Source: Aspidapion aeneum (lineage: Eukaryota > Arthropoda > Insecta > Coleoptera > Brentidae). Taken from it: a DNA stretch of 64,000 nucleotides. Below are positions 1 to 64,000 of this stretch, in pieces. Location: the NCBI GenBank assembly GCA_963576565.1, contig OY755046.1, positions 55,593,471 to 55,657,470 of the forward strand, read 5' to 3'. Numbering within the stretch: the first letter of the stretch is position 1; every line of letters begins with the position of its first letter. A program made the translations under genes and the position numbers. Under the pieces are notes generated by a model. That model had not been told where the DNA came from and ran no database searches. It saw nothing but the letters and a program-made list of their open reading frames with translations.

Positions 1-1
1 T

Positions 2-166
2 TCGTGTCATATGAGTTATGTTAAGTATGCTAAGGCTGCCGATCTTCTATGGTGGAGATAAAAAGTCAATGAAGATGATAATGATAACGATGATGATGGT
101 GATAGCAATGATGATGATGATATAAATAACGATGAAGATGACGATACGGCAGATATTGATGTTTAA
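2..166 (+). pseudogene. C-terminal remnant of an unidentified reading frame with an acidic tail
   Basis: One frame runs from the window edge and is interrupted by a single TAA. Before the stop it reads ...YVKYAKAADLLWWR. After it, in the same frame, comes an Asp/Asn/Glu-rich tail built on GAT/GAC/AAT codons and ending ADIDV with a TAA at 164-166. The tail overlaps a GAT-rich trinucleotide stretch, so part of it may be simple repeat. An AATAAA-like signal follows near 206. Keeping frame on both sides of the stop suggests a decayed transposase-like or host C-terminus whose body lies left of the window. I do not recognise the family. Confidence 0.3.
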
Positions 167-671
167 CAATGTTAAGGTAAAAATTTTGTTAATTTTAAAT
201 ATAGAAATAAATAAGTATGCAATTGTTTTGTTTAATTGAAATATTTAACTACAAATAACATTAATTATGCATGTTTTTGCAATATAAGTATTAAATATAC
301 TCCTCATTTTTGTCGCCGTAAATTTTTATTGTTATTGTGTGTGTATCTGCAACGATGGAAGCGGCTCTTTGCCCGAATTTTATGCAGTCAGATTAAGCAA
401 ACCCAGTAATTATTTAGTAACAGTGTAACATTTTCTCCAAATAAAAAAAAGTGTCGATACAGACAGCTAACTTTGTGCCTTATATTTTTTTTATTTAATT
501 CTATTTGATAATTCTGTAGTTCTATACCTAGCTGTTGCCAAATTTTAAATGTTAGGAGATATTCAAAAATACTGAGGTTTTAAACACATTTTTTTGCAGC
601 CAGGGTTTTATGGTTCCGAAAATAATGCCTAATCCACAGCTTTACTTCTCCTATATATATATTTATCGGTT
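167..671. other. AT-rich stretch, no gene seen
   Basis: No coding signal is seen. It contains poly-T/poly-A runs and a short TATATATATA tract at about 653-663 next to the 3' end of the LINE. The tract may be that element's tail or its target. Confidence 0.4.
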
Positions 672-2455
672 TCACAACGTTCTACGTCTTCCAATACCCA
701 ATCTCCACTCGCCTCTTATTCTTATTTCACTGTCTATTCCTTCTCTCCAGCTTCTCCTTAACCGTCCTCGTTTTCTTCGGCCAGTTGGTTTCCATTGTAG
801 TATTTGTTTAGGTAGTCTTTCATCATTCATTCTTTGTACATGTCCGTACCACACTAGTTGTTTTGTTCTTATATCATCCAGTAAAGTACGTTCACCCACT
901 GTCATAATTTCTCTTATTCTTTGATTTGTATCTCTTTCTCTTTTTGATTTCCCTGCTGCTCTTCTCCAATAGTCCATCTCCGTAGCGGAAAGCATTTTTT
1001 CTGTTCTATACTTGATTGGCCATACTTCTGAGCCGTATGTAATAATACTTTTTACAATGGTGTTATATATAAGCTTTTTGTTATGTTTTGATATACTTTG
1101 GTCCCAAATTATTCCATTTAATAAAGTTATTGCTTTTCTTCCTTGTACGTTTTGATCTTTTATAGCTTTGTCTAGTGTTCCGTCAGCTGTAATTTTTAGA
1201 CCTAAGTATTTATACTCATCGCAGGACTGAATTCGCTGCCCGGTATTTAAGATTAGATCCTGTTTCATTCCACCGATACACATATACTCTGTCTTATTGA
1301 GATTAACCTCTAGTCCCCACTTATTGTACTCTTCTATTAGTTTTCGTGTCATATATTCGAGGTCGTCATAATCCTGAGCCACTACTATCTGATCATCGGA
1401 GAAACATAAAGTATACAAGGTGGTTTCGTCCAACGGAATTCCCATGTTTTGGCATTTTCTCTTCCATACTTTAAGGACTTGTTCCAAGTATATCTTGAAG
1501 AGCGTAGGCGAGATACAGCAACCTTGTTTAAGACCTTTATTTACTTGAAAGCCTGTGGTTAGTTTTGCTTTTATTTTAACTTTTGCCTTACTATTGCGGT
1601 GTAACTCTTTGATGGCCTTAATTAGTTGTACGCTTATATTTGTGTTTTCCAACGCTTTCCAAAGTAGATTTAGTGGTATACTATCATATGCTTTCTGCAA
1701 ATCGACGTAAAGCAGATACAGCTCTTGTCCGTATGCCATTTTTTTTTCAATAACTTGGGTTATACAAAAGAGATGATCTGAAGTCGATCTACCCGCCCTG
1801 AAACCAGCTTGTTCTTCTGCCTCCATGTCTTTATATTCGTTCTCCACTTTATTTCTTATTATTTTACCGTATATTCTGCTCAGCGTACTAGTTACAGATA
1901 TACCTCTATAATTGTCACATATATCTTTCCTTCCTTTTTTGTGTATTGTGGATATATATGACGTTTTCCACTCAGTTGGTACTACAGTTCCATTTAAATA
2001 TTTTTGGAAAAGATTCCGTAATCTCCAAAACAGTTCTTTAGTGCCATATTTAATAAGTTCGGCTGGGATATTTCCGGGTCCGGCAGATTTACCGCTTTTT
2101 AAGGTTGTGCACACGTTTTTGACCTCAAAAATTGTGAGGGGTACTGGAGATCCCATCGTTCTAATTATATTGTCTCTTGCGTCTTCCTTGAATTCTACTT
2201 TATCTTCAGTTAAAAGTTTTTTAAAATGCTCATCCCATTCTTTGTCTGGTATTGGTGAAATGATATCTCTGCATGTTTCTTTTTTAATCGATCTTATAGT
2301 TTTCCACCTTTCGGTACTTGTACTCCTAAGTAAGAATCTATTTTCTGGCACTTTTGCGTCCACGAATGATTTTTCTTATCTGATCATTCTTCTCCTTACT
2401 TCTATAATTCTGTCTAATAGAGAGAGATTTTTCTAAAATACAATTTATCCTTACT
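672..2455 (-). mobile_element. 5'-truncated non-LTR retrotransposon (LINE) with reverse transcriptase frame
   Basis: An open frame of about 563 codons (2363 to the TGA at 672) encodes most of a LINE reverse transcriptase. In order it shows a KSAGPGNIPAE fingers motif, YRGISVTSTLSRIYGK, EEQAGFRAGRST, the palm motif YVDLQKAYDS, GLKQGCCISPTLF, and an FSDDQ catalytic box in place of the usual F/YADD. The C-terminus carries WYGHVQRMNDERLPKQ followed by an arginine-rich RRKRGRLRRSW segment, typical of RTE-like or related LINE tails. The frame has no credible start. Just upstream a TAA interrupts it, while another frame (ending RKIIRGRKSA) continues to about 2455, which suggests a frameshift. No endonuclease domain is present, so this is a 5'-truncated copy. 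Related broken copies lie at 3700-4360 and 39565-41700. Confidence 0.85.
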
Positions 2456-2527
2456 AATCATTGGTTTCCTGGGGAACTTTAAATTTTGACAATAAATTAT
2501 TGATCATAACAAAAACATTTCATGTAA

Positions 2528-3010
2528 AAATAAATGGATCCATGACGTATCTGACACCTTCCTAGCTAGCCTAATATCACACTTGAAAACAGTTTTTTGT
2601 AAATATCTCAGAAACTAAAGCTCCTACGAATTATTGAGCAAAATATAGTCTACTATATTCCGAAAACAGTGGATTGATACGATACTCCGTTAAAAAGTTA
2701 GCATTTTTTATAGTTTTTAATTGTCAATCATTAGCATTAATGGATTTTGACCAAAATCTAATCAGCTCGTAAGAGTGTCGAACACTATTTTACCTGAAAA
2801 TTGTATGAAAATCGGTTCAGCGGTTTAGAAGCTATTGTGTTACGGACATAAATAATATACACACAGACAGACATCACGACGACATTGCTAGGATAGGTCA
2901 AAATACATCCAAATAACACATTTTTGGCGATATCTCAAAAAAAAAAATTCATCGAAAATAATACCTTCTCTAGCCAATACTACGCGGGTTAGGAAGGTAA
3001 AAAATGTTTA
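2528..3010 (+). repeat. Dispersed ~480-bp repeat, copy 1
   Basis: This stretch recurs in reverse orientation in ND-23 intron 4 (54905-55017 plus 56305-56697), where a mariner splits it. Landmarks are a TGACACCTTCCTAGCTAGCC start, TTTTGACCAAAATCTA, a GTTACGGACA plus CA-rich segment, and ACCTTCTCTAGCCAATAC near the end. No coding capacity is seen. The mid-section (TTCAGCGGTTTAGAAGC followed by an acacacagacagaca tract) resembles the body of many insect Helitron-like or SINE-like repeats. The family is not identified. Confidence 0.7.
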
Positions 3011-3690
3011 AAATGCAATCACACCTGTTGCTCGTATATTATTTTGCCATATTTTAATAATTTGGGATTTTTAACAAAAAAAATTGCATAGTAAAAATAA
3101 ATAATTATGATCTTCCCGTATAAAGTGTTTCTATTATTTTTTCAAGATCTCCCCATTAATTTATACTAAAAATAAGATTACTTACATTCATTTTTGCACC
3201 AATTTAACCAGTCACCATTTCACCATCACATAATTTCTCACAGAAGTAGTTCCCAAGATATTGCACAGTAGTTCTACACTTGTCGAACTGCTTGTAAAAT
3301 AACAAATGTGCATTTTTCACACACAGGGAGGTTGTTCAGCAATTGATCGAGAATACATTAATACATTAAATACAAAATGCTATTAAAATCGGTACACCAA
3401 CTCTGCATCCCACGAAGTTTTATGTGATTGTTGTTATGTTCATACTGGGCGACCTAAAATTAATACAACAAAAGATTTCGATAGCGCTGGTGATAATGTT
3501 ATAAAAATAAAAATAATAACTAATAACAATTATTTCGCAATTAAAATTAGTAATTTGGCAATGCAAAACACACCCACTGGATCTAAACACCGATATTTAA
3601 CCGTCATTTTTTTATCTCCTCATTAAAGGCCCTCGATACTTTGTGACAGTTGTTTTACAGTTTTTAAAGTACACGGCATGTGAATACAAC
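3011..3690. other. Non-coding, no recognised feature
   Basis: AT-rich sequence without an open frame of note. I see no repeat shared with the rest of the window. Confidence 0.4.
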
Positions 3691-3699
3691 TTAACGACC

Positions 3700-4360
3700 G
3701 ATTTACCATATACACACTACAGTATGCTGACGACCAAGTAATTGCAGCTAATGATAAAGAAGACATGGAGTATATGATGAGAAAGTTAACGGGAGAATAC
3801 CAAAACTGGGGGTTAACAGTGAACGTGGACAAGACACAGTACTTATGTATTGGAAACGAATCAAGTGAGTGAGAGAACTAGGCAACGGACAAACAATATC
3901 TCCATGCAACAAGTATGTATATGAACAGACTGTAAAGAACCGGAAAAAAGAATAGTAAAAGCAAAAAAGGTTATTGGATGTCTTAGCAGTATTTTATGGA
4001 GCAAAGAGATAAAAAATAATGTAAAATTTAATAAAATAATGGTGAAAAGCATGCTGTTGTATGGAACAGAGCCTTGTCGCGTAACTGAAAAATACAAAAC
4101 AAAAATGGAAAGTGTCGAAATGGATGCAAAAGGAAGAGTAATGAAAATATCTAGAACAGATCATATAAGAAATGAGATAATAAAAGAAAGAGTGGGAATC
4201 AAGGGAAAGCATAACGGATGACACCACTAAAAGACAACTAATATGGTACGATCCAAAGATCAATGAGTCAAAAAAACCTGACGGAATTGTCAGGATCGGA
4301 GGAGGTGGAGAATAGGCGTCGGAAAACATAGAAAATCGTTCTAAACCGACATAGTTTTAT
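3700..4360 (+). mobile_element. Degraded LINE reverse transcriptase fragment
   Basis: One frame near 3718-3870 reads LQYADDQVIAANDKEDMEYM and then NWGLTVNVDKTQYLCIG, the catalytic YADD box and following thumb-side motif of the same LINE group as 672-2455. After a TGA the homology continues in other frames (ISPCN, MVKSMLLYGTEPCRVTEKY at 4039-4100, RTDHIRNEIIKERVG). A deletion then removes the GHVQRMN...RKRGRPKLEW block that is still present in the sister copy at 41470-41600. It ends near CTAAACCGACATAG, as the sister copy does. Non-functional. Confidence 0.8.
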
Positions 4361-4698
4361 AGCAAATATGGGCAATCCTCTTTGAAAAGTCTAAAAATTT
4401 TCCAGAGAAATGAAAAAGGTTAGCATGTGAAACGGATTTAAAAAAATAGATACAAATACCTTTCTTTCTATGTTATTTATGCCTGGACATTCTTTTGACG
4501 CTTTTAATGGTTTGGACTAGAAAATACTTCAAATTTTGACAACAAAAACAAAACAGAATACTAACCACAGAAATAGATGGGACACGTAAAACAAGTCACG
4601 CTCAAGAACAATTACGACATTATACTTTACGTTTCTTTTTAATTTTTAAATTGACAGGTTTTTTCTTTTAAAACATAATAAAACTTTGTCAAAAAAAT
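4361..4698. other. Non-coding, no recognised feature
   Basis: AT-rich spacer between LINE debris and the composite tandem-repeat element. No open frame or inverted repeat was recognised. Confidence 0.35.
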
Positions 4699-4984
4699 CT
4701 GAGGGCACGGCAGTGCCTCGCCAAGTTCGCGCGCCGTAACCATCTTTTCTGGAAACATTTCAGCCGATATTTGACCTATCTAAAACTCTACTTCGGAATG
4801 AGCTTTGAATCTCAAACTTTGCGAAATCGTAGATCTCCATGGAGTTAACAACCCCTCCAAGTGTCATGGAATTCCATAAAGTAGTAAAGTAGTTACGAAA
4901 TTTCAAAAAACGTCGAAATTGCCACTCACTCACTGACTCACTCATGTATAGATCATCAATATTCTACTGTACTTACAGACATGC

Positions 4985-5688
4985 TACAAAGCTGAAATTT
5001 GGCAGACTGATAGAAATTATGACCAAACCCCTGGAAAAAATCAAAAAACCCCAAAATTTTAATTTACTCCCCTCCCCTATACATTTAAAGTTATGTAAAA
5101 TTAGCATCGCCCACTTCCAGAAATGCTAGAGAGTTGAGCTTTGGCAGACCGATAGGAACTATGATAAAACTATAGGAAAAAATTAAAAAACCCCAAAAAT
5201 TCTAATTTACCCCCCTCCCCTATACATTTAAAGTTATGTAAAAGTAGCATTGCCCACTTCCAGAAATGCTAGAGAGTTGAGCTTTGGCAGACTGATAGAA
5301 CTATGATAAAACTATAGGAAAAAATTAAAATACCCCAAAATTCTAATTTACTTCCCGCCCCTATAAATGTAAAGTTAAGTAAAAGTAACATTGCCTACTT
5401 CCAGACATACTAGAGAGCTGAGCTTTGGAAGACCGATAGTAACTATGACAAAGTTATAGAAAAAAATTAAAATACCCCAAAATTCTAATTAACTTCCTTC
5501 CCCTATTAATGTAAAGTTATGTAAAAGTAACACTGCCCACTTCCAGAAACGCTAGAGAGCTGAACTTTTTAAGACTGAAAGGCAATATGATAAAACTATA
5601 TGAAAAAATTTAAAAACACCAACATTTTAATTTACTTTCCTCTCCTATAAATGTAAATTTATATAAAACTAACATTGCCCACTTCCAG
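4985..5688 (+). repeat. Tandem array, ~140-bp unit
   Basis: About five units, recognisable by the recurring phrases CCCACTTCCAGAAATGCTAGAG, GAGCTTTGGCAGACTGATAG and ACTATGATAAAACTATAGG, starting near 4992, 5138, 5281, 5421 and 5561. Divergence grows toward the right. The array resumes at 6885 after an insertion. Confidence 0.8.
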
Positions 5689-6883
5689 ACCCAACAAACA
5701 ATTAAAGTTGTAACGACGAAACCCCAACTAGAAAGAATTTCTTAAAAGTAACCGCAACGTACTCCCGCTACGTCTCAGTATACCATACAGCGACGTTATA
5801 ATTCCCTAAGTGGGGAACCAATTTCTGGTTATAACTACTTGGCCAAGTGTTTAAAGTCACTGTAGTAACAACTACACTACTACGTCGTAGCCAGGTATCT
5901 ACTACGTCGTAGAGGCTGTTTTTTTTTCCGTAATGGCATAAAAGTTGCGATGTAGTTGCAAATAATATAATCGTTTCTTTTTGGTAGAATTGTTACACAA
6001 TATGGTGGACACAACAGTAAACAGACCCGCTTAGTTTTTTTGTTTGGTTATGGTTATAATATGAACTATGTTATCCAAAAGTGTGAGAATTTACGAGCAG
6101 AGGATCAAAATTCGAGTGCGACGCAAAGTTTTTTGTATAACATGCATTATATATATTGCAAAAAACCGGTGCGCCCGTAAAATTGAGCCGTTTTCTGGTA
6201 GCTGATGGAATTTTTGTGTTGTGATTTTGGAGGTTATGTTTTCATAATCGACAGTTAACTCCAACAAATGGTGCTTAAGAAGAGCATTTTTGGTAAGCTT
6301 CAACTAATTTGTTTATAAAATAGTGTGGCTCTTTAATATGAGCTCATAAAACGAAAACAAAAATATTAAATTTTCTTTCTTACATAAAAACATGGCGTCC
6401 CAAACTATATTCCCTGATAGTCGAAAAGGTTACTTGAAAGTAGTTGCGGCTTTAAAGTTGATCCAAAAAGTTATTTTGTCTACATTGTTACATCAGATGT
6501 TACTATGATGACACAAACTTTTGTGGTAAAAATTAAAGTTATAATGTGGTTGTCGGATACACTTGTTTGGGACTCCAATGAAGCTTAACTTTCTAGTGGT
6601 AATTAAGTAGGATATAAAAGTCAGGGCGACTACGAAATAACGACTAAAAAGAAAGTAAAACTTTAGCAACGTCCTATTGTGGTAGAGAAGACTATCAGAA
6701 TCGACTATCAAGAAACAATCCTATGAAGTAGTTTAGAGGGTCGTTTTTACGAAACATCTACTATTTCCTGATACTAAATAGTTGTTAGAACTAAAAAGTA
6801 ACAAATTTTGGTTGGGATCACCACATTTCTACTATAAGAAAGTAGCAAAGCCTTTAGAACATGTAGCCGCTACTATAAATGTT
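5689..6883. mobile_element. Inserted ~1.2-kb non-autonomous element with short TIRs
   Basis: It interrupts the 140-bp array between CTTCCAGA and GATATGCTAGAG. The ends are CCCAACAAACA and TGTTAGTTGGG, an 11-bp inverted repeat with one mismatch. A 2-bp duplication (GA) is possible. The interior contains two copies of the self-complementary CTACTACGTCGTAG (5877-5912) and no transposase. The superfamily is not recognised. Confidence 0.5.
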
Positions 6884-6884
6884 A

Positions 6885-7262
6885 GTTGGGGATATGCTAG
6901 AGAGCTGAGCATTGGAATGCTGATAGCAATTATGATAAAACCATGGAAAAAAAATTAAAAAGTCCAATATTCTCATTTACTCTCCTCCCCTATAAATGTA
7001 AAGTTATGTAAAAGTAACATTACCCACTTCCAGAAACGCTAGAGAGCTGAGCATTGGAAGACTGATAGGAACTATGATAAAACTATAGGACAAAATTTAA
7101 AAACACGACAATTTTAATTTATTTCCCTCCCCTATACATGTAAAGTTATGTAAAAATAACATTGTGCAATTTCAGAAATGCTAGAGAGCTGAGCTTTGGA
7201 AGGCTGATAGGAACTACGATAAAACCATGGAAAAAAATTTAAAAAATCTCAAAAATTTAAGT
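6885..7262 (+). repeat. Continuation of the ~140-bp tandem array
   Basis: Units near 6903, 7047 and 7190 with the GAGAGCTGAGC(A/T)TTGGAA phrase. They belong to the same array as 4985-5688 on the other side of the inserted element. Confidence 0.75.
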
Positions 7263-7348
7263 AAGGCAAATTTTTTGAACAATATTCCGCATATTTTACT
7301 ACTTTAAAAATTAAGTATTATCCAATTCCTTTAAAAAAGAAGTGAAAT

Positions 7349-7716
7349 CATAACAAAAACATTTCATGTAAAAAAAAGCCAAGTACGCGAAAATGGCATT
7401 CCGTAAAAAGAATTGAGATAAAAGTAAAGCCAAGTTTTCCAATACAAATTTCAAAATGAAAGGTTCTTACTAGTTTGGAAATATTTTTCTAAACTTGGCT
7501 ATTACGGCTGTAAATGACTCTTAGGCACAGTGCTAAATTGAACATAAAGAAGTTTGGCTGTAATAGCCAAGTTTAGAAAAACATTTCTAAACTAGTAAGA
7601 ACTTTTCATTTTGAAATTTGTATTGGAGAACTTGACTTTACTTTTATCTCAATTCTTTTTACGGAATGCCATTTTCGCGTACTTGGATTTTTTTTACATG
7701 AAATGTTTTTGTTATG
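7349..7716. repeat. Palindromic ~370-bp segment
   Basis: The left arm starts CATAACAAAAACATTTCATG and the right arm ends with its complement, CATGAAATGTTTTTGTTATG. Inner landmarks CCAAGTACGCGAAAATGGC and AAACTTGGCTATTACGGC are also mirrored. The whole segment is one long hairpin. A partly deleted copy closes the sister element at 38847-39141, and a remnant of the end motif occurs at about 2507-2528. Confidence 0.8.
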
Positions 7717-8035
7717 TATGTTTTTCTAGAATAGAAAATAATATATATTATAATCTATAATCTTTGGAATAGAATTTGTCCTACTTATGTAATGCGCTTA
7801 GTGACAGCTTCAAATGTTGGCAAGAACTGTTGATAAGTAATGTCAAGCTGCAGGTACCAATCATTTTATATTTAAATCAAAAACAACTGTCAAAATATAT
7901 CGAGGGTCTTTAGTCTGCACTGCTATTGATATTGGTACTTCACAACACTAATTAAATTCTCAATATAAATATTAAATGCTGTTTGGTTTTTAAGATAACG
8001 TAAATTTTTTTAATAAAGAAAATTAAAAAAAAAAA

Positions 8036-8271
8036 CACCCAACTGCTAAATCTAATTGTAAATAGGTACTAGTCGCAGTTGGGTACAAAATTGATAGGTA
8101 TACCTATAATCATAGAATAATATTATAATGTACGACATGCTTCAACTTTTAGTTTTGATGCCCAAAGCAGACTTACGAAATTATACATTTTGTATTTTTA
8201 TGAATCAGGTTATTGTGTAATTTTGTACCCAACTGCGACTAGTAGTTACAAGTAGATTTAGAAATTGGGTG
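8036..8271. mobile_element. Palindromic MITE
   Basis: CACCCAACTGCTAAATCTA at the left is mirrored by TAGATTTAGAAATTGGGTG at the right. The sub-terminal TACTAGTCGCAGTTGGGTAC is mirrored by GTACCCAACTGCGACTAGTA. About 236 bp, no coding capacity. Confidence 0.75.
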
Positions 8272-8424
8272 TTTTTTTATATAAAAAAAAATTATTTCCA
8301 ACTTTTAGGTTTAATTGTTATTCAGCCTTATATAAAGCACTATGCATTTACCTTTCATTTAGCGTTACCCGAAAAGTACGTGTAGATTTTCTACGGACGC
8401 GAACAGTGTTAACTTCCATTGAGT

Positions 8425-8960
8425 GATGGTGGAAAAAGAGAGAGGAAGGAGGAAACAAGTAAAATGGTGTTGAAAAAAATCTTAAAGCATGTGCAGAAAG
8501 AATTTTTGAAGTTGCTCTATATTTGTGAAAGTTATAGCTGCAACTATTCTATTAAGGAGGGTGGGGAGGAGTGAGGGAGAGAGAGAGGGGGAAACTAGTA
8601 AAATGGTGTTTGGAAAAAACTCTTAAAGCGTGTGCAGAAAGAATTTTTGAAATCGCCCTATATTTAATAAAATTATGCGAATATGGTTTTTGAAAAGAGT
8701 GAGCGTGAATGACAGGAGGGGAGATGGGTGGGAGCAGGGAGGACTACAAAGGAATGAAATTAAGGTAATTTATATTCCTGTTTAAAAAAATATAGCAGCA
8801 AATCAACGACACCTTTTTTGTCAAAACCGGTTCAGCCGTTTAGCCTCTAGCGCGACAGAAACATGCATATTTACATACATACATACATATCCCAAACAAA
8901 CATTACCCTCCCTTTCGCCGTGCTGCAGATGGGTAATGAGTTTGTTCGCATAATTATTTA
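8425..8960 (+). repeat. Two ~141-bp tandem units plus a Helitron/SINE-like tail
   Basis: GGAAACAAGTAAAATGGTG...GTGCAGAAAGAATTTTTGAA appears at about 8451 and again at about 8590. Downstream come AACCGGTTCAGCCGTTTAGC, an ACATACATACATAC tract, and CGCCGTGCTGCAGATGGGTA. This order (tandem units, then a GGTTCAGCCG motif with simple repeats) resembles the other repeat-bearing elements here. The boundaries are uncertain. Confidence 0.45.
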
Positions 8961-9019
8961 TTTTTACAAGCTTTTATTTAGCTTCAGATGTTCTGTCTAA
9001 CTATCTAACTATCTTACTA

Positions 9020-9870
9020 ACTATCTATCTATCAAATCTTGTGAAGCGTTTTTGACACACTTCCCATTATCCGATTTGGATGAAATTTGGTACACACATA
9101 GTGGTCCGATGACAATACAACATTAAGGAAAAAATATTCTCCCACCCCTTCTATAGAAAAATGTGTTTTTGACAGACTTCCCGTTATCCCATTTAGATAA
9201 AATTTGGTATACACATAGTGGTCCGATGATAATACAACAATAACAAAAAAATATCCTCCCACCCCCTTCCATAGAAAAATTTGTTTTTGACACACATCCC
9301 GTTATCCGGTTTGGATGAAATTTGGTATTCACATAGTGGTCCGATGACCTACAACAATAAAAAAAAATATCCTCCCACCCCTACCTCCACCCCCTTTCAT
9401 AGAAAAATGAGTTTTTAACACACTTCCCATTATCCGATTTGGATGAAATTTGGTATTCACATAGTGGTCCGATGACACTACAACATTAAAAAAAAATATC
9501 CTCCCACCTCTACCCCCACCCCCTTCCATAGAAAATGCGTTTTTGAAACCCTTTCCATTATCCGATTTAGATGAAATTTGGTATACACACAGTGGTCCGA
9601 TGACAATACAACATTGAAAAAAAAATCCTACCACTCCTACGCCCACCCCCATCTATAGAAAAATGCGTTTTTGACACACTTCCCATTATCTGATTTGGAT
9701 GAAATTGGGTATACATATAGTGGTCCGATAACAATACAACAATAATTAAAAAATGAGTTTTATAAAATTTGGTATATGCATAAAGGTCCGATGGCAATAC
9801 AGCCCAAACAAAAAATATATTTCTACCTCTACCCCCACCCTCTCCTTTTCCCACTAGAAAAATGAGTTTC
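9020..9870 (+). repeat. Minisatellite, ~118-128-bp unit, about seven copies
   Basis: Each unit contains TTCCCATTATCCGATTTGGA, GATGAAATTTGGTAT, CACATAGTGGTCCGATGA and a C-rich CTCCCACCCC block followed by ATAGAAAAATG. Unit phases recur near 9089, 9207, 9325, 9449, 9577 and 9705, with a shortened last unit near 9775. The repeat reads open for 70-107 codons on the minus strand, but those frames only reflect the repeat and are not genes. Confidence 0.85.
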
Positions 9871-9980
9871 CAAACAACTCACGATCAGCGATTTCATTAT
9901 AATCTAGAATAAACTCTTGTTCTGTTATTGAACAAATATTTTCATTTAATAGAGTAGATAGCTGAGACTAAAAAGTAGAA

Positions 9981-10653
9981 AATAAATTGGTAAAAATTTT
10001 TTTTTAAGTCACAAGCTTTTATAAAATGCACTAAAAATTAAAAAATAACTTTCTAACATTCTAATATTATCATAATAATAAAAGCGATGGCCGCAAATTA
10101 AAGCATAAGTTAATCTAAATTTGTGATCTAAACACTTAAAGAATATTCAACATAGCAGGTCATCAAAGATATGTTTGATCTGCCGCAATGTTATGCCATT
10201 GCCATAGCTATGTCAGAGAAATGCTGGGGTATCTTGGGTCGGGTTGGGTGGGTTTGGTAATAATAAAAGCGATGGCCGCAAATTAAAGCGTAAGTTAATC
10301 TAAATTTGTGATCTAAACACTTAAAGAATATTCAACATAGCAGGTCATCAAAGATATGTTTGATCTGCCGCAATGTTATGCCATTGCCATACCTATGTCA
10401 GAGAAATGCTGGGGTATCTTGGGTCGGGTTGGGTGGGTTTGGTACCTCTGCATTTTTCTGCTAGATTGATTCTTGCAAATAGTGATATTTAATTGATACG
10501 GATATCTTATCGTGCTAACATTGTCAAAATTTCCATCAGTCGGCCATCGCGTTTATTATTATGATAATATTAGAATGTTAGAAAATTATTTTCTAATTTT
10601 TAGTGCATTTTATAAAAGCTTGTGACTTAAAAAAAAAATTTTACCAATTTATT
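9981..10653. mobile_element. Foldback element with ~100-bp inverted ends and an internal 185-bp duplication
   Basis: AATAAATTGGTAAAAATTTT at the left is mirrored by AAAATTTTACCAATTTATT at the right. The pairing continues through AAGTCACAAGCTTTTATAAA and GCGATGGCC. The interior holds two 185-bp direct copies (AAAGCGATGGCCGCAAATTA at about 10081 and 10266), which differ at only a few sites and each end GGGTTGGGTGGGTTTGG. No coding frame. Confidence 0.8.
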
Positions 10654-10662
10654 ACGTGTTAG

Positions 10663-10880
10663 TTAAGGTGCGTATTTAGTCAGCGAACAAAACCAAAAAC
10701 AAACAAACGAATTCGTTCATCTTCACTACGATTTGCAGAGCAAGTGCCGCGATAATTGGTTCGGATAGTCTGTACATGTAACCAAACAAATTAGTTTTCC
10801 TTTGCTACCCTTCGTTCATGCGCATACATTCGGCAGAATTATTTTAATCTTCTTTCGCTAAATAAATACGTACCTTAACC
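10663..10880. mobile_element. MITE with TTAA-flanked inverted ends
   Basis: TTAAGGTGCGTATTTAGTCAGC at the left pairs with GCTAAATAAATACGTACCTTAA at the right, about 218 bp apart. TTAA at both borders would suit a piggyBac-type target, although TTAA could also be part of the TIR. No coding frame. Confidence 0.6.
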
Positions 10881-11029
10881 TAAGCAGTGCACTACTATCT
10901 AAAATGTTTATAACTACCACTTACCTTTAAGATTTCCGGGCTAAATTCTCTTCTATATAATAACCAATTAATGTTAGTTTTGAAAATCAACAAATATTGT
11001 CGTAGCTTTCCTAGTTTGTCCAGATTATA

Positions 11030-11318
11030 GGATCACTGATGATTAGTACCATGCTTGTGTAAAGTCACCGATAATGAGTTGGCTGCCCATAAAGAGGTAT
11101 AACTTATAATCAGTGAGCCTAAGCTGATGAGAAGCATAGTACTAATTATCAGTGGACCATTTTTAAAATCTTCGACCACCAAAACTAATTGTTGGCAGTC
11201 GAAGAAAAGTGCTACTATAATCTTGAAAAAGACGAGAGCACCAACATTCCCCTCAAATTACTCTCATTGGGGATAAAAAAAACACAATTGAAAAAAAAAA
11301 TTATTTCCTGAAAAAAAG
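11030..11318. other. Imperfect inverted repeat, then AT-rich DNA
   Basis: ATCACTGATGATTAGTACCATGCT (11033 on) is imperfectly mirrored by AGCATAGTACTAATTATCAGTG (11136 on). This suggests a small decayed MITE. Nothing coding follows until the Jockey-like fragment. Confidence 0.35.
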
Positions 11319-12428
11319 CAGGCGTGCCCCAGGATACTAAGCTCTGCAATATCTCCTTTCGCAACATTTAATGATGACACTGATTTATTAACAGTAGGCA
11401 AAAGTATTGAAGAAGTAATAGACAAACTGCAGGTAGCACAACAACAACGAAATTCACAATCGGAACAAAAAATTCATATTGATTTTACTTACACAAATAT
11501 GCATCAAACAATTCACAAACAACAACCATACCATATTCAAATCTAGCGAATTTCGGTAAGCCACTTGATGCCAAATTGTCTTGGAACGCACATGTTCAGA
11601 AAAAAAGGCAAGAGCCTAAACAAATTCTGAAACCAGTGTGGACTCATGGTATTCAACTTTGGAGTTGTCACGGAGATGTACTAAATAGTAACTAGACATT
11701 GAAAATGTAGTAGAAGCAATAAAAAAAGTACATATCCATGAAGAACAAATCTATCTGCATAAAAGTGTGAAGACTAATGAGCTGATAGACAAATACTGAG
11801 CCACTTGAGATAGTAAACGAAATAAAAGAAAATAATGCTATAAATTCAACCAAATTGTGATTTTAAATTTGAAGCAGAGAGAATGTAGAGTAAATCCTCA
11901 GTTTTAAAGTTTTTTTTTTAAATAAATTAACTTAAAACAAACTTTCTAGTTAGTGATTTTACTTACACAAATGTGCATCAAACAATTCACAATCAACAAC
12001 CATACCATATTCAAATCTAGCGAATCTCGGTAAGCCACTTGATGCCAAATTGTCTTGGAAAGCACATGTTCAGAAAAAAAGGCAAGAGCCTAAACAAATT
12101 TTGAAACCAGTGTGGACTCATGGTACTCAACTTTGGAGTTGTCACGGAGATGTACTAAATATAGTAACTAGACATTGGAAATGTGGTAGAAGCAATAAAA
12201 AAAGTACATATCCATGAAGAACAAATCTATCTGCATAAAAGTGTGAAGACTAATGAGCTGATAGACAAATACTGAGCCACTTGAGATAGTAAACGAAATA
12301 AAAGAAAATAATGCTATAAATTCAACCAAATTGTGATTTTAAATTTGAAGCAGAGAGAATGTAGAGTAAATCCTCAGTTTTAAAGTTGTTTTTTAAATAA
12401 ATTAACTTAAAACAAACTTACTAGTTAG
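11319..12428 (+). mobile_element. Degraded Jockey-like LINE fragment with a ~475-bp tandem duplication
   Basis: The first copy translates in part to FNDDTDLLTVGKSIEEVIDK, the position of the FADD catalytic box of Jockey-type reverse transcriptases (Ala replaced by Asn). KIHIDFT and then WNAHVQKK and ILKPVWTHGIQLW follow, which is the conserved Jockey C-terminal order. The section from about 11481 to 11953 is repeated almost unchanged at 11956-12428, differing by small substitutions and indels. Frameshifts and stops make both copies non-functional. Confidence 0.7.
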
Positions 12429-12814
12429 TCTTACAGACTGGAGTGAGTATACAGACAATGATGCATTTCGACTCTTTCAAAAGAGATGTGCCATCTGATT
12501 GTGTATCACCCCGTTTGGGTTACTGTTCGTTTTTCAAAAACAAGCTTTCTTCGAAGACAGTTTGATCGAAAACCTATATTCCGAATGACACTTTTTTCGT
12601 AAACAATTATTTCGAATGAAATTTTTTTAGAAAATTGTTTTTTTGAATTAAATTTTTTTGAAAAATAATTTTTTGCTTTCCTGTCCTTCTTTTGGGAAAT
12701 CAAAATCGGTAATATCCTAACCCTCCTAAATTGATGGCAAACATATCCTAACCTGTCCTATGGGCGCTCCCAGAGGGGGCGTTCTTCCCCCTAAGCCTAA
12801 GATAGCCTAAGACA

Positions 12815-13125
12815 AGTGCGGAAAGTAATACTTTACCGCACACGACGGCAGTTGGCCGAACGACACGGAGCGGAGTTCGGTCAAGCCGTCAAGGGTGGTA
12901 AAGACACTTTCCGCATGTACAATATTTTACCTATGAGTACTTTTTTTTTCAAAAAATTGAATTGAATAATAAACATGTCAAATTAGATGGAATTGAAATG
13001 TAAACAAATAGTGAAGCTGTCTCATTGATGCGTTGCTAACGTTTCTAAGTGGTGCGCATGCGGTAAAGTAACTTTACCGCTCAGTGTGCGGTAAAGTAAT
13101 TACTTTACCGCACCCGAGTAGGTAA
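12815..13125. repeat. Cluster of GCGGTAAAG / GCGGAAA palindromes
   Basis: Self-complementary or paired motifs cluster here. GGAAAGTAATACTTTACCGCAC is followed by GACGGCAGTTGGCCGAAC, mirrored by GTTCGGTCAAGCCGTC. Then come GGTAAAGACACTTTCCGC and, at 13068-13118, GCGGTAAAGTAACTTTACCGC and GCGGTAAAGTAATTACTTTACCGC. Similar palindromes occur at 30358-30378 and 30890-31000 in NAA25 intron 7. No gene is present. Confidence 0.55.
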
Positions 13126-15340
13126 ATTATTTCAGATCCTGGGAATCGATCAATAAAAATCTATATTTTTAGTTTGTGAGGTCTCAGTTTATTAAACCAT
13201 CATCAGACATATTCTAAAATGGAAAGTTCTAGACTTAAAATTTATATAATTTTTTTTTAGAAGACGATAATTTATAATAAAAAAATAACATTACAAGTAC
13301 TTAGTAAAATAGTCAGAAAGAAGACATATAGTTGTACCACACAAAATGAAAATGGTGCATGAAGAGTCAGAACAATCCTTGAGCTGACCCAGATACTATA
13401 AGCCGCTACACATATACATAGTTTGTTTTACAAAACCTCAAAAAATCACTTGACTGATGATATAAGTAAATCGAAAAATCTAACAAAGAAAGCATGGATA
13501 TAGCTGGTAGCTCACCGCTCCAAGACAGAGAAACCGAGTAAGAAAGAGATGGGCCGACAGTCCTGAAGAGGTCCTAAGGAAAAATTGGAGAAATATCAAA
13601 GTGGAGCAAAACTGCTACCAAAAGAAAATCTAACAAAAACGACAACGAATAAAACAAGCAGGAAAGTGAGAACATCTTTAAAAGAAGATGATCACTTAAT
13701 TACAAAGGTGGCAAGTTCAAACGGCAGAAAAGTCAATAGGTCTTTTTGCGGTACTAATATAAATGTTGACCTACTTCCTTTGGTACAAAAGTACCGAGAG
13801 TAATAACATATACATAAACATCTTTTTATTATTAGAAGTACACCTTCTCAACTAAAAAAAGATTTTGAAAAAAACGGAGCGGTTAAGAAAATTTGTTGGG
13901 TTTAGTATGAAATTTTATAAAATGAATTCAAAACTCAAAAATCTATGAGAACACCTCCAAAGGGCGCTAATAGCCAAAAAGTGAGGCTGTATTTATTCCA
14001 TTTTGCGGTTAGGAACATAGGTAATTTTTGTTTGTATTTAATCTTAAACGATGAACGACGAGTAACTTGTGATATTTTTTAATAAATATTGTGTAATCCT
14101 ATAAAAATAGGTTTAAAAGATCACCCTGTATGCACTTTATTTACCTGCTCTGAAAAAATCATAAATTTTTGAGATTTGTAAATAAATATTCACTTTTACT
14201 TTTACTGGCGCGTATACCACACACAGTCTGGTCTTCTTTTAAAACAATTTGTCAATAAAAACTTCCTATATTTTACCTGATCTTCAGTCGAGTTAATCAA
14301 GAACTAGTAAACTCACATTTTTTAACTGAAAAGCAAGTGATATTTGATTAAAAACACAGTAAAAAACACCAAAAACTCGAATTTTCTTGTACCCGTACGG
14401 CCTGCAATGTTTACATTGTGGTGATTTAAGATAGAACACACGCTTTGCGCGGTACGATTTCTGGTACTGAAGAACCGCGTGGTACTACTAGGGTCATAGA
14501 ATTATTAAATAAAAAGTAGAGGAACAATAATATATAAAAACATATTTGGTTCAAAGAAATGACCTGATCTATTTTAAAACGACTTTTTACACATGGTCAT
14601 ATCAAGTTCAGATAACAGGGTGTTTTTTTAAAAGGTTACAGAGGTTTTTTTTGGTATAATATGAAAAATTTTTGAAAAACCCTCAACAAGTCAATTTTAT
14701 TTGCGAGGAGATAATTTTTGGTCATCTTAAAATTTTTGTAGCACCCCTTGAAGGGGTAAACTTCACCTGTATATTTTGTATAAGGAAAGTGGGTCAAGTG
14801 ATACGTTGTTTGGAAGGCATCTTAAATATCTTTACAATCGTGTCAAAATTTCAAAAATGTATCGATTTATTTTTGAGATATTTGTCTATCACTTTTAGTT
14901 TTTCAGATATTACATAGTTTGTATTTTTTTTTATGGAATGACTGTCTGTTTTATTTAAAATGACGTATCATCAATCAATTCAGAAATGAAAATCGATATC
15001 GAATAAAAATATAAAGGAATAGGGATCTTTTTGTTACGGCTAACTTCAGAAATTACTTAGCCGATTTCAGTAAAATTAGGCACACAGGTTTTATGAGCTA
15101 CTCTGATTGATATTGGCTCTTTTTTAACATAACATTGTCTTTTATAACTAACAAACTAAAATTGCAAAGAATAACAATATGAAGTCATTTCATTATCGAA
15201 ATACAAACTCTATGTAATATGTTAAAAGCTAAAAATAATTATGATGAAATTCAATTTGAAGGGTTGGATTCTTTCTAGAAAAAAAAGCAATTTACGCCAA
15301 AAACTACTGTACGCCTTTTTTGAAAATCGAGGCTAGCAAA
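13126..15340. other. No gene; AT-rich repeat debris
   Basis: A 72-codon open frame at 13585-13803 lacks recognisable motifs and I do not call it. The stretch 14590-15000 (AAAATTTTTGAAAAACCCTC and following) looks like an old interspersed repeat but has no mate in the window. Nothing else is supported. Confidence 0.4.
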
Positions 15341-15468
15341 AAATATAATAATTATTCAAACAAGTTTTCGCGGCTAATCGAGTAAAAAGAAGTTTTTGTT
15401 TCACTTATATTTTTCCGTGAGTAGCTCGAAAGCTTAACCTCACGGGGCCAAAGACCTAATAAACCCCT

Positions 15469-15516
15469 AATGTTGACAGTTAATTGTTTCGTCCTTATGG
15501 GACTCCTGAGAACACT
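15469..15516 (-). ncRNA. Hammerhead ribozyme motif, copy A (core substitution)
   Basis: On the minus strand: stem I AGTGTT pairs with AACATT (one G-U). The core reads CTCAGGA where CTGANGA is required, so the invariant G5 is a C. Stem II GTCC-CATAA-GGAC, then GAAA, then a short stem III around TTAA, and a GTC cleavage triplet. The G5 change should abolish or strongly reduce cleavage. Confidence 0.75.
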
Positions 15517-15952
15517 GCTTGGTCAATCTGACACCCTTGCGAAGTTCATAAGACGGTTTTGTCTCTAATCTAATGTCTATAGTGAGAAAACCCCTTGCAA
15601 AAAGCGCCATCTACCAAGATACGAGAGAAACTAGAACAAGAGCAGGCGAGTATAAACTCGATCGATTGTAAAGAAAAAAAAACCATCCGTGACCTACTCT
15701 TCTGTCTTTTAGGCCAGAGCAACGATGATTAGCGTTTTTACCCACCATCAGACGTGAGCGTCGGTCAATCAGCAGAATTTTTAAGCCAAATAATACTAAC
15801 AAACGTGAATTTTAGTACCAGTGAATTTAAAAATCAAAAAAGTTTTCGCGGCTAATCGGGTAAAAAGAAGTTTTTGTTTCTCTCATATTTTTCCGTGGGT
15901 AGCTCGAAAGCTTAACCTCACATCAAGTCCAAGATCTAACGGACACCTAATA

Positions 15953-16000
15953 ACTGTTGACAGTTAATTGTTTCGTACTTATGGGACTCCTCAGAACACT
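15953..16000 (-). ncRNA. Hammerhead ribozyme motif, copy B (intact core)
   Basis: On the minus strand: stem I AGTGTT/AACAGT (one mismatch), core CTGAGGA, stem II GTCC-CATAA-GTAC (one mismatch), GAAA, stem III CAATTAACTG (one mismatch), cleavage triplet GTC. All invariant catalytic positions are present. The stems are slightly weakened compared with copy C. Confidence 0.8.
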
Positions 16001-16638
16001 GCTTGGTCAATCTGACACCCTTGCGAAGTTAATTAGACGGTTTTGTCTCTAATCCGATGTCCATAGTGAGAAAACCTCTTGTAAAAAGCGCCATCTACCA
16101 AGATACGAGAGAAACTAGAACAAGAGCAGGCGAGTATAAACTCGATCGATGAAAAGATCGATTGCAAAGAAAAAAAAACCATCCGTGACCTACACTCGCT
16201 CTTCTGTCTTCCCTGCCAGAGCAACGCTGATTAGCGTCTTTACGTGTTTTTAACCACCATCAGATGTGAGCGTCAATCAGCGGAATTTTCAAGCCAAATA
16301 ATACTAACAAACGTGAATTTTATTACTAGTGAATCAAAAAAAAAAAAAGTTTTGTGCTAACTAGTTTTAGTACTAACGGTAGGATTAATATCTGCGGCCA
16401 ATACACAATAATAATAAAATTTAAAGAAAAATTATATATAAAATAGTGGTTTCTTCAACCAATAAAAGAAGAAAACATTTTTGCCTATAAAATGTGTATT
16501 TTTTTAAAGCTATTTTTTGCTTTGTTGGATCACTCAATATTAAACCGCCGGGTGTTTGCCTCAAATTTGAGTAGTAGGGGCTCTATGACGCCATAAATCA
16601 AAAATGGCGGCATTTTCAATTTTTTTACAAACAAAGAC

Positions 16639-17002
16639 ATAACTTTGGTTAAATTAGTTTTAAAGAAAAACTGTAAATAAGGTTTTTGTTTAAAAGAGAA
16701 CACCAATTAATATAGTAAAGAAATTAACATTATATCTCAAAAAACTAACAAAGATGTTATCTTTTTTTAAATACTAAAAAAATAAATAATTTTTTTTTAC
16801 AAAAAAAAAATCTGATACCTAATCGATTATTGGTCACTCAATTTTAAAAACGTAATACCAGTGTGAGTTTCTAAGACATAAAGCTAATTTCCTGCCTCTA
16901 TTAATTGGTGTTCTCTTACAAATAAAAAACATATTAACAGTTTTGCTGTAAAAAACGAACTAACAATTTTTCTGCAAAACTAATTTAGCGAAAGTTATAA
17001 GC
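16639..17002. mobile_element. Foldback MITE
   Basis: Near the left end ATAACTTTGGTTAAATTAGTTTT, and further in GAGAACACCAATTAATA, are mirrored by TATTAATTGGTGTTCTC and AAAACTAATTTAGCGAAAGTTAT on the right. About 364 bp, non-coding. Confidence 0.65.
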
Positions 17003-17517
17003 CAAAGTTTGAGAAAAAACATGAAATAAGCATGTGATTGTGTGATCTATACCAATTTATCTGGGGTAGTTTTAAAAAATCTTTTACAACTATCCCAAGA
17101 TTCGATTTTTTAGGATAACCCACTCAACTATAACTTAATCTGGTGTCAAACCTTCCGCCTAATCTATTCATTGTTGCTATTTTAAAATAAATTAAATTAT
17201 TTTAACAGATATCTATGAAGGGCTAAATAAAAAACGCAGTTTAGTCTTAAAAAAGTATTATTATTTAATAATAACACTACTCAACAAACTAAAAAAGTAT
17301 CAAAGTTGAATAAGTTAAACCAACTGTTAATGTCAACAATTGTGTGATAGATTTTAACAATATAAAAAAAAACAAATTGAATTATATCTAAAATATAATT
17401 ATATAATATATTTACATGGGTGACAATCATTTTATACCACTTTTGTTTAATAGAATTGGTAGATTTAGGATCAAACTAAAATAAAGGTTAGTTTTAGCGT
17501 CCTAGGTATAAGTTATA

Positions 17518-18192
17518 CAGGGTGTTTCAGACCACCCGCACAGGCCGATCATTTTAAAAGGGATAATTATTTTTAAATCACTATCAAGGTAGTGAGATGT
17601 GCTCTTTCTGATGATGTAGGTTTTAAGGTCCTAGCCTTACAGGATGTGTCAAAATTCCGCTCGACGTTGATTTTTTTAATTGGAACATGCTATTTCTAAT
17701 TGCGGATTTCATTTCTACGCAGAAGAATTAAAACGTTTTATTCGAAAACTTTTTCCCAAAAATGCTTTTTTAAACCTCAAAACTGATATTAAATTATTTC
17801 GCAGTTATAACCAAGACAAAAACGGAAAGTAGCCAAAGTCTAAATTAAATGACACAAGACAGGCAAAAACATACTTTTCGTTTTTTTCTTGGTTATAACT
17901 GCGAAATAATTTAATATCAGTTTTGAGGTTTAAAAAAGCATTTTTTGGAAAAAGTTTTGGAAAATGTTTTAATTTTTCCGCGTAGAATTCAAATCCGCAA
18001 TCAGAAATAGCATGTTCTATTAAAAAAAATCAACGTCGACCGGAATTTTGTCATTTCCTGTGAGTCTAGGACCTTAAAACCTACATCATCAGAAAAAGCC
18101 CATTTCACTACCTTGATAGTGATTTAAAAATGTTTAAAAATAATTATCCCTTTTAAAATAATCGGCCTGTGCGGGTGATCTGAAACACCCTG
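17518..18192. mobile_element. Palindromic CAGGGTG...CACCCTG element with TA target
   Basis: The 675-bp element is a near-complete hairpin. CAGGGTGTTTCAGACCACCC pairs with GGGTGATCTGAAACACCCTG, and the arms continue through GGCCGATCATTTTAAAAGGG and TCCTAGGACCTTAAAACCTACATC. TA flanks both ends. The interrupted host sequence (TTTTAGCG...ATAAGTTATA | TAATGGGG) resembles the uninterrupted stretch at 19547-19590, which supports the boundaries. No transposase. Confidence 0.8.
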
Positions 18193-18261
18193 TATAATGG
18201 GGAGAGTTTAGTGGTACAAGAGCAGGGAATAACTAAGAAAAATAAGATAAAAACAAGATTT

Positions 18262-18334
18262 TACCTTAGACTGGATTTTAACCAGTGACCTTCCGCTTCT
18301 AGGCTGATGCTCTACCAACTGAGCTAACGAGGTA
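18262..18334 (-). repeat. tRNA-like sequence (SINE head or tRNA pseudogene)
   Basis: On the minus strand TAGCTCAGTTGGTAGAGC matches a D-arm/A box. ACTGG-TTAAAAT-CCAGT forms a T arm with a weakened B box, and TACCT pairs with AGGTA at the ends. The anticodon stem does not close properly around CTAGAAG, so a functional tRNA is unlikely. A second copy lies in the opposite orientation at 19653-19725. Confidence 0.6.
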
Positions 18335-18399
18335 CTGATACAAAATTCGCCTATGTGTAAACCGTTTCTACTCAAATTTTTCTTTGTTAGTTAGGTGTA

Positions 18400-19347
18400 C
18401 GAGGTCTGGCCATTAAATAACAAGACTGCGCGGCCTAGATGGCGACCTAGACGGGTGGGGTAGAAAACGAATAGTGCGTTGGGTATCTAGATATCTTGTC
18501 TATGCACGTCCCAAAACACGTTTCCGTCACTATTATATTATTAGTGCAGTAGGGGTTTAAAACGAACGTGTATTTTTCTCGTGCCGAAAACCATGTGTGA
18601 CGAAAAACAGGAGCAACGTATCTATCTCAAATTTCTCGTTAAATTGAATAAAACTCCAACTGAGTGCTATAAATTTCTGCAAGAGGCCTATGGGAACAAT
18701 TCTCTATCTCGTGCGCGTGTTTTTGAGTGGTGTAAGCGCTTTAGTGAGGGCCGAGACACCACCAAAGATAACCAGCGCCCAGGTCGCCCTGTGACTGTTT
18801 CAACTCCAATGTTGAACGTTTTTTTCGACATTAACGGTATCGCGAAGACTGAATGGATTCCGGAGGATCAGACTGTCAACCAGACTTACTATCTGTCCGT
18901 TTTGGCAACACTGCGAGAACGAGTTCGTAAAAACGGCCCGAGTTGTGGAAGATCAACTCGTGGATTTTGCACCAGGACAACGCACCTGCCCATAACGCAC
19001 TATCTGTAAAGCAGTATTTGGCCAGTAAGTGCACTCCAGTGCTCGAACACCCGCCGTACTCACCAGATTTGGCACCGTGCGACTTTTTTTTGTTTCCGAA
19101 GATAAAATCTGCTTTGAAAGGGACCCGATTTGAGTTGATGGAAGCGGTAAAGCAAAAAACGGCAGAGCTCGTAAAGGCCCTCACCAAAGAAGACTTCCAG
19201 CACTGCTTCGATCAATAGAAAAAACGTATGGAAAGGTGTGTGGTGAGAGGAGAGGAGTATATTGAAGGGGAGCATTTGAATGTAGAATAATTTTTATAAT
19301 ACAACCCTTTTTTGTAACCAGTCTCGTTATTTAATAGCCAGACCTCG
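18400..19347 (+). mobile_element. Internally deleted mariner transposon
   Basis: TIRs are CGAGGTCTGGCCATTAAATA and its near-complement TATTTAATAGCCAGACCTCG, flanked by TA (18398-18399 and 19348-19349). The N-terminal transposase part (from 18581) shows the HTH region EQRIYLKFLVKLNKTPTECY, a second HTH ending FEWCKRFSEGRD, and the GRPV linker. The centre carrying the first catalytic Asp is deleted. In another frame (18943-19218) HQDNAPAHN and YSPDLAPCDFFLFP follow, with D34D spacing. At 948 bp it is shorter than a full ~1.3-kb mariner. Not functional. Confidence 0.9.
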
Positions 19348-19652
19348 TATGCTCTCAAGGTTCCGGTAGCTACGAGAACACGGGAGGTATTATATGGGGA
19401 GGGGAAAGGAATACACATTAACTAGTTGCATAAAACCCTATATATCCATCTACCAGTGGTGTACGATATATAGCGCTAAAGGTGTCAGACGTGGAATTTC
19501 CAACAAACAATAACAAGCCAGACTGAAAATCACAAAGGTTACTTTTAGCGCTTTAGATATAGATTATATACTGGGGAAAATTTAGTGTCATAAGAGATTC
19601 TTTAACCTTTGTTATGACGAAACGGGTTCCAAATCGGCGGATTATGTATCAG

Positions 19653-19725
19653 TACCTCGGTGGCTGAGTTGGTAGAGCAACAGTCTAGAAGCGGAAGGTC
19701 GCTGGTTCAAATCCAATCTGAGGTA
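19653..19725 (+). repeat. tRNA-like sequence (SINE head or tRNA pseudogene)
   Basis: GGCTGAGTTGGTAGAGC (A box region) and GGTTCAAATCC (B box, one change from consensus) sit in a 73-bp tRNA-like outline starting TACCTCGG and ending GAGGTA. The anticodon loop would be CTAGAAG, but its stem (ACAGT against CGGAA) does not pair. The flanks TGTATCAG (5') and AAAATCT...TTATCTTATTT (3') are shared with the inverted copy at 18262-18334, so the repeat unit is longer than the tRNA part. Confidence 0.6.
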
Positions 19726-20254
19726 AAATCTAGTTATCTTATTTATACCTTACCCTTATGCCACAAAATTATCCCCGTTATATAATAAAAATAAAACAAA
19801 CAATATTGGGTCACGAAATGAATCAATAACATACCACTCTTATTTAAAATTGGATAAATAATTTTTGAGTTATGTATTTTCTCTTCAATATGACACAACG
19901 CGTCCATATTTGATGAAAAAGTGCCAATATTTGACATTGACAATTCGCAAAACTGACATAAACCGTTTCTCAAGTCCAGGAAGAATTCTTGTTATCACAC
20001 GAACACATTTTTAGAGTTTTTTGGTACCTAATCCTTTGTACAAAACCTCCTATAATAAAAGGAACACCACTTTTTATATTAGGTGAAAGGGTATACCCAA
20101 TCCAAGTTATGTTTCAAGGCTAATTTGACAGATTTCATACTTGACAGCTAGGCACAAACGATAAACTTGTCAAATTAGGGTCAGACCAGTCAGTCAAGGC
20201 AATATTTCTGAAAATCAAACTTCTAGAAGTATTCTATATTACATTTGGACAGGT
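19726..20254. other. No gene seen
   Basis: AT-rich DNA without motif-bearing frames. A 76-codon open frame on the minus strand (19743-19973) has no recognisable domain. Confidence 0.35.
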
Positions 20255-22440
20255 GATTAACTCCCCCTATTTCGACCCCCCTGAATCCGAATATGTCAGT
20301 TGCCCCTAGCGAAATGTAGACAGGGCATGCGATATTCAAGATGGCAGCCAACATGGCGATGAAAATGTACAATATAAACGCTGTTGACAGAAGTATGCAT
20401 CAAAAATGTGTAATTATAGAAGCAAAAAATATTTATCAATTTTATCAAAAACTAAGCTCAATAGATAGTTAAATTCCCTTTTTAATGATGTATAATAAGT
20501 CAGTGGGGTTTTAGTTATACCAAACTCGCCAGCGGCGTCCGTTGTTGACATTTCCATTTCTTACAAAAAAAACAAGCTCTTTATCATAAAATGTGTGATA
20601 TATATTATCCTTGCCATACGCAGTTACACTTTTGTGAGTTTAACATAATATAAACCATTAACGTATTAACCGGAGGAGACTAGGAAATAAACAAAAAAAT
20701 CGGCCGTCTAGATAAACAATTTGTTTTAAAAAACGTACTTCTGCAGAAAAGAACTCATCGACTATTTTTGTTTGGTCCATAGAAAACTCTATTTTCTTTC
20801 TCTTTAAGAATCACCAAAATTATCCGATCTTTCCATTACTTTTATTTCTTTTTTAAACCAATGCACCGGAAAAAGACGAAACTGTTCTTCTTACAAACCC
20901 TTACCAGATTAATTATACACGACCAAATATGGATATATAACAAGCGGTGATCACTTTAACTTGTGCTTCCAGCATTTATTTTGCTACTCCTTCGTTTTCC
21001 TTTATTAAACCAGTGCGAGAGAAAAAAACAAAACTATTCTCGATTACAGTCCCTCACTAAAACAAAGGAATTAGAAAGATGCCGCAATCGTCTAGGCCCG
21101 CGTAAAGTATCTTATTTTGTTCCTCTTTGTTAAACTGATGCGAGAAAAAGAGACAAAACTATTCTTGATTAGAAGATAGTCCCTTTGGACCCATTAGTAT
21201 TTTGTAAAGGGCCAATGCGGTGTTTTTGACCTGTCTCTTTACGGTTCGGAATTGTTTTCGTGTTTTTTCTTAAAATATATTTTCGATCTGGACTTAAAAT
21301 TAACCTTAAAAGACTTTAAAATGGTGTGGGAGTGTATTTTGTGCTAAAATCTCGACCATCTTAATCCAGAAGTTTCGTTTTACAAGTAAGTTAAATAACT
21401 TGTTTGATCTTCAAAACAAAACAAAGACCAGTGCCGTAGAAATCAATATAAAATCAGAAGAAAAAAAATTTGGGTATTATATAAATAATTATTTATTTGT
21501 TAAAAGTGTTTAAACATAAGTTTAGTTAAAAATGTACAGGGTGTCCCAAGTTTTGGTGTTTTGATACTTTTAACTGAACTACGAGCCTTGATTTTCAACA
21601 GATAAGGTAAAAAAGGTATCTTATTAATATGGAAAGTAATTTTTTTATGTATACCTTTTTTATTTAACCGTTTTTTTTGTGTAAACAGTTTTTTTAGATT
21701 TGGATTGAGGCAATTTTTTAGGTTGGGTTAGTCCTTTTTACCTACTCTGAATTTTTAACGTTGTCTAACCTAAAATAAAATACACCAAGCTAAAAGCATC
21801 CTAATCAAACATCTAATTGTCAATGGGTATCTATTCAGCTGTAAACTAAATTAAATTGCTTGTTTTAATAAGTTAGGTATTTACTTTTAATAAATAAATA
21901 TTTTGCCGCCGTCACTGGTAAATCGATCGACCATAAAGAATAAACATACATCTGCTGTGTGTCGCACAGCGTTGCCATCGTCTTTCCAAAAAATATTTCT
22001 ATTCTTTTCCAACTTATTGAAGCATCTAGGGGTCAAATCGAATTGTTTTGATGAATGAATTTTTGCCGCGGTTCCTGGTCTCCTCCGGTTAATACGTTAA
22101 TGATATAAACATATTTTCTAACCAGAAATAATTGAAAAATTAAATATGCCATGTTGGTATAAAATTAAAGGCAAAACTGTTGAATATGCCATAGGCAGTT
22201 ACACTGACTGAAACGTGACATTTCCAACCTCTTCGTTTATCATGTGCATAATGACACAACAAGAAAAATTCTGAAAAACGGCATGTCTTTTAGTTGTTTT
22301 TATCTGTGCGTTCTTTTTGTCAAAATAGTCAGCATTTTTTTATTGAAGACATACATACATACATTTTGATCTGCCGATACTTCGCTAGGGGCAACAGGGA
22401 TATTCGGATTCAGCGGGGCCGAAATAGGAGGAAATGCCCA
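20255..22440. mobile_element. Outer TIR element (~2.2 kb) hosting a nested element
   Basis: CTATTTCGACCCCCCTGAATCC...CAGTTGCCCCTAGCGAA at the left is mirrored by TTCGCTAGGGGCAACAGGGA...GGATTCAGCGGGGCCGAAATAG at the right (about 70 bp, several mismatches). The interior has no recognisable transposase. A better preserved, therefore younger, element occupies 20656-22102 inside it. Confidence 0.65.
20656..22102. mobile_element. TIR element with perfect 8-bp target duplication
   Basis: The termini CATTAACGTATTAACCGG... are identical over 29 bp except for one base. They are flanked on both sides by ATATAAAC (20648-20655 and 22103-22110). Length is 1447 bp. An 8-bp duplication fits hAT- or P-type transposases, and a CA start would suit P-like elements, but no transposase motif is visible. 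A tract near 20750-21190 repeats GAGAAAAAGACAAAACTATTC-type phrases. Non-autonomous. Confidence 0.8.
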
Positions 22441-22449
22441 TTTGCCTAT

Positions 22450-22890
22450 AAGTAATAAGAAATGCTTCTGGACCGAAAACGGAGAGCAATTTTAAATGTT
22501 TTCCCTTGACTATCCAAGTATCCAACTATATTGGTTGAATAAAGTACACTTACAAAAAACAGTAAAATAAAAGTTTTTTTTAGTATTTGACCTTTTTGGC
22601 AACCGCTTACTATTTCCTCATCATTTTCCTTTTTCCGGTTTAGTAAGGGGCATTACGTCATTCGTGGGATTTTTGATGAAGAATTTATGACAACTGATTT
22701 GATCGATTACTAATGATCCAACCTGTTAACAGAAAATGCCTCAGTCAAAATGCAAGATTAGGTATAGGTATTTATGGGTCTGTTAAGACAAATTGGTGGT
22801 TCATAAAAAAGTCCACGAAGGCCCAATTTTGATGTCACAACCTTCTACTAATTTCACCAAGTGAATTATTTTTAAAACATACTTTAAAAA
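22450..22890. other. No gene seen
   Basis: Non-coding DNA between the TIR element and the hammerhead repeat. No recognised structure. Confidence 0.35.
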
Positions 22891-23047
22891 CGAACAAACG
22901 TGAAATTTAGTACCCGTGAATTTAAAAATCAAACAAGTTTCGTGGCTAATTGGGTAAAAAGGAGTTTTTGTTTCTCTCATATTTTTCCGTGGGTAGCTTA
23001 AAAGCTTAAAACCTCACGGGGGTCCAAGATCTAATGGACATCTAATG

Positions 23048-23095
23048 AGTGTTGACAGTTAACTGTTTCGTCCTTATGGGACTCCTCAGAACACT
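23048..23095 (-). ncRNA. Hammerhead ribozyme, copy C (canonical, intact)
   Basis: Read on the minus strand from 23095. Stem I 5' strand AGTGTT, conserved core CTGAGGA (CUGANGA), stem II GTCC closed by CATAA and paired with GGAC. Then GAAA, stem III CAG closed by TTAA and paired with CTG, cleavage triplet GTC (C at 23054), and stem I 3' strand AACACT, which pairs perfectly over 6 bp. Every invariant position (C3, G5, A6, G8, A9, G12, A13, A14, U16.1, C17) is present. It is type I (stem I open) with the very short stem III typical of animal retrotransposon-associated hammerheads, which often cleave better as dimers. Predicted cleavage lies between 23054 and 23053. Confidence 0.9.
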
Positions 23096-23411
23096 GCTTG
23101 GTCAATGTGAACCTCTTGCGAAGTTAATTAGACTGTTTTGTCTCTAATCCTATGTAAATAGTGAGATAACTCTAGCAAGAAGCGCCATCTATCGAGATAA
23201 GAGATAAACCAGAACAAAAGCAGGCGTAAATAAACTGCTATACATATCGATGAATGAAAAGATCGATTACAAATAAAAATAAACAAACTAATCCGTGACC
23301 TAAGACAGCTCTTCTGCCTTTCAGGCCAGATCAACGCTTATTGCGTTTTTAACCGCCATCAGACGCTCACGTGGTCTAATTAACTTCGCAAGAGTGTCAC
23401 ATTGAAAAAGC

Positions 23412-23457
23412 AGTGTTCTGAAGTCCTATAAGGACGAAACAGTTAACTGTCAACACT
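23412..23457 (+). ncRNA. Hammerhead ribozyme motif, copy D (2-nt core deletion)
   Basis: AGTGTT / AACACT stem I, stem II GTCC-TATAA-GGAC, GAAA, CAG-TTAA-CTG and GTC are all intact, but the core reads CTGAA where CTGAGGA is expected, losing two G residues including the catalytic G8. Predicted inactive. Confidence 0.8.
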
Positions 23458-23618
23458 TATTAGGTGTCAATTAGATCTTGGACCCCCGCGAGGTTAAGCT
23501 TTTAAGCTATCCCCGGAAAAATATGAGAGAAACAAAAACTCCGTTTTACCCGATTTTAACCGCCATCAGACGCTCAGGTGGTCTAATTAACTTCGCAAGA
23601 GTGTCACATTGAAAAAGC

Positions 23619-23664
23619 AGTGTTCTGAAGTCCTATAAGGACGAAACAGTTAACTGTCAACACT
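23619..23664 (+). ncRNA. Hammerhead ribozyme motif, copy E (2-nt core deletion)
   Basis: Identical in layout to copy D, including the same loss of two G residues from the core. The deletion therefore predates the local ~207-bp duplication. Predicted inactive. Confidence 0.8.
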
Positions 23665-23865
23665 TATTAGGTGTCAATTAGATCTTGGACCCCCGCGAGG
23701 TTAAGCTTTTAAGCTATCCCCGGAAAAATATGAGAGAAACATAAACTCCTTTTTACCCGATTAGCCACGAAACTTGTTTGATTTTTAAAAACGAAGTTTG
23801 CTTTACGACATTTTGTAAAAATCACCACATAATAACACTAAAATATTTAGCGTATATACTTACTT

Positions 23866-24225
23866 TCACAAACTTCCCAACATTTTTAACTTCCCTCTTA
23901 ATACCTCTTGGATTTCCCTATTCGCTATCTCGTAACTAGTTTCTAAATTCTTTACTACGCTTGCGCAGTCCATCGTTAACGTTAAACTGTCAAAAACATC
24001 CGCTATTTTATCGCAAGAGTCTGGCTCGATTTTGCAAAAACTCTCCACGACCACTGAACACGCGTTGATTTGGCTTTTAAGTTGCGTCACTACTTGAGTG
24101 AGGCGGTCTTTCGATTTTGAGGTAGGTGCTGAGGGGTTTGGTTGCTTCTTTTTGCTCTTCTTCGTTTGCTGAGGTTTGACTAGCTCGTTACACATATGAC
24201 AGATCATACAACACACGCCTATAAC
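23866..24225 (-). CDS. NAA25: NAA25 exon 15 (residues 833-951, stop)
   Basis: Acceptor CCCTTTCAG. It starts VIGVCCMICHMCNEL, an unusual Cys/His cluster not obvious in vertebrate homologues, then KKSKKKQ and helices ending VLRGKLKMLGSL before TGA (23868-23866). Two bases after the stop a perfect donor consensus GTAAGTAT appears, so a 3'-UTR intron is possible. Confidence 0.85.
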   Translation of the reverse strand, partial: VIGVCCMICHMCNELVKPQQTKKSKKKQPNPSAPTSKSKDRLTQVVTQLKSQINACSVVVESFCKIEPDSCDKIADVFDSLTLTMDCASVVKNLETSYEIANREIQEVLRGKLKMLGSL

Positions 24226-27200
24226 CTGAAAGGGAATTATTTTAAATTTTGATTCCAAAAATTTTTTTGACAAAGTGCAACATCAATAACTTTGAACTTT
24301 CTACTCCCAGTAATAATGAAGTTACACGAATTTTGATAAAAAATCACGCTGTACATACACTCTAAAGCGTATAACAAACGCTGGGGTCTAGCGTCTGGTA
24401 ATAATTGGATCTCTGCCCAAGTAACATTTCTTTATTTATAGCAGAAGCTAGAGAGAGAAACCAATAGTTCCGATTCTGTTGAATACATATCTTTAGAGTA
24501 ATGAATTTTTTGTATAAAAGCTTTAGCGATATTTTAGATTCACAATGGCTATATAAAATAATTTAGGTCACAAGATTGCCAAAAATGTCAAAGTCCCAAA
24601 ATTATTTTATCACATGAAAACTGTATATATTTTATAAGGAGTTTGTCATTTTTTTGATCATCAAATTACCTGCCAGACTTAGTTTACTGATAAAATCGTA
24701 TCTGAAAAACTCTTAAAACAAGCGCGCCAGCTCAAAAATGCTTTTTGATTGTTTTTTTAATAAAAAAATAACAAATATTTAAAATAAAAAAAGAAAGTCA
24801 ACGTGGTCAACATAACCTCACTTTTTATATTTGTTTTTTAAAGTGCGGTATTAAAAGCGTTTAATTCAACACTTACTTCTGAATGAACCGAACTTTTAAG
24901 AAAACAAGGTTTTACATGGCGGCCTATTTACATAATGTAATAACCCGCGAAAATTCAAATTATAACAGCCCTGTTGGATCCCTCTCTTCTTTTAGTACAC
25001 GCAGCGTTCATATCGTGTAAGTGATTAACGGCATTTTATTAATTAACGGGCGCGAGTATTCGCCCTAAAGATATCCCCAACTAAGGGATATTAAAAATAA
25101 TATATAATATGCCACTATGGGTAACTATAAAAACAAAAGAATTAAGTTTACTTTTAAGCCTTCCTATAAAACCTTTTTAAAATGCCTAAAAGTAATGACA
25201 AAAACCAAAAGTCTAAAGTTTATATTTATCACTCTTAAAAACCTTAAGAAAACTAGGTTCTATATGGCCGGCTATATAATCATATTTACTATTAAACTAC
25301 TGGTAAGTATAAAAACAAAAAGATCTAAGGTTTAACCTTTTAGCCCTATTATAAAACACTTTTGTTATGACCTAAAGTAATGAAAAAGTTTATATTTATT
25401 TCTTTATAAAAACTAGGTAAAATGGTTTCATAGGATCATCATTATAAATGAGAAATGAATAGAACCAAAGTATCTAAAAGGAACAGAAGGAATATCAGTT
25501 TTATTATATTCCCTTTATAAATCACTTTTTGGTTGTATATTACCTAATTAGGTAATTGGCAATATAAATTACCTCTATTGTATAACACCTCTTTAGGTAA
25601 TTGGCAATATAAATTACCTTTACATAGCCAAATTAATCCTAAAACACCCTCTAAATAACTAATAATGTTACTTGGGCTGGTACCTATATATTTTCTGGAA
25701 ACCCAAATTGTACCGGATCCAAAACATCTACCTCATTCTTAACATAATCCTCAGTTAAAAAATTGTTGTCCAAATAGTTTCGTCTGTGAAAAATCCACAT
25801 AAATCACAAAAAGAAACAAGAAAGGTAAAAAAAACAATTTTTTATTTAAAACAATCTACACAACCCTATATTTTGATTTAGTCACTGCTTTACGGTCGGA
25901 TATTTCAAAATAATTAATAGAGAACAAAAGTGGCGTTTTAAGTAGCACTTTTCAATGTTGCAAGAATTTTAGTGGCCACTGACCCTAAAGTGTGACCTAA
26001 ACGCTTAGTGCAAGTGGCAAAAAGTTTCATTCTAGCTACGACCCTGTCCCACCATCAAGGGTATTAAGAAGAATTGGAAGAGTTTGAGTGGGATAAAAAT
26101 AGGAGAAAAATAACAAAAACAAAGACAAATAAATCCGGATAGAGCCTTGATAGAGCTTACCTCTATAACATTGACAGCAACTTCCAATCCTTTCCGTTTC
26201 TCTCTGAAGTCAGAAGATTTGTTCGTACAATTGTCTTTAAGAACATTCTCTAAATTTCCTATCTCTTTCTCCGCCCGGCTAGTCCAATTCTGTCTGTCCT
26301 CGTCAGTCTGTTTTTCTGTGGCCAGCGATATGAGAAATTCCAAGAGTGTGGTTATGATTATTCGATAAGGCGTTGCTAGGAAACCGTGAAGTCGTGAAGG
26401 CATTGGGTAACAGACGAGATGCTAAAAAAGAATAAAAAAATTAAAGGACTTACTTAAAAATTAACCGTAATGAAATTAATATTATAAATATGTACCTGTT
26501 TTATAGGAATTAACTCTTGTTCACTTAAACATTTCTCTAAACTTAACCAGTCTTTCATTATTTGTCTGAGATGCTCAATGTTTTTATCTTTAACTCCATC
26601 AATCGACCTCAAAACCTACAAGAAAATTTACATATTACTATCACCCATGAATAGAATAATAATAAAAAATACTCTGCCAATATATGGGCACCTAAGCTCA
26701 CACTAGTTATAGTGTACGTGTGAGCTAATATAACTAAAAACTAAAATATATTTTATTCAACTCCAGACTCATTTCTCACTTAAACTTTAATTTACTAATC
26801 TACACTTCTCTTTAAACTAAAATGTATTTTGCCTAACTCCAGACTCAATTACCTTTCGTTTGATATCACACACGCCAGATTTTCACTTAAACTCTAATTT
26901 TCCAAATCTACCCCCACCCTTTTTTTTAAATGCTCTAAAATGTATTTTGTTTATTTCCAGACTCAATTACCCTTCGTTTGATATCATACACGCCATATTT
27001 TCACATAAACTCTAATTTTTGAAATCTACCCCCCCCCCACCCTTTTATTTGCCTTGTGTTACTTAGTCTAGGTACCGAATTTCATTCAAATCCGACAAGC
27101 AGTTTTTAAGTTATGCGCGTTGGTCGTTACAGACAGACGGCGCGACAAAAAAGTTTCAAAATCATCTGAAACGCAAAAATATAAATAAAAATTTTAAATG

Positions 27201-30200
27201 GGATAAACATTTTTTTTCTCAAAAAAATTAGGATCACCATAGCTCACACTACTATATTATAGTAACAGTGTGAGCTAAAATTATAATAAAAGCAACAAAA
27301 ACACTAATTAAAAAAATAAAAATAAACTACAATGTCCAACAAAAGAATAAGATAAGACAGTTTTCATCAATAATTAATAAATTATTTGCTATTTTTTATT
27401 TTTATCATTTTTGTTAAAATATTATTTACCTCTATGGCTGCACTAAGGGCCCATAAGATATGCGTTCTGAGCTTTAAAAATTTCAAGTCTTGGTGAAACA
27501 ATTTTTTAATTTCTTCCGATTGTTCCACCGACTCTTTGGCAAATTCGGGCTCCCAGTTTACCATCACTTGAAGATCCCTGTTGTCCCTAACAACGCAAAT
27601 TATTTATTAATTTTAAACGCGACATTTCGGCAATCCTATTTTATAGGCTGCTACTTATACTAATTGTTGCAAAAATATTTTTGTTCTGCATGATAAATCC
27701 TGTTTCAATAAACTTTCGTTTTCGCCAATGCGATTCTTTATGCAAAACTCTAGCTTCAGACCATTGAGTTCTATGACGGACGCCAAGCCGGATTATTCCA
27801 CTTTTCCAACCGTAATTGATTACTTTTTTATGTTCCTTTACTCTAACCCAAAGAGAAGAAACGAAACACCCTCTGATGAAACTGATAACATACGAGGTAT
27901 GACAATAAAATTATAAGACTGTTGTAAAAAATCTACTTTATTTAAATACTAATACAACTTAATGTTTCCCATCAATGTAGTTCCCTTCTCTATCGACACA
28001 GCCTGGCATGAGTTTTTTTTCAAATGTTGGAAGCAATTTTGGAAATCATTAGAAGAGATAATGTTAAGAAGTCTTGCCGTTTTTTCCTTGACGTGTTCTA
28101 ATATTTCAAAATGGTTTCCTTTTAACGATTTCTTCACTTTGGGAAACAGGTAGAAGTCGCAAGGGGCTAAGTCTTCTGATTAGTTAAAAACTGGTGGGCG
28201 TTGTGAGCCGGTGCATTGTCCTGGTAGAGCAGCCACGCGATGTTCTTCCACAAATGAGGACGCTTTTTCCTTACACGTTCCCTTAGCTACATCAATACTT
28301 CCAAATATAAATGTTGGTTGACTGTTTGACCCTCACGGGCCTATCCAATAAGAATAACACCCTAATATCGAAAAAAAAAACAATGAGCATCGCTGTTTTG
28401 GATGTGCTGGAGCGCCCTTCTCGTTCATCATCTTTAACTTCTTCACGACCGACCATCGAAAAAGCTTTTATGCCACATAAAAATCATTGCACGAGACATA
28501 CACTGCTCTCCGTTAGCATTTGAAAGCATTCAGTAGCTGTTTTTTTGAGTTTTACTTCAAATTAATATGTGGGTCAATTTTTTCTATTGTAATAACTCCA
28601 GCAAAGGAGCTATGCACGATCAGCTTCAAACCACTGCGTAAGCCAAACTAGTAGAGAGAAGGTTCACAAGATTGCACGCGGTAGTAGAGCGCGCATCAAG
28701 GTGAATAAATCCTACAGCCCGAGGCGTGGAAATTTAAAACCTGTTAGTACGGTTCATTCCTAAAATTTCATTGTCATACCTCGTATAATCAAGAGTAGGA
28801 TTTAAGGAATACTATCTACTGGATCACCTAAAGTGCTTTGTTGAGTTTTCCCAAATTTTATGTATCTTTAGAGCCTTTTGAAATTAACACTCGAGAAAAC
28901 ACATAATTTTTAATTCAATCAAAGAATGTTCTGATGACGCCTAACATTGTTTATTAAAATCAATTGAATACTTATTAAAATTTCAGTTCTGATAACTGCA
29001 ATTACCTTAACAGATCCCATTCAATTTTGTTATCTTTCGGTGATATGTCCAAATGATACAAGCTGTCAACACTGCTACAATCTAGAATACTTAAAATTAT
29101 TCGATCTATCACAACGGAAGTGTAGTGTAAACTGTGATCCAAACGTTCCCTAAAGTCCATAAATTCCTCTAATTTTATAAATGATCCGAATTTGTAGGAA
29201 TAGGTTAAATGGTCTGTACTCTAAAACATGGAAAATTATATTTTATTATTTCTTTTGTTTTTTGGGCAGTTTGTTTGTCAATGACAGGCAAAAAAAAATA
29301 AATACCAAGAGAAGACACTTACATCTTTGTAATTTGAAGAAAAAAACTTCAAAGTATTATCAAACAAGCTTATACACAATGAAAATAAGCCGGTAGTGGC
29401 CAAGCGGCCACAGTGTAAGTAGCCTAAAGAATCTAATTGTAGGTGTTTTACGTCTAACGTCTGGTAAATGACGTTTGCATCCATCGCAGCACCTAAAAAA
29501 AAATAATTTATTTAAACACAAAATTAAAAACAAACCATTTTTTATTTGTAATTTTTTTTTGTTAAAAACAACGCCCCTTAAAAACTATTATTGGTCCAGA
29601 TTTAAAAAAAAAAGTCCTACTTAACTTACCTAATACATGGTAAAGTTTTAAAATGAGTAACTTAGCATGAAAATTACTAGGAGAATGTTTCAATAAAGTT
29701 TCTAATAACCTAATGGCGGATACAAGATGACTGCTTGTGTTCTCTTCTACCGACAAATTGTATAAAATATGAGCAGCCAATAAGGCGTAGTGATCAGAGG
29801 GACCCAAGTCCGTAGATGGTAGCCCTAAAAACAAAGACAATGTAAAACCTTTGAAGAAAATTTATCAATAAAAATTAAGACCAGCTTTACATTTTTCTTG
29901 AAACCTACCTCTTCCGTAAGTTTGATAACCGTGTTGATAGTGTAATGTCAAAGCCGTAGCCAAGTGCTTCAAATGAATGGCGGTCAAACCTCGGTGTGAA
30001 CCACAGAGCCGAGCGAGTTGTAGGGCACCTATGTGTCGTTGCATTTGGTCTGCCTAAAACGGTGATAATTTAGTTATTCGCATAAATAAAAGCTTTGTAG
30101 CTCTTAAGCTATGTAACGTACAAGTCGTACAATACTATCCAAATCAGGCTTAAAAGCAATGCCATTTCAAAGAATGTAAAGTTTTGGGATTTTTTTCTAA

Positions 30201-33200
30201 TTGGTCTAATAAAACCCAGTTATAAACACTACATGCCCCAAAAATTATTTTTTTAACACATATTTCTTCTAATTAACGCGTAAATTGATAATAGTAATTT
30301 CGCGAGTAATTCTATGGAAGAATTCTTCTACTCCGTAAACTGTACTCAAAATATTTTTTCCGCACTAGTGCGGAAAAGTAAATTTGTTACGATTTTGAGG
30401 TGTTCTATAACATTTAGACCGTTCAAAATACATTTGTATCTTTCCTAGCACATGAAATATCCTAAAAATATTCAAATTGACTAAAATTCTGCTATATTTT
30501 CAATATTTTCGACAAAATAAAGTTTTCAGTAAAATAGGTTCAAATTATAAGTTTTAAACCTCCCCGGTATAAATATCGTCATTGTCAATGTCAAACAACA
30601 ATGAACACTAGTGGTTTTAGATTTGGCATCTTAAATCACCATAGCAACAAAGTACAAACAAACTGTCAAAACAAAGCCAATTTTGCAGATACAAGCGTCT
30701 TTTGAATTTTTCAAACAAAAAAATCAGATTTTCAATGGATTCTTCGGACGAAGATCTACCCCAGTCAGTTCTAGAAGCCGCTAGAATGTGAATAATAATA
30801 ATTGATTTGATTAAAACGGTTTGAATATAAATAATTTTCTGATTAATTTTTAGTTTTTTCCTCACGCTTATAGAAAAAATAGTGTACCTAACTCGTGCGT
30901 AAAGTGTCTTTTCCGCACTTGATTGCTGGCCAAACTCCGCTATCGCGTCGTTTGGCCATCTGCAATCGCGTGCGGAAAAGAGGCACTTTCCGCACTAGTT
31001 AGGTAAACTACTATTCCATAACGATTATGTCATCAAGGTATCAAAAGTCGCAGAAGCAATGCATAAACCAAGTGGTTTAACTTTAAATTGATAAAAGCCT
31101 TTTTCCCTGTTGTAAAGCCAGTCCTTTCGTTATCTTCACATGAAATGTCAATGTCAATAGCAGAGGATTATGTCATCAACAAAAACTAAACAAGTCTTTC
31201 AGCGTGCACCTCTATTAAAAGACGCAAAAGCATTGCGTAAACCAAATGGTATAACTTTAAATCGATAAAAGCGATTTTCCCAGTTGTCAAGCCAGTCCTT
31301 ATGATATATTGCAATGTCAATGTCAGGAGCATAGGTTATAATATGTCATTCCTGGTAATGTCTTCTATAGTCTTCTATAGTCATTACAGATTTTCCAGCT
31401 ATGCATGAACAAATGTCGCAGGAGCATAGCATAAACCACAAGGTATAACTTTAAATTAATAAAAGCCTTTTCCCCAGTTGTAAGGCCAGTCCTTTCATTA
31501 TGCTCATATGAAATGTCAATGTCAATAGCAGAGAATTATGTCATCAAGAAAAACTAAATTAAACATGTATTTCAGCGTGCACCTGTAATTAAAAAAAAGT
31601 CGCAGAAGCATTGCATAATTTTCCCAGTTGTCAAGACAGTCCTTTCCTTATGATCCTATGCAATGTCAATGTCAGGAACATAGGTTATGTCATTCTTGGT
31701 AATGTCATTTAGTATTATATATTCATTCCAGATTATTCAGCTAAGTACGAACAAAAGTCGCGGGAGCATAGCATAAACCCCAAGGTATAACTTTAAGTTG
31801 ATAAAGTCATTCACTCAGTTGTGAAGCTAGCCTTTATCTTATGCTCTTTTGAAATGTCGATGTGAGTAGTCGTGAGCAGCAAGTTATATGTCTTTCTTGG
31901 TAATGTCATTCAATGATTTCAGATTTTCTAGCTAAAAAAGAACAAAAGTCGCAGGAGCACACAAGAAATAACAGAAGTCGCAGGACCATAGAATAAACCA
32001 GGTGGTATAACTTTAATTGACAAAAGACTCTTCCTCCAGTTGTGAATCCAGTCCTTTTCATTATGCTCTTATGAAATGTCGATGTCAGTAGCAGAAGATA
32101 TATGTATTTCTTGCAAAGAAATTCTTGATTTCTTGGTAATATCATTCAGTTTCTAGTCATTCCAGATGAGAAAAAACAAAATTCGCAGAAGCATAGCATA
32201 AACCACAAGGTACAACTTTAAATTGATAAAAGCAATTCCCCTAGTTGTGAAGCTAATATTTTCTATATGCATTTATGAAATGGCGATATCAGTAGAAGAG
32301 GGTATATGTCTTTCTTGAAAATGTCATTCAGATTTTTACAGTCATTACACATTTTCCAGCTAAGAAAAAAGTCGTAGGAGCGTGCATAAACGACATGATA
32401 TAACTTTAAATTGACAAAAATAATTAAGTCCTCCAGTTGTGGAGCCAGTGGTTTTCCTTATGCTCTTATGAAATATCGAGATCAGTAGCAGAGCAGCAGC
32501 AGTTTTCTAGTCATTCCAGATAGGAAAGAACAAAGTTCGCGGAAGCATAAACCACAAGGTATAACTTTAAATTGATAACAGCAATTCCCTCAGTTGTGAA
32601 ACTGGTCATTTTTATATTCTCTTATGAAATGGCGATATCAGTAGTAGAGGGTATAATTATGCTCTTCTTAGAAATGTCATTCAAATTTTTACAGTCATTC
32701 CCGATTTTCCAGCTAGGAAAAAAAAAGTCGCAGGATAGCATAAACCACATGGTATAACTTTAAATTGACAGAAGTAACTAATTCCTCCAGTTACGGAGCC
32801 AGTAGGATTCCTTATGCTCTTATAAAATGACGATATCAGTAGCAGAGGGTATATATGTCATTCTTGGGAATGTTATTTAGTTTTCTATAGTCATTCGAGA
32901 TTTCCCAGCTAAGAAAATAAAATAAACAGCACAGCCTAAACCACATGGTATAACTTTAAAGTAATTAAAATCTATTCTCTCAATTGTGAAGCTAGTCTTT
33001 TCCTCATGGTCTTATTAACTATCGATGTCAGTAGCAGCCGGTATATGTCTCTCTTGACAATGATATTCAGTTTTCTAGTTATTTCATATTTTCCAGCTAA
33101 GACACAAAAAACTTACCGACTGAGGAACAGTTGTCGAATTGATCCCCACATCTTTAACCAATTTAGCAGCTAAATCAGTTTTTTGATCGTCGTTCAATAA

Positions 33201-36200
33201 ATACAAATAAATTCTAAGATCCGAAACGCAGCACGGTTTATAACCGAATTTTCTATAGAATTCGATAAACAATTCTGTTATGTCGCCCAGAATTTCGTCT
33301 GGGTTTTGACCCTTTTCTTGAAGTTTTGAGCAAAGTTCGAATCGGGCTAAATATGGGCCTCTTAAAAGAAAACCTACAAGTACAAAAAGCACAGATATAC
33401 TTTCGGTAAACATTATTAAACTTAAACAAAAAATATTCCAACAGAATTAAACACCGCATCAAAGACAATAATAAAAAGTGCTTTTATACCATCTGGTGGT
33501 AAAATGATTAACTATTACTCACTATTACTACAGCCCCCTTCAATAATTGCGCTAATAAATTCATGGCACTTTTCTGGAGTATTATCTGGCGACTCCATCT
33601 CGCATTTTTCTCCGTTTTCCTCAATTTTCAGGTAATCTTCGATCGAATTCACCTCGTTTTGAACCTCGAAAGCGGAGTGTATGTAATCTTTCCATATGTC
33701 CCACTTGTCAAAACTAAAAACGACAAAATATGGAAACTACAGCTTTTTCCCTCATATAGTCCTTGCAATACCCCAAGTCCCTTTGCTATCCTTTTTTATT
33801 TTTCTTCTATAAAGAAGACAGAAAATAGCATCGAAAATCGTTGCTGGCCCCAGATTGCAGTTGGCAGTTGCAAGCCTGTCTGTCTATCATAGTTTAAATT
33901 GACAATAAAAGTCAACTTTCAAAACAAAAAATTTTTGGCAAGTAGTCAAAATAGTAAAAAAAATTGCGACAAAGATAAAATGTTCATACGAAAATTCCAC
34001 GCTTTTTTCGATCTTTAGTCCCATCCGTAATAACTACAGAGGAAAATTTTAAGAAACACAGTGACACTTTGTGATGCCATTCAAAACAACTTCTTTAGAA
34101 AACTAATTAAAAAAGTTTGTTAAACTATTGTTTAAAAAGATAAAAGCATTGTTAAAATTACATGATGCATTGCGAAAAACAAATTTTGGAAGACTGAGAA
34201 AATGAAACAGCTATTGCTCCTCTCGTCATAACTGACGATGGCAGTTTATGAGATGAAGTTTTTTGGACCATGAGAATAAATTATTTTTGCATAGTTTGTT
34301 TTTTAGTTAGACTTTAGATTTTCAGTTTTTTGGTTGGTTTTTAATCCTATGAGCTGTTCTACTGTTCTACTGCAACATTTTAAACTTAGTAATTAGCAAT
34401 AGCCTCAATATAGCTATTTTTAGTTTAAATATTGTGTCTGAAATATATTTTTTAATTCACTCAGAAAGATTCTGTACAATACTGTTTTTGTTGAAATTCC
34501 CAAAGCATTTCCACCTAAATCAGTTGAGAACTTTATTATACTTTTTAAAAGATCTATGTGTCGACCATAAAAAATGTTTATTTATTAAAAATTATAATAA
34601 AATACTGTTTTAATTTACCCTAAACAAAAAATATAAATGCTTATATACTGAGAAATGAGTATGTACTAATTTAACTTTTATTAAGTCTTTATCCTTAGGT
34701 AATAATATTAAAAACTTCTGTTTACAAAAACTATAATATAAATAGGGCCTAATCTTATTTGAATGAATTTTTTCCAAAACAAATTGCAAAGCTTAGCTTA
34801 ACTCCAGCTCGAAATACATTGTAAAGAATAACATTTTTGAAAAAATTAAATAATCTTTAATTTGTCGTTTGTTCATGGTTTGTAGCTCTACGGTCAGTCG
34901 CACTGAAAATCTTCCAATGTAGAAACTTTGGCGGAAGGGCATCCCAATTGTTCATAAATTTTTCACTACATAAAATCATTTTGGGACAGAACCTTTTCTC
35001 AAAAAACTATTCCAAATCAGAATCAGAATTTAAATAAAAAATTAGCGATAATCTTTCAAAGTCAGAAATTTTAAAACAATGGCAGTTTAAACACCGATCC
35101 ACCACCCTTATTATAAAGGGTGGTAATCGATTATATTAAGATTAAGGTAGCTGATAATTAGTTTCGCAGCATACATTATCAGTTACCTTAGGAACCTGTG
35201 GTTTAAAACTGAATTAAGAATACACGTGTGTTTTGTTAACAGAATTACGGGGTGATTAAACAAAAGGACTAGCCTTATTGCAAAGACTATACTCCTCTTT
35301 ACCCTTAATAGTGGATAAACTACTTAGACTACCAAAGTTTGATAATGTACTTATTTATGACGTGTATGTGTGTGTGTGTGTTTGTGTGACCGATTTCTGT
35401 TTCAAAAAGTATTTTTTTATTTACATAAAGTTTGTCAGGTCACAAGAAGATCTGATTAGTTTTGCAGAAAAATTCGAACATTACTTCCCGCATTTCTTAC
35501 ATGTGAGCAAGAAATCGATAATAAAGTTCCAACACGGCGGTTTTCACCATTTCTAACCTTGTGGTAACAAAAATATCAAACCCACATTAACCCACATTAA
35601 ATTATGTATTCTTTAATTTGTAGACCAAAATTTTCTACTCAAGAATTTTTCCCGAATATGCTAAAAAATACTCATGAAACTATTCAAAATCCTAAAAATC
35701 GCTGTTTATACAGAACCTAATGTTAATTAGAAATCCATTCATGACATTTCTTTTAATAAATATGACCTTTGTTCCTTTTTAAACAGGGCAAGCCAAAATA
35801 CGCGCTCGCAAACATTTATTTACTATTTTACATAAAAAATGTTTGCTATAATTCCTACAGAGAAGACAAAAACATATTTTTTAAAGAAAACTGCTGGGTT
35901 CTTTTAAAGAAATCGAAAAACCCAACATAAAATGTTTTTTATGAGAATTACTGACTGAATTGTGTGGAAGGAGCGACGTAAGGAAGAGATCCTGGTACCA
36001 TCTATTCAAAAATATGTCAGGCATTTAACTTTAGGTTTAAAATAATATAAAGATAGAATCTATGTCAATGTCAGTTATCACAAAGCAAAGCTGGTTTGAT
36101 GTTAAGAAATATTTGTCTGGTTCCGTAACTAAACGCAATCATCGTAAAGAAAAGTTTTATAGGAGGTGAGACCTGAGATTGATTTTCTATTTTTTGGATA

Positions 36201-39200
36201 TAAATATCGACATATTTTCGTTGGTTTCGCATTGGCATACTGGCTAGGCTTTATTTTAAAGATGTTCTTTTTACTCAATCTGAAGGTACCTAAAGTATAT
36301 CTTTATGTACAGTCGAACCTCTATAACTCGAACTTCAAGAAATCAGTTCGAGTTATGGAGAGTTCGACTTATAGAAATTCGAGTTAAAGAGGTTAAAATT
36401 CATATAAAAAGTTCAGGGACCACTTAAAAGGTTCGAGTTATAGAGAGGTTCGAGTTATAGAGGTTCGAGTGTATTTAGAAATAAAAAGTTATAATGCAAA
36501 CTATCTTGCAACTCTATTAATATTAAATAGATCTTAAAACATATTAAAACCAAATCTTTAAAATAAGAACGAGCTGTGCCAAATCGACGAAAAAATGTCA
36601 AAAAACAATGTCAGGCTTCGCTTCCTATAAAGCATGCCTTCACCATAAGTGTCCTTATCCATAGCAGGTAGATATCATACTGAACGTAATGATATTTTTA
36701 AGACACAACTTGACACAACCAATATAAATAATTAGGGACCCATCGCACCAACTTTTAAAATTTCCTTTCTATGAATTGCTTTAATTTTAAGCATGCCAAA
36801 TTTTTAAATTTGTTACACCGAGCAGAAATCTCCTCTCCTTTGTTAAGATGCGACCCCTTGTGAATCAGGCAACGCCGCTGTTTCAACCAACCAAATTTTT
36901 AAACTATGGAAAAACAAAATTTATTTAAAAAAATTAAAGTTCTTGAATTTTTGGAAGAAGATAAAATCGAGATGGTGATACTTGATTTTGTGGAATTTGG
37001 TTGTCCTTGTCGGTACAACCAAAGGACTAAAAATTAGGGTAAACTGTACAGGCAGAAAGGAAAATCGTCTTGTTACATCATAAAGTGCAGTTTAATTTAA
37101 ATGCAAGGGTTTTCTTACACTGGTCAGTCCTATCCTACCCTTAGCGCTGTACCTACCAGGCTGTAAACAACAGTTAACCAGAAAATCAGACCAAAATACT
37201 GTAATAAAAAGTAGAAGAGAGAACTTTATTTAATTATTTTTCTTCCTTACAAATCTTTTTGTTATCGATACATAATTATATTTTTTCACAAAAACATCCT
37301 TATCTTTGCAATTAAGATTTTTGTTAGTTTTTATTAAAAAAAAAACATGTTTCTTACTTTATTCACGCACAAAACACAAAAAGACAGCTTCACTTTAATC
37401 ACAAAACTCTGCTCATTTGTAGGTATTGTGAGTTGCTATGGCTATGCCAGACGGGCAACATTATGCGACCAGCATCTTATCTTTAAGGAGCTCTTAAGGA
37501 TAAGTAAAGTCACAAAAAAAGGTGACTTAATTTTAACAACACTAAGGAAGGAATAAGTCTGCCTACGAAATAAAGTATTCTTTAGGTCAAGCAACGGAAA
37601 AAAAGTCGGTCCGATGGGCTATAAGAGGCACAAAATCCAGTTTTTACTGCAGGCTCAAATCAGGTCTCAAGCCAAGTAAATCACTCACTTTTCATTTAAA
37701 ATATTCTTGCATAACAAATTGACTTTCCTCCACTGCTTCAGTCTTTTATGATAAGTGAGCTTCATGTTACAGATATTGGTGCATTGTAGTCTATCGCTGA
37801 GTGGGCCTTCTAGGATATCTAGAATACCCTGGTATTTTTGCTGAAGATCTAGGATCATTATTAGAAGTTGAACCTGAAAGTATAACCTATTTGAAAAGTC
37901 AAAATTGTTCAAAAAAACGATTGATTAAAATTTATCAAACACGCAAATACTATCTATTTGATCCATTGAAATTATTACATCTGGGGGCACCGCAGTGCCT
38001 CGCCAAGTTCGTGTTTACCATATTTTCTTGAAACATTTCAGCCCATATTTGACCTATATAAGATCAGCCACGAAACTTAAACTTTGCACGGTCGTAGATC
38101 TTCATAACAAGTCCTCCAAGTTTCTTGGACCATTAAATAGTAAATTAGTTACGAAATTTCAAAAAACGTCGAAATTGCCAAATTCTACTGTACTTCCAGA
38201 CATGCTACAAAGCTGGCAGAATGATTGCAATTATGATCAAACCCTTGGAAAAAATACAAAAACCCCAAAATTCTAATTCACTCCCCCCCCCCCTATGCAT
38301 GTAAATTTATGTAGAAGTAACATTGCCCACTTCCAGAAGCGCTAGAGAGATAAGCTTTGACAGACTGATAGGAAATATGATAAAACTATAGGAAAAAATT
38401 TAAAAACCGAAATTTTAATTTGTTTCCCTTCCCTGTAAATGTAAAGTTATGTCCACTTCCAGAAACGCTAGAGAGAAAAAAGAAATTTACCTTAAAATTT
38501 TTATTAACTTTCCTCTCCTATAAATGTAAAATATGTAAAAGCAACTAAGCTTTGGAAGACTCATAGGAACTATGATAAAACTATTTAAAAAAATTTGAAA
38601 ATACCAAAATTTTCATTTACTTCCCTCCCCTATAAATGTAAAGTTATGCAAAAGTAGTCCCACTTCCAGGGACGCTAGAGAGCTAAGCTTTAGAAGGCTG
38701 ATAGGAACTATGATAAAAACATTGGAAAAATTTTAAAAAACCTCAAAAATGTTTAAAAGGAATTGCAAAGTTTTGAACAATATTCCGCATATTTTACTAC
38801 TTTAAAACTTAAATATTATCCAAATCCTTTTAAAAAAAAGTAAAATCATAACAAAAACATTTCATGTTAAAAAATCCAAGTACGCGAAAATGGTATTTCT
38901 TTAAAAAAAAACTGAGATAAAAGTAAAGCCAAGTTCTCCAATACACATTTTAAAATGAAAGGTTCTTACTAGTTTGGAAATGTTTTTCTAAACTTGGCTA
39001 ATATGGCTGGAAATGACTCTTAGGGTGAAACCCTTAATGTTGAAATTTGTATTGGAGAACTTGGCTTTAGTTTTACCTCAATTCTTTTTAAGAAATTTTC
39101 GCGTACTAGTCTTTTTTTACAAGAAATGTTTCTTTTATCATATTTGCAACATTTTAATAAATTTTATTAACTTACCTCTTGTTCAGCATCGACTTTATTT

Positions 39201-42200
39201 TCATCAACCAATTTTTGCATCATTCTTTCAGCTAAGCTTAACAAAAGAGTCTTTTTCTTTTCATCTTTGGCACCTAAAATGCAAAATAGTCAGCCAATTC
39301 AATTATTTTAACTTCGCAAGGGTGTCACATTGACCAAGCAGTGTTTTGAGGAGTCCCATAAGGACAAAACAATTAACTGTCAACACTTATTAGGTGTCCT
39401 TTACATCTTGGATCCCCGTGAGGATAAGCTACGAGCTACCCACGGAAAAATACGAGCGAAACAAAAACTTCTTTCTACTTGATTAGCAACAAAAACTTGA
39501 TTGGTTTTTAAATTCATGGGTATTAAAATTTAGGTTTGTTTTAAAAAAAATATATTATAGTTTAACTAGAGAATGGACAAACAATATCTCCATGCAATGA
39601 ATATGTATACTTGGGTGTCACATTTGATAAGACAGGAACAGACTGTAAAGAACTAGAAAAAAGAATAGTAAAAGAAAAAAAGGTAATTGGTTGTCTTAAC
39701 AGTATTTTATGGAGCAGAGAGATAAAAAAGAATGTAAAATTTAACATATATGAAACAATGGTGAAAAGCACGCTGCTGTATGGAATAGAGACTTGTCGCG
39801 TAACAGAAAAATACAAAGCAAAAAATGGAAAGTGTCGAAATGGATGCAATAAGAAGATCAATGAGAATATCTAGAACAGATCATATAAGGAATAAGATCA
39901 TAAAAGAAAGAATGGGAAGCGAGGGAAGCATCTCTGATGACATCACTAAACACTAAAAGACAACTGATATGGTACGGCCATGTACAGCGTGTCCCATTTT
40001 CGATGGGATTAAATGGGAAACTCGGTTATTATTAAAGATATCGATTTTCTGATGGCACCTTACCGTGCTCTTTTTTGGAGCCCTTAAAAATGGTATAATC
40101 AGATTTTTGCTATACCCCGTGGTTTCGCTAATACAGGGAGTTTTTGAAAAAATTGCATTTTAATTAATTCCTTGTATCTCGCTTATTTTGCAAGATATTT
40201 TTATTCTGTAAAAACCTTTCTGTGGCAACTTTTTTAGAGCAAAATAATGACGTTGTCAATTTTTTTAAATATTGTTTAGTTTTTGAGATATGGTATTTAT
40301 CATAAAAAAAATAAATACGGACCTGGATTTTTTTTATTACTACTTTGATTGGTTCCATGCTATTATTACCTTAAAATGATAAAACTTTAATATTTTTTTG
40401 ATTTAAGGTTAAAAAAAAACTATTTAATATTTGAAAAAAAAATTATAGTCCGAACCTGGAAATTTCCAACGTAATTATAAATTAAAAATTGCAAGACACA
40501 CTAGTTGAACGATTTTCAGTTTATCTGTTTTGAAATAATAATTAAAAGATTTATAAATAAAGTAAAAAACGTTAAAAAGTTACTAAAATAATATACTAAT
40601 TATTTGATGGTAGCACAGCAGGTCGTGAAATTTACAAAACAAAAGCGTGGAATTGACATTGTCATTTTACTTGTCATTTTTGTGAATGGCTTACAATCAT
40701 TTTAAACTGGCCAGAAATCGACCGTATCCAGATTTTGAAAATGTGATATGTTTGACTGCTTCATTCAAGCAACAAAATCCCAATATTTAAATGGCAGAAA
40801 TATTTTTATGCAAAATGCGTTAAGAAAAATTGCTCAAAAATGTCAACAATGTCTTACACATAATGGTAATCAGAAAAATTAGTTATTTTTTATAATTTGT
40901 TTTTTTTTTGTATTTTACATAGACTTTGTTTCAAATAAATCTGTAAATTAACGTAAAACCATTTTAATATGCTAAGTATCAAAACAGTTAAACTAAAAAT
41001 TGTTTATCTAGCAATTTTTAATTTATATTTATGTTGGAAATATCCAGGTTCGGACTAATTTTTTTTTAAATATTAAATATTTCTTTTTTACCTTAAAATA
41101 AAAATTTTTATTATTTTATGATAATACTAGCATGGAACCAATCAAAATAGTAATAAAAAAAATCCAGGTCCGTATTTAATTTTTTTATGATAAATACCAT
41201 ATCTCAAAAACTAAACAATATTTTATAAATTTGACAACGTCATTATTTTATTCTAAAAAAGTTGCCATGAAAAGGTTTTTACAGAATAAAAATATCTGGC
41301 AAAATGAGCGAGATACAAGGGATTATTAAAAATACAATTTTTTCAAAAACTCCCTGTATTAGCGAAACTACGGGGTATAGCAAAAATCTGATTACGCCAT
41401 TTTTAAGGGCTCAAAAAAAGAGCACGGTAAGGTGCAATCAGAAAATCAATTTAATCATCAATTTAATCCCATCGAAAATGGGACACGCTGTACAACGGAT
41501 GAACGATGAAAGAATACCAAAGCAGGTCCTAGAATGGAACCACTAGGGCACAGAAAAAGAGGGCGTCCTAAATTGGAATGGCAACAGTCAATCCAAAGAT
41601 CAATGACTCAAAAAAACCTGACGGAAAATGATTGTCAGGATCGAAGGAGGTGGAGAATAGGCGTCGGACAACGTAGAAAAACGTTCTAAACCGACATAGT
41701 AGTAGTATTATAGTTTAAAACCATTACCTACCCTCTTCCCTAGTGGCCTGTAAAATAATGCTCATAACATTCCAGCAATAGTACGGATTCTTAGGTTTTT
41801 GTTTATACAGCGCCATCGCGCTTAGTTGCTGCCTTTTAAAATCCCCCACTCTAACGTAACTCATAAACAAGTGAGTGTGCAATTCCTCATTAAGGGGGTC
41901 AATTTTGACGGCTGATTCGTAAAGTTTACAAATTTTATCCACTAAAACAATAAAAAAAATTAAAATATTAAGAGGAAGAGACATGAAGAGCACAGGGAAA
42001 AAACATGCAAAGTCATTTTTTCTAAAAGAGTGGGTTATGTATGCCAAATGATGTCTTAAGATGTGTATTATTATCTGGAATATTTAAACTGGGAAAAAAC
42101 AGGCTGTGTCACAAGATATTACTATTAATTCATTTGGCCAACAAGTAAAGAACGTGCCAGTTTTAAACTTTCAAAGTGTTATATCTCCAAACTAACTAAG

Positions 42201-45200
42201 AGTGACTTTGCACGTTTTTTCCCTGTGCTCTTCATATACAAACGCCAAGTTGTTATATAGACGTGGTAAAACCTGTCATTTTTAAACTTCAAAAACTATT
42301 TTTTTTTAAATAAGAAAAATTCTATACTTGTATTTATATGATTCTATATTTAGTATGAGATATTTAAAAAAAATAAAGATGCGACAAACTTATCAAAATT
42401 AAATTTATTTAATTTAAACTCAAAGGAGAGAAATATCGGTTTTCTATACTCTAGCATTGTTTAGACAGAGCCGCATCTTCCGTCCTTGTAAATTCATAAG
42501 CGTTGGAGAAAAATAAACAATTTTTGACAAAATATGTAGCGAGGGTGACGGACAAACGTGCTTGTTTATATGTTGCATATTGTTGTCACTGTCGCTGACA
42601 ACTTAAATTATTTTAGTGAAATGCGAAGAAACTTGGCAAGAAAATAACGTTTGCCGTCTCTCTATTTCTTTAAGATATGTCTTATATATAGGGTCCCTAC
42701 CTATAGGTATAATAAATTATAAAGCCATAGAATGTCATGTTTTATTTATTTTTGTAAAATGAAACATATCATCCTAGATCTTTAGCATTTGCATGTCAAA
42801 TCTTACATTGCTGCATTTCTCTATTGCACAACGTCATAGCCTGCAGGGTTGCCTTATCTACACAATTGAACTATCAAATTGCTCAACACCCACTGATCAA
42901 AAAAATTTTAGATTTGGTATTTCTCATCCTCTTTCATACACTCTAATAAATTAGGGACTCAAGGATAACATTATTTCCTTCATTTTTATAAAATAAAATA
43001 TTGGATATAACATGTGCCAAATCTTTTAGGTATATTTGATATGAAATGACCTTTCGGCTGTAAAATTGTTTGAAGGTCCATAGATCAAACCAGTAGTCAA
43101 TATCTAGATTTGGTGTTTGTTATCCTGTTTTATAATTTAGTAAAATAAAATATGCCATGTATGTATGTATGTACTGGAAAGTGGTGGCAGGCCCTCCTGG
43201 ACCTTTATGCACTGCGACCACATATGGATCTATTGTGCGCACATACCTACATACTGAGTTTGACTAAAGTGGCATATTATTTTTTCCACCCAGCACATAA
43301 AAAAAATAAATGATTTAGTCTTACTTACGACTTACTTAATATGTCATACTTTAGTCTCTATATTAAATCTCTGATTTTGGATCTTTAAAGAATAAAACCA
43401 TTATAAATATTGTGTGTCCAAACTTACACTGTTGCATTTCTCTATAACACAACGTCATAGCCTGCAGGGTTGCCTCATCTGCAGGTTTTTCAGATGTCAA
43501 ATTTTCTAACATTTGTCCGGATTCCGAGTCTCGCCCCATTCTTAGCAGAGTTAGGGCTTTTAAAGCTTTTCCACAATGAAGGTTTGGAGTTTTCTTGAGC
43601 ACCTTTTCACATTCCTGGAGAGCTTTTTTGTTGTTGCCTGTGTCTAACCAGTCTAATGAAAGAAATATATAGGGTGTTATTGAATAAGCTGCTAATATTG
43701 AAGCAAGTAATTTGAGGGCCCATTTTGAGAAAAAAAAACCTTATAAGAACATATGTATATGTCCTCAACGTCATAATTTATGAGATACAGGGTATTAAAA
43801 CATGTTTTTTTTATTTTGACCAGTGTCGTTCGTGCGGGAATTGCTTGAACAATTATTGTAAACAATATTTCATTTGTTAATAAACAAAATAATGAAAACT
43901 GCACTATAAACAGCGATTCAATTAATGCGCAACATAAAAGTACCAAAAACAGTTTTTTGCCTCTAGAGCCCAAACAGCTCATTTGCGGACATATGTTTAC
44001 TGGACAAAAAATGTTTTTTTGATGGCATCTACCACCCCTTACAGTTTGTCGGTATACTTTTGGGAGATCCTGTATTGCTTTTAATAAATTGAAAGCAATA
44101 CAGGGTGTTAATAAAGTATGTCGCCAAACTTAAGAGGATATTTTATTTTTAAATATACAGGGTTCATAAAAGGTCTGTACAAAATCTTAGCACATATTCC
44201 TGAGATCAAAATAAGTCGATTTAATGCAAATTACCTTAGGTGGTGAAAAAATTTCATAAGCGAAATTGCCGAAAAGCAACAAACTTGAATAAAGCTTTGA
44301 GAACAATAGTCAGTAGAAAACTAGCCGTTGCTATGACATTTTGCCAGTGTAAAACACTAGTGAAATAGTCATTCAAAATAATTTCAGTATTCCGTTGCGG
44401 CATCGAACACTAAAAACGGAAATATTCGAAAATTACTTACTTTAGCGCATGTAGCAAATGTACCTTTTTGGCTTAAAAAGATTCAGGAAAATATTTTCTT
44501 AACAAATAAAGTTAAAAGTTACACTGAGAAAAAAGTTATAGTCATTTTAAACTATAAAAAGAGCATTGTGAAGCGCCCTCTAACGGCCACAGTGAAAAGG
44601 TAACCATATTTACACTTCGCATCCCAAAAAACCTCTGAGTACCAATTTTTAAAGTAATGCATTGAGAAATGTTCATAAATTTAAGGACAATCGATTTTTA
44701 ATTTACCACCCTGTATCTCTGAAACGGAGCAATTTCGGACTAAGGAAAGTTGCTTTAAATCGACTTATTTTGACCTCAGGAATATGTGCTAAGAAATGTT
44801 AAAGTTTTAATTTTTTATTTGTTTTTTCTTTATAATTCGTGCAGTTTTTGAGATATTTGGTTCAAATCTGGAAAGTGTATTTAGCTACAAGGCATACCTT
44901 ATTAACCATGCCAAATATTATCAACATACTACAGGGTGATATTTTTTCCAGGGTCATGCCACCTTTTTCCCCCAGAACTTTTTTGCAGTAAGTCACTGGC
45001 AGGTTCTAAAGTTTAAAATGAATTCCTTGTTTTATTCAGAAACTTTTTGATTTGATGTAATTTTTTGTATCTCTAACCGTGTTTGCAAAAAACGGCAAAA
45101 AAAGATAATTTGTATATTTAATTCTTATTCAGAAATTACAGAAAACCCACATAAAATTAAAATAATGTAATGTAGTGACTATTAATATCATTTATCAGGG

Positions 45201-48200
45201 TACAAATTTTCTTTTTTGTATTTTTTCTCGAAAACGGTTAGACATACAAAAAATTGCAAGAGATCAAAAAGTTTCTATTTTATATTTTTGAAGCTACTTC
45301 AAAAAAGTTCTGGGGGAAAAAACTTTGTAGTTTTTTTCAATTTGACATGCTTAATGATGCCTTCTAGCTAAATACACGTTTCAAATTTGAGTCAAACGTT
45401 TTAAAAACACCCTGTATTATTTGAAGTTTTTTTCTTAAAATCACTCAAAAAATCATCTTCTGAAGATTGGCAACATACTTTATTGACACCCTGTATACAT
45501 ACAATGATCTGCCATACTTGTCTCCAAGTAGAGGCCCTGTATGTGGACATATTTTGATATGTATCACTTTATCTTTTTATTTTTTAAATTTATTTGATCA
45601 TTTTAAAATATTTAATACCCAGCAAACAAATTAAAATATAAAATAAAAACTAACAATGTAAAAAAAAACAAAGAATATAAAAAAATAAAGATGTTTATTG
45701 GTTTATCATGACTATATCTCCAAAACTAAACTGACAGATAAAATTTAATTTGACAGTTAGATTCTTTATAACAAAATTGACAAAAAACAATGTATACAAA
45801 AATAAAATGTTCATAAATAAGTTATAGGCCCTTGTAAAACCCCGAGGGGTGAACAGCTTTCACAATCGGTGTACACAGTTCTCACAATCTTTACACAATC
45901 CCTCCCAATCACTCACAATCTGTCACAATCTTACCACAATCCTTCACAATCCCTCACAATCTTACCACAATCCTTCACAATCTTTACACAATCCATCCCA
46001 ATCACTCACAATCTTTCACAATCACTCCCAATCTTTCACAATCCTTCATCCCACAATCCTTCACAATCTTTACACAGCCTGTCCCAATCTGTCACAATCT
46101 TACCACAATCCCTCACAATCCTTTCACAATCTTACCACAATCCTTCACAATCCCTCGCAAAGGAAACTATAGACATGATGACCTTTTTTTTTTTTGGTCA
46201 GAAGAATTTTTGAAGGGCTGTCGCCCCCCGCCCTTTCAGGCACGCTGCACCGCTGCACAGTCCTCCACAATCCCTCACAATCTTACCACAATCTTAGCAA
46301 AAGATTGTGGATTTTCACAATCGGTGTACACATTTTGGGTTAGCTGTTCACCCCTCATAAAACCCCTTTCCCTAAATGCAGACTTCACAAATCCCCCTGT
46401 AGCTTTAAAATGCCTTGCTATATCAAAATGTGGTCTTCTCTTGAAAATTGAGACTCGCAAGTGGGGTCAGTTTTTTCTCTCCTAGAAACACCTGAAACCC
46501 CCCAACCCCCCAAAAACACTGAATTTAGGACACCCTGTACACTTTTTAGTTTAACAATCAGACAAAGACAAAAATTATCTCATTTTGGTATGCAAAAAAA
46601 AACGAAATATTTTTACCTGGTTAAATTCTACAATTAAATTATTAAAATTTTAATTTGGAGGGTCATAGTTTACATTTGGCAATAGTAATATTTAAAAATT
46701 CATAACAAAATAATCCACATTTTTTGGTAGGTGCCTATTATTTGGATTTTTTTACATTAATTAGAATTTTTATGGAAGTTTTAACATTTTTTAAAATCAT
46801 TTGGAATTGTTTGTAATTATGGAGACAATTCTTTATCATTTGAGAAGATCTAAAATTTTTCTTCACATAGTATCAGATGTAGATTACAAATTACAATTTT
46901 TACATGAAAACTTATACCCTGTTTCCACCAATGCATGCCCACCCCGGTTCAAAAAACTCATCAGGTGACGCTGCATTTAAAACCAGTGCAAATCCGTAGG
47001 CCATCATGTGATGCGTTTTTTGAATCGGGTGGGCATGCATTGGTGGAAACAGGGTATAAGGGAACTTCAAGAAAAAGAAGGATAGAAAACACTTAAATAA
47101 TTAATAACTTAATAATGAAATAGACATGGGAAAGAGGGCTCTGGTTCGAAATAGCGCTGTTCAAAATAGCGTCGATCAAAATAGCGGTATTGTTTGAGCG
47201 CTGTTTTAAAATAGCGCGTAACGAAATAGCGCTTCGACTAAATAGCGCTGTTTTAAAATAGCGCTAGTAACGAAATAGCGCGTAATGAAATAGCGCCAGT
47301 ATCAAAATAGCGCGTAACGAAATAGCGCTAGTATCAAAATAGCGCTGATTTAAAATGGCGCCAGTTTAAAATAGCGCTAGTAACGAAATAGGGTATCTTT
47401 CTAACATATTTTTTCAAAAAAAAACTTCCCAGACTTCTTTCGTGGGATCCTAGCGGGTGTGAAACAAAACCGAACCAAACAGAACTGAACTGAACCGGCA
47501 TCCTAGAGGTTGTGAAACCAAACTGAACTAAACCAATACTTCAATTCAGTTAAGTTCAGTTCGGTTCAGTTTTGTTTCACACCCGCTAAGAACCCGCGAA
47601 AGAAGTCAGAGAATTTTTTTTTTAATATGATAGAAAGTGACCCCTTAGTCAAACAGTTGATGTTTTTAAGAGGGTTTTTTTTATTTCGCTATTTTGATAC
47701 TGGAACTATTTTGTTATGCACTGTTTTATTACATGCTATTTTAAAGTAGCGCTATTTCATTATGCACTATTTTGTTACTGGCACTATTTCATTACACGTT
47801 ATTTTGATACTGGCACTATTTTGTTACTAGCGCCATTTCATACCAGAGCTATTTTGAACTACACTATTTTAAACGGCTATTTTGAACCAGAGCCAGGGAA
47901 GAGGATAGAAAAATAAAAAGAAAGAAAACATATTTTTAAATGTTTTATTAATAGTTTAAACACAATGGATAATTTCTATAGACATCAAAGGTTTCCGAAA
48001 TATACCTAATACATTACAAGGCAGTTTCACATAGCTGTGCATAGGCAGTCCTGTGGTAGAAACAAACCTGTAAAATTGACTGCATGAAGCTTGAAATGTA
48101 TTATTTAAGAAACCTTTATAACCTGTCAAGTTTTTCTAGATACCTTTTAAGTATTAATTTAGGTTAATGGAGTTTTTTTTTATTTTTTTAAATTTAATTA

Positions 48201-50217
48201 TTAAATTAATTAGTTTTCTTTTGTACAAATTTGTACAAATTTTGTACATTTTTTCTCAAAACTTTTGCAATACCTAATATTCTTAGTTAGTTTTAATCGT
48301 GTTTATTAAAATTGTAAAAATAGTAAATACTTATTCTACATTAGAGAAAAAAACTGTGATATGTAAAAGTACTACTATAGTACATACAGGTATTTCATAC
48401 CTAGGTACTCAAATTTAATATTTTTAAGAAAGAAAAAAATGTATTAGAATAGTAATTATTGTAAAAAATTTTGTAAAACATTTTGGTTAATAAATACTAA
48501 ATAAATACTTCTGGTACTTTTAATAATTATCAAAATTTTGAACTCTTATTCTAGGACTTTAAATGTTGTCACCTACTAAAATGTAGGGCCTACTACAATG
48601 ATATGTTCCTCCTTATCCAGAACTATGGGGTGCCCCCTTGTAGCCTGCTTGTAGAATAATCAATGTTTGGTTTCGGTGCACTATCCGGACACTAAAACGA
48701 GACATTTTTTGATGACGATTCTTTTTGAAAATACTAATTTAGGGATCTTGAAACTGATTTAGGTACGGAAAATTTAAAAAAAAATAGTCTTTTTAATAAA
48801 AAACACACTTTTCAATTTCTATCTAAAGTGCACACAAAATCACATACACAGGGATATTGGGCATAGAAACTATGGACTTTGGGCCATTTGCTGGGGTTTT
48901 AATCTTATATTCCGTGACTGACTGGAAATGCGAGGTTGCCACATCACAGGAATAAAATAAAATATTTTGATTTAATTGTCCCTTCTTTCTGGCATTCATA
49001 TTTTTTTAACCAATAAATTAAAAGGGAACGCTTGGATCAGGATATGTTTCATTATATTTGTAGAAAGTTTGGGTTTGGGTTGGTTTTGGTAGAGCTGGGA
49101 AGCCTTGATTTAGGTTTGGTTTGGGTTCAGTTGGGATGGGTTGGTTTATTTTGTTTTGGTCGGTTGGGATCGGTTCGGTTGCGGTTCAGGTTGGTTCCGT
49201 TCAGTTCGGATGTGGGTTCAGTTCCGTTTGGTTCGGTTGGGCTCGGTTCCGTTCGGGTTCGGTTTGGTTGGGATTGGTTCAATTCGGTTCGGTACCGGTT
49301 GGTTCTGCTCGGTTCGGGTTAGTTCCGTTCGGTTCGCGTTAGTTCCGTTCGGTTCGGGTTGTTTTCGTTCGGGTTCCGTTCGGTTCGTGCGGGTTCCGTT
49401 CGGTTGGGTTGGGTTCGGTTTGGGTTGGTTTAGGTAGAGCTGGGTTGGGGTTAGTTAGGTTGTACTAGGTTTGGTTCAGTTTGGTTTGGGTTGGTTTAGG
49501 TAGAGCTGGGTTGGGGTTACTTAGAATAGAATATCATTTTATTGCCAACAAGCTTCATTGTACTAGGTTTGGTTAATTTTATCTTTTTAGGTGTGATCAA
49601 AACAGATTTAATGATATTTGTTTCCTTATTTTGATTATTTTTGCGGAAACGTGGCAACGTTGCAAAATATAAGCCACAGATTTGTTTTGATGGGGTTGAA
49701 AAAGTCAAAATTGAATGAAAAGTGAGGTTAGAATGCTGTTTTGTAGGTGTTTTTTAAGGTTTTATTTATTTATTTTCTCAAAAAATACTGGATAATCCGC
49801 AAATTTTTTTTTGGAAAAACGTTATTTAGAAGGTCTACTTTAAGTTAATTTTTATTTTTTCCAAAAAATCGTGTGTCCGGATAGTGCACCGGCCCCTCAA
49901 TGTTTAGTTTACTCAAGTTTTAGTCATGGTTTGGTAATCTTAATCCACTTTAAACCATACCTTTATCTCTTTTATTTTTTTCTTCTTGGGGATACAATAA
50001 TGTAAAGATGAAGCTTAAATAAATAAATAAGATAATACCTTGAGTACCTATAGAGTACCTATATGTAGCAACATTGAACTGACTCCTGACATCTTCGGCC
50101 TCTTCCTGAAACTGTACCCTAACATAAAAGTAATGATATTTAAAACTCACCATAAATGGGGCGCAGTCTCCGCTCCAGCACAGCCGAGTCGGTTTTGTGC
50201 CCCACGTGCCCCGACAT
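23866..50217 (-). CDS. NAA25: NAA25, NatB N-terminal acetyltransferase auxiliary subunit (psidin/MDM20), 15 coding exons
   Basis: NAA25 anchors the catalytic NAA20 subunit to ribosomes as the NatB complex, which co-translationally acetylates Met-Asp/Glu/Asn/Gln N-termini. The exons join in frame as 50217-50151, 43652-43428, 41941-41732, 39273-39176, 37873-37689, 33713-33523, 33373-33117, 30053-29909, 29824-29630, 29492-29323, 29220-29006, 27586-27430, 26615-26496, 26421-26161 and 24225-23866, giving 951 residues, close to the ~970 of vertebrate NAA25. All introns are GT-AG. Family landmarks are ERRLRPIYDWLDTGNNKKAL at residues 15-34, TPR-like helices such as LFMSYVRVGDFKRQQ and PKNPYYCWNVMS, FGYKPCCVSDL, LKHSPSNFHAKLLILKLYHVLG and the RDNRDL block. 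The N-terminal half is a TPR superhelix. A Lys-rich KKSKKKQ lies near residue 855. Intron 1 is 6.5 kb and loaded with repeats. It is transcribed divergently from ND-23. Confidence 0.95.
24430..26160. other. NAA25 intron 14 content
   Basis: No gene or mobile element with clear ends. A loose ~185-bp duplication (GTAACTATAAAAACAAAAG at 25120 and GTAAGTATAAAAACAAAAAG at 25304) and a direct repeat of TTAGGTAATTGGCAATATAA (25548, 25591) are visible. Confidence 0.45.
26161..26421 (-). CDS. NAA25: NAA25 exon 14 (residues 746-832)
   Basis: Acceptor CTTTTTTAG, donor GAG|GTAAGC, phase 0 both sides. Encodes HLVCYPMPSRLHGFLATPYR, comparable to the YPFLGPVPTRMGGF segment of the family, then a long charged helix (RAEKEIGNLENVLKDN). 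Confidence 0.9.
26496..26615 (-). CDS. NAA25: NAA25 exon 13 (residues 706-745)
   Basis: Acceptor TTCTTGTAG, donor CAG|GTACAT, phase 0 both sides. Encodes VLRSIDGVKDKNIEHLRQIM and LSEQELIPIKQ. The assignment rests on phase and position because the segment is weakly conserved. Confidence 0.8.
26695..27276. mobile_element. Hairpin-bounded element with ~117-bp tandem units (NAA25 intron 12)
   Basis: It is bounded on each side by its own palindrome: AGCTCACACTAG...GTGTGAGCT at 26695-26726 and AGCTCACACTAC...GTGTGAGCT at 27241-27276. Between them are about three tandem units sharing CTAAAATGTATTTTG, CCAGACTCAATTACC and CACGCCA, then a CCGAATTTCATTCAAATCCG...GTTACAGACAGACGG tail. Non-coding. The layout resembles that of the element at 4699-7716. 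Confidence 0.55.
27430..27586 (-). CDS. NAA25: NAA25 exon 12 (residues 653-705)
   Basis: Acceptor GTTGTTAG, donor GAG|GTAAAT. Encodes DNRDLQVMVNWEPEFA (family motif DNRDLNVFFSWDP) and LKLRTHILWALSAAIE. Confidence 0.95.
27893..28783 (-). mobile_element. Degraded mariner transposon (NAA25 intron 11)
   Basis: TIR CGAGGTATGACAATAAAATT at the left and AATTTCATTGTCATACCTCG at the right, flanked by TA (27891-27892, 28784-28785). The minus strand encodes scattered mariner transposase pieces: LRERVRKKRPHLWKNIAW, LYQDNAPAHNA, LAPCDFYLFPKVKKSLKGNH and KTARLLNIISSNDFQNCF. They are separated by deletions and stops. The catalytic HQDN is changed to YQDN and the PPYSP segment is damaged. It lies in the sense orientation of NAA25. 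891 bp, non-functional. Confidence 0.85.
29006..29220 (-). CDS. NAA25: NAA25 exon 11 (residues 582-652)
   Basis: Acceptor CATGTTTTAG, donor AG|GTAATT. Encodes YSYKFGSFIKLEEFMDFRER, then LDHSLHYTSVVIDRIILSIL and KIEWDLLR. Corresponds to the YKYGAFEKIPEFIAFRNRLN region. Confidence 0.9.
29323..29492 (-). CDS. NAA25: NAA25 exon 10 (residues 525-581)
   Basis: Acceptor TTTTTTTAG, donor GAT|GTAAGT. Encodes VIYQTLDVKHLQLDSLGYL, matching the LDAKHIQHDTIGYL motif, then LKFFSSNYKD. Confidence 0.95.
29630..29824 (-). CDS. NAA25: NAA25 exon 9 (residues 460-524)
   Basis: Acceptor GTTTTTAG, donor G|GTAAGT. Encodes LGPSDHYALLAAHILYNL, SAIRLLETLLKHSPSNFHAK and LILKLYHVLG. Confidence 0.95.
29909..30053 (-). 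CDS. NAA25: NAA25 exon 8 (residues 412-459)
   Basis: Acceptor CGTTTTAG, donor G|GTAGGT. Encodes ADQMQRHIGALQLARLCG and HYQHGYQTYGR, equivalent to the LQQHLCVVQLTRLLGL and RYQHGLEFGK stretches of the vertebrate protein. Confidence 0.9.
30358..31005. repeat. GCGGAAA palindromes in NAA25 intron 7
   Basis: TTTTCCGCACTAGTGCGGAAAA is a perfect palindrome at 30357-30378. At 30890-31005 TGCGTAAAGTGTCTTTTCCGCAC and GATTGCTGGCCAAAC are mirrored by GTTTGGCCATCTGCAATC and GTGCGGAAAAGAGGCACTTTCCGC. The arrangement closely parallels 12815-13125. Confidence 0.55.
31010..33110. repeat. Satellite-like array, ~190-bp unit, about 11 copies (NAA25 intron 7)
   Basis: Every unit carries GTCGCAGGAGCATAGCATAA, ACCACAAGGTATAACTTTAA, CCAGTTGTGAAGCCAGTCC, CTTATGAAATGTCGATGTCA and TTTTCCAGCTAAG. 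The TATAACTTTAA landmark recurs near 31080, 31252, 31444, 31787, 32010, 32212, 32399, 32563, 32752 and 32951, with a shortened unit near 31615. The last unit runs up to the donor of exon 7 at 33116. Confidence 0.85.
33117..33373 (-). CDS. NAA25: NAA25 exon 7 (residues 326-411)
   Basis: Acceptor TACTTGTAG, donor TCG|GTAAGT. Encodes LLRGPYLARFELCSKLQEKG, KFGYKPCCVSDLRIYLYLL and TTVPQS. FG-KPCC-DL is a strong family signature. A ~190-bp satellite array abuts its donor. Confidence 0.95.
33523..33713 (-). CDS. NAA25: NAA25 exon 6 (residues 262-325)
   Basis: Acceptor GTTTTTAG, donor A|GTGAGT. Encodes FDKWDIWKDYIHSAFEV, equivalent to the DDWQFYLTYFDSVF segment, followed by an acidic poorly conserved linker and FISAIIEGGCSN. 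Confidence 0.9.
33900..36300. other. NAA25 intron 5, left part: no gene seen
   Basis: AT-rich. Contains a small hairpin CCACCCTTATTATAAAGGGTGG near 35101 and a (TG)n tract at 35365-35390. An open frame at 35278-35556 has no recognised domain and spans the TG tract, so it is not called. Confidence 0.45.
36310..36471. mobile_element. pogo/Tigger-like MITE
   Basis: CAGTCGAACCTCTATAACTCG at the left is mirrored by CGAGTTATAGAGGTTCGAGTG at the right, with TA on both sides. The 162-bp element is filled with further GTTCGAGTTATAGAG copies. CAGTCRAACCTC...ATAA-type ends are characteristic of pogo-class Tc1/mariner relatives. Confidence 0.85.
36475..37680. other. NAA25 intron 5, right part: no gene seen
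   Basis: No structure with a mate elsewhere in the window. A 69-codon plus-strand open frame (37347-37556) is not recognisable and lacks supporting context. Confidence 0.4.
37689..37873 (-). CDS. NAA25: NAA25 exon 5 (residues 201-261)
   Basis: Acceptor ACTTTCAG, donor AA|GTGAGT. Encodes VQLLIMILDLQQKYQGILD, then CNMKLTYHKRLKQWRKV. Corresponds to the LYYMILERLGKYQEALDV region of vertebrate NAA25. Confidence 0.9.
37981..39141 (+). mobile_element. Composite tandem-repeat element, copy 2 (NAA25 intron 4)
   Basis: Starts CTGGGGGCACCGCAGTGCC with the same terminal hairpin as the 4.7-kb copy. It continues with degenerate ~140-bp units (near 38210, 38350, 38547, 38690), then AACAATATTCCGCATATTTT and the palindromic end CATAACAAAAACATTTCATG. 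The palindrome centre is deleted. It fills most of the 1.3-kb intron. Confidence 0.65.
39176..39273 (-). CDS. NAA25: NAA25 exon 4 (residues 168-200)
   Basis: Acceptor ATTTTAG, donor GAG|GTAAGT, phase 1 in and 0 out. Encodes AKDEKKKTLLLSLAERMMQK and ENKVDAEQE, matching the LAERMVEK segment of the family. A hammerhead repeat lies 33 bp upstream in the intron. Confidence 0.9.
39306..39535 (+). mobile_element. Truncated hammerhead-ribozyme repeat (NAA25 intron 3)
   Basis: A partial unit of the 15.4-kb family in plus orientation. It runs from TTAACTTCGCAAGGGTGTCAC through the ribozyme motif and CCACGGAAAAATACGAG to GATTGGTTTTTAAATTCATGG. It lies antisense to NAA25 and starts 33 bp from exon 4. 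Confidence 0.75.
39340..39387 (+). ncRNA. Hammerhead ribozyme motif, copy F (decayed core)
   Basis: Stem I AGTGTT/AACACT and stem II GTCC-CATAA-GGAC are kept. The core reads TTGAGGA (C3 changed) and GAAA has become AAAA (G12 lost). Stem III has one mismatch, and the cleavage triplet is GTC. Predicted inactive. Confidence 0.75.
39565..41700 (+). mobile_element. LINE reverse-transcriptase 3' fragment split by a foldback element
   Basis: NGQTISPCNEYVYLGVTFDK, then ILWSREIKKNVKFNIYETM and KSTLLYGIETCRVTEKYK (39565-39830), match the thumb/C-terminal part of the LINE at 672-2455. The match continues with frameshifts to IWYGHV at 39970-39984, where a 1506-bp element is inserted. It resumes at 41491 with QRMNDERIPKQVLEW and RKRGRPKLEWQQSIQ and ends near CCGACATAGTAG. 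Non-functional; lies in NAA25 intron 3. Confidence 0.85.
39985..41490. mobile_element. Foldback element inserted in a LINE (TA target)
   Basis: CAGCGTGTCCCATTTTCGAT at the left is mirrored by ATCGAAAATGGGACACGCTG at the right. Arms of 500 bp or more pair almost throughout (for example TGGTATTTATCAT with ATGATAAATACCA). TA flanks both ends, and removing the element restores the LINE codons for HVQRM. The unpaired centre (about 40610-40870) holds a 34-codon frame at 40686 starting MAYNHFKLARNRPYPDF, possibly the remnant of a captured coding start. No transposase. Confidence 0.85.
41732..41941 (-). CDS. NAA25: NAA25 exon 3 (residues 98-167)
   Basis: Acceptor TTGTTTTAG, donor G|GTAGGT. Encodes LDKICKLYESAVKIDPLNEE, HLFMSYVRVGDFKRQQ and PKNPYYCWNVMSIILQA, the best conserved TPR block. 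A 258-bp foldback begins about 38 bp upstream of its acceptor. Confidence 0.95.
41980..42237. mobile_element. Palindromic MITE beside NAA25 exon 3
   Basis: ATGAAGAGCACAGGGAAAAAAC and TGCAAAGTCA are mirrored by TGACTTTGCACG and TTTTTTCCCTGTGCTCTTCAT. About 258 bp, non-coding, ending 38 bp from the exon 3 acceptor. Confidence 0.7.
42796..42892 (-). pseudogene. Decayed duplicate of NAA25 exon 2 (3' part with donor)
   Basis: The minus strand reads ATLQAMTLCNREMQQ directly followed by T|GTAAG, against ATLQAMTLCYREMQQ plus T|GTAAG in the true exon 2 about 630 bp away. Upstream a weaker LSNL match is followed by a 2-nt deletion that breaks frame. The match of coding sequence and donor shows a local duplication of exonic DNA within intron 2. 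Confidence 0.75.
43149..43279. repeat. Small inverted-repeat element with ATGT microsatellite
   Basis: AATATGCCATGTATGTATGTATG at the left and GTGGCATATTA at the right bracket a CCCTCCTGGACCTTTATGCA segment. Possibly a decayed MITE. Confidence 0.4.
43428..43652 (-). CDS. NAA25: NAA25 exon 2 (residues 23-97)
   Basis: Acceptor TTCATTAG, donor T|GTAAGT. Encodes WLDTGNNKKALQECEKVL, LHCGKALKALTLLRMGRD and ATLQAMTLCYREMQQ, the first TPR helices. A decayed copy of its 3' part lies in intron 2 at about 42796-42892. Confidence 0.95.
44101..45493. mobile_element. Foldback element CAGGGTG...CACCCTG, TA target (NAA25 intron 1)
   Basis: CAGGGTGTTAATAAAGTATG is mirrored by CATACTTTATTGACACCCTG, with TA on each side. 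Inner pairs include CCTGAGATCAAAATAAGTCG with CGACTTATTTTGACCTCAGG, and CCCCCAGAACTTTT with AAAAGTTCTGGGGG. 1393 bp, no coding frame. Same CAG...CTG/TA class as the elements at 17518-18192 and 39985-41490. Confidence 0.75.
45844..46357. mobile_element. TIR element filled with a CACAATC minisatellite, 8-9-bp target duplication
   Basis: The termini GAGGGGTGAACAGCT and AGCTGTTCACCCCTC enclose dozens of CACAATC-centred repeats (TCACAATCCCTCACAATCTT-like). Each end also carries TTTCACAATCGGTGTACACA in direct orientation. TAAAACCCC flanks both sides (45835-45843, 46358-46366). 514 bp. Two overlapping open frames of ~110 codons across the minisatellite are repeat artefacts. Confidence 0.8.
46911..47060. 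mobile_element. Palindromic MITE, TATACCCTG family
   Basis: CTTATACCCTGTTTCCACCA and ATGCATGCCCACC are perfectly mirrored by GGTGGGCATGCAT and TGGTGGAAACAGGGTATAAG. 150 bp, with GGTGACGCTGCATTTAAAAC in the centre. A second copy at 58931-59205 carries another MITE inside. Confidence 0.85.
47137..47894. mobile_element. Foldback element with AAATAGCGC minisatellite arms
   Basis: GGCTCTGGTTCGAAATAG at the left is mirrored by CTATTTTGAACCAGAGCC at the right. The left arm is a ~10-20-bp minisatellite (AAATAGCGC repeated with CGTAACG or TTTTAA spacers, 47145-47395). The right arm (47680-47890) is its degenerate complement. Between them is another palindrome around GGGTGTGAAACAAAACCGAA. The flanks GGGAAAGAG and GGGAAGAG may be a diverged ~9-bp target duplication. 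Confidence 0.75.
48669..49896. mobile_element. MULE-like TIR element carrying a GGTTCGGTT minisatellite, 9-bp target duplication
   Basis: GGTTTCGGTGCACTATCCGG at the left and CCGGATAGTGCACCGGCCCC at the right are inverted repeats (24 bp, three mismatches). TCAATGTTT flanks both ends exactly (48660-48668, 49897-49905). A 9-bp duplication with G-starting TIRs suggests a Mutator-like element. The interior (49068-49520) is a G/T-rich array of GGTTCGGTT-type units. No transposase. Confidence 0.8.
49068..49520 (+). repeat. G/T-rich minisatellite (GGTTCGGTT units)
   Basis: Dense GGTTCGGTT, GGTTGGGTT and GGTTTGGTT units, with a longer GGTTTAGGTAGAGCTGGGTT phrase repeated twice at the end. Three overlapping 73-98-codon open frames reflect the repeat only. 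The many GG/GGG runs on one strand could support G-quadruplexes. Confidence 0.85.
50151..50217 (-). CDS. NAA25: NAA25 exon 1 (start codon, residues 1-22)
   Basis: ATG at 50217-50215 begins MSGHVGHKTD and leads into the family motif ERRLRPIY. The exon ends G|GTGAGT (phase 1). The next exon supplies AC to make the Asp of the IYDWLD motif, which confirms the join across a 6.5-kb intron. Confidence 0.9.
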
Positions 50218-50589
50218 TTTCAAAATACCAAAATAAACCCGAAAAAATTGAGGTTATGTGCAAATATTTATTTTGGATTTTTGGTATATAAACTCGGCTT
50301 AAAACTCGAAAGTTAAAAAATGGGTTTTGTTGCTTAAGTAATAAAACACTATTATTTCACAATATAAATTAGTCTTTATGCAGAAAAATAAAATTTTCAG
50401 AAAAAAAATTTCTGACGCTAAAAGGACGCCATTTTTTTTTAACCTTTTAAACGTCAAAGTTGTCAAATAAACACATGTTTTTGACAGTACACCGGTTGTG
50501 TTTTGATTTTTGCGGGCTAAACAGCTGATTGGTGACATAACAATCCCCGCAAAAAGTGAAAAAATTTCTTTCTGATTTTTTAGTGAAAA
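50218..50589. promoter_or_regulatory. Bidirectional promoter between NAA25 and ND-23
   Basis: Only 372 bp separate the two start codons, so this stretch holds both 5' UTRs and promoters. Visible candidate elements are ATTGG (inverted CCAAT) at 50528-50532, about 60 bp upstream of the ND-23 ATG, a CGCCATTTT (YY1-like) at about 50426, a TATATAA at 50285-50291 on the NAA25 side, and three TGTCAA-type motifs. The transcription starts are not determined. Confidence 0.75.
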
Positions 50590-58384
<7,795 letters not shown>

Positions 58385-58578
58385 TTAGTATAATTGTGGC
58401 GTTCTTTAGGTTGGCAATTTATTTGTGAAATATTTTTTTTGTTTTTACAGTAGAAAATTTAAAAAGTTGACATTTTTATTAATTTTATAGGTATGTACAA
58501 AGAGTTTTTTGTCTAGTCTACCGTGCTCATCAGATGAGAGAAACCTCTATTCTAAGGTAACTCGCGTTACAATTGAGC

Positions 58579-58584
58579 AATAAA
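58579..58584 (+). terminator. Candidate polyadenylation signal for ND-23
   Basis: AATAAA about 195 bp after the ND-23 stop codon, followed by an AT-rich tract. It is the first AATAAA downstream of the stop. Confidence 0.55.
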
Positions 58585-58930
58585 AATTAAACAATTACGC
58601 TAATATAATATACGAAATTATTTCAAATTTATTATTTTTTTTATAAGCAATTCTTCTTTCTAATATCTTTTCCTGAAACTTTTTAATATGACTGCGACTA
58701 ACAATTGAACTGCTCTTAAATAACAATTATAATTATGTCAAAGATAAAGAAAATATAAATTAAACAATTTTCGGGTAAAAAATAAGGGCTTTTTGTTTCT
58801 CTCGTGTGTTTTAGGATATTACTTTAAATTTGTCTCCTCTCGTTCTTATAGTTATTATGAGACGGTGCAGTAGCGACATGTGACTCCGTTATTTTTAATA
58901 AGCATAAAGGACGAGGTTATTTGCAGCTAG

Positions 58931-59205
58931 CTTATACCCTGTTTCCACCAATGCATGCCCACGCCGATTCAAAAAACGCATCACGTGAGGGACCATGGAT
59001 TTGCAGCTGTTTTAAATGCAGCGTCACCTGACACCCGGTTCCCACCTACGGCTTTCTCGTGGGTGCCCGCTCACGCGTCACATGATCTCAATATGAAATC
59101 TTATGATAGTCATGTGAAGCGTGCGCGGGCACGCACAAGAAAGTCCTAAGTGGGCACCGGGCTTGATGCGTTTTGTGAATCGGGGTGGGCGTGCATTGGT
59201 GGATG
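58931..59205. mobile_element. TATACCCTG-family MITE containing a second, nested MITE
   Basis: The outer element begins CTTATACCCTGTTTCCACCA like the copy at 46911 and ends GGGTGGGCGTGCATTGGTGG, with its last bases lost. The inner element at about 59034-59162 has the ends CCCGGTTCCCACCTACGG and its near-complement CCTAAGTGGGCACCGGG. It interrupts the outer one after GCGTCACCTGACA. Both are non-coding. A 64-codon open frame across them is not real. Confidence 0.75.
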
Positions 59206-59209
59206 AGCT

Positions 59210-59816
59210 TTATATGAGTTGTTATTGGTGCTAATGTACCCAAATCTAAAAAAAGAACGAGAAAACAAAAGAAAACTAATTTCCTGCAGTTAATGACTAC
59301 TACATTTTATGCTAAATTTTCAAATACAAAAAAATACTTCCCGTTTGTTAGAACAGGACATTTTAAATGTCAAAAAACTAGATTGGAATCTAATTATACC
59401 AAGAAAATCACAGCATTAAAATACCAATCCCCAACAATATCTGACAGTGTTTCACAGCGATTTTTTTTTATTCTAGCATGATTAATTTTTTAGGAAGTTT
59501 TCATATTAAATTTAAAAAGTATAATCAGCAGCAAAGTAAAATTCCATAGTACACCGGTCTATTTTTTAAGCGATAAGTAAGAGGCTGACTTTTTGTATAT
59601 AACTTTTTCCTTTTCGAGAATTCTAAAAAGTAACAGGCGTTAAATCTCAATTTAAAAAATCATTAATTAGTAACAATTAATTTTCTAAAAGATTTTGTGG
59701 TATCAAACCTGAAAAAAAGTTTGTCCGATAAAGTTGAAGGCCGTGTCTCTGTCAAAATAAAGAGATTAAAAAACTTGCAATTTAAAAAATAGTAAGCGGC
59801 TATGGGTTGTTTTTAA
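59210..59816. other. No gene seen
   Basis: AT-rich DNA, no motif-bearing frame and no recognised repeat. Confidence 0.35.
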
Positions 59817-60013
59817 AAAGTTAGATTGGGAAGAAATAGGCATCAGAGTAAGCGAACAATACTTGATCCACCATATGCTGATGATATCGCCTTAATAACA
59901 GATAAGAAAGAAGAACTGATAAAATTGGTGGAAAAACTGGATACAGCAGCTAGAAATACCATATCACGATCAGAATAGTCCAAGACAAAATAGAACACGT
60001 AGAGGAAGATATA
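59817..60013 (+). mobile_element. RTE-type LINE fragment, 5' piece (YADD region)
   Basis: KLDWEEIGIRVSEQYL, then in a shifted frame YADDIALITDKKEELIKLVE and IVQDKIEHVEEDI, the order of the RTE-clade palm and downstream region. The homology breaks at 60013 where a foldback element begins, and continues at 62486. Confidence 0.75.
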
Positions 60014-62485
60014 CAGTGCTCGACACCGAACGTTTAGGCCTTATGAAAAGCGTATAAAAAAGGATGAACTTATGGAAAACAAGAAGTCAGTGAGGGACCA
60101 GAGACGCGCATATTTAGGAGCGTTTGCCGCTGTGACTCAAAATTCATTAATAGTTTCTTATTACTAAACAGGAACAAGCACAATAAGGTTTCCACTTTTA
60201 AAAGACGAAGAAATAGTTATTATTTATTTCGTTATTTTAGCATTAATCAAGAAACATTAAATCAAGAAAAATTAAATTTTTTAATAATTTTTTCTTAAGA
60301 CATTAACCTTGCTCATTTATTCAAGTCGCGCTTCGCGCTGTTCGATCTGCTAGGGGCGGCTAACTAGGTAAGTCAAGTTGCTAAAATAGTACAGGCCCTA
60401 CGGGGTCCGATACTGCGAACCGAACCCCCCTTAAACGTGCTTTTTGATAGTTTTTTCCTAATAACTCGAAAACAATCAACTTTTTCAAAAATCTTCTGAA
60501 GATCATTTTTCAAGGGGATACGATTTCCTTTCCAATCATGTACCTTAGTACCCTCTGACGGCAGTAGTGCACATTCCATTAACGTACGAAAAAAGAATAA
60601 AATTTTTAAAATATTTATTTTTTTCTTTTTTTCTGGTATTTTTTATCCTTAACACAATTTTTTTTCTCAACAAAATATTTTTGTTTAAAAGCCCATTGTA
60701 TACAGTTAAATAGTTATTAAGGTAGGCATGTTTTTTTAAATAGCCGCCTTGAAATAAAAATAAATGTGTTTGTAGAAATCCTTAAATCAAACGAAAATGT
60801 TGATCATTCATTTTTTTAACTGAGTAAATGGTTAGTAATTACTTAAAACTGACTTTTTCTAGTTAACCACTTCCCTCAAATGTGCTCTCTTACAGTATTT
60901 TCCCAATTATTTGCAAACTTTTAACTTGGAAAAAAACCACTAAGTAATAACTATTAAGGCTTATGAAAAGTCCTCTCTGACGATTTATAAGACGCTCCCC
61001 TTACATCAGTGGCGCACCTTTTATAGGCATTTAAATAAATTAGAGGTGTGGAAAAAACTTGTTTTTTTTAATTTTCTTAAATTTTACTGTCCCACATATT
61101 ATCTGGTTTTAAAACTTATTTTTAAAGCTGAAGAAATTGCCTTTCGAACGATGTATATCACTCTCCCCTCAAGGCAGCGCTAGATCTAGCATAGTCGCAC
61201 CAAAAATGGTCAAATTTGGTATACACTTGAATCTTCATTTAAGACAATCTTTTTGGAACAGTATTAATACACACACTACGTTGAAGAACTCCCCCCCAAT
61301 AATATAACGAAGTGGATCCACCCGCCTACTCTAGGCGGGGGGGTGGTCCTCCCCTTAAATATTTCTTTCACATTTTTTCTAATAAACCGAAAATTGTCAA
61401 AAAAACATTTAGGGTACGGATAGCCCCCCCCACCAAGGGTTGGCGGGTCGTTCCCCGTCATTATATTTTCAGGGGAGTATACTGTATATTCATACCAAGT
61501 GTGTTGCTTCTCTCATTGAACGCAGTGTCTGTATTAAAACTAACATGGTTGTTTTTAATGAAGATTCAAGTGTATACCAAATTTGATCATTTTTGGTGCG
61601 TCTATGCCAGATCTACCGCTGCCTTGAGGGGGGAGCGATATAAATCGTTGGAAAGGAAATTTCTTCAGCTTTAAAAATAAGTTTTAAAACCAGACATGTG
61701 GGACAGTAAAATTTTTTTCCACACCTCTCATTTATTTAAATTTAAATGCCTATAAAAGGTGCGCCACTGATGTAAGGGGGGCGTGTTATACATCGTTAAA
61801 GAGGACTTTTCATCTGCCTCAATAATTGTTACTTAGTTATTTTGCCAAGTTAAAAATGTGCAAATAATACCACATAATAATAATACCACAAAAAATAGAT
61901 TAAAAAAATATTTTAAAAATTTTCCCCTTTTTTCGTACGCTAATGAAATATGCACCACTGCCGTTAAAGGATACTAAGGTACATCGTTGAAAAGGAAATT
62001 GTATCCGCTTGAAAAATGATTTCTAGAATATTTTTTAAAAAGTTGACTGTTTTCGAGTTATTAGCAAAAAACTATCAAAAAGGACGTTTAAGGGGGGGAG
62101 TTCGGGCGAGTCTTATGTCTATCCATGCCAAGTGTGTTGCTTCTATCATTAAACGCAGCACATGGCTGTAATCTCGGATGTAGGGCCTGAATTAAAAGCA
62201 GAATTACGGATTCGCAGTATTGATTATTAGTCATACAGATCGAATAATATCTAAGAGATGGCGCAACAGCAATTAAAATGAAGTTGGATTTTATTAATGG
62301 CCGACTTTGGCCTACTCAGCCGGTAAGAGTAACGTCATTAGATCGCGAAAAGAAAACCATTTTCTTGAATTGCTAACTTGACAACAGCGTTAAACTACTT
62401 ATCTCTCTTAGTGCCATTTATTTAAATAGCGATCTTACTTCAATTCATATATTTTTAATGGCTTAACGATCGTTGACGAACCCTG
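60014..62485. mobile_element. 2.5-kb foldback element inserted in an RTE LINE
   Basis: The termini CAGTGCTCGACACCGAACG and CGATCGTTGACGAACCCTG are imperfect inverted repeats (~25 bp) flanked by TATA on both sides. Inside, about 60400-61270 pairs with 61490-62105. Examples are TTTTTCGTACG, GGTACATCGTTG with its complement, AAGGTGCGCCACTGATGTAAG and TTGATCATTTTTGGTGC. The palindrome centre carries C/G-rich hairpins (CTACTCTAGGCGGGGGGGTGG, CACCAAGGGTTGGCGGG). Insertion between two collinear LINE segments defines its borders. No transposase. Confidence 0.75.
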
Positions 62486-63003
62486 TATATTAAACTAAAA
62501 GAAAACCTAACAGCTGAAATTAAGAAACGAGTAAGAATGACCTGGGCGGCATTTGGTAAGTTAAGCTACATATTAAAAAGTACAAAATATCCCCAGTACC
62601 TCAAAACGAAAGTGTATAACCAAGGTATCCTTCCTGTACTTACCGATGGATCCCAGACCTGGACACTTTCAAAATCAAACATGGATAAAGTAACCTGGAT
62701 ACTTACAAAATCAAACATGGATAAGGTAATAAAATGTAAAGCTAACAGATAAAAACAGGAAGAAGAAGCAAAATTAAAATGGAAATTTACCGATCATAAT
62801 GGCAGACAGAAAGACGATCGATGGAACAAAATATACTGTAAAGTGGAGACCTTGGGAAAATAAAAAAAGTAGGGAAGACCCCAAATGAGGACGATTTGAA
62901 GAAGAAACAGGCGAAAACTAGATGGATGAACACGGCTACTGACAGAGAAGAGTGGAAGGTATTGGGGGAGGCAAATGTCCAAATATGGATCGAAGAAGGA
63001 TAA
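62486..63003 (+). mobile_element. RTE-type LINE fragment, 3' piece
   Basis: ENLTAEIKKRVRMTWAAFGK, LKTKVYNQGILPVL and SQTWTLSKSN match the conserved C-terminal part of RTE reverse transcriptases. Frameshifted pieces of the KW..DRW..EW(R)/REEWKVLGEANVQIW tail follow. Collinear with 59817-60013 across the foldback insertion. Non-functional. Confidence 0.8.
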
Positions 63004-63516
63004 ATAGAAGCGGCTATATCTTTTCTATGGCTTAAAAAATGTGTTTAAAAGTAATAAAGTGGCAACATTATCCCCCTTGGAAACAAAATCGATGTGGTTT
63101 TTCAAAATCGCAAGACAAATACTGGAAAAAGCCTCTGTGACGGTTAAAAAAAAACACCCTTTATAAATCAAGTTTCTCTAAGACCACAATTCTTATATAT
63201 TCTGATATTCATAATTCAGCTAAGTAATTTGTTGACGCCTGCGCAATGCCGGGCGTTTACTTATGATAAAATTTTAAGTAATATTAAACATAAATAACAT
63301 AATAGTTTGGCAGGTTAATCTGTCAAAAAATTCCTTCTAAAAAAAGTACCTTGCTCAAAATAAGTAACCCCTTATAATCTATCTGGGTGAAGGTAAGGTC
63401 TCTGTATAACGAAGAGAAGGAACTTCACCTTAGGGGAAGGGTCACTGATATTGGGCATAGAAAAAAGAATAATGATGATGCCTGAAATTGAGATGCATTT
63501 ATTTAGGGCGGCGGAT

Positions 63517-63842
63517 AAAAGGGCAAAAGTACAAAAGCCGAAAATACAAAAGATCGAAAATACAAAAGGTCGAAAACACTAGAGGTAAATTACAAAAGGA
63601 CAAAAATACAAAAGGTCGAAGGTACAAAATGTCGTAAAAAAAAAGATCGAAACTACACAAGGTCGAAAATACAAAAGGTCGAAACTACAAAAGGCCGAAA
63701 ATACAAAAGGTCGAAAATACAAAAGGTCGAAAATACAAAATTTCGAATATACAAAAGGTCGAAAATACAAAAGGTTGAAAGTACAAAGGATCGAAAATAC
63801 AAAAGATCGAAATACAAAAGATTGATTAACAAAAGTTCGCAA
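63517..63842. repeat. Minisatellite, 16-bp unit AAAATACAAAAGGTCG
   Basis: About 20 units of (G/C)GTCGAAAATACAAAA with small variations fill the stretch. Overlapping minus-strand open frames rich in FDLLYFRPFV are repeat artefacts. GAGGTGAGAAGAATATG-like DNA follows. Confidence 0.9.
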
Positions 63843-63890
63843 ACAAACATATTCTTCTCACCTTATCCCCGGGGTCCAAAAGAGTTTGAA

Positions 63891-64000
63891 ACCTAACCGT
63901 TGTCAATTGATTGCCAACGTATCCTACCATGCCAGTGAAGACACCTATTCTTCACTGACACGGTTAGGATACGTTGGCGGTCAATTGACAACGGTTAGGT
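63891..64000. mobile_element. Palindromic MITE at the window edge
   Basis: ACCTAACCGTTGTCAATTGA and CCAACGTATCCTA are mirrored by TAGGATACGTTGG and TCAATTGACAACGGTTAGGT, which ends at the last base. It may continue beyond the window. Confidence 0.8.

Follow-up and report, generated by a model that had tools for sequence, protein, structure and literature searches.

Animal retrozymes are described as low-GC tandem repeats that carry type I hammerhead ribozymes, and Penelope-like elements have been proposed as their movers (PMC7229834, PMC7761336). For their mobility the discoverers put forward Penelope-like elements as a strong candidate, as a proposal and not a demonstration (PMC7229834). For Nematostella repeats a LINE-like 15-bp duplication has been reported (PMC4918200). 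Penelope elements themselves leave a distinctive record. In the rotifer Adineta vaga they are typically completed by an inverted pLTR, most often head-to-head, with an optional 31-bp tail on one of the inverted pLTRs and with duplications of 8-10 bp in the examples given, some copies having none (PMC3846280). The purified Penelope protein of Anolis cleaves and extends both strands, favours targets rich in A and T, and initiates internally on the RNA. The interval between its two reverse transcription start sites matches the 30-40 bp tail; in vitro the two strands showed no difference in where synthesis began, and the hammerhead was dispensable for insertion (PMC11167929). Our literature search, which covered open-licence papers, retrieved none joining retrozymes to head-to-head insertion. 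Here we describe a hammerhead repeat from a 64,000-nucleotide stretch of the Aspidapion aeneum genome (hereafter the window) and its relatives elsewhere in the same assembly.

The minus strand from 23095 to 23048 reads AGTGTT (stem I), CTGAGGA (core), GTCC-CATAA-GGAC (stem II) and GAA, followed by stem III, C17 and the returning stem I strand AACACT. All core residues are present and the three stems are paired with stem I open, as in type I hammerheads; cleavage is predicted between 23054 and 23053. The letters, coordinates, predicted cleavage position, invariant core and paired stems given in a previous sequence-only reading can all be read from the DNA. Its layout of stem I, stem II and core also stands, while its stem III of three pairs does not: by standard hammerhead numbering there are four, ACAG-TTAA-CTGT. 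The 12 nt spanning stem III with its TTAA loop, ACAGTTAACTGT, form a palindrome. The covariance check suggested at the time returned a match, the Rfam model RF00163 (Hammerhead_1) aligning full-length to 23048-23095 on the minus strand with no broken pairs at 25.3 bits, below its curated cut-off of 34 bits, which is a detection threshold (E 0.08 counting 4227 families; 0.0012 for a search of 921 bases). We further applied a strict descriptor consisting of CTGANGA, a stem II of at least three pairs and GAA, then a stem III of at least two pairs starting A-T, H17 and five stem I pairs. The focal site is its sole match within the window. In simulated DNA with the dinucleotide frequencies of the window the descriptor matched once in 100 Mb over both strands, or 0.00064 times per 64 kb, in line with the low chance probability asserted earlier. 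Sequence, model and descriptor together confirm, as far as sequence goes, an intact type I hammerhead motif at 23048-23095.

By eye, no clear pattern of an outer stem I or of loop 1-loop 2 emerges from the focal sequence and the window alignment. The hammerhead is not the minimum-energy fold predicted for the monomer and accounts for about 10% of its ensemble. The predicted dimer fold of the 48-mer is exactly a double hammerhead (-30.8 versus 2 x -9.8 kcal/mol). This is not proof of such a structure, because 34 of 300 base shuffles gain equally on dimerising and the five-copy majority of the window folds otherwise.

The hammerhead region belongs to a dispersed repeat with six copies in the window (blastn). 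The five related copies noticed previously were recovered at 15.5 and 16.0 kb (minus strand), 23.4 and 23.6 kb (plus strand) and 39.3 kb. All five are damaged, leaving the focal copy as the only intact one of six; one has a core substitution and has lost part of stem I, another combines a mismatch in stem II with an altered stem I, two (a local duplicate pair) lack 2 nt of the core, and the last bears two core substitutions. On short stretches RF00163 still recognises two of them, 15953-16000 with 19 bits (E 0.16) and 39340-39387 with 14.3 bits (E 2). Since the majority of five copies, with the local duplicate left out, retains every core residue, the common ancestor of the window copies most likely had a full hammerhead, the copies having decayed separately. 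Units in the window measure 479-507 bp, with part copies of 207-239 bp also present. The GC content of the six copies is 0.37-0.42, below the 45-50% used to recognise retrozymes, and their predicted folding gives no signal of a stable circular RNA (z between -1.7 and 0.3).

The focal copy makes up one half of an insertion with two head-to-head arms, a structure absent from the previous reading. This insertion occupies 22883-23795, 12-bp duplication included, and appears as a composite repeat at 22887-23789. Its minus arm (22895-23365) is a near-complete unit of ~470 bp with the focal hammerhead, and has its 3' end at what we call below the long, or "tail", site (unit 46). In the plus arm (23366-23783) the half of the unit that bears the hammerhead is present twice in tandem, 207 bp each time, and the arm terminates 3' at the short site (unit 14). 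These tandem copies are 98% alike, both with the core broken by the 2-nt deletion, and probably arose by a later local duplication; the exact head-to-head junction lies within about 23344-23373. Both ends of the insertion share the word TTTAAAAACGAA, at 22883-22894 and 23784-23795, a target-site duplication that is absent elsewhere in the window; among random pairs of 60-nt stretches, 7 of 4934 share 12 or more. The remaining window copies are a head-to-tail dimer of the ~500-bp unit with two damaged hammerheads (15356-16353, minus) and a 5'-truncated single copy with a damaged hammerhead (39308-39540, plus), whose 3' end falls near the long site (unit 48). For both, the longest word shared by the ends is 7, and no clear target-site duplication was found.

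Other features of the window include a 5'-truncated RTE-like LINE copy at 39566-41705, with a perfect 13-bp duplication, TATTATAGTTTAA. The LINE copy is interrupted by ~1.6 kb containing 86% inverted repeats, and the named sources among the 120 relatives listed for its protein are Coccinella, Bemisia and Sitophilus. We considered and rejected a chimeric origin of this LINE and the adjoining hammerhead copy at 39.3 kb, since the duplication that belongs to the LINE (39553, 41706) sets them apart. Inverted repeats at 18252-18368 and 19619-19735 (117 nt, 86%), each with a tRNA-like sequence (42.1 and 37.4 bits with Rfam), enclose a transposase of mariner type that is broken (HTH_48 plus Transposase_1, 18545-19009); together they form a mariner-like element whose ends are tRNA-like. 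An exon-like open reading frame on the minus strand, 33084-33446, matches MDM20, a Pfam family of NatB complex subunits, with E 2e-17; its gene may also include the weak TPR match found at 43363-43740.

In the 1.286-Gb assembly, RF00163 gave at least 53 matches with E up to 1, a lower bound because 74 of 155,298 first-look candidates were scored. One of 14 control genomes gave a match, below the cut-off. The hammerhead falls within the present repeat at 26 of 30 examined loci, the others being L001, L002, L004 and L026. One of the 53 matches found passes 34 bits, that of L001 at 40.6 bits, and it is located in another repeat. This second hammerhead repeat comprises L001 (1501-1547) and L004 (1501-1547), which agree in 72% of ~188 aligned columns, and L024 contains another match; the hammerhead matches of L002 and L026 are also outside the present repeat. 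To map copies, one real 514-bp unit was doubled and aligned to the window, to loci L021-L030 (3 kb each) and to loci L031-L050, which are 10-kb stretches at the positions of L001-L020; at L026, L032 and L034 this mapping found no repeat copy. Loci were picked by hammerhead score, which biases the ribozyme counts and apparently leaves orientation and ends unaffected.

The prediction that the repeat family encodes the hammerhead motif holds well. A looser descriptor, which tolerates one unpaired position in the five of stem I, accepts 58 of 73 copies; stem I is fully paired in 53 of these. Without the copies selected by the Rfam search the figure is 37 of 49, and within the window it is 1 of 6. 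A frequent change in stem III, CAG to CGG, turns an A-U pair into G-U and retains the pairing. In the sampled loci the hammerhead ranks 40th in conservation among 467 segments of equal length (79 copies, Rfam-chosen ones left out), which places it within the best-preserved tenth of the unit and lends selection modest support. In the 64-kb window it has 13 changes in 240 positions versus 8/150 in the 5' flank and 62/498 in the 3' flank (five copies, duplicate left out), and is thus no better preserved than its own 5' flank. Selection for cleavage is plausible only, because the 3' neighbourhood of the motif is also well preserved.

A periodicity of ~514 bp marks arrays at L028, L029, L030, L048 and L050. 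These are arrays of type I hammerhead units without LTRs, and many further copies are single or head-to-head. The array at L048 (2748-10000) holds ~14 units and extends past the sampled stretch; near-identical units recur in it 3, 4 and 7 units apart, which suggests later growth. Unit identity is 98.0-99.2% within five loci and 97.2% between loci, and as a test of rolling-circle copying this homogeneity is ambiguous.

The orientation of the copies is informative about how they were inserted. When unit matches less than 90 bp apart were merged, 35 blocks resulted, 16 of which are head-to-head, the minus arm lying to the left of the plus arm and the 5' ends facing each other. At L028 the two blocks probably represent a single insertion split by other DNA. 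Both ends are in view in 14 of the 16 (L028 and L048 run off), and in 11 of these the ends carry identical words of 11-13 bp, exactly 12 bp in nine. When left and right ends from different insertions were paired as a control, none of 182 pairs reached 11 bp, the longest shared word being 10 bp, found once. No duplication was found in the other three, L027, L036 and L045; in L036 and L045 one arm ends inside the unit. Among the dated insertions, arm length goes from about 110 bp up to several units; the head-to-head insertion at L050 spans 3.6 kb, and that at L048 extends beyond the sampled stretch. Of the 19 one-armed blocks, in a single orientation, 15 were tested for duplications, and only L038 (10 bp shared) might have one. 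An 11-bp word shared at L040 was discarded as a candidate, as it consists of element sequence. At three of four older loci, either arm resembles its partner more than it does any arm of the remaining three, in keeping with the reading proposed below. Among seven young loci the arms of L050 beat 24 of 24 comparisons, those of L030 fall below 24 of 24 and the others lie between, so that arm identity at young loci does not settle whether one event or two produced them.

In the 11 insertions with duplications, and after trimming at the duplications, one outer end lies at unit 9-17 in 10 cases (the short site) and the other at unit 37-51 in all 11 (the long site), with one end of each kind per insertion throughout. 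The remaining end, in L049, aligns only to unit -7 (placed by eye; local deletion). The arms differ by 28-42 nt in 10 of 11 insertions and by 52 in L049. Bases left unaligned beyond the alignment number 8 in L033 and 2 and 6 in L044. L027 has no duplication and shows the same pair of ends, at unit 12 and 49, bringing the rule of one end per site to 12 of 12, for which the chance is about 1 in 4096 if the two sides chose freely and equally. In the one-armed blocks (n=18, the L028 run-off block left out) seven ends lie at unit 10-19, five at unit 35-55 and two elsewhere, and four at the seam of the doubled reference are uninformative. The visible outer left end of L048, at unit 103, matches neither site.

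The hammerhead cut is predicted after unit 402, which places the two putative start sites 121-129 and 149-163 nt downstream of it. As read from the unit mapping, the 11 insertions have 22 arms, of which 20 cross the cut site and none starts within 20 nt of it. The template was therefore uncut there, or cut and re-joined, and either a circle or an uncut linear multimer would fit. No insertion directly records cleavage, because the 5' ends of the arms do not cluster at the cut site.

In this context, we consider it probable that the motif is the type I hammerhead of a non-autonomous, protein-less, retrozyme-like element with a unit of ~514 bp, inserted by Penelope-type machinery. Array or monomer loci would be transcribed, and the hammerhead, judging from the motif and its published relatives, would trim or circularise the RNA. 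A Penelope-like protein would then cut both target strands with the stagger of ~12 bp that the duplications display. On each side cDNA would start from one of two sites ~30-40 nt apart, one site per side as seen in the copy ends, some 125 and 155 nt downstream of the cut site. The two arms would extend 5'-ward over a fraction of a unit to several units and then be joined head to head, as their structure and joint indicate, the focal hammerhead being on the minus arm of such an insertion. The link to retrozymes and Penelope-like elements touched on in the previous reading finds support in the head-to-head structure and its duplications. Extending this to animal hammerhead retrozymes in general is a step we take with slightly more doubt than conviction: they may be trans-mobilised by a two-sided Penelope-type reaction, in which strands staggered by 12 bp prime at two fixed sites ~30-40 nt apart, one per side, on circular or multimeric ribozyme RNA, the head-to-head arms possibly circling the template more than once. 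Through its readable insertion record, the family would connect the Penelope reaction observed in vitro with a hammerhead repeat that has no reverse transcriptase ORF, and the rule of one end per start site with a ~12-bp stagger is testable in any retrozyme-bearing genome and with purified Penelope protein.

Candidates for a partner were sought in the genome. At L040, ~1 kb from a hammerhead unit, 6080-6649 (plus) is a fragment related to GIY-YIG endonucleases, with three relatives found, the best being P0121 (63% identity, the GIY-YIG name given by its source) and with no Pfam match. The adjoining upstream stretch, 5840-6073 (minus), resembles Penelope reverse transcriptase by eye, and Pfam gave no support; perhaps 5840-6649 is itself a head-to-head Penelope copy. 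Inspection by eye of the 40 longest stop-to-stop open reading frames from 20 ten-kb stretches, with Pfam run on four pieces, found no complete Penelope element. The proposed partner would thus be deduced from one fragment without a Pfam match, which counts against our reading.

The unit could alternatively be the pseudo-LTR of an autonomous Penelope-like element, the copies being solo or ORF-deleted rather than independent retrozymes. The insertion marks are indeed those of Penelope, hammerheads occur in Penelope pLTR regions (PMC11167929) and the L040 fragment places a GIY-YIG relative in this genome. Nevertheless, we do not class the family as an autonomous Penelope, because a gaplessly repeated unit of ~514 bp cannot hold a reverse transcriptase and GIY-YIG ORF, and the L040 fragment alone looked Penelope-like among the 40 reading frames. 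The Penelope hammerheads described in PMC7761336 lack helix III or loop contacts, unlike the four-pair stem III found here. We therefore hold this alternative to be unlikely. Insertion by a LINE, for example the RTE-like element of the window, through target-primed reverse transcription and twin priming is more doubtful still. With twin priming, duplication lengths vary and the second start may lie anywhere; 11 insertions with a near-constant duplication length of 12 bp and the same two start sites are not expected of it, and a blastn comparison of the units with the window revealed no similarity to its LINE copies. Yet the duplication of the window LINE is of similar length, those of the Nematostella retrozyme repeats were likened to LINE ones (PMC4918200) and twin priming is described as yielding inverted copies with duplications (PMC2837659). 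An ordinary satellite spread by DNA recombination, with the hammerhead as passenger, has a precedent in pDo500 of cave crickets, a similar unit of ~500 bp containing a hammerhead (PMC2837043), and arrays are present here as well; dispersed, truncated and head-to-head copies with target-site duplications nonetheless indicate insertion and not array growth alone, making this very improbable. The outer arms of the focal locus are inverted repeats and might evoke a DNA transposon or a foldback element bounded by such repeats. This is hardly credible: in 10 of 11 insertions the outer ends are offset by 28-42 bp rather than co-terminal, the centre is variable, and head-to-tail dimers and one-armed copies exist.

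Returning to the retrozyme-like reading, the comparison with described systems is instructive. Exact-pattern scans of viral and prokaryote contigs and distant blastn against plasmid and phage records gave no match, as expected of an animal repeat. The pDo500 repeat of Dolichopoda shares with ours its insect host, ~500-bp unit, hammerhead and possible double-hammerhead fold, a likeness at the level of description; it is presented as a satellite, with no insertion structure reported in the consulted part of the source (PMC2837043). Metazoan non-LTR retrozymes have in common with the present repeat the type I hammerhead, a dispersed distribution, the lack of LTRs and low-GC tandem repeats ranging from dimers to long arrays, and those of amphibians also a short helix III with a palindromic loop. 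In contrast, the units quoted for them measure 150-450 bp, a range exceeded by ours (479-514 bp, ~514 bp in arrays), which also counts against our reading; furthermore, the present copies often stand head-to-head between ~12-bp duplications, one arm bearing a tail, unlike the retrozymes as presented in the consulted part of that work (PMC7229834). These are features of Penelope-like elements with GIY-YIG, which likewise show head-to-head inverted repeats (here 16 of 35 blocks), short duplications and tandem copies (PMC11167929, PMC3846280), as well as a 30-40 bp tail on one arm and a hammerhead upstream of the reverse transcription start sites (PMC11167929). Our unit differs from them in having no reverse transcriptase-endonuclease ORF and a fuller hammerhead, and its duplications are mostly of 12 bp as opposed to 8-10 bp in the rotifer examples (PMC3846280). 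Nor does the Anolis enzyme, for which no difference in start site between strands was reported in vitro (PMC11167929), predict that all 11 insertions use one start site on each side. Overall, the Aspidapion repeat appears to combine the content of a retrozyme with the insertion mode of a Penelope element.
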